The notes beneath the pieces are model-generated. The model was not told where the DNA came from. It ran no database searches and saw only the letters and a program-made list of their open reading frames with translations. Shown here one piece after another: positions 1 through 64,000 of a stretch of DNA of 64,000 nt; position 1 is the stretch's first letter; the number at the start of each line of letters is the position of its first letter. The DNA lies in the NCBI GenBank assembly GCA_023334545.1, contig JAADVB010000025.1, forward strand, positions 1 through 64,000, given 5' to 3'. Origin of the DNA: Salisapilia sapeloensis (taxonomy: Eukaryota; Oomycota; Peronosporomycetes; Peronosporales; Salisapiliaceae). The translations under genes were made by a program, and so were the position numbers.

Positions 1-1126
1 CGATAGACTGTCTGTGCTATCTAGCTTTCGTTGGTAAAGCTGGAGTAAATTTTGTATCTGTAGCACCATGATGAATACGCTGAAGCAAAAACCTTTAGGT
101 TGCTCTGCAAGTGTAACGCCTATGGCGTCGGAGTCGGTGCTATATTTGTTTTAATTCTTTGTCTGTTTTTGTCATTTGAATAAAATCCGTAAGCACTATC
201 TTCAATGCGATTTAATTGTTGTTCGCTTGGAATCTCACATGAGTGCAGAGTTGTTTGCTAACTTGAGCAGTTATTGCTGTACATATGTCCAAAAAGTGAG
301 TATTGGATTGCAAAGGACGAAGTGGGTTTTGTTTTGGTAGCTAGTTTCCGTGTAGTTTGTAGAACAATTGGTGATATCTACATTTTTGAACGATTGACCC
401 TAAAATAGCGGCCGCAGTCGCGCGACCTTTTTTCACTATATACTTTAACCTGTTCATATATTTCGATGTATCTTTACGCGGTGCTGTACAAATGTACCCT
501 TGGCTTTGTCTACTTCCTAGTAGCGTTCGTATTTAGTAGTTTACATGCGACTCTGGCATCTCCACTGTGCTCCATTAGCTTTTGGTTCGAGTCTGTACAA
601 TAGAGGTTACTTTCGAACTTCCTGACGCTTGGATAGAAATGTATCAGTCGAAGATAGCAGTGCGCTTTCGTATATGTTTATCCGAAATACTTTTGAAGAA
701 AGACCGAAGTCCGCAAGTTCGCCTTTGGAGATTCAGTGCTACATTCGACGCTTCTTTGAGGCTTACATTGCTGGGATATGTACATACTGCAACGTAACGT
801 TATTATCACAAATGGCTAAAATTGTATTGTACGCGTGCATTGCACGACAACGAGGCAAAGTGCCTACCATGTAATCTTTACGACGAGTCGTATATGATTA
901 TGGAAAAGGTGGGAGCCAGAGTGTCATATGGTCACTAGTTATCGTTTCCATCTAAGGCACAACTAATGCTTCCTTCCTCGGCAGCAGCTTGACTTTCGTC
1001 TATACGTTGCTGTTCTACTACGAAAGAGATTCAAGAGAACGACTTGAAAGTGAAGGTGAGATGAGACGATGTACATGTTGACATCAATGCAAATTCGTTT
1101 TTGTAGTTACTGCGGGGATCTAGTAA
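1..1126. other. Gene-free left flank, 1.1 kb
   Basis: I see no supported gene here. Two short open frames on the plus strand between 582 and 874 lack recognisable protein character, splice structure or family signal. The stretch is AT-richer than the flanking coding DNA. It probably holds downstream sequence of AP4S1 and regulatory sequence or the end of a gene beyond the left edge. Confidence 0.5.
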
Positions 1127-1833
1127 TTACGATGCCTTTTCCATGAGGTGGATGGGCTTGAGAATGCTGAGTTTGTTGGCCTCGACGATGTATCCGTTCA
1201 TGATCATTTCGTCCAGAATGAAATGCGCCTTTTCGAGGTTGAACATGATCTGTAGGTGTGTTAATGGGCATCTATAAGAAGGAAGGTTGCATAGATAGTG
1301 ACTTACGTCGAGCTCACACTGCAGATTAAGGTTTTGTGTCGTATCGCCGATACGCATTCAACACATTGATTAAAATCTTTTCTGATAAACCTGACAAATG
1401 ATACGTACCACACTCTCAAAGTACTTGTCCATCGTCTCCACAAGAGCGTGGATGAACTCCAACACGCCAAGCTCATTCTGCGACTCAGGAAAGAATGTGA
1501 GATGCATTGTCATGGTTTGGATCGGTACAATTGCAGCGTACCTCGTCGTCATCTGCGTTCACGCCGACGATGAAGAAGAGAGAGGCGTAGCGACGGTAGA
1601 TGACCTTGTACTGTCGGTATTCTACAAAGGAGCACTAGGTACACACAGATAAGGAGGGAGGAGAGTATGAGTAGGCTGCGACACGAAGCACCGACCTGGT
1701 TTTCTGTCCGGCTGAGGCATTTACGGATGATCTCTGACTCTAGCGCCACGCGTTCCTGGATGGAGAGGAAGTCATAGTACTGGGCTAGTCGCGTCTGGCC
1801 CTGCTTGTTCACCATCAGCACGAACTTGATCAT
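1127..1833 (-). CDS. AP4S1: AP-4 adaptor complex small (sigma) subunit
   Basis: Small chain of the AP-4 clathrin-independent adaptor, which sorts cargo at the trans-Golgi. Five exons on the minus strand: 1833-1696, 1634-1542, 1477-1409, 1318-1307, 1249-1127. They join in phase 0 throughout to give 144 residues, the usual AP4S1 length. The start [20 protein letters not shown] and the later blocks [28 protein letters not shown] and [19 protein letters not shown] are diagnostic for sigma chains, and the N-terminal [11 protein letters not shown] favours AP-4 over AP-1, AP-2 or AP-3. Exon 4 is only 12 bp (Cys-Glu-Leu-Asp), without which the CELDIMFN block would be broken. Introns are 61, 64, 90 and 57 bp. 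The orphan gene ending at 1972 lies 138 bp upstream on the same strand. Confidence 0.95.
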
Positions 1834-1971
1834 CTTGCCCTCTAGCTCGCTCCTTGCCAATTTGTTTGTTGTCGCGCAGCAGCATACAAAAACATTATCA
1901 AAAGTATACCGTATGTCACAGAGTTTTCCACGCAAACAGCAGAAATGAATCACTAGACGCAAAATACTCTC

Positions 1972-3452
1972 TTACGGACGGATTACCAGCTCTTCTTCTA
2001 GGCGTTCGACCACTGGCATCTCCGGCGCAAAGCTTTGTCTCGACATCAGCTTGTTTCGCTGAAGTGGTACTCGAGATAGACTGCGTCGGAGCATCTCATC
2101 CTCTCGAGCAGACCGAGTGTGTAGTTTCCACGTCGGATCGACTGCTGATTGAAGTTGAGGCATCGTCGGCAAGACAGGGGTGCTGACGCTACCACTCAGT
2201 CTTCTGCGAGGTTTCGTGGATGGAGCAAATGGAGGCACTCCGGTGGATCGCAATCGGGCTATCACCATTGGGCCACTGTACTGTTCCGGAAGCACTGGGA
2301 TGGTATCGCACGTGACCTCGTCCGAGTAGCTCCGATCGTGTGGTGCAGTTTGTATTGCTCTTTCGAAGGAGGATGCAAACACCGAAACGTACTCGCCAAA
2401 ACCTGATCCATCTGTGCTTTCTCCATCGTGTCCGTCTTCTCTGTCACCTACGAACAAATAGCTAGAAAGGTATCCGCAATGAGCTGTTGACGAAATGATT
2501 ACCAAAGGGGTGGTAGGATGTCGACAATACCGCCGACCGAAAGTCAAACCGGCGTGAATCATACTCGTCGTTGCTTGCAGTCAAGCTTCTTCCTGGGATG
2601 AACTCGCGACTCGAAGATCGACTTCTGGCTTTACCAGAGCCTTGTGAGTTTGGGTGAAACACCATGGGTTTTACATCTCGAATTGCCTTCGACCGGCGCT
2701 TTATAAGCTGTAGTCGTTTGTTTTTGGACTGGTAGTACCGATCAATCATGCCGAACGTCTCGTCAAAGAACTTAACGTAGTCCACCAGACGATCAGTTGG
2801 TGTCATCTAGGACAACGTACTGTCAAGGATAGACAGAAGGCAAGGTGGGAGAATGACCTACCAAGTGACCGAGGATAAAGAGTAACCGACTTAGCTCTCG
2901 ATGCGTCAGGGGTGCTTCTTTCGGACTCCACTTGGTCCATGGCGATCGCAGTATCATCGAGACTGAGTTCTTGTGGATATTCTCGGACTTGGCCTCTACG
3001 AGCACGATGGCAAGGTCCGTGTATATACTGCGGAGCTGTTTCCAGTTCACGATTGAGCGATTTTATAGCTTACACAGACAATAGTTTATACCTGTTCTTG
3101 GTTTATACTCTCCTTATCCGTCGCATACATCTCCCACCTAGAGCATCTTTGAGCCACGTTGCTATTACATAGCAGTAGGAAGTCCGTACCATCGGTTTAG
3201 ACACTTTTCAATGGTCGGTAGCTGCGTCATAAAGGTGATATCCAGGACCGTATCGTCGATATATCTCTGCAGGTCATCAACATTCAGCGACTTGGCATAT
3301 GGACTCTTGACATTCTTAACGTTCGCATCGTACTCGGACTGTGTGATCAGATCCGACCGCTTGGCTTGCGACCTCTTCCACTCGTCGACATTCCTAAGCG
3401 AACTAACAAAGTACGGCATGGTTTCTCGCATCGAATACACGAGTCGCTGCAT
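1972..3452 (-). CDS. Unrecognised 402-residue protein
   Basis: I do not recognise this protein. Four exons fit one reading frame: 3452-3190, 3027-2862, 2806-2503, 2447-1972, with matching phases (2, 0, 1) and canonical GT-AG ends, giving 402 residues. The N-terminal 200 residues look folded and mixed alpha-helical, with blocks such as YIDDTVLDITFMTQLPTIEK and DRLVDYVKFFDETFGMIDRY. The C-terminal half is Ser/Arg/Pro-rich and probably disordered. No signal peptide or membrane segment is visible. It lies between SEN1 and AP4S1 on the same strand. The ATG at 3452 is the first in the frame. The exon chain is well supported by phase; the function is unknown. Confidence 0.7.
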
Positions 3453-3540
3453 TATCTACTTGATAACTTTCTAACTAGTCTGCTGTTTGCCGACCAAGCT
3501 ATTTTCGACGTGAGCAAATACCTATCAAACACTGCCTAGT

Positions 3541-6500
3541 CTAGTTCCAGCCTCTTCGGCCGCCCCTCCCTCGTTTCCTCCCGCCTCTTCGACTCGATCG
3601 ATCCGGCGGTGGCGGCATGCCGGGGTGAAAGGGAGATCCTGGTGGAGGGCTCCACCGTGGTCCGTCTATCGGAGGCGGCGCCCCACGCGGAGGACCGAGG
3701 TACATGGGCGGTCGCGGGTGGTCTTGCGTGGGTCGATGCGAATGATTCGACCATGCCGGCGGTCTCCTTTCGGTGCTTCCCGGCGGCTGGTCCGTTCGCT
3801 CTAGCTGGAGTAGATTACACGTCGGGTTCTGGACATGCACCATGCACTTGTGACTATATGCGTGCGTGAGGAGAGCAGCCCATGGCTTGGACGACCGGAG
3901 CGTCTGCTCGCTGCCAATGACATAGCACGCGAACTTGGCTCTCGTGAGCGCAACGTTCATTCGTCGTGTGTCATTGAGGAATCCGACTCCCTTCTTGGGA
4001 TCCGCTCGCACGGTCGAGAGGATGATGATGTCCTTCTCTCGTCCTTGGAAGCCGTCAACCGTATTGATCTCGACCTCCTGCTGGAAGTGCGGTCCGAGGG
4101 CACTTCGGAAGCGTTTCTTGAGCTCATCTAGCTGCTGGCTATACGGCGTGATCATGCCGACCTTGCCTGCGACCGTGTCGGGTGGACAAGAGTTGCGTAG
4201 CGTCAGGTATAGATTGACCGAGAGCTCTGCTTCTCCGACATTGAGTCTCGAGACCGAGTGCGCCGAGCTCTCTCGACTGGATCTCAAGTTCCAGAAGACG
4301 AGCGGACCCAAGCCATGACCAAGATGGTGGTAGGGTTTATCATAAGTAGCTTTCAAGACGTTTTCGCCGTCGTCGAGCTTGCCTTCGTAGAAAAAGTGTC
4401 GCGGGAAGGCCGAGATGGACGGATGGCTTCGGTACTGCGTCCGGAGCATGTGCACGGGGTGTCCACACGTCTCGAGTCGTTCAAAGAGACTCCGTTCGTA
4501 GAGCGACTGGGCGCTCGTGCGAGAGAAGACGGTGGCAGGGAGCTGCTGTGGGTCGCCTACGAGTACGCACTGCCGACTGCCGAACTTCATGGGGATGATG
4601 CTGCTCAGTTCGACAGCCTGCGCGGCTTCGTCTACGACCAGGACCTCGTATCTGGCACTCGCGTCCAGCGCATTGACACCTGCGCTACTGAGTGTGGTGA
4701 AGACGATGTGCGCTTTGTCTAGAATGGAGACTTCGAGGGACTGCCGAGCGCTCTGGGAGGACTTGCCACTAGGAAGCACTGCCTGTCGGGCGAACTCATA
4801 TCGCTGGAGCTCGAGTTTGATCTCCGACAGCTTCTCGAGACAAAAGTTGATCTGCTGGGCGATGACCTGGTACTGTTCGTATCGACTGTAGTCGATCGAG
4901 TCAGGAGAGTGGACGACGTTGACTTTGGGGGAGGACGGCGGGAGGTCTTCGTCTGGGGGTGGAGGTGGAGTGCTGGGCGGAGGTGGAGGGTCGTCTTGTC
5001 GTGGTCTCGGAGGCGTGGGAGGCGGAGGAGGGGGAGTTGAGACTTTGGATTGATTTGGTAGAGGTTCGTCCTCTTCAGAGTCCTCCATCGAGTCATTCGT
5101 GCTGTTGGTGGCAGACGGAACGATGGGCAGAGGTTCGTCTTCCTCTGAATTGCTGTCTCCGAGTAGAGCGCTGTAGGCTTCGTTCGTAGCCGCAGCGCCA
5201 AACGTCATGACGGTGCTGTCGTGCATACCACCAATAGGAAACTCTTCATCTTCATCTTCTTCCTCTTGCATCGGTTTCGGTGTCTCCTCTTGCGTAGGCT
5301 CCTGCTTCTCTAGCTCTTGTGCAGGCTCCTCTGCCTTAGTCTGCTCCCTCTGCGCTTCCCACGCCGCATCCGGATCTGCGTCGATCCAGTGGACCACCGA
5401 CCGGAGTCTGTTCCGGAGCATCAGCGAGTCGTACTCGACCTTTTGCAGCTCGAAGCGTAGCTGATGGATGCGCTGCTCTAGAGCTTCCAAAGGCTGGCTG
5501 CATATCTGATCCACCATGTCATCCAGTCCGACGCTCCGGACGGTGGGACTCATGCCCCTTCCGACACGTACGATCTGAGGAAAGTACTGTCGTCCAGCTC
5601 CGTCGCAAAAGCCTTCCTCGATCACTTTACTCACGATGTTGTCCACGGCAGCATTCGAAGGCGCTGTCACCAATATGTGCGGCTTCTCGTTCCCGATCCT
5701 AGCCCACGCCTTGCTCGTTTCATTGTCCGGACGCCTGGCCACGTCCAAGACAGCGTTATAGTACCGGTTGTACTCTCGCAGGTGGAGAGAGTTGAGCAGA
5801 CCTTTTAACGTCGTCGTCTTACCCGTCCCGGGCGGCCCCTTGATGAGCGTAAAGCCGTCTGACGTGGCAGCGGCCGTGATGGCTTCGAGCTGCGATTCGT
5901 TAAACGAGCGCGTGAGCCACTTGACGTATTCGACGCCGAGCGTATCGAGTCGCATGCTCCCCGACACGTGCTCTCCAGAGAGAAGGAGAGGGAGGAGAGG
6001 ATAGTTTTTACAGTCGCAGAGCGCCCGGAACTCTCGGACGCTCGTGACGAGGTTATCAAGTTTGAACAAGTACAAGTCGCTAGTGGTATCTATCTGCTGC
6101 CACACAGTGTCCATGACGATGGCTGTCAGTCCCTCCCTCGACATTTTCTGTGATGTGGTGATCGCTAGGGCTCCAGCAGGTCTCGTAGGTTCCAAACCTT
6201 CCTCTGCACTCTTGTCTCGACCAAGAGAGCCGTTGTAAAAGGACTCGAGGTAGTGTCGGTCGGGCGTGATGAGCACCAGGTCGTTGCTAAAGATAGAGTC
6301 CAGTCGGTCGCTCGAGCGGCGTCCTGGACGCTTGTAGCTGCTATCCTTGGGACTATCCAGCCTGATCTTGGCTGTGCGGGACTTGTAGCTATGGCTTAGG
6401 AGCTGTGCTGTTATCGGGATGGCTGGCGGATGATCCGTCGAGACCGAGTTAATCGTCTGCGCCTGCACCTCTTGTAGAGCCAGAGGCTCCCACACTGAGT

Positions 6501-7422
6501 AGTAGTGGTCGTAGGACTGGAACTGACTAGGCACTTGACTGATCTCGTTCGCGTCGTCCGAGGTGGAAGAAGTCTTGTTGCACTCCTTCTCGAGAGAAGC
6601 GTAAAAGTCCCAGCTCAGGACGTTCTCAAAGAACCTGTCGATCGTATGACTAGGAGCTGAAACACTCACCACTGGACCACTGGCGCTAGGTTTAGACACA
6701 CTCGACCCTCCCTGTCGCTCACCTACAAACCTCTAAGTATCACTCGAACATGCATCTACCACTTGTCTCTACCTGGGTGCTTCATCGGTCGTCGATGTGG
6801 CTCTAAAGTCGACTTTTTCAGTTGGTTCACGACCTTGTCCTCTGCCTTGTCTACTCTAGTGTCCTGCTCATTCTTGTCGTCATGAGAGTGCTTGGTCGTT
6901 TTAGAAGTAGAGACACTCGTGCGTGGCGTCTTGTGCTTTCGCTCCAGCACCTCTCGAGCCTGCTGCTGCTTCCGTTTGAGCGCCGGCGTCTGTCTCGCCT
7001 GCGCCAGCTGCGCTACCTCGTCTTCGTCGATGACAGCGATCGGACGCCGCTTTCTCGTAGCAGCAGACCGAGCGCCGAGACGACTCGTGCGACTGGACTG
7101 TCCGTCGTCCGAGTCGCTGTCATCTGACTCGACCTCGTGCTTGTCTCCACTGTCCGGCGTCCACTCTTCCTCGTCTTCGTCGGCTTCCTACGTGGATGAC
7201 AGAGGCGTATTTAGTCATTGCACTAGCAGCAGATACAGCAGTCGCCAGCAACGAGATCGACTCGGACGTTATGCGATCGCCCGATGCAATCCTCCTTGGA
7301 CTAGTACTATGCATCTAGATGATACTAACTACCTTTCGCAGCCTTGCTTGCTGAGCTCGTATCAATGCAGCCATCCGCGGAGTCTCCTTGGCCTTTTGGT
7401 CGAGCCGAGTCGATCGACGCAT
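3541..7422 (-). CDS. SEN1: SEN1/senataxin-like superfamily 1 RNA/DNA helicase
   Basis: Upf1-like SF1 helicase of the SEN1/senataxin group, which in other eukaryotes resolves R-loops and helps end non-coding transcription. Three exons: 7422-7333, 7187-6773, 6722-3541, phases 0 and 1, about 1228 residues. Visible motifs: Walker A GPPGTGKTT near residue 464, DEAAQAVE (motif II) near 863, then GDPQQLPATV, RTQYRSHPSIS, TVDGFQGREKDIIILS and RRMNVALTRAK. A long acidic and proline-rich insert (about residues 625-770) separates the Walker A region from motif II, where the stalk/prong lies in this family. The N-terminus is basic and acidic low complexity; the C-terminus ends in a proline-rich and Arg/Gly-rich tail. 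I chose the ATG at 7422; the frame stays open upstream to 7617 without a better start. Confidence 0.9.
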
Positions 7423-7569
7423 CCTCCCAATTGTCTCGTCTTTCGCTTCCAGGGCTTTCGACGGTAGAGACTTTGGATGCAATTGGGATGAGACACTCGT
7501 GGCGAGTCTGGCGTGTCCTCTTCGTCGTCCGTCCGACGTCCGCTTGCGCACCAGGGAGCTAAAGACCAA
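7423..7569. promoter_or_regulatory. Shared divergent upstream region, SEN1 and desulfhydrase gene
   Basis: These 147 bp separate the start codons of the SEN1-like gene (minus) and the desulfhydrase-like gene (plus). Promoters and both 5' untranslated regions must lie here or overlap the first exons. No TATA box was identified. Confidence 0.4.
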
Positions 7570-8720
7570 ATGAGCTCTCGATGGCTGTCGAGCGAGAGTT
7601 TTGTGGAATGGAGACAATTAATCGATCGCGAGACTTGGACGAGCATGAGACTCTCGTCGACATGTACCCACCACGTATTTCGAAATCTACATGTGCATGT
7701 CAAAAGAGACGATGAGCTGTACCTTGCTGGAAACAAGGTACAATAGGCATTTCACATGGGAATTCGGATTGATGAAAAGTGACGAGTACGACTAGATGCG
7801 AAAGTTAGGTGGACTGCTACAGCAGGACGATACCTTCTACCAAGGTACGCTCATCTCCATTGGCATCATCTGGACTTTGGGATGCAACACTGCACGTAGA
7901 TAAACACATTGTCAGCTACGGTGGAACGCAGAGCAATGCGATGCTGGCGATTGCCCAGTTGGCACAGATCAAGAAGACGCCCTTCACATACTTTTCCCGA
8001 GCGCTCCATCGACCTGGTCCATCGTCGATGAGACGAGGGAACTTGGACTTGGCGCTAGATGCTGGCATGGACCATGTGGAGCTGAGTGATCAAGAGTATA
8101 GGGACTTGAGTCAATCGCGAGATTTCCACAAGATTAGCGGTAGGTACAGGGCGCTATCAGATAAGACACAGACTCTCTACGTTCCCCAGGGCGGTGCATT
8201 CCCTCAGGCACAAATAGGCGTGCAAGGTCTTGCAGACGAATTGAACGAGTACATTTCAAATCACGGAGGCGGAAACAACTTTGCAGTCGTCCTGCCATCC
8301 GGAACAGGCACCACAGCGCTCTATCTGGCGCAGCACCTAGATGCAGACGTTAAACTGTACACGGTGCCGTGCGTTGGCGATGCTACGTACTTGCATGCGC
8401 AATGGAAGGGTCTAGTAGATCAGGATGTAACATTGATTGAATCGCGGATGAGGACACCAGAGGTGCTCGTACCAAAGGCTAAGAGCACCTTTGGGCGACT
8501 TTCCTGGCCGCTGTATGACATATACCACGAGATACTGGAGGAAGCAAAGCTAGAGATTGATTTATTGTATGGGTGCTTTACGTGGCATACGCTTTTCAAT
8601 GACGAGAGAGCGTTGTCCAGCGTCCTTGAAGCGGGACAGAGAAGTCTGCTGTACATCCACACGGGCGGTCTGTCCGGGAATGCAACGATGCTGGAGCGAT
8701 ATGAACGTAAGGGCCGATAG
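7570..8720 (+). CDS. D-cysteine desulfhydrase / ACC deaminase-like PLP enzyme
   Basis: Fold-type II pyridoxal-phosphate enzyme of the ACC deaminase/D-cysteine desulfhydrase family, which splits D-cysteine to pyruvate, sulfide and ammonia or opens 1-aminocyclopropane-1-carboxylate. Three exons: 7570-7737, 7796-7844, 7900-8720 (introns 58 and 55 bp, phases 0 and 1), 345 residues. Exon 1 ends with VKRDDELYLAGNK and exon 2 begins MRKL, rebuilding the family motif GNKxRKL; Lys56, the last codon of exon 1, is the predicted Schiff-base lysine. SYGGTQSNAM follows at the exon 3 start. PSGTGTTALYL and LYIHTGGLSGN match the phosphate-binding and C-terminal family blocks. Which substrate is used cannot be read from the sequence. 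The ATG at 7570 is favoured because it precedes a plausible N-terminus. Confidence 0.88.
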
Positions 8721-8955
8721 CTAGTCTAGATAAGGTCATTCCACGGTCGATAAAACTGCCGTGGTAATCCTTAGAGCAAGTCAAGACGCATGAAAATGAT
8801 CTCTCTTGGTGTATTTCGATTGAAACCTAGCGTACATCCTCTTACTCTTATTCTCTTCGTATTCTACCTTGTCACGTCGGAAGGTACCTGTGCATCGTCT
8901 AAAGATTGGTGACAAACCGACTTTGTATGCTTGCCAAGTTCTCTCGTAGCTGGCC

Positions 8956-10651
8956 ATGAATTTCTCGCGCAAGAGCCCCAGCACGGCGAGTCCGTCCGAG
9001 AGCGGCGAGTGTCCGATCTGTCATCGCCATTTCCAGGAAGCCAATCTAGCAATGCATGTCGAGTTCTGTCTTCGGCCAGGAGCGAATGTGGGTAAGAAGA
9101 AGAGTGACGCAGCAGCAAGCTTCTTCGCGCCAGCGAAGAGCTCAGTACCGATGGAGTTTCGACCGGCTTCGGGATCTCAGAAGAAAACACCGGCGAAGCG
9201 TACGCTGGAGGCTACTGTCGTGGATGAGACACAAGAGACGGAGGAGAAGCGTCCGAGTCCGAAGCGACAGCGCTCGAACGACGGAGCTGCTATTCCTCTT
9301 GCAGAACGCATGCGACCAACGACATTGGATGACTTGGTAGGCCAGGAAGAGCTTTTGGGTGATGGAAAGCCATTATCTTTTCTTATTCAAAGGGATAAAG
9401 TGCCGAGTATGATTCTCTGGGGGTATGCCTGTCCGTATGCACTTCCAAGTACCTGTATTAACTCGCTGTGTAGACCTCCAGGATGTGGTAAGACGACGCT
9501 GGCGCACGTGATCTCCAAGCGCACTGGCTGTCGATTCATCAGTCTCTCGGGCGCGACGTCCAAGGCTTCGGACATGAAAGACGCAGTGGAGAAAGCACGA
9601 GGCGAGAAGAAGCTTCTAGGTCGACACACGATCGTCTTTGTGGATGAGATTCATCGCTTTAATAAGAATCAGCAGGTACCCCTCTCTTCTACTCGTCGCA
9701 AAGGTCTGGTCGTTAAGTACTGCTCTCTAGGACTTCTTCCTACCAGTCGTGGAAGACGGCACCATCACCTTGATTGGAGCTACGACCGAGAATCCCTCGT
9801 TCGAAGTCAACAACGCTCTGCTGAGTCGATGCAGAGTCTACACTTTACAGCAGCACACGCCGGCGTCCATCCAAAGCATCCTTGAGAGAGCGATCGCGAA
9901 CCCAGAATCGTCCGGATTGACGTCAGGTGCAAAGGATGTGTCCACGATAGAAGCAGAGCCGTCTGCGCTCCAGTACTTGGCCGAGCAGTGCGGTGGTGAT
10001 GCACGCGTGGCGCTCAATTGTCTCGAGATGGCTGTCCAAACATCCAGTCCAGAAGAATCCGACAAGGTCTGCATCAGCCTGGAGCACGTCCAGCGCTGCT
10101 TTGCAAAGCGTCAGACACTTTACTACGATAAGGACGGAGACTATCACTATGACTACATCAGTGCCTTCCACAAGTCCATTCGAGGCAGTGATGCCAATGC
10201 TGCTTTGTACTGGATGGCGAGGATGCTAGAGGGAGGAGAGGAACCTCTTTACGTCGCGAGACGGATGATTCGGATTGCCAGTGAAGACGTTGGATTAGCT
10301 GCACCGGAGATGCTGTCCCATGCAGTCGCAGCGCATCAGGCAGCGCACTTTATCGGCATGCCCGAGTGCGATGTCGTGCTGGCTCAGTGCGCGACGATGC
10401 TGGCTCGAGCGCCCAAGTCGGTCGAGGTGTACAAAGCCTACGGTCGTGTGAAGCAGTCGATAAAGGAATGGACTGGCGGACCCATGCCGCAAGTACCGCT
10501 CCACCTTCGGAACGCTCCGACGAAGCTTATGGAGAGCTTGGACTATGGCAAAGACTACAAGTACAACCCAGACTACACGGAGGAGGAGGTGAAGGACCAG
10601 ACGTACCTCCCAAAAGAGCTCGTAGGCACCGATTTCTTTGCAAAAAAGTAG
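8956..10651 (+). CDS. WRNIP1: WRNIP1/RarA (MgsA) replication-associated AAA+ ATPase
   Basis: AAA+ ATPase of the WRNIP1/Mgs1/RarA family, clamp-loader related, acting at stalled replication forks. Three exons: 8956-9422, 9474-9675, 9731-10651 (introns 51 and 55 bp, phases 2 and 0), 529 residues. An N-terminal UBZ4-type zinc finger is visible at Cys19, Cys22, His34, Cys38 and should bind ubiquitin. RMRPTTLDDLVGQEELLG precedes Walker A GPPGCGKTT (156-164), which is split by intron 1 just after TGG. Walker B is VFVDEIHRF, and sensor 1 is IGATTENPSFEVNNALLSR. The C-terminal half carries the tetramerisation region typical of the family. It is convergent with the 7-TM kinase gene, with 140 bp between stop codons. 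Confidence 0.95.
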
Positions 10652-10791
10652 TTAAGAGCATATAGACCCAATGGAAGCTTGGGCATACCACAGTCAAGAA
10701 GGAAATGGAAACAGTACAACGTAGCAGAATCACTGAATTGAGGAATATAAAAGGTTTAAAATGAAATGCAAAATAGTCCAAGTGGGACTCG

Positions 10792-13705
10792 TCATGGTAG
10801 AAGATCTGGCGAAGGTATCTCTCTAGTAGAATCGCCAGCGACAATATCGCCGTGGGTCGTTAGCGTTTCGTCACGCAGGAGATTCACTGTGAGTAGATTG
10901 TCCTCTGGGAAATTCTGGTACTTGCGTCGGAAACGACGACGAATAGTCTTGCCATTCTCAAGTCGCTGGCCAAGTTTCTGGCACAAACATACTTGGTCGT
11001 TTTTCGTCTTGCCTCCGTCCGATCGTGTCAAATATGTTCGCTCCACCGAGTCCATCTCCTGACGAGCTACGTAACCAGAGCTTGGTCGCTTCCGTTGGCG
11101 ATTCCACGGACTGAGGTAGTGGGATCGGTCCACACTGGCGAGAATAGGCGCGTCGTCCTTGTCTGAACCCCCCTTGACCTGTCCAGGTCCTTCGAGCATC
11201 GCAGCCGGAGGTTCAAGGCGTATCATTTCGTCGTCGAAGAAGTACAATGCGTCGCTGTACTCGCATGCCTTCGTATGCTTGACGTGATGCATGAGTCCAG
11301 AGTCCATCAGCATGTTTCCAAGTCGGATGCCTTCTCCGATCGTGTCGATGGCCTCTTCCTCACGCATTTGGTTGATGGCGTTTTCACCAGAGAAGCACAT
11401 GGTAGCGACGCCTCCATTCTTGATCTCGATCATGTCGTGACGCATGGCATCGAGGAGCTCCATCGAAAAGTCTGTCGCCAGATCTTCCTGAACGTCTTCC
11501 AGAGCATGGACGATTGCTTGCACAGACGGACGATGCTGTGGCTCTGTCTGCCACGCACTCTGAATGAGCTCTCGCAGCTGTGGGTGAACGGACTCGCCCA
11601 GCTTTGGTCGTTCGCCTGCTAAGACCGTCTCGAAGACTTTGAGGTGATTACCATTGGCCTGAGGATACTTTTCGCATCCGGGATTCAAGATATCCCACAT
11701 CGTTATTGCGAGTGAGTACACGTCAGCCGCTTCTCCATACGTGGCCAAACCGCCTTTGCCATTGATGATTTCCGGTGCCATGTAATCAACTGTCCCTCGA
11801 ACCGTCATTTTCTCATGGTAATTTCCATCGACGATCCCAGGTGCAGTATACGCACTGACGTCACTTGTCCTGCGTTCATATCCTTGCTCCAGGTCATGAG
11901 CCGAATGATCTGCACTAACGTAACCGCTCGTTCGACCGCTCTGAGCGATCGTTCTGCTCTGCTCAGTCGACTTTGTTGCCAGTTGCGTCTGACTAGCAGG
12001 TACGGTGCCAGTTCGGTAGCGATGACTGCCCCCTTCGTGTACCCATGCGATGTTGGCCCGAGGGAGACTTCGAGACTCACCAAAGTCTGTTAGCTTCACA
12101 TTTCCTTGCCCATCTATTGATTTGGCTATAAGGAACTTTTTGTGGTCGTACTGATAGCAGATAAGAATGTACCGATGAGGAAGTTTCCAGGCTTGATGTC
12201 GCGATGAACAAAGGCAGGAGCGAAGGAGTGAAGATAGGCGACGGCTCTATCGAAGCAAGAGATGAGATAAGTGCTCATAGTAGCTTGCGATCCTGTCGTA
12301 CCTCGCAGCGTCGATCATGTATCCTAAGCCTATGAGTTGTTGTTGTCGGAATGATTCTTCCCGGAGTCGACTTCGCTCACGACGCTGGATCGTGACTCCA
12401 GCGATTTCGTCCAAGCTTCCGATGCAGAGCTCTGACACAAGACAAACGGTCGGTGGAGATATGCAGAGACCCATGAACTAGAACAGAGATAGTTTTAGTA
12501 CGAATAGAACAAGAGTTGGATGGATAGTAGAGTATACCTGGACGACATTCGGATGGTTGAGGGCGCCACACAGAGCAGCTTCATGACTAAATGCTGCTAC
12601 AACTTCATCTGTCACACTCGTAGGTGTGTACACTTTGCACGCGACTGGTGTTTTTGAATGGAGAAGACCATTGTAGACGACAGCGCTTGACCCGACGCCG
12701 ATCCGCTGCTTGACATCCAAGTGGGCAAAGTCGATGACAAAGTGACGATGCATTTCGATCAAGACGTGGAGACCTTGTGCCGACGTATGCTCGTTCAGGT
12801 TAGCTTTTTGACGAAAGTGGCTTTGCAATGCCACTGCGCGTTCACCCAGACCTCGCCAGTGCTCAGTGTCCGACTTGAGTGTCCGCCAGGTGAAGATCGG
12901 CCCGAGGAATGACCAGATTAGAAAAGCGTAGACAAAGCCGAAGGCGACGTCGTACGACCAGCTCATGAACGCTTTCAAGTATAGAAAGTCGAGTGTGTGG
13001 TAGATGATGCCGAAGGCACAGTACTGCCGAAGTGTTTTGATGCAAGCTCGGCCAGGTGGACGGAATATGACGTAGATGAAGAGACCTACTGTCAATGTGT
13101 GGGAAATGGCGAGGACGAGGAGGGACGTATAGTTCTCTCCCTGATCACCGTATATAGCACTTAGTACAATAGCGATCGGAACGTTGTACGATGAGAGAAA
13201 GAACGAGATGAAGGTGGCACGCTTGACGGCTGGCACTGTGACGCTTTTCTGGAACATAAAGACCATGACGAAGACGAGCAGGAACTCCCTTCCGGCATTC
13301 AGAACTTCGCGCTGGACCAGACCAAAGTTGTTGATGCTCCCACCCATGGCCCAGCAGCATCCAAAGTAGACACTATCAAGGACACTTATCATTATGAATG
13401 GTACTATGGAAACTTGGAAGATAGACGTACAGGAAGGAGGTTGAGACGAAGCATAGTAGCCACAGTAGCGGCTCGAAAGCAGGTAGAATGACTTTTCGAG
13501 CAGCGTCACGCGCAAGGTCATCATCGTTGCTAAGCGCGACTTGGCGGTTGTACCGTACGTACACGATCATGATCATGAAGAGCATCGACATGACGCTGTA
13601 GCTTACGAAGCCAATGATATTGAATATCTTGTATCGGGACTCAACAAAGGCTGCAATGCTTTCCATCTCTTCCATAGAGGCGATGTCATTCATACTACTA
13701 GCCAT
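10792..13705 (-). CDS. 7-TM receptor fused to TKL protein kinase and DEP domain
   Basis: Membrane receptor-kinase fusion. Exons 13705-13431, 13372-12538, 12477-12302, 12246-12173 and 12125-10792 join with consistent phases (2, 0, 2, 1) to 897 residues. About seven hydrophobic helices fill residues 27-280. A TKL-type kinase follows: glycine loop RIGVGSSAVVYNG from 315, Lys338 in VACK, His-Arg-Asp at 443-445, Asp-Phe-Gly at 467-469, Ala-Pro-Glu at 570-572. All catalytic residues are present, but the DFG-APE segment is about 106 residues, far longer than usual. A DEP domain lies near 690-755. GPCR-TKL bigrams are known from oomycetes. The frame stays open upstream of the ATG at 13705 with a hydrophobic stretch (LLGAYCIALVSKCFANG), so a further 5' exon encoding a signal peptide is possible. 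Confidence 0.85.
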
Positions 13706-13756
13706 GTCGCTATCTAGTGCGAGTTGATACTCCGAGTCTGGGGACCTGTTGTCCAC

Positions 13757-14140
13757 TCCGTTAGCAAAGCACTTGGATACGAGTGCGATGCAGTACGCTC
13801 CAAGTAACTTTGTGAATGTTTAACCTTTGCAATGCTCGTATGTTGTCCGCGACATGGCCACGAGCATCCTTGCGCCCCTTCGTGATCAACCGCGGTACGG
13901 AGGATCGCCCATTCCTTCTGCCTTGGTCAGTCACGACAGGCTCTTTGTATACATAAAGGAAGGACGATCTTGCTCTAAGATCTGGCTACTAGTAACGTCT
14001 ATCGTCGGAACGTACGCCGGATCAGTACATTCGTATGAGAGGATCGTATCACTTCGTGGTATGTCATGGCCACGTAATGCTGAACATGTATCCGGAAGCA
14101 AGTAACATGGATTCAAGACAGATACATAAACTCTTTCGTA
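13757..14140. other. Intergenic stretch between 7-TM kinase and PH-SAC genes
   Basis: No supported gene. It should contain the promoter of the 7-TM kinase gene, possibly an undetected first exon of it, and the 3' end of the PH-SAC gene. Confidence 0.4.
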
Positions 14141-17100
14141 TTACTTGGCGTAGAAGGATAGCTCCGTCGCGTTCTTAATCACCTCTCCAAAGTGGTTTTC
14201 CGCCGCTGCTTCATTAAACAAGATAAAGTCCTGGTCCTTACCACCCACGAGCTTAAAGAGCGGGCCGACAGGAATGAGTTCACAATTGCCATACTTGCTC
14301 TTCCGAATGCCTAGTCTCGATTGGATCGTAAACGACAGTTTCCGCAGTCCTTCCGAGATCTTGACGTCATCTTCATCATCCTTTTCTTTGCCATAGATAC
14401 TTATGTCCGGTAGCTGCTCATCGAAAAAGGACTTGTACAAGTCCATGCTCTCGGCAGGGATAGACGATCTAGAGTTCGATACGATCCGTTTGTACTCAAG
14501 TGCGTTCTCAAAGACCCTAGCGACATGTCATGAGTACTAAGGAGGAAAAAGAGAAGAAGAGAGAGCCTACTTTCGGTCTTCCGGATCAGTCTTGAGTCTC
14601 TTGGCGACAAGCACGCGGGCTTTCGTGTTCTGGTCCAGACCTGCATAAGGTCCTACCTGTAGCTTAAACGTCGCTCCAGAACGTACTTGAGCGTCTCGAA
14701 GGCTCTTGACGTCACTCGGGTCCAAGTTGTTTTCCTTGAGGTAGGCTTCAAAGAAGGCTTGGGCGTTATCATTCTCGGTTTCCCACAACGCAGGAGACTC
14801 GTTCCACTTGACGTACCGCTCATAGACATTGTCAGCACTTGTCACTGATGCATCTCCGACAAACTTCCGAGGACTACTAGATAGAATTAGAACGTTGCTC
14901 GAATCAAATGTAGGAAGACAACGTACCCTCTTCTCTGTGCGAACTCTTCGATCGTAATCTGTTCGTCTGGACGCTTGAGGACACCTCGTTGCGGAGCTGC
15001 CATCCGACTCGAAGGGCCGTTCGATGTGACTCGACTGAGTCTGTGCTCGTGTCCTCTGGCTTCGTGGTTACTCTCTCGATTGCGCCGAGCCTCCGGACGT
15101 CCGAGCGCGTCGTCACTGATATCCGGAGCACTGAGACTGCGTATGGCCTTGGTCGACAGTGGTTTCGATCGATAGTACGTAGCGTCCTCCAAGGCTTCTT
15201 CGACACTCGGCGCTCGAGACGAGGATGAGATGGAGGAGGAGGGAGACGTCGCGACTGGAGCCGTCTTCCTTCGGACGCTTCGTGGCTCCGCTTGACTGTC
15301 GTTGGACAAGTCCATGGGGTTCATGAACTTATGCCCGAGCGCCTTGTCAAAGGACGTGAGTTCCTCTGGGTGGGAGACCTGAAGGAAGCCATGCGACAGA
15401 GATGACGACGGGTTCCGAATACGCGGTCGACTCCGGACTTTCCACTGTCTCGAGGAGAGCTGGTCGAGAGCTGCATCAGGAGACTTGCGGCTCTCATCCT
15501 GCAGGTCGTAGAGTTTGGACTTTTCAAAGCTCTCCAGAGGTTCCTTCCACCATTCATCCAACAGCCGTCGACACTCTCGCACATACGCCTCTCTCTTCTC
15601 TTCATCTCGATTCGAGCCATCGTCTTCATAAACATTCATCGACGTCTCATCTGCTACAAAAGCTCTACGCTTCCTCTCTAGATGACTAGCAATCGTCGTC
15701 CGCATCTCCTGACAGGCTTGAACGCCATTCACGACGTCGTAATTATGCAAATAGTAATCTGAATCTAACTCCCACAATGGTGGCTCGTCCGGCTTCGGTG
15801 CAAAGTGGCCGAGGAAGATGTTGATCGCGTCTTGCTTGGCAGTGTCCGTGAACGAGTTGCTATAGTAGCGTCGGATGGAAGTAAGGAGCTCTCGATGCTT
15901 GACGTTCTCTCGATTCGCACTCGTCTTGACATTCTTATGGGCTTCCGAACCGCCGTATTGCATCGAGATGGCGTCTCCTGCGAGCGAGTACAAGTGCATG
16001 AGCACGCGCACGAGCTGCGACCTGCTCTCGAGGAGAGGCGTGTTCCGGATGCCCATGGCGTAGAGCTGCTGGCCGAGGACGCGCATGCCAACGCTGAACT
16101 GACTGACGTTGGTCCGGTCGAGGCAGTCGATGCAGTTCGTGCGGAGGACGCCTCGTTGCTCGAGCCAGTCGCCAGAGTCGCGCGGGATCGTCGGAGACGG
16201 AGGAGCGTCGTGGTACGAGATGGGAGGACTACTCAACGTCTCGTGTGCTTCGTTGAAGTCATTTTCCACCACTTCTCGGACGAAGGAATGAGGAAACGTA
16301 GGTCCGGCGTTGCGTTCAGAGGCAGAGCGACCGATGCGGCGCTTGGGTGCGCTGCAGAAGAAGCCTGTTTGGTGCAGCGCCCAGACAGCGACTTTATCCA
16401 GCGAGTGGAGGACGTTTAGACCCTTCTGTTTGCTCAGACGGGAGTAGTCGAGCGCAATGTACCGCACACGGTGTCTCGCAGGCATGAAGCCATTGAGGTA
16501 CTCGACGGCGTTCATGTACTCTGCGCCTACAATGACCTCTCTCTCCTTCTTCTCGCTCTGTTTCACGAGGTTGAGAGCAACGATGGGAGAGCCGTAGCGA
16601 GACAAGAGGTCAGCAAAGTGTTTTCTCGTCGCCGTGTACGTCGGATCGACGCGGTTGAGGACGATAGGAGGCTTGGGGAGCGTCGCAGACGTCTCTTGCG
16701 ACCAAAAGACCGGAATGGAACCTCTGTACTGGACAAACGAGCTGAATTTCCCGGCGCCCATGCTCTCGTCTTCAATGATCTGCTCCGTTTCGACGTCATT
16801 CGCGGCTTTGCCAGTGTCCGCGACCCCTCGCTTGAGGTATCTCGTGCCTGCAAAGTGTCTCGATCGTCGAGCTAAGAGAATGATGCTGAGAAGACGGCCA
16901 AAGACAGAGCACTTGCGCTGTTCGTAGCACCCAAGGACGATCGGGATGATCAGGTCGTTGCACGCGCCGTCGCTCAGACAGCTCCGAAGCTCCTTCGTAA
17001 GGTAGTGGTTCCAGCAGAACATTTCGTCCGGTGCAGGCGACACGGCCGTCATGTTGTACTGGAGTGAGCGCGTGACGTCGTAGGAATAGCTGAAGAAAAA

Positions 17101-18222
17101 GTCTTTGGTTAAGTCTATAAAGTGGAAGAGGCCGAGGTACCGCGCCTCAGCCTCTTCCTCCGGACTCGGGTTGAACCACCGATTGAGCCACGCCCACGTA
17201 CCTGGCTCTTCTTTCGGCCGACTGACATTCAGCTGCTGTGTCGCCGAGATGCCGTAGATGTTGTTGCCGCCGATCGTCCCGATGAGACGTCGTTGCGTGA
17301 CGAAGATAAAGTAGAAGCCTTGGAGGAAGCGGATGCAGCCGACGATCGCGACGGCCGTGAAGGCTCGCGTGAGTTTGCATGCGCCAGTGTACTTGGCTTG
17401 CTCTGCGAGCATCTGTAGCTTGGCTTCCATGTCTTCCCACGGGTATACGCGCTCGTCTTCCGTTAACACCTGCGAGAGCTGCGTCGGCTTCTCGATCGTC
17501 CGGTCTAGCTCCATCATCCGGAAGCGGAGGTAGTGCCGGTCGGAGCATACGACATAGTACGACTAGAGCAGAGGTCAGGAAGGAGGTGATAGTGGATGGT
17601 ACAAGAGAGGTACCGTGGCGGTCTCGTAGATGGTGAAGCGCTCGAAGAGGTTGGCTCGAGTCGGCAGACTCGGCGGACGCCTTCGACTCGGGAGGGACGA
17701 CGGGATGGACGTGTCGCTCGAGGCAGCACTGGACGTCTTCCGAGGAGTCGAAGTCGGGTCTGGGCCTTTCGACACTGGTGGACACAGTATAAAGGTCCGA
17801 GGCTTCTCACCTTTCCGAAGACTGTCTTGGACGGATCGAAGCGTATTGACCCTGTGCATGGCAAGAGGTGAGTGCTCGAATCGATCTTATAAGGCAGTGA
17901 AGAGGTAGACGTACCACCAGTCCAGGTCGTAGCTCGTGTCGTGTGATAGAAACCACTCTTTATTGTCGCCACCAGCAGACAGCTCTAGGCAGTCGGCGTT
18001 GCTCTCTTCCGAGTGCGTCATGTCGATCAGACAGTCGGCGACAGGGATCGTCTCGAGGCATCGACCCTGCTGTTCTTCATACACAACGAATGCGCCTTCT
18101 TCCAACGAAACTTCACACCATACATCCTGCCACTCGCCAGTCGACTCATCGGCAGCTGAGTCTGGCAACGACCAACGCAGCAAGTGGCCACGAACCGGAG
18201 CACTCTCGCCCTCTTCCTCCAT
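14141..18222 (-). CDS. FIG4: PH-domain SAC phosphoinositide phosphatase (FIG4/SAC3 type)
   Basis: Predicted phosphoinositide 5-phosphatase acting on endolysosomal PI(3,5)P2. Five exons: 18222-17915, 17851-17614, 17562-14927, 14876-14571, 14516-14141, phases 2, 0, 2, 2, giving 1287 residues. Residues 1-120 form a pleckstrin-homology-like domain that ends with a Trp-rich helix crossing intron 1. FERFTIYET then SYYVVCSDRHYLRF opens the SAC domain as in Fig4. The catalytic CX5R motif is Cys659 to Arg665 in RTNCIDCLDRTN, followed by SMQYGGSEAHKNVKT and RRYYSNSFTDTAKQDAINIF, typical of FIG4 rather than SAC1. A Ser-rich linker and an extra C-terminal region of about 300 residues follow. Human FIG4 is about 907 residues and has no PH domain, so this is an extended architecture. 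Confidence 0.88.
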
Positions 18223-18423
18223 CTTGGCAGATATTCTGTTCCGATTTAGGCCCTACACGGGGTACGTTTAACATATCTAATAAAAAAAAATTTAGTTTTC
18301 TTTTCTTAGACTTATCTTCATTTCCATTCCTGTCGGTATCTCTACCTTGGATGGCTGTATGGACATAGTTGATGGGCATAGTTGGACAAAAGAGGTGGGA
18401 TGGTAAAAAGTACGATTTTCTAG

Positions 18424-19539
18424 TCATGTCTCGAGCACAAGGTTGATACTTGGATGGAGCTCATCGTAGAGTGCCAATAGATAGCTTGGTAGTACATCAA
18501 AACAGTCTGTGACGGACACTTGTTCCAGACGTGGCGACATGGGTTCTAGGAGCTGGTAGGCGAACGTCGCGAGTAGATCTGTCGTGAGCCAGCAGCACCA
18601 GGAGAACCGGATTGACTTGAGAGACGACCATCGTGCTAGATGGAGCATCAGGTCTTCGCCCGTCTCCATCTCGAAGCAGTCTGTGATCGTCAAGCTTGTG
18701 AGAGACGGGTGTTGCAGCGAAAGTTTCCGAATGAACGGTGCGCCTGCGATGCCAGCGCATGAGACGAGTCGTAGAGTCCGTAGAGCTACCTCTTCTTCTG
18801 TCTGGACGATCGAGACGTCATCGACATTCAGGTCGTCCCAACTTTCCACTGTCTCCGCCCGAAGCGGATTGAGCTGCCATACTAAGGCCTGTGTCTGCAT
18901 CGGATTGCTCGTCAGTCGCTCAAGTGGCTTCTCACTACGTGAGAATCCGATCGTGAGATCATATGACGGACGTAAGAGTAGCAGTGGGATATTGGCACTA
19001 TTCATCGTCTTGAGCGCTGCTGCGAGCTCTGACACGGCTGCGAGCATCCACGGCTCAAAGGTAGCAAAGAACTGCCGAGTGAATGGACACTCTGGATCGT
19101 ACTGGTCCAGCGATCGAGCTATCTCGTATAAGCAACGCTCTTGGAGAGAGTCAAAGACGCGAGGCGCAAGCGCTGTTTCTCGTAGTTCTTGCTCGATCTC
19201 CGCGACGCTGTTCAGTTTGAGCTGCTCTCGATGATCGTCCTTGAGCCTAGCACTCACAAGTGCCTTGAGAGCATCGACGCGAGGCTTGCCTTTTGAGGAA
19301 GGAGGATGCAGGTCTGGCGATTTGTGATTCGACTGCTTTAGACGAGCAGCTCTCTCCGCTCGTGTTTTATTCGACACTTTATGTGCGATTTGCTGCCAAT
19401 ATCGGTGTTGGACGAACCTGTAATGGAGACATAAGGGTTTGTACGTATGCTGCGGAAGCTAGGCAAGGTAGAAGAGTGTCTACCGGTCTTTCTTGGACGC
19501 GAAATCGCCGCACTGCTTCCCCTTCCGATTCCGTCCCAT
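18424..19539 (-). CDS. Leucine-rich-repeat protein (AMN1-like)
   Basis: Two exons, 19539-19484 and 19417-18424 (intron 66 bp, phase 2), 349 residues. The short first exon supplies MGRNRKGKQCGDFASKKDR, a strongly basic start; exon 2 continues with FVQHRYWQQIAHKVSNK. The C-terminal half has cysteine-containing leucine-rich repeats: LRTLRLVSCAGI, LTSLTITDCFEMETG, LKSIRFSWCCWLTTD and LEQVSVTDCFDVLPSY. These resemble AMN1 or F-box-associated LRRs, which bind proteins, but no F-box is seen. There is no signal peptide. Its start codon is 55 bp from the divergent gene at 19595. Confidence 0.75.
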
Positions 19540-19594
19540 GTCCAATAGTTTAATTGAGTGATTCTGCTCATTTAACACGATCTAGAAAGGTTGT
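19540..19594. promoter_or_regulatory. Very short divergent upstream region
   Basis: Only 55 bp separate the start codons of the LRR gene (minus) and the 164-residue gene (plus). Both transcription starts must lie here or inside the opposing gene, so the two 5' leaders may overlap. Confidence 0.35.
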
Positions 19595-20089
19595 ATGAGC
19601 AGCCAAGTGTCCATGTCGATGCCAGAAGAGCAGGAAGGGAAGGAGTTGTGTGGAGAGCAAGAGGAAAATCTAGATAGAACTGTAGAGTCTCAGACAGCTA
19701 GTACGCCCAAGGTGATTCCTTTTAACCCGAGTGCAACAGAGGTGCATCGTCGAGAACGTGGTGCGCCGTGGCGGACGGGCGCGGATAAGCAGCTTCGTGA
19801 GAGCAATGAGAAGGCATTGAAAGAGCAGCAGGAGCGTCGACGATGGGGATTAGCAAAGCAGATTCAGGAAGGATTGATGCATAACTATAATATCAACTAT
19901 GGCGTGGCGGAACTCGCGACGCTCTTGCGAGATGGCATCCGTCTTCGCGAAACGGAAGGGGAGAGCTACACGCCAATTCAAATGGCGCAGATGGAGCTGC
20001 TACAAGCGTCTGAAAAGTACGATTTAAAGCGTATTCTGTCTCTCCTAGACCACTTTCCAAAAGACCGTCGTGCGTCTTGTATCAAATAA
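19595..20089 (+). CDS. Unrecognised 164-residue charged protein
   Basis: Single-exon frame of 164 residues that I do not recognise. The first 45 residues are acidic and probably disordered; residues 50-110 are basic and helical, with RRERGAPWRTGADKQLRES and LKEQQERRRWGLAKQIQEG, suggesting a coiled coil. No signal peptide or membrane segment is seen. Its stop is only 6 bp from the stop codon of the convergent gene ending at 20096, so the 3' untranslated regions overlap. Confidence 0.6.
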   Translation: MSSQVSMSMPEEQEGKELCGEQEENLDRTVESQTASTPKVIPFNPSATEVHRRERGAPWRTGADKQLRESNEKALKEQQERRRWGLAKQIQEGLMHNYNINYGVAELATLLRDGIRLRETEGESYTPIQMAQMELLQASEKYDLKRILSLLDHFPKDRRASCIK

Positions 20090-20095
20090 AAGTTC

Positions 20096-21108
20096 CTAGA
20101 TAAGTATATTCTCATCTTCCTTCTCCATGTCTTGCGTCTCGTACAAGCTAATGAGCTCGTCGATGGGTGCGTCGACGAGTGGTCCTGCAAACGCATGTCG
20201 ATATACACTTCTATTCGTCTCGAGGTCCTCTTGTTCCATCCGCCATTGCTCGAACTGATTCGGATGTCGGAAGACCGAGGTCGAGTCGGCGAGGATCTCC
20301 TGCCAGGATGTCTGGAGGAAGTACTGGATCCGGAGCGATATGCGTTGATCCACGACATTGTTATAGTCGATGGGGACTCTAGACATGTCGGATACATTTA
20401 CATCTATAGGCTGTAGACTAGCTCGTAGGTCCATATACTCTTGCCATGCCGTGTCGATGGTTTCGAAGAACGAGCTTACCACGCTCTCGTCCTCCTTGCG
20501 TTCATAGTCTGTCCGATGGAGCCACTTGTCTTTATATTCCGGTGCCAGGTACTCGTTATCATGATGCGCACCAATCCACTTGCGGCCGACTCGCAAGCGT
20601 ATCAAGAGCGGATGTTCCTTCGATTCGAACGTGACGTTATAGATCTGGTCGATCTGCATCCTCCAGGCTGCTGACGGGTGCCATTCTGTCCATGTACATT
20701 GATGCAAGAGGAAGAGAATGATATCTGGGTCATCAAGTACAAACGGAGGTATGGCTTCCTCTAGTCGAGGGACATTTCGAAGCTCTGGTCCACAGTCATA
20801 CACAGCGTACTGCCTCTTTTCAATCAGTACGCGATGGATACTACATCCATCTCATAAGCTTTTGAAGATACATAGATATACAGAAGACAGAACTACTTGT
20901 TGGTATCAAGATGGAAGGCACTTGCGAGGGACGTATTGGAAATGGATTGAATGAAATACTTTTTACTCTCGACTTGAACGCGATGACACATGCGTCGAAT
21001 GTGCTTGACGACATGTTTCTCCACTCGTCTTTGTACTTGCGCATCCACCACCCGTTGCAGGGTCTTGAGCTTAGATCTCGTCTGGTTGACCGCCACGCTA
21101 TTGCCCAT
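20096..21108 (-). CDS. Unrecognised protein, probable two exons, candidate N-myristoylation start
   Basis: I do not recognise this protein. The main exon 20840-20096 has a convincing frame of about 248 codons with blocks such as DPDIILFLLHQCTWTEWHPS and LLIRLRVGRKWIGAHHDNEY, but no early ATG. An upstream frame at 21108-20960 begins with MGNSVAVNQ, a plausible N-myristoylation signal, and continues with a basic helix. Joining them with a GTATTT donor after 20960 and a TAG acceptor before 20840 keeps phase and gives 297 residues. The intron would be 119 bp, longer than its neighbours, so this junction is tentative. The gene is divergent from that at 21304. Confidence 0.55.
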
Positions 21109-21303
21109 AGCCCTCTGACGCCACTACCCTTAAGTAGTAGTTTCTCAGAGTACCTCTTCCAGGTGCTCTGGTCGATTTACCACAATCGGTCGTCCTCGTC
21201 CCAGTTGCATACGAAATGCAAGTCTAATGAGTAAATCGACCTGACGGAAGAGGAGATAAGCACGAGAACAGAATTGAAAAAAGCGAGTCGCGTCGATAGG
21301 ACC

Positions 21304-24050
21304 ATGTCTGGCTGGGGACTACGATTAAACCCATGGGGGTCGAGCTACTCTTCCCTCGAGTCGGAGCAGATGCGATTCATCCACAAGGCATTCTGTGAAG
21401 CCATGGAGATCGGCGAGGAAGACCTGCCTCTCCAGCTCCAAATGGATGACAAGTTCTATCCAAAGTACCGGCCGTCTCCGTCGGATTTTGATGAAAATAC
21501 CTTTATGCGCAAGATGCAGGACACGATGGGGTTGCTCCGGAACCCGGCAGAAGCCATGATCTCGACGATATGCGCCTACCAGCGAGTACGACGCCCTGCC
21601 ATCTCTTTCCTCCTACTCGTGATTAACGCTTGATGTCGTGATAGGAACGTCATGATCGGAATTTCGCCTTTGCAGGGTATCTAAACGACCCACGTACGCT
21701 TCTCCTGGAAGAGTTTAAAGACTGGTGCATGCGGACACTGGCGTCTGCGACGTGCACGACGGAATCAATTTTGAACGACGTCCGGCGTCGACATGCCTAC
21801 ATTTTGCGTCTACAGCACGGTCAGCAAGGGCTCTTCCACTCTGGCAATGGCGAGAGATCGCTCTTGACGACGCTCAAGGATGTCCGCAGCGTCATCGAGA
21901 CGCGCGTGCTGCCGACGATCGAGGCCGAGCGAGCGCACTCGTCTGCGCGAGAGCAGCTGACGGTGCTGGAGGCTCGCGGCACGGACGGTCTGATGCACGG
22001 CGTTCAGTTCCTCTTCTACGTTTTCCGCAACACGGCGAACACGCCCGCGGACTGCACGATCAGCAACCTCCAGTCGCAGCAGCACGCCGGCATGAAGGAC
22101 GCGATGAGCACCAAGTCAGGGCAGATGCTGCAGGTGCTCCTAACGACTCCTTCGTTCAAGACGTTGTTTCCTGAAGCATCTACGAGTCAACGCGGAGAGC
22201 CTCTTCTTCCGCTGCAACTGACGAATGAAGAGGAGACCGAGATGGCGAGTACAGCCGTGTTCACGGACGACCATTCGAAAGCCATGGTGCCGTCCGTTCT
22301 GACGCGTCAGACGAGGTCCAAGGACACGCAGATCACACCGAAAGACTTTCTCTCGTCCGCCAACTCTGGTCTCGTGCCTCTACGCACAGAAGCTGCGAGT
22401 AAAGCCTACGATATGTTCACCAAGCTCCACGCGCTTTTGAAGTTGTTAGCAGACCTCTTGGTCTCGTGTCGTAAAGCTCGGCAACTCGCTGGTCCTGGAG
22501 GTGACTTGCTCGTGTATGGTCCTGGCGGAGAGGAAGTGCGTCGGTTGATGCAGTCTCTCGAGACGGTGCAGCAGGAGATCAACAAGACGGTGTCCAAAAT
22601 GACGCAGCTTGGCGTCCGAGAGCTCGATCGTCTGAAGCCGAACCAGGAGAAGGCGTGGCGGTATAGCTTTAGCAAGGTGCTTCCTTTGGAAAACTACTTG
22701 GCGCATGACTTTGGTGCCTGCGTCGAGCCTATCCAGCGCATCTACGCGAACAGCGACCCTGTGCACGTGAAGAAGATGTACAAGCAGTTCCGGCAGGCAA
22801 CTGGCATGTGGGTGAACGAGAACAGTGCCGTGTGCCGCCAGGTGTCGTCTGCACTCGGGACAAAGTTTATCGAGCGCTCGACGCCAGCGTTGGAGTCAGA
22901 TGAAGAAGGTCCGACGATCGAGATGCTCGAGGAGGAAGAGCCGACGGATGCGCCTCTTGCGATCATGCCGGACGTTGCGACGGACACGAGCTTGATGGAC
23001 GAGAGTGAGAATGAGCATCCGAATGGGAGAGAAGCGTCCGGGAGTATCTTGGCGTCTGCTGCGACGTTTGTCACGTGGGCTGTCGGAGCTCAGAAGACGG
23101 CGGACGAAGTGCCCAAGCAGCCGGATCAAGAGCGAGATGGGTCTTCGACGCCGCAGAACTCGGACACAGATGAAGAAGAGATGGAGAAAGCACCGTCATC
23201 TGCGTCGTCTACGAGTTCCTTGGCGTCTGGGACGTCTTCTGTAGGTGTCTTAGATGCGCTTTTGCTTGTTCGACAGAGTATCTCGCGAGTGACGCAGTTG
23301 TCGTGGGGAGTCCGTACGTCAGTCCATACTTCGAGTATCGAAGAAGGAGACTTTGATGCGTTCGTCGTCCTTTGTTCCATCTACGAAGCAGTCGGCGTCC
23401 AATGCACAAGTGACTTACTCCTCCGTCTCCGACAGCATCGTCTACGTCTTCGACAGCTCTTGCAGAGACACTTGGCGAGCATCGTGAGCTGCGTCGGGGT
23501 CGTCCAGAAGCGCATAGTCGATGAAGATAAGAGCATTCGAGGTATGAGTCTTGTCTACAAGCGGCTCGAGCGGTCTTTATCGCTGCTCGAGATGGAGATG
23601 GATGGCCTGCTCGTGAACTTCAAGCAGCTCATGGTCGAGACGGGTCGGATGAAGCAAGGCGTGCTGGCCATGCCGCTGAGTCAGACGCGCGAGCGGCCGA
23701 AGGGCGCGGCTGGCCTGGCGTTCAATTCGATCAACGCCTTAGCGAGCAAGGTCGGCGGGACGACAGCACCGTCGGCAGCCATCCTCTCGCACGGCGAGTT
23801 CATGGCGCAGATGACGTCGCAGTTAGATTTGCATTGGAACAGCATCTCGCACTTGATGCAGAGCGTCAAGGGGACATTAGAGCAAGTCTCGACGGTCTCG
23901 CGGAAGCTCTCGGACTGTGCCAAGGACCGTCGGAACGTCGTCCCAGGCCATCAGCTCGACTACATCTTTGAATACAACTACGACGGCTTCTTTCGCGCGA
24001 CGACGAGGGACTTGCAGGAGCTTTTGCAGAGTCTCGATGGCATGGACTAG
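21304..24050 (+). CDS. Large unrecognised helical protein
   Basis: Two exons, 21304-21585 and 21645-24050 (intron 59 bp, phase 0), 895 residues. No family is recognised with certainty. The protein looks mostly helical, in the style of tethering-complex subunits: long helix blocks at the start (RFIHKAFCEAMEIGEEDLPL), middle (LHALLKLLADLLVSCRKARQ) and end (LDLHWNSISHLMQSVKGTLE), with an acidic Ser-rich linker near residues 520-620. There is no signal peptide or membrane segment. GC is higher than in the neighbouring intergenic DNA. It ends 64 bp from the convergent EAF6 gene. A role in vesicle tethering would be speculation. Confidence 0.7.
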
Positions 24051-24114
24051 TCTTATACATATATCAACGCTTGCTTCTTCTTAAAACAAAGTAAATGATT
24101 TTTTCATCTTCGGC

Positions 24115-24615
24115 TTAAACCATGTCGAGTAGATCTCCATCACCTCTGTCCATGGAATCGTTGAGGACGTCGGGAGGTAGAGGAGACGACTGGGGCGTAT
24201 CGGTGTCTTCACTGTCGACTCGACGTCGTTTCTTGCTCTTGAGCGACTTGCTGCGTTGGGACACGGGGGGGCTCGTGCCGGGGGCACGGCGCTTGATTAG
24301 AGTCGAGTCCTCCGTGCGATTGTAGTCCACAAGGTCGATGGACGGAGGCTGCGCGAGCATCTCGTAAGCACACGAGTTCGTGAAGAGACGTTCGGAGCTC
24401 GTGTACGGCCGAGGCTTCTTGGCCGTTGCATCTTTCCGGCCGCTTTTCGTGTCGGCGAAGCCTTCCCACCCACGCAAGATGTTCCCATGGGGCGTTTCCT
24501 CCAAGTACACGTCTTCCTCGACCTCGATCTGCTGCTGCAGCTGGAGGATCGTGTCGTGGAGCTGGAGCTGAGCCTGCAGCAGCGCCTGCATGCCGTCCGA
24601 CACTGGCTTGTCCAT
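24115..24615 (-). CDS. EAF6: EAF6/MEAF6 subunit of histone acetyltransferase complexes
   Basis: Small scaffold subunit of NuA4 and MYST acetyltransferase complexes, acting in the nucleus. Single exon, 166 residues. The family core is visible: an N-terminal glutamine-rich coiled coil (QLQLHDTILQLQQQIEVEED), then VYLEETPHGNILRGWEGF, which matches the Eaf6 signature (YLEDT, GNIxRGWD). PYTSSERLFTNSC corresponds to the conserved downstream ERLFSxSS block. The C-terminus is basic and Ser-rich with SKSLKSKKRRR, a likely nuclear localisation signal. Confidence 0.9.
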   Translation of the reverse strand: MDKPVSDGMQALLQAQLQLHDTILQLQQQIEVEEDVYLEETPHGNILRGWEGFADTKSGRKDATAKKPRPYTSSERLFTNSCAYEMLAQPPSIDLVDYNRTEDSTLIKRRAPGTSPPVSQRSKSLKSKKRRRVDSEDTDTPQSSPLPPDVLNDSMDRGDGDLLDMV

Positions 24616-24763
24616 CTGAAATACTCGTCTACTACGGAATTAGAAAGTGGATGTACAACAGGAAGAGAGATGTGGTCCAATTACTTGTTTGTTCGTTTAT
24701 CAAGGACACGAAAGGAGATCTAGGCAAAGAGTAGAGGCAGAGGTAGGAAAGAAACAACAAGGT

Positions 24764-25921
24764 CTACTGCATAAACGCCAGGAGGACCGTCGAGATCGCC
24801 GCCACGGCAGACACCGACGTCATCGATGCGCCATCCTTGCCGTCGCCATTGCCCGCGTCACCGTCGTCGCCGTTCTTTCCGCCGCCGACCTTCTTGTCAC
24901 ACATCTTGCCTTCGTGACCTTCCTTGCACGTGCACATGCCGTCGTTGCTGCACTCGCCATGTCCGCTGCACGCCTTGGATGACTTGGGGTCGCACTTGGA
25001 GCACTGGTCACCAGTCGTTCCTTCCTCGCACTTGCACACTTGCTCTTCCAAGTCGCATTCGCCCGTCAGGCACTGGCCCGGCAGAGCGCACTCGTCCGAC
25101 GATACTTCCTCGCACACGTCGCCGCCGTAGCCGACGTTGCACTGGCACTGGTACATGTTGCTATTGATCGGCGTGCACGTGCCGTGGCCGCTGCACAAGA
25201 GTTTGCTCGAAGACCCGCTGCCGCTGCCGCTTTCGCTGTCGCCAGCCATTTCCTCGAGGAAACGACGAGCGCTGCCGCTCGTGCTGGCACTGCCCTCCTC
25301 GCCGGCGTTGACCGTGCCGGCAGCGCTTTCGCCCATGTCGCCACCCGTCGAGCCGCTCGACGTGCTGTTGCCACCGGCCGAAGACATTTCGCTGTCCGAA
25401 GGCATGCAGCCCTTGACAACAGCGTCCGACGTGCCGAGCTTCTTGGCGATCTTGCCGGCCTTGTCCGAGTCGTCCGACGTGCCGAACAAGAGCTCCTCTT
25501 TAGTCATGTCGAAGTCGACGCAGCCGTAGATGACGTCGAGCGTCTTGCCGTTCGAGTCCGTAACGCCGGGCACACAGTCGACGGCGTTCGAAGCGCTCTC
25601 GGACGCACTGGACGTGCACTGGGAGGCAGGGATGTAGGAGCAGACGCTGCTGATCTCATTGTACGGAGCTTCCCACGACGAGAAGGACGGACAGAGGCCG
25701 ACGCCCGTGCCAGAGCACGTCTTGGATCCGTTCTTCATTGGGAGACACTGTTTGACTTCTTCCGTGCCCGAGCGCGTCGTCTGGAGCGCGACGCACTGGT
25801 AGTCATCTTTACAGTCGTCCGAGTCATCGCAGGCGCCCGGGTTGTCATTCTTGTGCTTGGCATAGACACTGTTGGTGGCGAGGACGGCCACGACGGTCGC
25901 GAGTTGCCATACTTTAACCAT
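24764..25921 (-). CDS. Secreted EGF-like protein with GPI-like tail
   Basis: Single exon, 385 residues. A clear signal peptide (residues 1-21, ending near SVYA) is followed by a cysteine-rich domain, a low-complexity Gly/Ser region, and about three EGF-like modules. These include CSGHGTCTP with CQCNVGYGGDVC, then CKCEEGTTGDQC, and CSGHGECSND with CTCKEGHEGKMC. The C-terminus has a small-residue site followed by a hydrophobic end (SAVAAISTVLLAFMQ), as in GPI-anchored proteins. Its codon use is strongly GC-ending and it has the highest GC in the window, which is why a long antisense open frame covers it. Probably an abundant cell-surface or wall protein; the ligand is unknown. Confidence 0.85.
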   Translation of the reverse strand: MVKVWQLATVVAVLATNSVYAKHKNDNPGACDDSDDCKDDYQCVALQTTRSGTEEVKQCLPMKNGSKTCSGTGVGLCPSFSSWEAPYNEISSVCSYIPASQCTSSASESASNAVDCVPGVTDSNGKTLDVIYGCVDFDMTKEELLFGTSDDSDKAGKIAKKLGTSDAVVKGCMPSDSEMSSAGGNSTSSGSTGGDMGESAAGTVNAGEEGSASTSGSARRFLEEMAGDSESGSGSGSSSKLLCSGHGTCTPINSNMYQCQCNVGYGGDVCEEVSSDECALPGQCLTGECDLEEQVCKCEEGTTGDQCSKCDPKSSKACSGHGECSNDGMCTCKEGHEGKMCDKKVGGGKNGDDGDAGNGDGKDGASMTSVSAVAAISTVLLAFMQ

Positions 25922-26539
25922 GGTGCTTCGAAGGGAGGTACGTTCGAGAGGAAGTAAAAGCGGAAATGAGGACCAAGCGAATTAGATCGGGAAGCACGTG
26001 GGCACGACGAGCGAGTAATTGATCTTGGACTTTGTAGCGACGATGCGACGACCGAGTATCCGGGTCGTACTTGCCGTCGTTATGGGGTGGCACTCGCTTG
26101 GCGTATGCGTGCGAAAGAGAGTGGACGTGTATGGAAAGCAAACCGACTTCACCCCCAGACCGTGGGTACTTCTATCCAAAGAACCTTTATAGGATGCTAG
26201 TGGACACAGTCATGACTACTGTCGAAGGGCATGACCAGATATGTCGCATTTGGAACGATAGAGTTGCTGCTCGAGGTTGATAGTAGATGGATAGGATAAG
26301 ACAGACCGAGGGTGCCGGAGACTTCTGAATCGAAGGGCTGGACTAGAGGTGTTGAGACGTTTGCTAGATCACTGAACTCGACACAGCCGGCAGTATGGAT
26401 GCAGATGATACTGTCGGATCTGTCAATGCCTGTGACATCTTCTCCGCTCCAGCTATCGCATTGGTCGAAGGACGTACATGCAAGTTCGTTTGAGCGTCAT
26501 GCAGTCGATCTCAAGTCTATCGGCTCTAGAGCAGCTACA
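25922..26539. other. Intergenic, upstream of the EGF-like gene
   Basis: No supported gene. The first few hundred bases should hold the promoter of the EGF-like gene. A plus-strand open frame from 26312 to 26650 runs into the SEC15 relic and is not a convincing gene. Confidence 0.4.
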
Positions 26540-26781
26540 GAGTCGACGAGGTGGTACGAAGCAAAAGCTGAAGAGAACTACCATGAAAGCACAGGACGTC
26601 GTGTGAACTCATGGTACTGTCTCTTGTTTAATCCTGCATATGAACGCTGATGCGATCTTTTTGTCGTCACGTAGCTAACAAGGAAGACCTTATCGATTCA
26701 CTTTATCATTTCGACTGATTTTTATCCACATCCTCCTTGTCTTATCACCCGACCGTGTGGGAACTAATCAAGTATCTTTGG
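26540..26781 (+). pseudogene. Decayed partial copy of SEC15 (exon 11 end, intron, exon 12 start)
   Basis: Plus-strand DNA that aligns with the minus-strand SEC15 gene at about 28760-28510. Long identical runs are shared, for example CACGTAGCTAACAAG across the intron 11 acceptor and GACCGTGTGGGAACT inside exon 12. The donor side (GAACTCATGGTA) and the intron between are also recognisable, so the copy came from DNA and not from spliced RNA. It is broken. Two bases are missing shortly before the donor compared with SEC15, which shifts the frame. The codon aligned with the Trp of HLDW is TGA, and the Arg after KYL has become Trp. Weak similarity continues to about 26815. Upstream homology is unclear. 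Confidence 0.8.
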
Positions 26782-26921
26782 ATTATAATCAGTCTTCTCG
26801 GAAGTCTTGTTATTTCGAGTTTATGATCAAAATGTACATGTAAAGCTACCTAGTTGCGGAATCAGCATTGCATCAATAGAGATGCAGAAGGAGTGGACAA
26901 TAGGAAGACGGCACGACCAGG

Positions 26922-27296
26922 TCATTCATGCACTCCTCCACAGTCATTCAAGATTATGGTAGTAGTAGTTTCGACAGAGCTTATGTATGAGGTTCTGGAG
27001 CTATCTATCAAGTGATGCGCCAAAATTACCTTAGTACGCACCTTAAATTGCATTGAAAGGTGCGTCAATCTGCGGTGACAGTCCATTACTTCAGTTGCGA
27101 TATAACAAGTAGCCTGGTCTGTAGAGTAGAGGATCTTGAAGGAATGAGCGATGGGCGTCATAGAAGCAGAATCGTTCGTTGTTGGCTTCAGCGGATAGTC
27201 GATGCTTGCATTGGAAACGCAGGCAGTTTCATCGCTCCGTGACACGCAGTGAGATATGATTTGGAGTGATAGATAAAATATGAATGTTTTAATCAT
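26922..27296 (-). CDS. Doubtful small secreted-type ORF
   Basis: Open frame of 124 residues starting MIKTFIFYLSLQIISHCVS, which looks like a signal peptide, followed by a small cysteine-containing chain with no recognisable domain. It sits in gene-poor, AT-rich DNA beside the SEC15 relic and the tRNA gene. Nothing except the hydrophobic start supports it. It could be a small secreted protein or chance. Confidence 0.2.
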   Translation of the reverse strand: MIKTFIFYLSLQIISHCVSRSDETACVSNASIDYPLKPTTNDSASMTPIAHSFKILYSTDQATCYIATEVMDCHRRLTHLSMQFKVRTKVILAHHLIDSSRTSYISSVETTTTIILNDCGGVHE

Positions 27297-27547
27297 GGAA
27301 ACTTGGGCATACGTACCGCTGAAAGCTTCCTGCTTTGAACATTGTGTTTATGTTGGGTACTCCGCGTGGACTTGTGGACAGATGTTGCAAACACAGAGGT
27401 ATAGTAAAGTCTGTTCAGTCTACATGAACCCTCCTTCGTGTCGATGAAATAGTTTATCTTTCCATGGGATGTTAGCCTTCGTCGACTTGGCTTGAAAACA
27501 GAATCAAGTTGGATGAGGCATGAGCTAAAGTAATAAAGAAAAAGAAT

Positions 27548-27649
27548 CCGAGTGACCGGAATCGAACCGGTGACCAATTGATTTCCAAGTATACTCGAAA
27601 GAGTATTTACCACTACAGTCAATCGCTCTACCAACTGAGCTACACTCGG
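27548..27649 (-). tRNA. tRNA-Tyr (anticodon GTA) with 30-nt intron
   Basis: The minus strand folds as a complete tRNA: acceptor stem CCGAGTG/CACTCGG, D arm GCTC-AGTTGGTA-GAGC, anticodon stem ATTGA/TCAAT, T arm ACCGG-TTCGATT-CCGGT, and A as the expected discriminator just 3' of the gene. The anticodon GTA is at 27616-27614. An intron of 30 nt (about 27612-27583) follows position 37, the standard site; without it the tRNA is 72 nt. The intron contains a small hairpin, ATACTC-TTTC-GAGTAT. Internal A and B boxes (TAGCTCAGTTGG, GGTTCGATTCC) are present for TFIIIC. Confidence 0.97.
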
Positions 27650-27907
27650 GCTTGCCTGCATCACTACTAAAATAATATAAAAATATGTTTTTTAAGGTAC
27701 TAAAGTTTTTACCTCTTAACCATTAATTTTCTTGATATCATTTACGCTTGTTGACTTTTCGACATTTAAGACTCTACAAAAATCTAACAACGAATGCACT
27801 TGGCTCATGCAAGGTTACAGCAAGCACTCGCATGACGTTAGAATGATGATAGATTATAAAGATAAAACTGAAAATAACAAAGTATTGAATAGTGTTTTTT
27901 ACTATCT

Positions 27908-30900
27908 TTACGCTTTCTCTTCTCCTTTACTACTCTTCTTTTTACTGATACTGATACCGCTTACCATGGACTTGTACATGAAGCTTCCCGAAAATTTAGG
28001 CGAGGGCGGGAACGGCATGCGTGGTGAAGAAGGGAGTTTGGCGCTGGCGAGTTTCCCTAGGAGTCCAACTTTCTTATGCTGCACCTGCTCTTTATCATCT
28101 TTCATCTTTCCCAGTGCAACCGCAGCATCCTCTCGCTTTACATGCGAATAGAGATTGGATTCTCTACTCCACAATGAAATTTAAGAGTAAGTTATTATAC
28201 ATGCTAACGACAGACATACTGTTTCAGGATGTCAGGCTTGTATGCATCTTCAGACAACAACAGTTCCGTCAGTTCCTGCACTGGACATAGCGCTCGGGAT
28301 AATTGTGGAACTTCCAGAGAGTCGATGAATGATGTCAATGCTTCCAAGTTACACTTGAGGCTCAAAACGCCGGCGTAGCTGAGTTTTTTTATGGTAGTCC
28401 CACACAAAATTCGTTGGAAACCAGTATTGATGTAGCGAGCAACAGTTGATCGGATCCCGTCTTTGGCAGAGGTAGGTAGGCTTTCAAGGTACGTGAACGT
28501 TGTCCGAAGGTACTTGACCAGTTCCCACACGGTCAGATGAGGAGACAAGGAGGACGTCGGTGGCGACCAGTCGAGATGGTAGAGTGGATCAATAAGCTCT
28601 TCCACTCTTGTTAGCTACGTGGCAAAGATACAACGCATCAGATTTCATATGAAAGATCAGGCAAGAGGCAATACCATGAGTTCGCACACGACATCCTGGG
28701 CTCTCGTAGTCGTCTTCTCTAGCTTTTGCTTTGTAGTATCTAGTCGACTCGGGAACTGCTTGGAGGTTGGGAGGTGATGGATTGGTTGCACGGCGTTGGA
28801 GCGTAGTCCGACTTGTTTCATTACCTTTTGATTTTGCATCGATCGTTGGATGAGGTCAGAAACGGTAACCAGACATGCAGCGTTGCATCCGATAGATATC
28901 ACCTAGCGAGCGCAATTGTATCTTGCTGTTAGCATGCGGAGGATGAGGATGATCGAATACGCACATACCGTTTCTTCCGAAATGTCTTCTTGCTCGTTCA
29001 TGATCTTGTTTAGTTGGCCATCTACATACATCACTATGTCCATGCTCTCGCTTTGAACAGTTCCATCCCAATCCGGAATGCCCAGACAGCTATTGCAGTA
29101 TTAAATGAGGCTACAGTTTCTATCCTCATAGTCTAGATGCAGACGTTACCGTCCATAGCTGAGCATGCCATTGATGAAAGTCTTTAAAGCATGAAAAGTC
29201 TTCGGCACAGTCTACATTGGCTACTTAGTAGCTATAACACGAGCGCATAGTTTGAACCTTACCTCAGTAAATGGTAAAAGGACCATCTCGTCACTTTCAT
29301 CCATGTTAGTCAGGATTTCATTCTCCAACACCGTCAGTTTGCAAGAGGAAAGCATCTAAGTTGGTCAGTTAGGGCTCAGTAGCAAATTTATAAATCCTGT
29401 GGACTAAGCATACCTTGTGAAGTTCTTTTCTAGCGACACGAGCTCGACGATACGGATCTGACTGTGTGCATTCCAGCAATTGTCTACAAAGTTGTGAAAA
29501 GCAAGCTTGTACCATGCACTAATTGCTACAATAAAGACGCTTACTGCTTTGTTTCTTCCATAAGGCAATGGCGGAATGGTCGAGATAGCTTTACCAATGC
29601 ATTCAAGAGGCAAGATACATCAACTCCAGTACCCTGATCCATGAGGACCTTGCAACTAGCAAATACCATGTCTTTTAGCTCTAATATCTTTTTCCAGCTC
29701 CGACATTCGTCCACGGCCTCCATGATTCTGCTACTCAACTGCTCAATGAGAGGTTTTAAGATGCTGTTGATACCCGACCGAGATTGTAAAGCTTCGCAAG
29801 AATGCTTTGCCAACGAAGTCTCGATCATGATCAAACCGACTAGTCTTTTAAGCATGCTATCGTGGTCGTCGATTATGACAGAGTTTGTGGTGTTCTCGGG
29901 AATAAAAGCAGTAAGCTGAAGGTCAGTCTATGCATAGCTTTTGTCACTGCATTAAAATTCTGTAAATGAACTAGAAGTATTTACCGATCGATGTGTTCGA
30001 TAGAGTTTTTGAAGTGCTGCAAGTTCGTTCATGGAACGAAAGACGTGGATCGAGCCAAGTACTGGCCTAGCATGCGATTTTAATCGCTGCACAAACTTCG
30101 ACATCATTTCCTCTTGCTTGTAGTGCATCTCAAACTCGCTGGCTAAGTCAACCACTGGGTAACAGTTTTCATCGACTCCGTCCTCTTCTTTCTCAGAAAA
30201 CGGAGGCAGCTCGACAGCAGATATGTCATCTCCATCTAATAGCGGCTTGTACACCTCTAAAGCAAGTGATCCAACCTCCTAAACCATCAGCGGTAAACAT
30301 CCACAAAGGCACGTTTCATGTATCAACAACAGTCAAACTCACTTCCGAAAGGGCTCTGGAGTCATTTATCCACGCAGTAATAATGTCCTCAGCTTTATTC
30401 TGTATGAAAGCCGTCGTATTCACACACCAGTTCTCCAATACTTCTCGAAATAGTTTGCTCTAGATGTGTATAAGAGTTCATTTAAATCGGTCAAACACAT
30501 TCAGATAGGTAGTACCTGACAATTCGTAGCTCCATGCTTGACCTGCTGTACGACTTTGATAGCATGATATGTTTGATTTTGACAAAGAAATTTGTCTGCA
30601 GCAATTGCCAGCTCTGCCTAATGAACAAGCAAACGCTTAGATATAAGCAGCTTCTGGATGAGTAGATAGCTTCCAACCAGTTCAAGACACTGCTGGGATC
30701 CTACAATAGACGCATCAATGTATCTTAGGACACAACAAGTCGATTCTTGTAGCTCTGACTTGGCGTTGACACTACTAATAGCTTTCGCCAGTTCACTCTG
30801 ACGGCGAGAGAGCAACGAGTCAAGAGATGCCACATCTTGCTTGAGTCTCGCGACATCATCAAGCGACGTTCTCAGCTCATCTTGGTTCGAAGCACAGACA

Positions 30901-31077
30901 TTGCGCAGCTCTTCTTCTTTCGCGAGTGAAAACCGACGCAAGCTTTCTACCACACGTATGACTTTCTACTAGGCGTACAAGAACTAAAGGATGACAGGTA
31001 CCAATAAAAGCATCTTCCGAATGCATCGTCATGGCTTCACGAGCATCATCACTCCATCTCGAGTTTTGCACCGTCAT
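27908..31077 (-). CDS. SEC15: Exocyst complex subunit SEC15 (EXOC6)
   Basis: Exocyst subunit that binds the Rab on secretory vesicles and tethers them at the plasma membrane. Thirteen exons: 31077-31002, 30961-30678, 30617-30516, 30459-30343, 30278-29985, 29915-29545, 29483-29414, 29355-29263, 29211-29150, 29089-28969, 28902-28675, 28614-28220, 28163-27908. All phases agree and give 822 residues, the family's usual size. Family blocks include LRNVCASNQDELRTSLDDVA near the start, LFREVLENWCVNTTAFIQNK and ALSE in the middle, VPKTFHALKTFINGMLS, and near the C-terminus YSHVKREDAAVALGKMKDDK, the conserved end helix. Introns are 50 to 75 bp. This is by far the most intron-rich gene in the window. 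A broken copy of exons 11-12 lies at 26540-26781 in inverted orientation. Confidence 0.92.
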
Positions 31078-31212
31078 CTCTGTCTTTGTCTCTTCTACTC
31101 TCGAGGAATGAAATAAACGAGTCGTCAACAGTTTCAACGCCTTCCTATCAATCCGAACCGACAAGATGTATGTAAAATGTAATAAATTCCCAAGTATATT
31201 CCTAAAAACAAG

Positions 31213-32661
31213 CTATCCTTCCGGATCCGATAGAAATTGCAAAATGCTATCAATCACATCCGGTGGTCGATTCGCATCATGCTCACCGTCGAACTCGACG
31301 AGACTCTTGGAGCCTCCATACGCCTCATAAAGTGCCAATGTATGCTCTGGCGAAATGAAGTCTTTCTTCTTTGTACACACGAATAGACTCGGATACTTGA
31401 TATCTGGAAGAGATGCCAGGACGTTCACGTCGGTAAAGTAGTAATTCGCAGATTTGTAGACCGAGCGAGAGATGATTTTAGACGCGGCGCTGAGCATGGT
31501 TTCCGGGAGCTTTAAGTTCCGTTTCTCAGCACTCTTGGACACTTCTCGCAACGAGTCCGAGATGACTTGTTGCAGATCACCGTATCCACTGTCGAGTACG
31601 AGGGACGAAATAAATTTATTTTGCGGACCCTTTGGTGGCTGATGATACCCGATGATCCGCACGCGGTCTCCACTGCGCTGCACCAAGTGTGTGCATGCCT
31701 CTGCAGTCATGTCGTGAGAGAGCTCAACGTCGTTGATAGCCAGCACGACAAAGTCGCCGTTGGCTGCCCCGATGCGAGACATGCGGAAGGGCAGACCGAC
31801 GGACGAGGCTCGGGCACAATGCACTTTGCCGGTATACGCATCATGGACGAAGCGTAGACCGGCGGCATCACGACGGGACAATCGCCAGGTCTTGTAGTGT
31901 CGCGTCATGTTGGCTTGGAGGTACATGAGCGCCGTAGTGGCTCCGACAGCTCGACCCCACAAGTATACTTTGGAAGCTTTTCCACTAGCATACAGATGAT
32001 TTATCAGTACTTCCAAGTCGTCTCTCTCGTAATAACCAAAAGAGAAACGGTCTCCTTCTGACATGCCGGAGCCTGAAAAGTCGAACGAGACGATGGAAAA
32101 GTCTTTAGCGAGCACTCTGTTCACGAAATAAACACACTCTTTACGAGACGAAGACATGCCGTGTAGATAGACGATGCAAGGTTTAGGAGCAGACAGAGGG
32201 GATCGCGCGGACGGCGTTGGCGGGTGGGAGGAAGATTCATCGGCTGGCAGTGGACTTGGCAGTGGCTCGAAAGGAGCGGAGCGTCGACGGCGATTTTGTG
32301 CGAGGAGATTAAGAGGCATCCACATACTGCAATACAACACCTCCTGCCGTTTGTTTTTCAACATAAAGTCCTCCCGTACAGCTTCTAGAGGCGTAGTAGA
32401 CGCATCCGTGTCATTTCGAGGGACTTGAAATTTGGACTCGCCGAGGTGTTTCATCGAGTAATTCGCACGTACAGGGACAGAAATGGAGTCTACGAATTCC
32501 GTGTATGTGCTCTTAAAGAGCTCAAACCAGCTCGAGAGTCCATTCGCCTGTAAATCGGCCTTCCGGAGCTACAAGAGCGATGAGTGTATCATCGATCGAC
32601 GCGTATAAAGCAATCATACCTCTTCCTCCATCTCTCCAGCTTGGAACACTTCGAATGACAT
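31213..32661 (-). CDS. Alpha/beta hydrolase-fold protein with PDZ-like insertion, nucleophile missing
   Basis: Two exons, 32661-32620 and 32568-31213 (intron 51 bp, phase 0), 465 residues. PCIVYLHGMSSSRKECV (oxyanion loop), FDFSGSGMSEGD and LVLDSGYGDLQQVI mark an ABHD17/BEM46-like hydrolase fold, with the C-terminal acid near KKKDFISPEHTLALYEA and a His in FDGEHDANRPP. The nucleophile elbow, normally GxSxG, reads Gly-Arg-Ala-Val-Gly at 219-223, so the catalytic serine is an alanine. Directly after it an insertion of about 80 residues (GLPFRMSRIG, FVVLAINDVELSHDMTAEA, SGDRVRIIGY) resembles a PDZ domain. The frame stays open about 110 bp upstream of the ATG at 32661 without another ATG. The TFIIIC gene on the same strand ends 187 bp upstream. 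Confidence 0.8.
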
Positions 32662-32848
32662 GATTTTGGTATCAACGGGAAAGGCCTTGCCACGTACTTG
32701 CTTTCGAAATGTCCTTTCCCGACGTCCGGACCGGACTTGTACCTGCCGGCGTGAGTTATCTGAGACGAGTCCGCGGAATAAGATACTCTAGGTTGGATGT
32801 AGCTAGAAACAAGAGTTGTAGTTGGATCAACCTAGAATGTATTGACGC

Positions 32849-35800
32849 CTAGCAAGATTGTCGAGAAGGAGTGTACTCAGTCAAGATGGTACCGAATCGT
32901 ACGATGCCATTAGGATGAGGAAAGTATTTGAGCTCGACGTCGTCTGCATGACCTGTCTTGGCTATCTGGATCGACTGGCGTTTGCCGAAAAGAGAGACTT
33001 TCGGATGCTTGGCGATGGCTCGAGAGTATAGGACGCCTGCTTCTACGAGCAAAGCGAGTGCTTCCCTCGTGTCTTGTAAGGAGAAGATGCAGTCGATGGA
33101 AGATTGTACGTCCTTGGCATTGGTACCAGGATGCTGCGTGATGTAAGTGACAAATTTCCGGTGGATGGACAGTAGAAACGCATAGTTCGTGTCGCCATTC
33201 GTCTTGAGCCACGGCAATGCGAGTGTCTCTTTGTCCGACTGGTACTCCATTTTCACATGACTATCTTCTTGCTTGACAGCACTAACAGGATGGAGCATCC
33301 ACAAGTCCTTGAATTCTAGACAAACGTACCGAATACAGTCGTATCCGTTGACAGCTAGTACGACTCCATTGTCAATCATCCACTGGAGACACTGTCGTAC
33401 TTGACTACGACTCGATACAACCTGCTCTTGTACTCTATCCAGTAGCATTTGGAAGTCAACGCCGTCTTCCATTGCAGACTGAACGACATGCATCACAATG
33501 TCCTTTACTCTATCCTCCACCTCCCCTCGTTCCTCTACTTCCAACGCTTCGTTGGCTAAAGAAAAGGCTTCGAATACTACGCTACGATCTACTTGTGGAC
33601 ACTGCTGTGCTCTTACTTGCCACTGGTTCATGACAGTAGCAGGATGCGGAAACTGTGCATCCTGCATAAGGTGTGATGAGAAGCTATCTTTCGAATCATC
33701 ACCTTCGACATCTTCTTCTTTCACTCGCTTTCGCTTCCGTCCAAATCCTTTACCGACAACTGGTTCATTCCTAGGCACGAACTCTAGCTGCAGAACACAA
33801 TGTTGCATCACTTGCATGGCAAGTGTCGTGGCAATGAGCCCACCATCCGCAAACGCAAATGCAGTCTTCTTTTCGACGAAAGGAAATGTATGGTAGTACT
33901 TGGCAGCTTCCATGTAAAAATCCCAATCGTACGACGTTGTGTTCACTTTCGTCAGTTCACCAAAGTACCAGCTGACGCAGAAGCGACGGAGAGACCCTTG
34001 CTTTGATCGACTTATCCAGTGCTTAAGCCACATGTACCTCCACACGAGCTTCACATCGTCAATCGACCACAACGACAGCAGCGATTCGTCTGCTAGCGCC
34101 TCGTACTCGTCATCGGACACAGCCATCAGGAGCATGGCACGTCGAAAGAGAGCTGTTAATCGCGGCTCAGTCATGACGCGCTGCTCTTCAAAGAAGACAC
34201 CACCAGGGTTCTTGCCAGCGATCGTCTGGAGCTTGGTCATCTCCAGTTTGTGTTTGACACGAGGAAGACGGAGGGCAGAGCGCACGCGATGGCGAACTTC
34301 CTTGACACGTTTTCTGAGTTCATTGGCAATGGACGTGAGTTTGAAGCCGTAACGATAGAGACTAGGAGATCGGAAGGCGACGGGTTCTCTCGTCGCTTGG
34401 AGCGTAGGAGGCACTTGGAGCGTCCAGCTCTCTTGACAAGCAGTCATGATCAAGTCTTCCATCCTCTCTTGCTCTTCTTTCGTCCACACGATTTGATCCA
34501 TCGTATCTCCCTCCATCTTTTTCGTCTTTCGAATTGGACGAACGATAGCATCAGTAGCATCTGGAGGAGATGACCGGACTAGCTTCTTCCCTCTTTTGTT
34601 CACATTTCGTTTCGTTTTCACGAGAATACTATTGACATTCACGACGGAACGACTACTTGCGCCATATCCATTGTAGCCGATGCCATCATAGACACGTCTT
34701 TCAACAGTCCACGACCATTTCGACAGAATGTTACGACCACGAGTACGCTTTGGTTGTGGCACGAGCTCTAGGTCCGGCGTGTTTTGACTCGATGGCATCT
34801 GAAGCTTTTCAAGACATAGACATTCGAACGCCATCCAATACTGATGGACATGGTTATCTGTTTCAAAGGAAAACGCAATCGGGATCTCCGACTTGAACGG
34901 ATACTTGAGTGGAATCGTACTAGCTACATGCACCTTGTCGTACGCTTCCATGCCTGGAAGGTCGATGCGGACGCTCTGGTTGAGACAATAGAGACCGCCG
35001 AGCGCATGTGCCTTGAGCGCTCGACTGACCGGACTGTGTTCATCTGCGTTGCTTTGGACGAGAAGCTTGCCTAGACGCTCGACGCCGAGCTCATACGCGT
35101 AGACGAGACCGAGGTCTCGTAGTATACCGAACATGCTTGACGTATGCGGTACCTCATTCGCTCGAATCTTAGCCGCGATTGCTGGTGGGAGATGGGCAAA
35201 GTCTTTACGCTCCGATAGCGCTTGTTTTACTATGGCTTCCTCTTCGTCGGACAGTATGCTTCCGCCACCAAAGAACTCCATGTACTCACGTAGAGACAGA
35301 GAGTTCATCATTTCGTCTTGTGAGAAGAGAAGCATCTTAGTGTCATCGTCTGAGATCTCGGACAAGTCAGCGCGTTCCTGTAGACTGTGCCAGATCTTGA
35401 GGTGGAACCTTTTAGCTCGTAAGCACTGACCGTATGCCATGCCAAGACGGAGGTTCTGAGCACGTAAACGACGTCTACCTGCCTCTTTATCTCTCGCTAC
35501 AAGAGCTTTTTTACCATCACTTCCTTCCTCCTTGACACTAGAAGCGTACGTCCCGCCGTAGCGGTACTTTGGCGTGATGGATTCGATCGTGACCATCTTA
35601 CTCGCCTGCTGCTGCTCCACTCGACGCGATCGCTCTTGCTTACCGTACATGTGGCAATAGGCTTGCACGAGCTCATCTTCGGGCGTCAAGTGTGGCAGGC
35701 CGATGCAACGTAGAGGTCTCGTGGCGTTGAATGTGACGCGTGACTTGAGCTTTAGACGCATGACTTTCGCGACGCCATCTTTCTCCAGAGCTTCGCATAG

Positions 35801-37213
35801 ACGTAGGATCGTGACATAGTCTGGAGACGCCAGATCAGCTTCATCTGGGAGGTTGGAGATACTTTTACGTAAAGAAGCTAGACTAATTAATTGTTCTTCC
35901 TTCAAACGAAGGAGTACATGGTTCCGACGTCTTGTCTGCGTCTGACTCTGGACGTTGTTCTTGGTGATCCGACCGGAACGTAGCACTACTGTGCGTTCTT
36001 CCGTCGGAACTAGTTTTTCTTCTGACGTATCTTCGACCTTGGGAGGTTCATGGACATGATTCTGAGTCTCGTCTGGAACACTCTGCTTGACGGCATCGTC
36101 CACGTCTGGTTTGGTCTCGATGGTCCAAGCAGGGAAGAGGCGAAAGGCACGTGACTTGCCTAGAACGACCGAATCTGCTCGTAAGCCGTAGGACTCGGCC
36201 AGTCGATTGATCACGCGATACGGGAGCTTGGAGCCAGGGATACCGAATCGGTCTCGAATGTCTGTATTCGTCGTCCCGACACTCGCGTTGGCTTCGATCA
36301 AGTCGTGTACTTGCTGGTTAAGTCCCGCGCCAATGGCTAGACCTTCACATGCCTCGCTCTCGGCTTCTGGCGGATGGTAGCGGAGGCAGTAGAGAAGTCT
36401 CGTGGCAGTATTTTGCTTGAAGATTGCCTGGAAGAGCTCGAACGGATGCTGTGGATCAGGCTGCTGAGGCTGGTTGTACAACACCCGGGCTTCGTATCGA
36501 TTGAGACCGAGGTCTCGTACCATGTCAGATACCACGGCCGTGGCGTTTGGTTGGTGCTGGAGGTAGGCTGTGGCAGCAGCCATGAGCAGCTCTTTGCTCT
36601 GTTCATCACGCTCGAACGCAGCGTTTGGGGCGTACATTTCAGGTTCAAAGGATTCGGCAAAGCGAGGTAGATGGACAATGTTTAAACGAATGGTCTGGTT
36701 CTTCTTCCGGATCAAAAGTAGACGTTTTTCGACCAGATTGTACGATAGGAGCGTGTCGAGGATCGTATGCACCTTCTTCACCGTCACGCCAGAGCAGAGT
36801 TGTGCGATCTGAGGCACAGTCACTCCTTCCACTTGTTTACGACCGATGACTTCTAGTACTCGGACATGCAGTGCCGATAACTCGTTCGTCTCGCTTTCAG
36901 CGGATATCCCGATAGCACGTAAACGTAATTCCTCACATGCTACGAGCGTAACTTGCTGCGCCGCAGTCTCGACATCAGCCGGAACGTCAGTTGTGGCTTC
37001 AGATGACACTCGCTTACGCTTGGTACCAACAGCTTCGGTGCCGTCGGATGTATGGAGCGAAAGCACTTCTTGCGCTGCTTGTTGCTGCAATCGTTTCCAC
37101 AAGTGGTTTCGAAGAGGTACATCATGATTCGCATCTACTTTCGCCAGTACATCCTGCAGTAGAATGCCACTACGACCAGCTAGAGCGATGCAATCGAGAC
37201 TCGCGGCGAGCAT
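32849..37213 (-). CDS. GTF3C1: TFIIIC largest subunit, B-block binding (GTF3C1/TFC3-like)
   Basis: Large subunit of RNA polymerase III factor TFIIIC, which binds the B box of tRNA genes. Single exon, about 1454 residues from the ATG at 37213. The N-terminal winged-helix arrangement ALAGRSGILLQDVLAKVD and ELSALHVRVLEVIGRKQVEG with VTVPQIAQLCSGVTVKKVHT matches the B-block binding domain. Later blocks include TTNTDIRDRFGIPGSKLPYR and SVVLGKSRAFRLFPAW, as in plant and animal GTF3C1, and several basic nuclear stretches. No intron is needed over 4.3 kb. Its predicted target type, a tRNA gene with A and B boxes, lies at 27548-27649. Confidence 0.85.
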   Translation of the reverse strand: MLAASLDCIALAGRSGILLQDVLAKVDANHDVPLRNHLWKRLQQQAAQEVLSLHTSDGTEAVGTKRKRVSSEATTDVPADVETAAQQVTLVACEELRLRAIGISAESETNELSALHVRVLEVIGRKQVEGVTVPQIAQLCSGVTVKKVHTILDTLLSYNLVEKRLLLIRKKNQTIRLNIVHLPRFAESFEPEMYAPNAAFERDEQSKELLMAAATAYLQHQPNATAVVSDMVRDLGLNRYEARVLYNQPQQPDPQHPFELFQAIFKQNTATRLLYCLRYHPPEAESEACEGLAIGAGLNQQVHDLIEANASVGTTNTDIRDRFGIPGSKLPYRVINRLAESYGLRADSVVLGKSRAFRLFPAWTIETKPDVDDAVKQSVPDETQNHVHEPPKVEDTSEEKLVPTEERTVVLRSGRITKNNVQSQTQTRRRNHVLLRLKEEQLISLASLRKSISNLPDEADLASPDYVTILRLCEALEKDGVAKVMRLKLKSRVTFNATRPLRCIGLPHLTPEDELVQAYCHMYGKQERSRRVEQQQASKMVTIESITPKYRYGGTYASSVKEEGSDGKKALVARDKEAGRRRLRAQNLRLGMAYGQCLRAKRFHLKIWHSLQERADLSEISDDDTKMLLFSQDEMMNSLSLREYMEFFGGGSILSDEEEAIVKQALSERKDFAHLPPAIAAKIRANEVPHTSSMFGILRDLGLVYAYELGVERLGKLLVQSNADEHSPVSRALKAHALGGLYCLNQSVRIDLPGMEAYDKVHVASTIPLKYPFKSEIPIAFSFETDNHVHQYWMAFECLCLEKLQMPSSQNTPDLELVPQPKRTRGRNILSKWSWTVERRVYDGIGYNGYGASSRSVVNVNSILVKTKRNVNKRGKKLVRSSPPDATDAIVRPIRKTKKMEGDTMDQIVWTKEEQERMEDLIMTACQESWTLQVPPTLQATREPVAFRSPSLYRYGFKLTSIANELRKRVKEVRHRVRSALRLPRVKHKLEMTKLQTIAGKNPGGVFFEEQRVMTEPRLTALFRRAMLLMAVSDDEYEALADESLLSLWSIDDVKLVWRYMWLKHWISRSKQGSLRRFCVSWYFGELTKVNTTSYDWDFYMEAAKYYHTFPFVEKKTAFAFADGGLIATTLAMQVMQHCVLQLEFVPRNEPVVGKGFGRKRKRVKEEDVEGDDSKDSFSSHLMQDAQFPHPATVMNQWQVRAQQCPQVDRSVVFEAFSLANEALEVEERGEVEDRVKDIVMHVVQSAMEDGVDFQMLLDRVQEQVVSSRSQVRQCLQWMIDNGVVLAVNGYDCIRYVCLEFKDLWMLHPVSAVKQEDSHVKMEYQSDKETLALPWLKTNGDTNYAFLLSIHRKFVTYITQHPGTNAKDVQSSIDCIFSLQDTREALALLVEAGVLYSRAIAKHPKVSLFGKRQSIQIAKTGHADDVELKYFPHPNGIVRFGTILTEYTPSRQSC

Positions 37214-37357
37214 CCTCACGCTTGGCGCGAGACTCGTGGTTGCTTGTGACCTGTTGAAAGCAATAGACGTCTTTTTATCAACTATAACAGTTTACAGAAT
37301 GTAAAGATACTTTGGAGATTTGTGTTTCTCTATGTTGATGGTTATTGACACCTAGAG

Positions 37358-38391
37358 CTACATGTCTGCCGCCGAGATTTTGGTAACTTGGATGATCGTC
37401 TCGTGTGTCTGGAACTCGATCTGGAGCTTGTCGAAGCGGCAGTGGAAAGTCTGGTCAGATGCTGCTTGGCCTCGCTTTTGGTGTGTGCTGCGGATATCCA
37501 AGACGAGAATTTGTTTAATTGCTTCGACGACGTCCTGGGAATCGGAATAAAAGTCAAGTTTCTGCTGGTCGATAAGGTCTTTGATAGCATTGTTGGCGTC
37601 CTGTGTGAACTCGACAGAGCGCTGGAATATGTCTGTCGGTGCTTCCACCCACGCTGGTCCACGATGGGCTTGGATACAGTCGGCAGGTACATATGGCTTC
37701 ACATCCAATACCGGCGTGCCGTCCACGAGGTCATGGCCACTGATGTCAATGCAGCGTCTAGACACATACTATCAGTACTTGTATGATAGCAGCTTGTATG
37801 ACTACTATACCCATGAATTCGGTCGATTTTAACGACGGTGAGGCCAATGGGGTTTGGACGATGAGGTGTCCTAGTCGAGTAGAGTCCTACTTTACCTCCG
37901 CCAAGCCTCGGAGGCTTGATCTTGGCTGGGAACGTACTTCCGTTCTTGGCTATATTGGTGTTCTCATGGAAGACAAAGATGACCCATAGATGCGAATACT
38001 CTTCCAGTCCTTCTAACGCTGGAGGCGGAATGCGCTTAGCAAACTCCAGTCGTGCTTTCGCGGATGGCACGAGAGCACCTTGGCGAGGCGTCCCACGTCT
38101 ATCTGCAAAGCAGGATCGGACGGTTGCAACTTCCTCCAGTTGATGTCCGTGCGATTCCTGGTGGCGGTGGATAGCCTGCCGTGCTTCCTACGACCTAGGT
38201 GAGCTACTGGACACAAATGGCCGGATAGGAGATCGTACCTTTTCTGCCTTGGTGCGGCCAGCACGCTCTTGCTGACGCAGTTGCGTCTGCCTATCTAGCT
38301 CTTCTTGTAGTGCATGCACCTGGGTACGCTCTAGATACGCGTATAGAGCACATGCAGTGATGGCGATCGTAGATAGTGCATAACTCTTCAT
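37358..38391 (-). CDS. TRMO: tRNA (N6-methyl-t6A37) methyltransferase TRMO
   Basis: Predicted SAM-dependent enzyme of the TrmO (TsaA/YaeB) family, which methylates t6A37 in tRNA-Thr. Three exons: 38391-38239, 38187-37811, 37757-37358 (phases 0 and 2), 309 residues. Signature blocks: VRSCFADRRGTPRQGALVPS, LEGLEEYSHLWVIFVFHEN, and STRTPHRPNPIGLTVVKIDR, the SAM-binding and dimer core; SGHDLVDGTPVLDVKPYVP follows in exon 3. The N-terminus (residues 1-50, exon 1) has a hydrophobic helix (YALSTIAITACALYAYLE) and then a charged coiled coil, so the protein may be membrane-anchored or the helix may act as a targeting signal. Confidence 0.92.
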
Positions 38392-38494
38392 GCTGCTACC
38401 AGCAGGATTTTGGTGAAAGAAATAGGTACACTTTCAGGTGCATTGTTTCGTACTTCTCCCTCGCCAAGTGCACCTACTAGCCATTACCACCGAG
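38392..38494. promoter_or_regulatory. Divergent upstream region, TRMO and pseudokinase genes
   Basis: About 103 bp separate the start codons of TRMO (minus) and the pseudokinase gene (plus). If the pseudokinase has a further 5' exon, that exon would lie within or beyond this stretch. Confidence 0.3.
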
Positions 38495-40807
38495 ATGCCA
38501 AACTACGACAGAGCAGATCATGTGCCGAAGGACGACGAGCCACCAAGAGTTCGGCCAAACGACGACGCTATCGACTGTTCGGACGATTGTAGCGAAAGCC
38601 AAAGTCTTTCCCTTGACTTTTCAACACGAAGTCGTAACGTCGATCAACCAGGCGCACAAGACAGCATGTCCACTCGTGACCAGAGCTCAACACGACGCAA
38701 TAATTGGACTTCAGGTGGCCAGTTGGAGTCATCCAAGGCTTTAGAGAGTAGAGCCTCTTTCGAGTGCTGGATGCTATGGCACGATAGCGAGGGAGACGCA
38801 GTGAAATTACAGCATGGCAATAGGCACGTGAAGCTAAAGTCTCTGTCGGATTGGTCTCAAGGATTGAAAAAGCTATGTGGTGGGGATAAATGTGGAGAAG
38901 AGATCTTGGTCAAGGTCGTTCTGAATGCAGAGCATAATGTACCTACGTTTGCATTTAAAGCACCTGAGGACCCCAACCTTCGAGTGAAATTACTCCTATT
39001 GCCTGATTCGATGCAAGGTTTCCGATCTGCTTCCGAAATCTCTTTTGACGGATTTAATATCGAAGCTAGAGATGGAAGATGGCTGGCAGATCATCAGACC
39101 GTATCTTTGCTGTACGTGTCACCATACGTGGTAGATTGGATGTTGTATTAACCTCTCTCTCCTATAGATCATTTAAAGATTGTCACATCCCGAACCTACG
39201 TCTAAACCCAAAAGTTGAGTACGAAAAAGTGTACGTCTACTGCTCTATTCGTCTTGTAGGATTGCTCGTGACTCATCCTTCTATGTAGGGAGTTTACAAG
39301 TACGAGCATGAACGAGTTCCCGACAGAGCTCTTCTCTAGTAATGCATCTCTAAAGTCGCTTACGATGAGAAGCTGTGAGATCGAGGAGCCTATTCGGCTG
39401 AAAAGAAAAGAAGCTGAACATCTCGAAAGCATATCATCAGTCACGCTGGATCAAAAAGAGATCGATAACAGTCACTCCAACACGTCCGATTGTCAGAGCA
39501 AAGTCGATATTCACAAGATTCCAGTCTGCATTACCGGTACGCTTGTCTTTTTATACGTATCGCTAGGTAGACAATTGACTCATGACGCTTATGTGCATGT
39601 AGATGACCCTGTCTACGCAAAGCTTTTAAACAACTCGAGAAACGATTCACGCAGTGATATGCAAGAGCCTCATGGAGACTCTCCGATGTCACTGGAAGCT
39701 TCTCAGCTGGGTGATTCCGGATCAAGTCCTGGTAACGTGGAAGCTAAAGAAAGCAACAGCTCTTCCACCGTCACCATCCTCGCGTCTACACTATCGATTG
39801 TCGGGGCAGTACTACTCATCATAGCTGCTTTCATCATCTACCGTCGGCGTAAGTTCAAGAGTCGTCTAGAGGAAGGATGCACGAACGAGTCGGTGCTTGG
39901 AACGAACAAAAGTGGTCGTGGCGCAAGTTTCTATTCCTCTCGCAACAGTAAGCTCCTATCGAGTTACACTTCTGTGCTTTTAAACGGGTATGAGCTCAAG
40001 CCTGGTGTTGTGACACTGGACAAGACTCTTGGCCATAAGAATCTGTGGTTGGGATCGTATAATGATCAGCGGATGGTGGTGCTTGTGATTATTGAAAAGC
40101 ATTGGAAAGGAGCGGAGAAGCAAAAGGTCGATGCGTTATCTTCTCTGGTACCTCTTCGTCATGAGAATATTGTAGCTTTCCACGGCTACTGCTTCGACTC
40201 GACGGACCGACTACTTGTTGCGGTCGAGTACATGTGTCGAGGGAGTTTGCAGATGCTCTTAAAGACGACCGAGACAGAGATCTCATGGATCCAACGACAG
40301 CAAATGATTGAAGATATATGCGTAGCTCTCTTGTTCCTCCGGTCGAGAGAGACGACAGTCTACTTCCAGACACTTACGAGCAAAAGCGTCTTGTGCACCG
40401 ACGACTTCCGTTGCAAGTTGGATATCTTAGATCTTCAGAGGAAGTTACGAGGAGATGAGCGTCCGACACTCATGTTCGGGAACGGCAGAGTGGTGTATGA
40501 GGCACCCGAAGTACTGGCTGGTGGCGAACGCACGTCTGCATCGGAGGTGTACTCCTTTGGCATTCTCATGTGCGAGATCGCGTGTCGAGGCGACGTCTTT
40601 GACAATGCGTTCAGTGGTCAAGGCAATACGCTACGAGAGCTAGAGCTCGCGCAAGAGATTATGTCGGGTAGTATGCAGCCCGTGCTACCAGCTGACAACG
40701 TCTCCTTCCGTACTGCTGCAATCCACTGCCTGTCGTTCGACGCATCGAAGCGACTTAGTCTGACTCAAATCTTGGAGCTGCTTCAATCAGCCGAAGAAGA
40801 GCTGTAG
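38495..40807 (+). CDS. Membrane receptor-like TKL pseudokinase
   Basis: Three exons, 38495-39111, 39168-39218, 39289-40807 (phases 2 and 2), 728 residues. The N-terminal 300 residues include irregular leucine-rich segments (FKDCHIPNLRLNPKVE, FSSNASLKSLTMRSCEIEE). One strong membrane helix lies at about 383-407 (ILASTLSIVGAVLLIIAAF), followed by an Arg/Lys stop-transfer. The kinase-like domain fills 465-728. The glycine loop reads LGHKNLWLGSY and the beta-3 segment VVLVIIEKH. No His-Arg-Asp is visible where expected (YFQTLTSKSVLC), and no Asp-Phe-Gly (KLDILDLQR). YEAPEVLAGG and SFGILMCEIACRGDVFDN keep the C-lobe. It is therefore a pseudokinase of receptor type. No signal peptide is visible at the chosen start, so a 5' exon may be missing. 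Confidence 0.8.
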
Positions 40808-40883
40808 TTAGTGACAAAAAGAAAACAAACAAACAAATCGACTAGATGTTGGAAACGCTTGTATTCCGCCTTGCCCCTTCCTT

Positions 40884-43373
40884 CTAACTTGTCTTGGACG
40901 CAGCGACCTTAGCAGCTCTCGCCTCAGCTCGCTTGGCGGCCCGTTCCTTAAGTCTCTCCTCTTCCTCTTCCGCCTTCTTCATCAATTCGTTCAAAATGCG
41001 CTGACGATAATCTTCGAAGCCACCTTCAAGCTCCACGACATCCTGGTCGCCGACTTCCCACAGCACGCACTCGGTCGATTCGATCAGTCGAGCATCGTGC
41101 GTGACGATGACGACACCTCCGTCAAAGTCGCAGATGGCATCACACAGTGCATCAATGGACTCAATGTCGAGGTTGTTCGTCGGTTCGTCTAGAATCAAGA
41201 TATGCGGCTGCATGAGGATAAGTTCTGCGAGGACGACACGTGCTTTTTGTCCGCCAGAGCAGTGTCGCACTTGGATCTCATGCGCATGTCCTTCCAATCC
41301 GACTTTCCCCAACAAGTTCCGAACGTCTTGATACGTCTGCGAGTGGAATCGATCACGCAAATACTCGACAGGTGTCACGTCCATGGGGAGTTTATCGACA
41401 AAGTGCTGGTTGTAGATACCTAGTCGGACGCGAGGGTTGCGTCGTACTTCGCCTTCGGTGACACGCACGTCGCCCGTGATCATCTTGAGCAGCGTCGACT
41501 TACCGACACCATTCGGACCGACGATACAGACACGAGACGTCGTGTCGAGACCAAAGTCCGAGTCCTTGAACAAGTATGGACCGTCGCCGTAGCGGAAGCT
41601 CGCCTCTCGCACTTCGAGGATCGGCGGAGGCACGTAGGTCGTTTCGGGGAAGCTAAACTTGACGACGTACTCCTTCGGTCGTTCGAGCAGCTGCGACTGG
41701 TCTGCAGCAGAAGCCGTATCGTCCTGTCCGCCAGCCTTCTTGGCCTTGGCACTTCTCGCGCCAGGTTCTCGCTTCTTATTCTTGACAATCTCCGTTGCCT
41801 TCTTACTGGATTTACCTGACTGCTTGAGACTTCGTAGTTGCTTCTGCTGTTTCTCCCACGCCTTTTCCATTTGCTTTCGCTTTTGCTTCTCCATCTCTCG
41901 GAATTGGTCATAATTGCCCTTGTAATTAATGAGTTTCTTATTCTCCAAGTGAATGATCTCATGACAGACGCTGTTTAAAAAGTCTGCATCATGGGAAACG
42001 ACCAGCACCGTCTTCTTCCACTTTTGCAAGTAATCATCGAGCCAAATGACAGCGTTGAGATCCAAGTGATTCGTCGGCTCATCGAGCATCAAGAGCGTCG
42101 GTTCGACGTACAGAGCTTTGGCTAAAGAAATACGCATGCGCCATCCGCCAGAAAAGTCTTGTGTAGACTTCTCTTGCATCGCAGAGTCAAAGCCGAGACC
42201 GAAGAGGATACGTCGAGCACGTGCTTCAGCAGAACTGGCGTCCATGGTCGATAGCTGCTCGTACACTTCGTTTAGGCGTTCATCGAGCTTGGCGTCGTTC
42301 TTCTCTTCTAACTCCGCAAGGAGCTTCTTCTCTTCTTCGAGCAGAGCCCAGCGCTCGACGTCTGCCTTGAGAACAGCGTCGACGGCGCGAGTTCCGTCCG
42401 CCATGACCTCCTGCTCGACGTACCAAACGTCGATCTTGGGCGGGATCTTGAGCTCCCCGAGTGCGATCATCTTAAGCAGCGTCGACTTGCCTTGACCGTT
42501 CGGACCGACGAGACCGTAGCGACCGCCGGCGTTGATGTGTAGCGAAGCGTTTTCGAAGAGGAGCTTGTTGTGGGCGTTGATGGTGAAGTCGTCGATGTGG
42601 ACGTCCGTCGCGTTCTCCCACGTCGCGTCTTCCGTGAACGCTTGTTGGGAGACGGCGAATTGAGAGCCATCGATCGGGTTGGCAGCCTTGAGGAACTCTT
42701 CCTCTCGCTCCTTGGCCTCCTGTTCTTCCTTCTGCCGACGCTTTTCTTTATTACTCATCCGCTTTCCATCCTTTTCACGCCGTTTCTCCTTCTTGCTCTT
42801 GGTCTTTTCGTCCTCCTCATCCTCTGGAGAAGACTTCTTCTTCTTCTTAGATTTTTTATCCGGTTTTTCCTCTTCCTCTTCTTCCGCATCGAAAATGAGC
42901 TCCGCAGCGATTTTTTTCTTTTTCTTATCCTTTTTATCCTTCTTCTTCTTACTTGGTTCCGGTTTCTCTTCCTCTTCACCATCCGAAAGAGCTGCAAACG
43001 CGACCTTTTTCGGTGCTGGAGGCTCCTCCTCTTCCTCTTCTTCCTCTTCCTGGACTTGTTCCTCCTCTACGTCTTCATCTTGGACTTTACCCTTCTTATC
43101 CTTCTTCTTGTTCTTCTTCTTCTGGACACTAGCAGCAACTTGAGCATACGGATCAACCTCTTCTTCATCCGACTTGTCTTCGACCGAAGTAGTGTCCAAA
43201 GCCTGTTTTTGCTGCTGACGTTCCTTCATTTTCGCCTTCCGCTGCGCCTTTTTCTCCTGTTTCTTGTCACTCACATTGCTATTCTCCGTCCCGTTGGACG
43301 TTGCAATGGAAACTTTATCGTCTTCATCAGATGAAATGTCTCCTTTCCTTCCCTTCTTCTTCCCTCGCGCCAT
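40884..43373 (-). CDS. ABCF1: ABC-F ATPase (GCN20/ABCF1 type) with long charged N-terminus
   Basis: Cytosolic ribosome-associated ABC-F protein, single exon, 829 residues from the ATG at 43373 ([12 protein letters not shown]). The first 230 residues are Lys/Glu-rich with long lysine runs and acidic runs, like the eIF2-binding N-terminus of ABCF1. Two ABC modules follow: Walker [14 protein letters not shown] with signature [15 protein letters not shown] and Walker [14 protein letters not shown], then [13 protein letters not shown] with [15 protein letters not shown] and [13 protein letters not shown]. No membrane domain is present. Between them lies the P-site-tRNA-interaction-type linker with basic helices. 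It diverges from the ribosomal protein eS24 gene, with 202 bp between starts. Confidence 0.93.
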
Positions 43374-43575
43374 CGTATCTCTCGAATCGTTTGGTTCGTA
43401 TGTGAATCCGAGATCAGTGTGGAGGTGTACACCACTTTCGGATGTTTTTATTTCTTCCAATCAGATTGCGTATTTTGGTTCATTTAATCCAATGAGGGAG
43501 ACAGAAATCGTTGGCCGCGAGGAGCTATCTACATCACTCGAAGGCCATTTTCGAGCAGCACTCCATATCGCCACC
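43374..43575. promoter_or_regulatory. Shared upstream region of ABC-F and eS24 genes
   Basis: These 202 bp lie between the ATG codons of two translation genes. The eS24 ATG has a strong context, GCCACCATG. Joint control of a ribosome-bound ATPase and a ribosomal protein is plausible but inferred. Confidence 0.45.
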
Positions 43576-44106
43576 ATGTCCGAGAAGCTCCCAGTGACTG
43601 TCCGCACGCGCAAGTTCCAGCGCAATGCCCTCCTCTCCCGTCGTCAAATGGTCGTGGAGGTCATCCACCCGGGTCGTGCCAACGTCCCCAAGGCGGAGCT
43701 CCAGGAACGTCTGTCCAAGGTCCGATCTCGTTTGTCGTGATTCTTGTCTTATAAGTCGTACTCATGCCTTTTATAGATGTACAAGTCCAAGGACACGAAC
43801 ACCATCTTCCTGTACGGCTTCAAGACCCAGTTCGGTGGTGGACGTAGCACCGGATTCGGTCTCATCTACGACACGCTGAACGACGCCAAGCGTTTCGAGC
43901 CGAAATACCGTCTCATTCGCGTACGTTTTCCTAGTTTACCTTGTACGATTACGACTAGACACCTAACGATACATATATAGCAAGGTTTGGCCGAGCGTGT
44001 GGAGAAATCCCGCAAGCAGATCAAGGAAGCCAAGAACCGTGGCAAGAAGGTGCGTGGTGTCGGTCGTCGCCAGGCTCGCCACAAGGCTGCCAAGGCCAGC
44101 AAGTAG
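43576..44106 (+). CDS. RPS24: 40S ribosomal protein eS24
   Basis: Small-subunit ribosomal protein. Three exons: 43576-43719, 43777-43920, 43981-44106 (introns 57 and 60 bp, phase 0), 137 residues, near the usual 130-135. The sequence is clear: [59 protein letters not shown] and [20 protein letters not shown], ending in a basic tail. The first intron uses a GTCCGA donor right after the conserved LSK codons. Confidence 0.98.
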
Positions 44107-44394
44107 ATATGATTCGCTTCACAGAGGGTGGGTCCAGTTATGGGCCTGCTGTACTGAGAGAAGAAACGCAAAACACGGCGGCGTGAGTGCTACTTTTGCC
44201 TACATGTTTGTATCTTTACGTCAAACGCTTCGTTCGTGTCGTCTTTCGCTACCTTTTTCTTCTTCTACTTCGACAAGCACACCTGACGCAAGGACGCATG
44301 GAGATACCAAGTCGCATGGCCCAAGTAAAGTATCTAGGAATCGCGGAGGGCAGGACGTTATAACAAAATTGGCCAGAAGCGTCTACATTCGTCC

Positions 44395-44799
44395 CTAGCT
44401 GATGATACAACACGCACGGCCTCGGTCCTGATCGCCATTGCCTTGCTTTGTATAGTGTGTACGATTCGAGTACGTGACTTCTGTCAAGTTTCCACCACAC
44501 TCGTCCGCAAAGACGAGCTGCGGTGCTTTCTTCGGTGCTTCCCACCCTGCTGATGCCATTCGCGTCACGATGTCCGTGCCTTCCTCTTGTTCCTGTTCTT
44601 GCTCACTCTCGTCCTGCGACTGGTCTGCACCGGATAACCTGACTATATGGTTCTCCCCTGCCTTGAGTTCATCCGGGATGGCTGCATCCAAAGGATGCAC
44701 TGCCTGTCTTGTCGTAAGGCCTTTGCCCATCGTCTCTACTTGCCTTGAAAGGTGTTCACGGATAGCGTCTTCAAGTTCTGGGTTGGTCGTACGTTGCAT
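44395..44799 (-). CDS. Small acidic protein with CaaX end (predicted prenylated)
   Basis: Single exon, 134 residues, not recognised. It begins with a helix (PELEDAIREHLSRQVETMGK), continues through an acidic glutamine/glutamate stretch (SEQEQEQEEG) and ends Cys-Cys-Ile-Ile-Ser. The last four residues, Cys-Ile-Ile-Ser, form a good CaaX box for farnesylation, and the preceding cysteine could be palmitoylated, so the protein is probably attached to membranes. It is too long and too unlike a G-gamma subunit to be called one. Confidence 0.65.
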   Translation of the reverse strand: MQRTTNPELEDAIREHLSRQVETMGKGLTTRQAVHPLDAAIPDELKAGENHIVRLSGADQSQDESEQEQEQEEGTDIVTRMASAGWEAPKKAPQLVFADECGGNLTEVTYSNRTHYTKQGNGDQDRGRACCIIS

Positions 44800-45021
44800 A
44801 CACTAAGGGGCCAAGTCCACGACCGTCAAGTGACTAAAGCCAACGTCAGGAGTCGATCAAGTCTGCTTGCTACTACCGACGGACGCGAAACCTTCGCGTT
44901 CTTATGTCTATTGCGAGCACGACTTGCTGCTTCTGACCTCAGCAGTGAATATGACGCTTTCGAGTCTAAATATAAACGATGGAAACACCTGAGTACGTCT
45001 GGCATGCATCTACTTGATTAA

Positions 45022-46719
45022 TTATAAATCCGATCGATCGCCTTCTTCTGTCGTTGAGCTGTCTGCTACAGAGTCAACGCGTCGAGCTAGCTCCTCTCCT
45101 TTGGCTTCAGATGCTGGTGTACTTGGCTCTTGACTCGGTACTTGATCCATCTCGACGTACAGGAGACTAGTATCTCTTGGGCGCCAGACGATTGCAATCA
45201 CCAGTAACGTAATGAAGAGTACGAGACGATAGGTTGCCCAGATCGTCCATGCCCAATCCCATGGGATCGATAGCTTGTCCGTGTACCTGAGGCAGTCGGA
45301 AGAGATGCAGATGGGGCTTTAATCAGCAATCGTTCGTACAATATATATCAGTCCTCCAAGCAGGAAGATTAGGAGAAAAAAGAAACACTTACATGGCTCC
45401 TTCTGCTACGAGGACACTGAAAGAGAGCGTGACGTATGTATAGAGCACTCGTTGGAGATAGGAGTACATGCGTACTTTCGCTGTTTGTCCAAAAGATTCG
45501 AGGTTGCGCTTTGTCAATGAGAGGGACGTGAAGATCCATCCGCCAAAGCATGCGTTCGTAAGGATGACGAGGATCTCCCAGACTGCTGGTGGCTTTACGT
45601 TTCCTCCTGAAGTACGCATCAAGTGCGTTAGTTCTAAAGCGCCGACTGCGATAAAGTAGCAGATGCCTAGGCCTGTGACGACAAAGATTTCTGGCCAAGA
45701 GATCTGAGGTCGGATGACGCCGTAACCGAGACTAACAAGTGTCGTGGCGACGCGCGCGACCATCCCGGAGAGGATACGTACGAGGATGGCAGCGAGGAGG
45801 GATGGCGGGTATGGACAGCAGACGGCGACACCAGTGTCGTTGAGGTACTTGAACGTGCCAAACCAAGTCACGGACTCCACTAGTGTATTCGTTTGTCTAC
45901 TTCTTTATCGTCCAGGAGGAGAGGTACATACCTGTGGCGAAGACTAGGACGCTCAAGAGAAAGTATTGCGTCGAGATAGCTTGGTGTCGATGCCGGAGGA
46001 GGAGAACGCCAAAGACGAGGAAGAGGAGCATGTACATTGCGGACATGACGGCACTATCGGATATGAAGATGAGGATAGTAGAGATAGGACGAAGGAGAGG
46101 ATAGTTACTTGAATGGGTAGAGGCCGTAGAGGAGAGCTGGGAGGTAGCCGTAGGGGTTTGTGAAAGAGATGGAGCCATCGATCGATAGCAAAGGATCTGT
46201 CATGGGGTAGTTGGCGTACTCTGTCGAGCTGACGGGGTATCCAAAGGATTCGTCCTTTTGCTTCCAACAAGGCATAAGCAGCACCGTTTGAACGCCACTA
46301 CGTTCTGGATAGAAGGTTGCATGGATTTGCACTGGTTCTTCCTCGTCGACGGAGTGGAACTCGGCATACGCTTGTCCACGTGAATTAAATGCATCAAAGT
46401 CCTGCGCACAAACAGTTCGTTCGTTCACTTCCGTCGCGTCTTCCGAGTAGATGATCGCTGCTAGACCGAAATGAAAGTACTCTGCAAGTCGGTGGATAGT
46501 GATTGAATCCGTTACGTCAGTGTCATGCAAGTGCGAGACAGTGAGATCCACTTGTACTTTCGGATGCCCATGCCATAAGCTACTGGCGTTCTCGGCGAAT
46601 GTGAGCTCCTGGAACTTGACTGCACCGGATCGACCTTTTAGTCTATGGACAGAGCATTCTGCCAAGCCCATCCAGTTACTAGTACTGACAAGAAATACGA
46701 AAAAGGCTATGAACTGCAT
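45022..46719 (-). CDS. Lung-7TM/GOST membrane protein, paralogue A
   Basis: Seven-helix protein of the lung-7TM (LUSTR/GPR107/TMEM87, or GOST) family of Golgi and endosomal proteins. Four exons: 46719-46109, 46053-45932, 45879-45393, 45286-45022, phases 2, 1, 2, 494 residues. A signal peptide (first 21 residues) leads to a lumenal beta-domain, then TNPYGYLPALLYGLYPFN enters the first helix. The helices include MYMLLFLVFGVLLLRHRHQ, FVVTGLGICYFIAVGALELT and ATYRLVLFITLLVIAIVW, followed by an acidic cytosolic tail. The family hallmark around the first loop (NPYGYLPA, LYGLYPF) is shared with paralogue B. The divergent neighbour begins about 104 bp away. Confidence 0.85.
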
Positions 46720-46823
46720 TCTAGAGACGGAGGAAGAGTAGCAAGTAGCTCGACTCGTGCCTACTTTCGATACAATTCCTATTCAACGCGTCATCTGAGT
46801 TAAAGTATACTCGCAACTTCAAA
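46720..46823. promoter_or_regulatory. Bidirectional upstream region of the two GOST genes
   Basis: 104 bp between the start codons of two divergent paralogous genes. The shortness suggests one bidirectional promoter. No clear TATA box is seen. Confidence 0.5.
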
Positions 46824-48512
46824 ATGGAGTGGCAGACAATAGAAACACAGGGAGCGCGTCACATGAGAGAAAAGATGCTCCGAGTGGGTCTACTAGCAGG
46901 CTTCTTCGGCGCCTTTGCGCACTTGACACAAGCCTCTGTCTATGATGTCGAGAGCATCGATTGGGTGCCTCCATTCCAGCACGCGGAAAAGATGTTTGCG
47001 AGTAACCATGGCCCGATATTGTCCAAGGAAGGCGATACGACTATCTCGGTAGATGCTTGTGGCATGCTTGAGCTATCTATAGACTTTCTCATGTCAAATG
47101 AGCTAGGTGGACGTCTACGGTGAGAACATCACGGAGGATATGAACGACATGCAGCTCGTTGTCTTCTACTATCACGTCGATAACTACGAATCGTTTGAAC
47201 AAGTAGCAGATAAAATCTCTTTACTAGCATGTCAGGACACGACAAACGTAGAGGACGTGTTTGACGGCATGTCCAACGTCCAACGCGATGTCTATCATGT
47301 CGTCGATTCTCAAGTACATGCCGATAGCGTGTACTATGTGAATGAAAGTGGATGGACGGACACGCAGATCTTTGTTTGTGCAGACGACTTTGCTAGCTCT
47401 CAGCCCTTTGCATTCAGTGGCAGTATGGAGGTGAGAAACCCGTACGGACAGCTTCCTGCTGTCTTATACGGCATGCTTCCATTTGGCGGGATGCTAGCCA
47501 TCGGGTACTTGGTCATGGACCTGCTCTTTGGCTTCCTCCTTTGCAAGCATCGTCAGCAGGTGATCCCTCTCCACTACGGCATACAGCTCATCCTGACTTT
47601 AGGCGTCGGTACGTTGCCTATCTATCCTTCTATCTGCTTGGATACTTGATAACGCTTGATTAGTGGCGAGTGGCGTGTGGTTCTACGCCTTCTACGACAT
47701 GAACAAGACTGGAGCGCCCGTGTGCTGTCCGTACCCGCCGATCTTTCTCGTCTCAGTCATCCTCGATACGTCCATGCGGACGCTCGCACGCATCATGCTG
47801 CTGATCGTCTGCCTCGGCTACGGCATCGTCCGCAGCCACTTGTCATGGCTTGAGACCATCAGCATCTCTCTCCTCTCGTCCACGTACTTTATCGCTGGTA
47901 TCGCAGACGAGATCACGCGCGGTACGTCTAGCGGGAGTGATCTGCACGCAGGTCCGACGGCCTGGGCATTCGCGCAACTGCTTTGCAACCTCGTCTTCAT
48001 CTTATGGATTCAAGTCTCGATGGACCGTATCCTCAAGCAACTGAGTGCTCAGAAGCAGAGCAGTAAGCTGAGTATGTACAAGAGTCTAGCATGGTCACTC
48101 GGTGCCTTTGTTGTGTTCTTCACAGCCCTGACGCTCGTGACTGTCTGCAGTCGCTTAGGCGTCTTTGAATGGGACGTCGAGTGGGAATGGATGCAGCTTG
48201 TCGCGTGGCCTGTGCTCAACTTTATCGTGTCTGCTGCCTTGAGTTACATTTGGCGACCGACGAAGAACAGTTCGCAATTTGCTTACTCGATCCAGGTACC
48301 TTTCTTGCCTCTATCTGTTGTTGTTCTTGTCTAATGCGTTGTAGCTTCCGATGACGGAGAGTCCAGGATTGGAAATGACAGGGCACGAGTCATCTTCATC
48401 TGATGATGATGAAGATGCGTTGGATGATGATCCGCTTGCAGACAGCAGTGATGACGAAGATCAAGGTCGGAAGGAACGTACGGACGCTGGAGATGCACCG
48501 GAAGGAGTGTAG
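46824..48512 (+). CDS. Lung-7TM/GOST membrane protein, paralogue B
   Basis: Second lung-7TM (GOST) family protein, head-to-head with paralogue A. Four exons: 46824-47048, 47107-47608, 47664-48295, 48345-48512, phases 0, 1, 0, 508 residues. Signal peptide near residues 14-37 (MREKMLRVGLLAGFFGAF), a lumenal domain, then NPYGQLPAVLYGMLPFGG and seven helices. The block ASGVWFYAFYDMNKTGAPVCC, with VCCPYPP just after, parallels paralogue A's TWFGTFKYLNDTGVAVCC. The intron entering this block has the same position and phase (1) in both genes. The C-terminal tail is acidic and Ser-rich (SSSSDDDEDALDDDPLADSS). Confidence 0.85.
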
Positions 48513-48578
48513 CTTGCAGATCAAGTAGGAAGCGTCGTACTTGTTAGAACGAATACGAAGAGAGTTTACCAAGAAAGT

Positions 48579-50201
48579 TTATTCCGAACGCTTTGTGTCT
48601 TTTGTGTTGCGCATCGAGAGACCCAAGGCACCGACTGCTATGATCAGGATAAAGAGAGCAGGGCCCCAGATCGACGATGATGAGGTATACTCTGGCACTC
48701 GATCTTGTCCGCCAGTCCCGCCGTCATTTGCTACTGCTGCATGTGCTGCACCTGTGTCAGACGAAACTAGGGGGCGCGGACCGATGCCTGGTGCGTCTTC
48801 AAAAGCGTCCTCCGTAGCATTCGTCTTGGGTTTCTTTGGTGGACATGGCTTGACGACTTCTTCCTCCTCTTCCGTCTCTTCACGCAGTCGCTTTGGTGTG
48901 CAGGCACTAGGACGCTTGTCCTCCGGACCGTCGTACGCGTTGCAGACAGCTTGCTGCAGCACTGCAGCTTTAATTCCTTCACGTGCTGTCCCGACGATCT
49001 CGTCGTTTATTAGTACGTACGGAGACCACTTGACGTGGACGCTTCCTAGTTTGGAGAGCGTTTGACGTAGCATCTCGTCACCTTTCGTAGCCTCACACTC
49101 CTTGACGCTACTAGCTACGGACGGATCTAGACAGTAATCTACACGTTGCCTCCACGTCGTGCCACGTCGGTCTTTGCTCTCGATACATGCGAGGCCTTGG
49201 ACGTGTTCCAAAGGGCTCTTGGTGTGCTCTCCGACACACGCAAGCCATTTATGGCCGTTGCATTCGCGCTTACCGCTTAGACAGGCTGGGTTACCAGACG
49301 TGTCGACATACATGCCAGCAGCAGGAGCTGCCGTGAGATCGATGATGTCTCGGAACTCTGGATCACGCATCAGAGTTGACAGCGCCTTGATGATAAACGC
49401 TCCACAGCCAGGACAAAAGGCACGGTAGAAGACGTCTAGTTTGACTTTTTCACGTCCAGTAGGAGCAGGGGGACTCGTCTGTGGCTCCTCTGGTTTTGCT
49501 AATGGTGGCGCAGTGGGAGGCGTTTCTTTCTTGGAAGGAAAATGTGTTTGAGCTCCTACGAGGTCGGCGCAGATGTCCGGATACCCTTCCGGAGATCCTG
49601 CGTATGCTTTACAGATACCTGTCTTAACCTCTTTAAGTCCAATGCCACTGTTTTCATCACCAAGCTGCGCTCCGTCGATGCGGATGTAGGGCATCCAACC
49701 GACTTTATCTGCTCCAGTGCGATGCACGGCGTCGACCATGAGCCAGATACTACGAGATGGGTAGCATTCCTCAACGTAGGCAATGTCTTCGGGGGTAAGA
49801 CAGTACTTGAGTTTTGCAGCCCATTCATGGTATGGTCCAGACGCCTCGCTTTCAATGCAACCGATGAGCTCGAGCTGTTTCATCACGTCGTGCTTGTATT
49901 TCTCGATGACGCAGATCTGATAGCGATGTCCATCACATTCCTCTACTCCTTCTTCACAGTCAAGTTCCCCCTTCTCAACCATCGTTCCAGCTGCAGGCAC
50001 GAGTTCTAGGTCAATAAACGGCGCGAATTGTGGATCGTTCATGAGCTTCACGAGCGGTTCTTGGACAAACCAGACACAGGATGGACAATATGCTCGATAC
50101 AGAATCTGAACTTTCATCTGATACGAACGTAGATCTTGTGCGTAGATGCATGCTAGAAAGAGTGCTAGAGACAGTAGAAAGATTCTGCATGCACCTAGCA
50201 T
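48579..50201 (-). CDS. Tandem GILT thiol reductase with C-terminal membrane helix
   Basis: Protein of the gamma-interferon-inducible lysosomal thiol reductase (GILT) family, which reduces disulfides in acidic vesicles. Single exon, 540 residues, about twice the usual 220-250. Signal peptide 1-21; first domain with active-site Cys39-Pro-Ser-Cys42 and a cysteine block at 82, 89 and 97 (family pattern CxxGxxEC). A Pro/Thr-rich linker follows near 218-250, then a second domain with Cys263-Pro-Gly-Cys266 and the same cysteine block at 307, 314 and 322. An acidic linker and a membrane helix at about 511-529 end it. Both active sites keep CxxC, so both halves may be active. It is convergent with GOST paralogue B (66 bp). 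Confidence 0.9.
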   Translation of the reverse strand: MLGACRIFLLSLALFLACIYAQDLRSYQMKVQILYRAYCPSCVWFVQEPLVKLMNDPQFAPFIDLELVPAAGTMVEKGELDCEEGVEECDGHRYQICVIEKYKHDVMKQLELIGCIESEASGPYHEWAAKLKYCLTPEDIAYVEECYPSRSIWLMVDAVHRTGADKVGWMPYIRIDGAQLGDENSGIGLKEVKTGICKAYAGSPEGYPDICADLVGAQTHFPSKKETPPTAPPLAKPEEPQTSPPAPTGREKVKLDVFYRAFCPGCGAFIIKALSTLMRDPEFRDIIDLTAAPAAGMYVDTSGNPACLSGKRECNGHKWLACVGEHTKSPLEHVQGLACIESKDRRGTTWRQRVDYCLDPSVASSVKECEATKGDEMLRQTLSKLGSVHVKWSPYVLINDEIVGTAREGIKAAVLQQAVCNAYDGPEDKRPSACTPKRLREETEEEEEVVKPCPPKKPKTNATEDAFEDAPGIGPRPLVSSDTGAAHAAVANDGGTGGQDRVPEYTSSSSIWGPALFILIIAVGALGLSMRNTKDTKRSE

Positions 50202-50515
50202 GGTGGATAAAGCTGGAATAAGATGTCGACGACTACGCTAGTGTCCACGTTTGTGACGCCGGTCAAATATGTTGTAAAAGACAGTTCATGTTGAAGTTGA
50301 GAGACGTACCTCAGCATGATCTGGCTTCAACTTCGTGGGGATATGAATTGATGACGAGGATCAAGTGCAGATGGAGATTAAGCTATTAATAGAAAGTATA
50401 CTTTTGTACCTAACTTTTGCGATTTTTGTAGACTTGAATCAGCTTTCTTATGCTTGGATTCTTTGCGAACTTTGTTTCATTCTAACAGTACGACCTTCCT
50501 GCTGGTGCTTGTGTT
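50202..50515. other. Divergent intergenic region
   Basis: 314 bp between the tandem-GILT start (minus) and the coiled-coil gene start (plus). No gene is seen. It should hold both promoters. Confidence 0.4.
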
Positions 50516-51458
50516 ATGGAGATGTCCAATACGACTTACAGCGAAGAGAATGGCGATGAAGAGACACATATTCATCACCAGGTTCTACAGATGGCGAAAG
50601 CGATTGAGCTTCTGCAGCGAGACTCGGAGGCGTATCAATGTGAGACGACGAAAGTCGATCGCTTACGTCCGCCGTCAATACGTACTGATGCGCATTGCTG
50701 TTCGGCGCATACTTCGGCAAAGGATTTCGAGTACTCCCGTGACAAACGTAGTAGAGAATGGGGACGTCTTTTTCAAAGTCATGCATGTCAGGAGCATGAG
50801 GAAGAGATTGCTATGCTACACAAGGTACCTTTGATCTTTTCCTTGCGCCATCTCTAAGCTGATACCTTCTGACCTCATATAGCTACTAGAAGAAGAACGA
50901 GCTGCTTTAGTAAGTGTCCTTCGTGAACGAGATGAGTTGCGACTAGATCTGGAAGAAGCTAAAGAGCTCATCACTCAATTCCAGCTTTCCAGATCATTCT
51001 CAAGCAAGTGGAAACCTCGTCCACACACGTCTCCTATGCATGAGTACTACGACAGAGGAGCTACGCCATGTTCCCACGACAGTACTACTCCACGAGTGCT
51101 GTCTCCAACACACTCATCCCCCTCCAACAGAACCCCATCGCATCCTATCTCTCCACAAGAAAGGTTTGATCAAAGCAGTCCGTACGAAAACTATGACAAC
51201 GCCCCAGTCTTTTGGAGAAGACAGTATCGCGAAGCTGTGCGATTGCGAAGGACTTTACTCACTACATCTCCACGTCGGTCCGTCCAGCATTACGACGTTC
51301 AGGACGGTTTGAAGAAACCTACACTAGACATCTTCTCCAGTCCCGATTATCAACGGAAACCAAAGACAGAAGCCGACGGCATTCCACATGCTCGATACAT
51401 CGGTCTTAACAGTCGTCAACAAGAACTTATAAAGCAGCACTACTACCTCCTCTCCTAA
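50516..51458 (+). CDS. Coiled-coil protein, unrecognised
   Basis: Two exons, 50516-50824 and 50883-51458 (intron 58 bp, phase 0), 294 residues. Two coiled-coil stretches are visible, one near residues 17-35 (HHQVLQMAKAIELLQRDSEA) and one spanning the exon junction (EEEIAMLHK then LLEEERAALVSVLRERDELR). The middle is Ser/Pro/Thr-rich and disordered, and the C-terminus ends with a short helix (NSRQQELIKQHYYLLS). No family recognised. A cytoskeletal or centrosomal role would be a guess. Confidence 0.65.
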
Positions 51459-51550
51459 CAACGTGTTTAAAAGAGGAAATAAAGAACGTTATTTTGCTTA
51501 TTGATGAGTTCACGTCCGTCGAAAGGTGCAAAATAGGATTCGTCCGAGCT

Positions 51551-53244
51551 TCAATTGTCATACGCTTTGCCTTGTCGAGCCGACTGAATGGCAGCGTTGA
51601 TGATAGACTTGCGTCGATGCTCAGGGACATTTGACGGGATCTCTGGCGCTTGGATCGTTTTCCCATTCACAATCAAATGCGTCACGCGTTCGTATGGGAA
51701 AGGAGACAATTGGTCTTCTTGGCAGTAAGCTTTCACTCGAAGTCTTCGGAGACTGATCTCGTACACTTTATCAGCTACGCGACAGTCGACGATGAAGCCA
51801 GATCCGAACGGTGTGACCACTCGTTCTCCTCGAGGATACTTGGCTCGACTATTTGTTTGAACGTAAGAAGGAAAGATGAGTTTATTCACATTGGTAGATA
51901 CTTACGCCGTTCTTTGGTTCGTCATCGTCGACACACGCGCTCGGACGTTTGACAGACGATCGGATGCAACGGCCGAGGCGGAAAACATGGACTTCTTCGT
52001 GTACTCGAACAAGCTCGATAGGCGTTCATTGTAGTTGTTCGCAGTCGTGAGCTCCAGCTGATGCAACGCCATGGCGTCGGACATGAACAATTTGTCGCAA
52101 CCGAGCTGCCCACGACCTCGAAGGTCGACCTTGATTTCATAGATCTGATCTTCGTCTCGGAAACGCTCGACGATGCCAAAGCCATAAGGTGTCTTCACTG
52201 CGTCGCCGTGGGAAAAGTGTGTCAGGCGATGGAGAAGAGTCACTTGCTTGCGTTGGAGGTAGGCGATGGCACCCATGGGTGTCTTGACGACCATGACTTT
52301 ATCATCACGAATTTCCAGCAGAGTGCAGACGCCGTATGCTGTCAATGCCTTTGGATCATGCTGCGCGCTTGATCTACTTTAGTGTGAATATTAGGTGCCT
52401 ACGATAAGAAAGAAAGATGGTACGTCTTGGTGTTGATGCGAGACATGACGTTGGCATAATTAAAGTTGGCGCTATGCTTCTGGAAGGCCGAGTAGCCGTC
52501 CAAAAGTCGATTCTTGGTCGTCTGGACGAGCGTACTTTTCTGTGGGATCTTTTCAAACTTCTTAGTCGTCGCTTTCATACGGAACACGTGGTCGTCGTCC
52601 CAACGCCAGTCCAGTGCGATCATGTACATGTCTTCATCGATAAGGTAGTCTTCCACTGTCGCTAGTCCCCACCTAGTCTTCACACGCTCGCCAGCTATAC
52701 TCTTGATCTCTTTCAACACTGCTTCTTCCGTTAAGCTAGCTACTACGCCTGATGCAAGCTGGATGACGTAGATACGCTCTTCTGGGCGAATATCGACGAC
52801 AGTGCCTGTCCCGAAGACTGTGGATACGCAGGCATTCTTCCGGACTTTGAATTCGGATTCCATGTGTGGAGACAGGGAGTTGTTACTCCCAGAGCTTGTA
52901 GTCGAGCGACCAGTGTTTCTACGAGCGTCGTTTGGACTCGAAGGATCAGTCGACGTGTTCAGCCCCATGCGCTTGTACAAGGCACTGGCAATCGAATTGG
53001 TTTCAATGGAAACACCCCTACGTCGGAGAGTGTCTGCAAAGGAAGACGTGAGACTGTTTTTCGTCGTACCATTGACGGCCGCACCGGTGTCAGTCGGGTA
53101 ATCTGGCAGACTCTGTCCCGTGCCAGCACGCGTGTCACTCTTTGATGGACTCGACCCATCCTTACTAGCTGCTAGTGAGTTGTAGGACGGCATTTTCGGG
53201 AGGTAGCTCCCGAGTGCGTAGTAGCTCTTCTTGCCATCGACCAT
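51551..53244 (-). CDS. Tandem small beta-repeat protein (about five Tudor-like repeats), unknown function
   Basis: Three exons, 53244-52424, 52376-51906, 51848-51551 (phases 2 and 2), 529 residues. After a Ser/Thr-rich start (residues 1-130) come about five related beta-rich units whose core reads V-x-T-x-(F/Y/W)-G-x-(G/A)-x-V followed by a charged turn and I-Y-x-I-x-L. Examples: CVSTVFGTGTVVDIRPEERI, RVKTRWGLATVEDYLIDEDM, AVKTPYGFGIVERFRDEDQI and RVVTPFGSGFIVDCRVADKV. A weaker unit runs through CTLLEIRDDKVMVVKTPMGA. The pattern suggests small SH3/Tudor-like barrels. I know no named family for this arrangement. No signal peptide or membrane segment. Confidence 0.75.
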
Positions 53245-54737
53245 GCTGTCTAGACTACTTGTCGTCGCGATGATGTCACACAGTCTTTGTGTTCTGGGAA
53301 AACGCTTGCGCCATTAAATGACTTCAATTTTGTATACAGCGACCATCGAAAAGGCGCCCTGATTCGAAGCTGGGATGCAAGTATGCAACAGCTTGAGCTC
53401 AATATGCTGAACTCAACTTGCTTTTTACTTGCTTCTCGTTGGGTTTTCGCACGAGGAGCTGTTTAGCTGACGGAATGGGTCCAGTAGAGTAGACTTATGT
53501 TGGCTTAATGGTTGCTTTAGTTTTTATTTTGATGCATGCGTATTATTGATTTGGATATGGCGGTGCCTGGGTTAACTTATTTGGGGTACATGATTCTGCT
53601 GGGTAAGCTTTATCTAAACGTGGGTGCATGCGTGGACAATGGTAGTGGAATAGAGTGCCTATGTATTGCTTTTGTGCTCTAGTCGAAACCTCGGCTCGTT
53701 GGACACTGCAGCATGCTTCAAGAGCCAGCTTCAACACATATCCACCCTACCTAGATTTTTAATCCTCACCATCTCACTTGGTCTACACGTGTCGAGTACT
53801 GGCGAAATATTCATAGCTGCTTGTAAAAGTCTCTACGTGTCTTCAGAAGCTCTGTATACGACTGAAATATTTATATGCAAGTAGGATACTAGAGAAGGTA
53901 TCAAGAGATATGCGTAGTATACTGTGCCGATGTACACTCGACACTTGCCAACAAATACGCTATTTAGCTATAACTATAAATGTTAGGAAATTGAAAGGCA
54001 GTCGCGAACGAAGGATAGTAGTCTTGAATTCATATTCCAGTTGCCTATTTGTTGGCAAACTTGCATTTGTAATTTGCTTGTCTGGAGGATATATGCTCAC
54101 ACTGTTGCCTATCGAGAGCTATTCAACTTGCTCATGGTCATAGGACAACCGATCGTACGCTATGAAGCTGCAGATACGACGAGTGAACTACTGGTTAACG
54201 TACAGGGCAGTTCCGATGATTCCTAGATGCACATTTGATTACTGATCAAGTTTGCCCAAGAAAGAACAAGTAACTGATGTCCAAGTACTCATAAGGTCTG
54301 TGTTTTTGGTATTAGGATAAGTCTATTCACTATAAACTATAATCACACTGCATACAGTCACACAAGCACAATATCGCGCTGAAGCTGTAACAAGAAAGCT
54401 AAAATCGCATTCGAGTCTGCAGCAATTACTCACTTGACGAAGTCATATCTGACGCATGTAGTACAATTGTCACGGTGCAAGTCCTAAAGTAGAAGCTGAT
54501 GAGATCAAACGCACCAGTACTTGCGTCATAAAGCGTTGATGGATGCCTCGACGTCCCATTCCTCCTATTGTGGATGGCAATGTGGATAAGAATGCATCGA
54601 ATACCGTTCAGTTTAAATTCCTATCACTTTCTCATAGGTACTACCTATCGCTACAAATCAATGAGTCGATACTATTAGAAACGTTTCAACTTGTATTCGA
54701 TTCTTCTGTTAAACCGGAACTCACAACTAGTCAGACG
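53245..54737. other. Gene-free stretch, 1.5 kb
   Basis: No supported gene. AT-rich, with only short open frames lacking splice support. It separates the divergent beta-repeat (minus) and calponin-homology (plus) genes. The frame of the latter stays open upstream to 54543, so a 5' leader lies at the right end. Confidence 0.45.
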
Positions 54738-56603
54738 ATGAGCCGAGTACCTGTGCAAGCACGTGGTGGGGGCTACGGCCTCGATGCAGAGCTCGCACAG
54801 CGTGCAGCAGAGCGATATGACTATGATATGGAAGATGAAGCTCGAGAATGGGTGGAAACGATCACTGGCAGCGAAATCGGTGACGATTTCGGTGAAGGAC
54901 TGCGCGATGGGGTGCTCTTGTGCCAAGTTGCGAACAAGATCAAGCCTGGCGTCGTGCCGTACATTGAAACCAAGTCTCGCATGCCATTTAAATTGATGGA
55001 GAACATTTCTTCCTTCCTACGGGCATGCCGAACGCTCGGTGTGAACGAATTCGATCTCTTTGAGACCGTCGATCTGTTTGAGCTCAAGGACCTTGGACAC
55101 GTCGTCCGGTGTCTCTTTGCACTCGGTCGAGCGGTGCAACGCAACTATCCGGATTTTGACGGACCGACATTAGGCGTGAAAGAATCGATGAAAAACACTC
55201 GTCAGTTTTCGTCGGATCAAATCGCTCAAGCGAGGAACGCACCGTCGCAAATGAGTTTAGGAAGCTCTCGGACGATGAAGATGGACCACAGCGGCAGTTC
55301 CAACCGTCTCACATTCGGTGCGGATGCTCTGCGCACCAAAGTCCGTGCGCCACCTCCGCCACCACCACCGTCGGCAGATAAAATCGAGATGGTGTCTCGA
55401 GTCCGAAAGGGTGAGGATCTCGATGGTCCCGTCAGCCCTGCCAAGAGTCCAGATGTGGATGCCGTAGTGGATCAATGGCATGGTATGAGTGGATTGAACT
55501 CTGCATCGGAAGAGTCTGGTGAGCAGTATGAGAAGCAAGTTCAGGACTGGATTGAGCGTGTGACAGGGGATAAGTTTTCGTCTGATTCGTTTGCCAAGTC
55601 ACTACAAGACGGCGTGTTACTCTGTCGGTTGATCAATACAATTAAACCAGACGCAGTGACAAAGGTGCATCAATCTCAGATGCCATTTAAACGTCGAGAA
55701 AACATTTCCAACTTTCTTAAAGCCATTCGAACAGTCGGTGTCCAAGACTTTTTCGTCTTCACGACAGACGATTTGTACAATGAAAAGAATATAGATCAAG
55801 TCGTCAAGTGTCTCTTTGCACTTGATCGAGCGATTGCACAGAACGTACCGGAGTATGCTGGTCCTCGACTCGGACAGGAAGGTGGTGCTATCGCTCCATC
55901 ATCTCCTTCGATCGAGACTCCTGATGCGATCGTAGTACCAGTGAAGACGGAGGTATCTCCTGAAGATGAGGTGAAGGCTTGGATCTCGCAAGTGACGAAT
56001 GAACCGGTGGAAGGAGAGCTTATGGATGCGTTAAAGGACGGAACGATCTTGTGTAAGCTCGTGAATACGATCCAACCTGGTGTCGTGGCTAAAGTCCAGG
56101 AGTCTTCCATGCCGTTTAAGCAGCGTGAGAACATCCAAGCCTTCTTACGTGCTTGTCGGACGATCGGTGTGCAAGAGTATGAAGTATGCGAGACGGTGGA
56201 TTTGTACGAACAAAAGAATCCGGAGCAAGTGATCAAGTGTCTGTATGCTTTGGGACGAGCTGTGCAGAAGAACTTGCCAGGCTATGACGGTCCAAAGCTT
56301 GGCGTACGAGAGAGTACACCTCGTAAGCGAGAGTTCTCTGATGCTCAGATGCGAGAAGCGAGGAGTGCCGTGCCTATGTGGACGCAGAATAGCATGAATA
56401 TGGAACGAGGAGGTGTCGATCGATCAAACTCGATTACGTTCCGAGCAGACGCGGCTCGGAATGCAGACAAGGTAGTGGAGAAAGAGGAAACGAACAAGGA
56501 AGAGGAAGAGGAAGAGATACAGGATGTAGGTGAGTCGAGTGCGAGTCAAGTGGTCGGCTCGGAGACGTCGACGACGCTGCCGACGCGTACGGTGTGGAGC
56601 TAA
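54738..56603 (+). CDS. Triple calponin-homology (CH) domain protein, transgelin-like
   Basis: Actin-associated protein with three type-3 CH domains, as in calponin/transgelin/SCP1. Single exon, 621 residues from ATG 54738 (MSRVPVQARGGGYGLDAELA). CH domains begin near residues 33, 261 and 409, each with the pattern EVxxWIExVTG, LxDGVLLCxLxNxIKP, MPFKxxENISxFLxACRTxGV and a DLxExKdxxxVxxCLfALgRA end. Linkers carry calponin-type repeats (RQFSSDQIAQARNAPSQMSL and REFSDAQMREARSA), and a proline run lies between CH1 and CH2. The C-terminus is acidic and disordered. Likely bundles actin. Confidence 0.9.
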   Translation: MSRVPVQARGGGYGLDAELAQRAAERYDYDMEDEAREWVETITGSEIGDDFGEGLRDGVLLCQVANKIKPGVVPYIETKSRMPFKLMENISSFLRACRTLGVNEFDLFETVDLFELKDLGHVVRCLFALGRAVQRNYPDFDGPTLGVKESMKNTRQFSSDQIAQARNAPSQMSLGSSRTMKMDHSGSSNRLTFGADALRTKVRAPPPPPPPSADKIEMVSRVRKGEDLDGPVSPAKSPDVDAVVDQWHGMSGLNSASEESGEQYEKQVQDWIERVTGDKFSSDSFAKSLQDGVLLCRLINTIKPDAVTKVHQSQMPFKRRENISNFLKAIRTVGVQDFFVFTTDDLYNEKNIDQVVKCLFALDRAIAQNVPEYAGPRLGQEGGAIAPSSPSIETPDAIVVPVKTEVSPEDEVKAWISQVTNEPVEGELMDALKDGTILCKLVNTIQPGVVAKVQESSMPFKQRENIQAFLRACRTIGVQEYEVCETVDLYEQKNPEQVIKCLYALGRAVQKNLPGYDGPKLGVRESTPRKREFSDAQMREARSAVPMWTQNSMNMERGGVDRSNSITFRADAARNADKVVEKEETNKEEEEEEIQDVGESSASQVVGSETSTTLPTRTVWS

Positions 56604-56658
56604 GTCGAATACAATACGATAAGCAAGAGCTGTACTTGGTTGTCTATGTGATATGAGA

Positions 56659-57633
56659 TTAGAGTTCGAGCAGTACGTCTTGTAGAATATGTTTGCTCTC
56701 ATAGTCGATACGAAAGTCACAGACGGCATCAGCTCTTGTTGGACCGAGGTTCAGAATAGCGATCGGGATCTCCTGTTTCTTCGCGAGATTAATGAGTCGA
56801 TAGGCGGAGAAGACTTGCAACGAAGATCCGACGACGAGAAGACCGCTGGAATTCCGGACTGTGTCGAGAGATAGTTCACGCGTCGCGGACGGCACGTTTT
56901 CACCAAAGAAAACGACACGAGGCTTCATGACGCCGTGGCATTTATGACAATCGGGATAGACAAAGTCGTCGTAATTCCACTCGATCTCGACATCTCCGTC
57001 CGGATTGACACTGGAGGAGACGTCGCCAGCATCTTTCTCCGGGTTTAGGCTCGCCCAGTGCGCGACTTTCGGGTTCATGGACGCTAGTTCATCTTGATAG
57101 TCCTGTCGGTCGACGATATGACCGCAGGAAGTGCACTCGACTTCGTAGAGCGATCCGTGGAGCTCGACGACGTTGTCTGCGCCGCCTTTGGTGTGTAGAC
57201 GGTCTACGTTTTGCGTAATGACGGACGAGATGAGTGCATGTTCCGTCTGTAGCTTTGCAATGGCATTATGCGAGTCATTTGGTTCAGAGCGAAGGATACG
57301 AGGCCAGCCGAGGAAGCTACGTGCCCAATACCGCTGCCGATACGTATGGGCCGAGACGAACTAGCAGATGTGTTAGCTACTAGAGGTATCATAGAGCTAC
57401 TGTAATGATACCTCTTGAAACTGGATAGGCTTAAAGTCTTTATTGCGAACATAGACTCCGTTCGGACCTCTATAGTCCGGGATACCGGACTCGGTCGAGA
57501 TGCCAGCGCCAGTGAGCACCGTGGCTTGGCTGCCTGACGTTCGGAAGAATTGCAATAGCTTTTCAACACCTTCTTCGCGTCCTAGAGCTGCTACTGCCGT
57601 GGATGATACCTTGGGCGCTTCTCGACGCAACAT
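56659..57633 (-). CDS. SIRT4: Sirtuin, SIRT4-type NAD-dependent deacylase
   Basis: Class II sirtuin, expected in mitochondria. Two exons, 57633-57412 and 57360-56659 (intron 51 bp, phase 0), 307 residues. NAD-binding motif TGAGISTESGIPDYRGPNGV; catalytic His in NVVELHGSL and the QNVDRLHTKGG motif. The zinc site is CTSCG and, later, CHKCHG (four Cys); RVVFFGENVP and LLVVGSSLQVFSAYRL complete the Rossmann fold. An insert with acidic residues sits between the two Cys pairs. The N-terminus, MLRREAPKVSSTAVAALGRE, could be a mitochondrial targeting peptide. Convergent with the CH-domain gene (55 bp between stops). Confidence 0.93.
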
Positions 57634-58144
57634 GCTGAATGATCGTCACGTAGGACAAGAGTACTTGTGTCGATCTACGATTGCTTGCTTCCGTTTCGAT
57701 TGGTGGATGGTATACAAATTCCAAGTGTAAGCGGAAGGAATAGGCAGCTTATGCTATCAGTCACTTATGGAGGTGATGTATGGTCGAGTAGACACTTGAC
57801 TGCCTCTCTGTAAGTAAGGCGTTTCCAGTCATCCTTTTAATCCATTCGCTCTCTACCAAGATAGTCCGAACGCAGTTTAACTATATTGGGACATCATGTG
57901 TGCAGTCGTCGTGTCTGTTGTAATGATTGTGCGATCTATCCGATAGCATTTACTCCGTCCTTCTCTCCCTCCTACACCTCTATCTCGTTGTCCTGTAAGC
58001 ATGCGAGTAGAAGCAAGAGATATACATAAACTCCTATTCATCGAATGACAAGAGCAAACGGATCGGAAGGACAGTACGTTGGTCGTAACTTCAACATCCG
58101 GCGCCATCGACCCAGAAAGGCGAAACGGCGATACGCGATCGGAG
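57634..58144. other. Divergent intergenic region, sirtuin and PP2C
   Basis: 511 bp between the sirtuin start (minus) and the first in-frame ATG of the phosphatase (plus). No gene seen. The phosphatase frame stays open upstream to 58046 but has no ATG there, so a small 5' exon could lie in this stretch. Confidence 0.4.
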
Positions 58145-59449
58145 ATGTTCACTTCCCAATTTCCAGCGCGCATGGTGCAGGCCGCGACGAAACCCGTTTA
58201 CCTAAACACTTCACATGGCTCGATCGAAACGAGTGGTGTCTCGGATCCGGGTGTCCGTGGCGCTGTGAACCAAGACAAGTTCTTTATGCATTGCAACGCC
58301 GAGCTCCGAGCTGCTGTCATCGGTGTCTTTGACGGACACGGCAAAGAGCTCGGTGAAATCGCGGCCGAGACTGCTCGGCAATTCTTTCTCTCTCGCTTCG
58401 AATCATTCACATTAAATGAGTACAAGAGGTTGGAAGAACGACCGCAGCAGACTTTCTTCGACATGTATGAAGCATGTCATCATAAAATTAAAGTCGAATT
58501 GAAGCAGTACTATGAAAAGCAAGGGGTAGAAGTAAAGGAACATCAGCCAGAAGGCTATTTGCTGCGTAAGAGCGCGGCGAGTAATATGTATACGTGCGTC
58601 CGTGGCGGCACGACGGCGACAGTCGTGGTCATCCTAGATGGCGGACGGAAGATCATCGCTTCTAATGTCGGTGACTCGTCTGCTATCGTCGGCACCGATC
58701 GTTGTGTCTTTAAAAACGAAGACGTGATGGTACATCCATCGACATTGGATAACAATACCGAGGCACATGGCATGCAGGAAGACAACCAGAAAGCAGACTC
58801 GAGTCAAGCGCGCAAGTGGCTTTTGCTAGGAGGTGACCATGGTGCCGAAAGTGAGGCTGAATTCCGTCGCGTACGTCACCTGAAAGCTCCGAACGGTACC
58901 CCAGAGCTCCAATTCCTCTATGATTCCCTCACTTCGACCAGTCATCGCAAATCTATCTTCCGTGTCGATGAGTATGGACACGTCCGACGTTGTCCAGGCG
59001 GAAGTTACTACAAGAACGTCCGTGAGGAATGGGCGACAGTTGTCCACGCGCCATCTTCTGCTCCTTTTGGCGACAGCCTGGCGTTCACTAGATCACTTGG
59101 TGACTTTTACATGCACGCGTTCGGCATCACGTACGAGCCGACGGTCGTGGAGATGTCTATCGGTGATATTCTAGCAGATGCGAGTGGAGGTAACAATGAT
59201 ACGACGTCCGAGTATACTCTTGTCGTGGCATCCGATGGTGTGTGGGATAACTGGACGTATGGGAAGCTGAATGACTTCGTCCGGCAGAACATGAAGAAAG
59301 GAACTGACGACGGGTGTCCACGCCCGAAATTGGATCAACTAGTGAATAGTCTCTTGCGTCTCAATTTGCGTCGAGCGGAGCAGACGTTTGGAGCGAATGC
59401 AGACAACATGACTGCCGTTGTTTGCCGCGTTCGACTGGAAGAGCCGTAG
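58145..59449 (+). CDS. PP2C-family protein serine/threonine phosphatase
   Basis: Metal-dependent phosphatase, single exon, 434 residues from the ATG at 58145. Motifs in order: NQDKFFMHC (motif near the start), VFDGHGKELGE (metal-binding Asp-Gly), GGTTATVVVI, NVGDSSAIVG, GDHGAESEAEFRRV, LAFTRSLGDFYM, YTLVVASDGVWDNWT and NADNMTAVVCR. These include the Asp residues expected to bind Mn/Mg. The stretch between GDSSA and GDHGAE and the segment near PNGTPELQFLYDSLT are longer than in animal PP2C. Substrates cannot be inferred. An upstream exon is possible. Confidence 0.9.
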   Translation: MFTSQFPARMVQAATKPVYLNTSHGSIETSGVSDPGVRGAVNQDKFFMHCNAELRAAVIGVFDGHGKELGEIAAETARQFFLSRFESFTLNEYKRLEERPQQTFFDMYEACHHKIKVELKQYYEKQGVEVKEHQPEGYLLRKSAASNMYTCVRGGTTATVVVILDGGRKIIASNVGDSSAIVGTDRCVFKNEDVMVHPSTLDNNTEAHGMQEDNQKADSSQARKWLLLGGDHGAESEAEFRRVRHLKAPNGTPELQFLYDSLTSTSHRKSIFRVDEYGHVRRCPGGSYYKNVREEWATVVHAPSSAPFGDSLAFTRSLGDFYMHAFGITYEPTVVEMSIGDILADASGGNNDTTSEYTLVVASDGVWDNWTYGKLNDFVRQNMKKGTDDGCPRPKLDQLVNSLLRLNLRRAEQTFGANADNMTAVVCRVRLEEP

Positions 59450-59547
59450 GGTGTGCATGTACGAGTGTCGTTAACTTTACAGTAAACATAGGTGATGTGT
59501 CTATCTTTTCGATTTTCTTTTTCTTTTCTTTCGCATTTGTGGACCAA

Positions 59548-61035
59548 ATGACAACCATGTTACGACGGAGTCTTCGGTATCGGCCTCGATTGCCACAGCG
59601 ATCGAGTGCACTGCGTACGCTTTCGTCAAGTGCTTCTAATACACCTAATTCGAATGGTAGAGTTTGCTAGTAAAAAGTTTTTGTAGTGCGAGACGTGTAA
59701 TGGACTGTGTGAGCTAGACTTTGAGTGGATGCGTAATAAGGACCCGGCGTGCAATGTGACCGAGTCGATCGTGTCCAAGATTGGCGTCAATCTGCATTTG
59801 CAACCGAATCATCCGTTGAATATCATCCGTGGCAAGATCTATGACTACTTTGAAGACCTCCATGCGCACCATAAGTACAATCTCATCCTCACTATGATCT
59901 TTATTCTTTACTAACTGAGCTTCTGTAGTGCCCCTCAGTTCACCATGTTCGATGACTTGAGTCCAGTGGTGTCAACGTACGACTGCTTTGACTCTATGCT
60001 CGTCCCGAAGGACCATGTGAGTCGCAAGTCCACGGACACGTACTATGTCGATCCGAACACGGTGCTTCGTGCCCACACAAGTGCGCATGAAGTCGAGAAG
60101 CTAAAGGCTGGATACAAATCTTTCCTCGTCACGGGAGACGTCTATCGTCGAGATGAGATCGATGCTAGCCACTATCCCGTCTTCCATCAAATGGAAGGCG
60201 TTCGTGTCTTCTCCGAAGTATGTCTTCCTTCGCCTTTTAGTCATATACATTCAGCTTACATGTGGATCTAGTTGGACAAGTCTCTCTCACGAGAAGAGAA
60301 GGCAAAGATCGTCGAAGAGGACTTGAAGCGGACGCTGGAAGGCATCGCTAAGAAACTATTTGGCGACGTCCAAATGCGATGGGTTGATGCCTACTTCCCA
60401 TTCACAGAACCATCGTTTGAGCTAGAGATTTTCTTTAATGTGCAATCCTTTTCGATCCTTATCGCATCAAGTACTGACTGTTGTGTAGGGCGACTGGCTC
60501 GAGGTGCTAGGCTCTGGCGTGTTGCAGCAGCAAATTGTTCGGAACTCGGGCAATGGCGAAGACGTTGCGTGGGCATTTGGAATGGGTCTCGAACGACTTG
60601 CTATGGTGCTCTTTGATATTCCTGACATTCGACTCTTCTGGTCGACGGACGAGCGATTCCTGTCGCAATTCAAGGACGGAGAGATTACCAAGTTTAAGCC
60701 TTACAGCAAGTATCCTGAATGCTACAAAGACATTAGTTTTTGGCATCCAGAAGACTTCCACGAGAACGACATGTTTGAAGTGGTGCGAGACGTAGCAGGG
60801 GATCTCGTGGAACAGGTGTCACTCATTGATGACTTCCGCCACCCGAAGACCCAGCGCCAGAGCAAGTGCTTCCGCATCACGTATAGACACATGGATCGAA
60901 ACCTCACGAACGATGAGGTGGATGAGTACCAGGTAAGACATTTCATTTGTATAAACGAGAGCATTGTACTGATAAAAAGAGTAGGAACAAGTACGAGCTG
61001 TTGCGGAGAAGAGACTTGGCGTCGAATTGCGCTAG
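59548..61035 (+). CDS. FARS2: Mitochondrial phenylalanyl-tRNA synthetase
   Basis: Monomeric organellar PheRS. Six exons: 59548-59656, 59718-59874, 59929-60217, 60272-60439, 60489-60932, 60985-61035, phases 1, 2, 0, 0, 0, giving 405 residues. N-terminus [20 protein letters not shown] is a good mitochondrial presequence. Then [74 protein letters not shown] (motif 2) and [20 protein letters not shown] (motif 3). The C-terminal anticodon-binding fold reads [12 protein letters not shown] to [15 protein letters not shown]. The final 51-bp exon supplies [15 protein letters not shown], the usual family ending. Confidence 0.97.
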
Positions 61036-61235
61036 ATAGCAAAAGATGCTACTTGTTGGTAGTACGAAATAGACGCGCTTTAGCAGCTCAACTTGTTAAT
61101 TCTTTGTGTTCTCGTGTCTGTCAAATGGAGATTCGTTGAGAGGATTTGCAACCGTACAGGAGGATAAGATGAAACTCTTAAAACGATCGCTGCCAACTTC
61201 AGTGTCCAAGATTAGATACAATCAACTCGGTGTGC

Positions 61236-63731
61236 ATGAATGAGATGCAGGAGACTTCGAGTCGTGGCATTCAGACATGGAAGCTGCGAGCGAAGAAAGA
61301 GATCAAGGTATGGATTTATCATGATGATAATGGATGATGATAAAGATGGTTCTTGTAGGCGAATGAAGAGCTTGGAAAGCGATTAAAGGTATGCAAAAGT
61401 GAAATTGTAGGAAGGATCTCTGTGTTCTATCTTTGATGCGAATAGGAAACCAAATCGAAATTAAATGCTGAGAGGGCTCGGAACGTTGAGCTTACTCGAC
61501 AGTTAGAGGCATATCAAGCTAAGAATGTAGCTGCCAAGGCAGAACATCCAGAGTGTGCCAATTGCACAGTTCTACAGCAAGAGATCGAGAGACTGCACCA
61601 GGCTTATTATAATGCACATGAAGAGAAATCCAATCAAGAGGCAGAGGCGTCAGAGTTGACTATTGATGTTGCCAATGCGCTGGAGGAACAGAGAGCACCA
61701 GTTGCTGCTTCCGATTCTAATGATATAAACCTACATGAATCGATTCGACCAAGCACGGAATTCGTACTAGAAAATGTTCATTTGAAGGAGTCATTGAAGA
61801 AAGAGACTGGGGAATCGAAACGGCATGTGGAATCCAGCAACCAAAAGGTTATAGTTGATGCTGAAGACAACATCGTTGAGGACGAAACGAATACTACTCA
61901 TGACAAGCTTTTCGAATGTGCTGTTGCAGTCGTCACATCTACTCCAGTGTGTGAGGATCAAGACGCATTTGAAAGAGAAGACGTAGGTGGCAGTGGACAG
62001 CTTCGACGAACGCGCAGTCTTAATATTACCACAACGGGATCAGCATCGGCTGAGGATTATACCAATACAGCAAGACAAGCAACTTTCGACTCTAGGCCAG
62101 CCACAGAATTGTCAAACGTTAAGTCTGGTTGGTTTGAGAGCGTACGTCGTCGGCTATTTCGTCCATCGACTCCTAGTGGCACTTCCAAACCGAGCTTTGG
62201 CAGTAGCCCAACAACACCATCAGCGTCATCCAGCGCACGAGTGCGGGAGCATGTGCTCCAAACTTCACCCAAAATCATTTCTGCTTATCCAAAAGATGTG
62301 CTGTCAAGTAGCGATGAAGAGGGGTTAGCAGAGCTTTGCTTTCCTGTGCAACGAAGATCATTACCCAATCATATAGACTACTCCATGGATGCGTTGATGC
62401 GAAGTTTACAAGCTCGTCATCGAGGATATAGACATCCAGACAGCACATTTGTATTGACAATCGCATCGGCCGCTGATCCGAACAAGACCACATATGCCAT
62501 TTGTCTTCTCTGTCCATTGGAGCCAAAGGGAGACAAGAAAGACAACTCGCTCCTATGTCTGTGCCTCTTGAGCTCCTATCCTTTCTTTGACTTCTTCTCA
62601 AAGATCCTGTTTGGCACGGCATCTTTATGGCATCACCAACGCTCAAACTCAAACGTACCGAGGAAGAATGCCTTACCTAGAAGTCTATTACTGGATGCAT
62701 TTAGTAAACACTTTGAGTCCATCATGCAAAGGTTGGAGCAGATGAATGTGCCGAGCATGGGCAAATGGCGTCGCTTCCAGCTTTCACCAGACCTTCTTCC
62801 AGTCGCTTTTCACAGACAGCGTTGGAAAGATGAGGAAGAAGAGCGAAGGACACTTCTTTTGCATTATGGGACGCCGACTTTATTTGCCTTAATATCTATT
62901 GATCGAGTCCTCTTTTTATTAGGGTGCTTGTGCTGTGAGCGAAAGGTTCTATTAGTATCCTCTCACGTGAACACGGTGAGCGCTTGCGTTTTGGCTTTGG
63001 TCACGTTGCTTCATCCTTTAAAATGGGCAGGTCCTGTTATTCCTGTGTTACCACCTAGGATGGATGAGCTGCTGGAGGCGCCAGTTCCTTTGATTGCTGG
63101 AAGAGTTTTGCAAAATATAGTTTCGGGAGATACACGCTTAAGAACCAAACAGGCTGAGTCTTATCACGCAATAAGCGGTGTCGTGCAAATGTTTTTGGAT
63201 GAAGGGTCGATGGTCATTCATGAGGAGGATTTGCTGCATTGTCACGAAGATTTACTTCCTGAGTGTGATTCGTTGGCGGATGAGCTAGCACCTCTGTCCA
63301 TGAGACTACTGCGACGTGATGAATTCCAAGAAGACTTTCCAAACGTCACGGAAACAGAAGCAGCGAACGAGATTTGCCTTCGTATTCATACATACATGAA
63401 TGAAATGTGTACTCTTGCAGCAAGTCAGAGTCCAGTTGGGAAAGGAACAAAGGCATTGTCAACTATTAAGAGAAGGCGAGATTCTGCTGTGCGGGCAAAA
63501 CAGCTTCCAATTGCCGTAAATTCTCGTCGACGCAGTCAAATTGTTCAGAGCTACGTAGGAAAGTTGCAAAAAACGCAAATGTTTAGCATGTTTTCTGTCC
63601 AGACTTGTGATCAGGAAGGCTTGAATGCAGACTCTAGGTCATACGAAGATACAGATGATGAAGAAGATAGCGAGGTCGAGGGCGCAGAAAGCAGTATAGT
63701 GACACATTATGAAGGAGTAGTATGCACATAA
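61236..63731 (+). CDS. DENN-domain protein (predicted Rab exchange factor)
   Basis: Three exons, 61236-61307, 61359-61388, 61446-63731 (introns 51 and 57 bp, phase 0), 795 residues. The first 100 residues form a coiled coil (LNAERARNVELTRQLEAYQA), then an acidic linker. A tripartite DENN module follows, from about residue 300: HRGYRHPDSTFVLTI and AICLLC (uDENN), LLHYGTPTLFALISIDRVLF and VLALVTLLHPLKWAGPVIPV (cDENN core), and ESYHAISGVVQMFLDEGSMV (dDENN side). DENN proteins activate Rab GTPases, but which Rab is unknown. Exon 2 is only 30 bp. Confidence 0.88.
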
Positions 63732-63797
63732 GTATTAGGAGATAGCGTAAGGAGGTAATAGAAGATAGCTTCTTTTGCATTTACTCAAAAACCCTCT

Positions 63798-64000
63798 TTA
63801 CATTTTAGCTGAAGGATCATATCGTGGTAACATGGGCAGCTTCCTACATTCACGTTTTAGGTTGCAATTCGGGCAAATACGATACCGATGTGTCTTACTT
63901 GGCATGAAGTCGACGATTTCGGGTTACGGTTGGAACCAAGAAGTCGATGCGATTGTCATCCTCAGTTTCATCTTGCTGTTCTCTTTCCAGATGAGACTCG
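63798..64000 (-). CDS. 3' end of an unrecognised gene (partial, continues off the right edge)
   Basis: C-terminal part of a minus-strand gene. An exon enters from the right edge to 63899 with a frame reading DNRIDFLVPTVTRNRRLHAK. A GTAAGA donor follows, then a 55-bp intron, and a last exon 63843-63798 with the same phase adds KLPMLPRYDPSAKM and a stop. The family is not recognised. The two-exon reading is supported by intron size and phase, but the stretch is short. It would be convergent with the DENN gene. Confidence 0.4.

Follow-up and report, generated by a model that had tools for sequence, protein, structure and literature searches.

A GPCR-TKL-DEP bigram receptor of the oomycete Salisapilia sapeloensis and the expanded kinase activation segment of its family

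Introduction

Oomycete bigram receptors in which a GPCR-like 7-TM region is followed by a TKL kinase and a C-terminal DEP domain were published in 2018 (van den Hoogen et al., mBio, PMC5784254). P. infestans is reported there to have 17 GPCR-TKLs, eight of which bear a single C-terminal DEP, and direct, G-protein and GRK-like modes of action were discussed for such proteins in the 2018 oomycete work. The GPCR-TKL/K proteins of acanthoecid choanoflagellates (PMC12716839) likewise consist of a 7-TM region fused to a TKL-type kinase, but their authors infer a separate, convergent origin. These authors (eLife 2025) knew of no GPCR-kinase fusion whose function had been characterised. The GPCR-bigram literature among the matches listed in our search consisted of the two 2018 papers only, and no paper was found among them on the P. 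agathidicida GPCR-TKL, whose name occurs among the homologues described below.

We analysed a receptor gene of Salisapilia sapeloensis that lies on contig JAADVB010000025.1, in a window (the whole stretch of DNA analysed) of 64,000 nucleotides. An initial annotation had classed it as an oomycete GPCR-kinase bigram, and both the domain order and the homologues bear this out. The protein resembles the P. infestans-type bigrams in having a 7-TM region, a TKL kinase and one DEP in the same order and in coming from an oomycete; its architecture is therefore already known, since GPCR-TKLs with a C-terminal DEP have been published. Three features found here, an expanded activation segment, a linker motif and a CxC tail, are not mentioned in the matching passages of the published bigram accounts.

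Results

The locus runs on the minus strand from 13705 to 10792 and comprises a five-exon CDS with four GT-AG introns (Table 1), encoding one open polypeptide of 893 residues. The initial annotation had proposed such a gene, and the model holds except for the acceptor of intron 4. A 47-nt intron 4 reproduces the earlier numbering exactly (HRD 443, DFG 467, APE 570) but adds four residues, AKSI, that are missing from 15 aligned homologues; these read NFL-VDxxxxVKL at the site where the 47-nt model gives NFLIAKSIDGQGNVKL, and this model was rejected. An acceptor 12 nt further (12114) yields a 59-nt intron and the junction NFLIDGQGNVKL (GNFLI joined to DGQGNVKL), which fits the homologues without a gap. 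The start formerly placed at 13756 was also abandoned, the frame containing no ATG between the upstream stop and 13705. Homologue N-termini (14 shown) extend from 1 to at least 60 residues ahead of TM1.

Separate genes for the membrane and kinase parts were rejected and are, as judged from the alignments, very unlikely because single-chain homologues cover the query. A retained intron as the source of the long loop described below also appears unlikely and was discarded: the insert is an open frame of 243 nt, none of the 21 possible GT-AG pieces of 3n length inside it starts with any of the seven donor hexamers tested (including all four of the receptor gene), and relatives carry inserts in the same place.

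Four other ORFs were noted in the window. The next gene upstream, on the same strand, encodes a SacI-type phosphoinositide phosphatase (14887-17562, minus strand), a neighbourhood that may be due to chance. The C-terminal part of an MgsA-type AAA ATPase (9731-10651, plus strand) is convergent with the receptor gene and ends about 140 nt from its stop. Further away lie a kinase ORF (39308-40807, plus strand) whose PK_Tyr_Ser-Thr match begins at profile position 27, the start of the N-lobe being missing, and a 540-aa ORF with two GILT (thiol reductase) matches (48579-50201, minus strand).

Table 1. Features of the receptor gene, in positions of the window.
Feature	Positions	Strand	Basis
Exon 1: start Met, TM1, first cytosolic loop, TM2 start (residues 1-91)	13431..13705	-	Gene model and homologue alignment
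Intron 1, 58 nt, GT-AG	13373..13430	-	Joined residues match homologues gap-free
Exon 2: TM2 to TM7, linker, kinase N-lobe (residues 92-370)	12538..13372	-	Gene model and homologue alignment
TM7-kinase linker (residues 251-311), motif DTEHWRG...HxLIEMH...IIDF	12715..12897	-	Conservation, family alignment
Catalytic Lys338	12634..12636	-	Homologue alignment
Intron 2, 60 nt, GT-AG	12478..12537	-	Gene model
Exon 3: kinase hinge to alpha-E (residues 371-428)	12302..12477	-	Gene model and homologue alignment
Intron 3, 55 nt, GT-AG	12247..12301	-	Gene model
Exon 4: catalytic loop with HRDIKPGN (residues 429-453)	12173..12246	-	Gene model
Intron 4, 59 nt, GT-AG; last base 12126 corrected to 12114	12114..12172	-	Homologue alignment
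Exon 5: DFG to stop (residues 454-893 and stop)	10792..12113	-	Gene model
Activation segment, DFG 463 to APE 568, 106 residues	11770..12087	-	Gene model and homologues
Variable insert in activation segment (residues 473-553)	11815..12057	-	Conservation; counterpart in homologue P0004 modelled disordered
DEP domain (residues about 690-746)	11236..11406	-	Pfam 24.4 bits, below cut-off; relatives
C-terminal CxC-KLGQRL-basic element (about residues 828-850)	10924..10992	-	Family alignment

In the 893-residue protein a 7-TM region is followed by the TKL kinase and the DEP. Six of the seven helices proposed at first are clear in a hydropathy scan, which also flags kinase residues 367-400, a false positive; TM6 comes from homology and from the model of a relative. 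Since the best 50 matches of each whole-chain fold comparison were kinases, a homologue consisting of the 7-TM region only (P0146) was modelled separately; its model has seven membrane helices at a mean pLDDT of 86.6, and the receptor protein aligns with the family across this region. The 7-TM part has no Pfam match, and its profile found no solved structure at E <= 1 in a sequence search.

The kinase matches Pfam Pkinase (E 2e-36). It is intact, as had been claimed, with Lys338, HRD 443-445 and an APE (566-568) all kept, although its DFG, previously numbered 467-469, now stands at 463-465. Its nearest solved relatives in a profile search (best 60 of 291) are CTR1, TAK1 and MLK1 (MAP3K9), which are TKL kinases; HRDIKPxN and GTxDYMAPE are Ser/Thr-kinase patterns. 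BTK, TAK1 and CTR1 lead one fold comparison, and the receptor tyrosine kinases MET and MerTK a second. The fold by itself does not single out TKL, because MET, MerTK and BTK are nearest by fold.

The DEP scores 24.4 bits in Pfam (E 2.8e-5) against a cut-off of 32.7. The profile search does return the domain that the initial annotation had read from the sequence, and the outcome named there as refuting it, a lack of any DEP score, did not occur. Group members P0004, P0005 and P0015 carry the Pfam annotation, and at least 45 residues are aligned across the domain in 115 of 116 rows. It was also found at E <= 0.01 in 36 of 43 relatives without a DEP annotation, a set made up of 38 of the 63 unannotated listed homologues plus five pseudokinase rows and biased toward proteins that resemble the DEP-bearing query. 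Sequence comparison with the relatives thus confirms the assignment despite its sub-threshold score, and DEP appears to be more widespread in the family than Pfam cut-offs show. Its presence is not the novelty it had been taken for, given the P. infestans members and these 36 relatives. Closer to the C-terminus, the strict CxC-KLGQRL-basic pattern is matched in 78 of 116 rows; that it contacts the membrane would be a guess.

The protein search scored 7976 candidates and gave 443 homologues with E <= 0.001, the 120 best of which were listed. All organism names visible among these are oomycetes, many rows having no name. Five incomplete or doubtful gene models (P0092, P0097, P0103, P0110 and P0120) were dropped, leaving 116 rows, query included, for the alignment, the tree and the pattern counts. 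In a FastTree tree built with the loop left out and rooted on C118 (P0001 and P0002 cut to 800 residues, C159 and C409 joined from pieces), the receptor gene falls in a group with 22 rows at a support of 0.997. These are P0057, P0004, P0013, P0064, P0018, P0022 and P0025, together with P0010 and the rows from Phytophthora and Nothophytophthora; P0015 of P. infestans is a member of the group. Own-genome placements and loop lengths from the tree analysis were left out, and paralogue lengths were measured separately. The locus almost certainly encodes a GPCR-TKL-DEP bigram receptor that groups with Phytophthora, Nothophytophthora and Globisporangium proteins. Three other homologues, P0001, P0002 and P0003 from Thraustotheca and Achlya (1205-1529 residues), each contain two kinase segments and are possibly tandem bigrams or fused gene models.

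Catalytically altered relatives were also seen. On contig C33 of the same genome (37525-39498), a 7-TM kinase-like ORF carries HDE in place of HRD and GFG in place of DFG and lacks an APE. The C-terminal part of this ORF aligns with the receptor query over the DEP region and lies outside the genome's DEP profile matches. Five relatives, some of them in Globisporangium and Lagenidium, have GFG with HRE or HRN and no APE in the next 120 residues. From these residues, the C33 ORF and the five relatives would form an inactive branch of the bigrams. Such a kind of receptor is not new, because P. infestans is known to have membrane TKLs that are inactive (2010 kinome).

The distance from DFG to APE remains 106 residues after the correction of intron 4, and the loop is rich in Ser and Thr as first described (22% against 13% in the whole protein). 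Over 121 rows (listed homologues and query) the segment measures 31-126 residues, with a median of 83, and reaches at least 103 in 40 of them, counting the query and P0092 and P0097, both without a DFG end. It spans 48-126 in the 115 rows left once three Saprolegniales rows, P0092, P0097 and P0120 (no DFG) are removed from the list, and 91-126 in the 22 rows of the ortholog group. In Saprolegniales it measures 25-37 (14 kinase segments from 11 proteins; a twelfth, P0151, gave no match). The receptor kinases of S. sapeloensis itself have 106 (query gene), 62, 50, 48, 44 and 28 residues, and eleven other kinase segments at the loci examined have 26-39. The values of 28 and 44 belong to two distant paralogues, and short segments therefore occur in distant paralogues of the same lineage too. 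The loop called giant at first is as long as stated but is not peculiar to this gene: long segments are common to the orthologues, and the comparison with other oomycete bigrams makes them a trait of many family members.

The insertion site is fixed, between DFGESRSLP and MTVxGTxDYMAPE, whereas the inserted sequence varies. The insert of the receptor protein is 14% identical to those of 20 orthologues (20 of the group's 22 rows were used), against 62-71% for the flanking kinase parts. Within 11 Phytophthora rows, a set that excludes P0010 (105 residues), the insert is 60% identical against 92-98% for the flanking parts, and the whole segment keeps to 111-117 residues. An AlphaFold2 model of the homologue P0004 shows the insert as disordered, with a pLDDT of 31-45 for the loop against values mostly over 80 for kinase, 7-TM and DEP. 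Pro-directed Ser/Thr sites occur in the insert of 19 of 20 orthologues but in neither the receptor protein nor P0064. They were rejected as a common code, and a single phosphorylation code shared by the inserts seems unlikely on this pattern because the receptor protein does not have the sites.

No report of an activation-segment expansion in oomycete GPCR-TKLs was found in the open-licence literature, where a single paper matched activation loop and oomycete TKLs together; in that paper "activation loop" refers, where shown, to lipid kinases. A likeness exists with plant AGCVIII kinases, in which a variable insertion of 36-118 aa separates the Mg-binding loop from the T-loop (PMC3499706). In one of them, PID, the insertion directs plasma-membrane localisation (same source). 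These enzymes differ in belonging to the AGC group; no AGC kinase was recognised among the solved kinases nearest to the receptor kinase by profile (best 60 of 291). The autoinhibitory segment of NDR/LATS is another precedent for a long activation-segment insert, and both NDR/LATS and MASTL/Greatwall are soluble enzymes of other kinase groups. The activation-segment insertion of MASTL/Greatwall has 548 residues (PMC6930252).

A regulatory role for the loop is tentatively proposed, at somewhat less than even odds. The strongest competing explanation, possible yet rather doubtful, is that the loop tip merely accepts disordered sequence and that its length drifts in the lineage, the insert being a tolerated expansion without function. 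The low information of the insert (1.02 bits against 3.5 in the kinase N-lobe), the lengths of 48-126 among listed homologues outside Saprolegniales and the two short own-genome paralogues agree with such drift, and the 14% identity also fits a loss of constraint. Drift accounts less well for the 60% identity and narrow length range in Phytophthora, or for the minimum of 91 residues kept throughout the 22-member ortholog group.

The TM7-kinase linker is as conserved as the kinase core, with a mean information of 3.46 bits; the mean is 3.53 in the kinase N-lobe, 2.57 in the 7-TM region and 1.02 in the insert. The DTxxWxG pattern is matched in 112 of 116 rows, and its D and T are present in all 116. 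An alignment of 49 rows that covers the 7-TM region and the beginning of the linker has 11 invariant columns; with the topology assigned from hydropathy and the P0146 model, every one of them lies in a cytosolic loop, at the cytosolic end of a helix or in the linker. The 7-TM blocks of lowest information are loops taken as extracellular. This pattern is as expected if a single conserved inward mechanism, ending in the kinase, serves to read varied cues. The conservation of the cytosolic side and linker thus suggests a direct coupling of receptor to kinase, for and against which we consider the odds even.

Class A GPCRs have a (D/E)RY closing TM3 and an NPxxY within TM7, and neither motif is present here. 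At these sites the family consensus reads MLQKSVS and WGSLCPLVIWRV, and the receptor protein MFQKSVT and WSFLGPIFTWRT. Microbial (type I) rhodopsins bind retinal through a Lys in TM7, and no Lys was found in TM7 (columns 240-257) in any of the 116 rows.

G-alpha was not found in the 19.5 Mb assembly by a PF00503 profile search or by two motif patterns; of the five PF00503 matches, four were read by eye as ARF/ARL-type and the fifth lies on C109. The assembly contains an intact G-beta (C405, 450 bits), 13 RGS matches and three arrestin-N matches. Its completeness looks good by two proxies, with 15 proteasome and 8 Cpn60/TCP1 places in our own grouping, where about 14 and 9 are expected. The missing G-alpha may be an assembly gap, and the RGS genes speak for a G-alpha, whether still present or since lost. 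As support for G-protein-free signalling, the negative G-alpha search is only suggestive, given the matches to G-beta, RGS and arrestin-like sequences. The earlier proposal that the receptor signals without a G protein is favoured by the conserved cytosolic side and linker, but was already a published hypothesis.

Discussion

Our preferred explanation, to which we give a probability of about 0.5, is that of a bigram receptor with a directly coupled, membrane-held kinase and a regulatory loop. The 7-TM part would sense a cue, and the conserved cytosolic loops and helical TM7-kinase linker would relay the change directly to the Ser/Thr-type TKL kinase. DEP and the C-terminal CxC/basic element may hold this kinase to the membrane. 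The activation segment, expanded and disordered, would act as a regulatory tail in the gate of the active site, phosphorylated in cis or in trans or serving as a docking site, while its conserved MTVxGTxDYMAPE end would keep the catalytic part intact. Several observations weigh against this explanation: the low insert identity among orthologues, the Pro-directed sites that the receptor protein does not share, the Saprolegniales and the two own-genome paralogues that manage with no long insert, the fold nearest to MET, MerTK and BTK, and the presence of G-beta and RGS. The published state of the field, in which the eLife 2025 authors know of no characterised fusion (PMC12716839), also counts against it.

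The kinase could instead substitute for a GRK, as in the model of van den Hoogen and Govers, by phosphorylating receptor tails so that arrestin is recruited and G-protein signalling ends. This proposal is published, the published bigram work states that certain RGS proteins bind the tails of GPCRs through their DEP domains, and arrestin-N and RGS matches are both found in the genome. We nevertheless regard it as unlikely here, since the pathway to be desensitised may be missing along with G-alpha; the same shortage of characterised class members applies to it.

A more far-reaching combination is rather improbable as a whole. In this combination the 7-TM part would be a retinal-less rhodopsin-fold sensor, not a canonical GPCR, that drives its own kinase through the invariant cytosolic side and linker, analogous to an enzyme-rhodopsin. 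The activation segment of the lineage would be a disordered, fast-evolving regulatory tail, the catalytically dead sister receptors may be partners, and the receptors would work without G-alpha.

That the receptor signals as an ordinary GPCR through a G protein, its kinase being silent or acting downstream, is decidedly improbable: such a mode would account for G-beta and the RGS matches, but not for a kinase that keeps Lys, HRD, DFG and APE or for family invariants in the linker leading to it, and G-alpha was not found in the assembly. An artefact of the gene model, in which two genes were joined or a retained intron was taken for the loop, is scarcely credible, since homologues keep the same domain order in one chain, inserts occupy the same site across genera, the genome has four single-frame paralogues, and GC is 35-45% in the four introns against about 54% in the insert.

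The receptor gene alone is of modest interest, its architecture being already published; it is for the family features, namely the expanded segment, the linker motif and the CxC tail, that no description was found. Returning to direct coupling, the conserved linker, the expanded segment, the widespread DEP and the pseudokinase branch offer concrete sites at which to ask whether a 7-TM receptor switches its kinase directly. For the activation segment, the Saprolegniales (25-37 residues) and the other listed homologues (48-126) provide a natural comparison.
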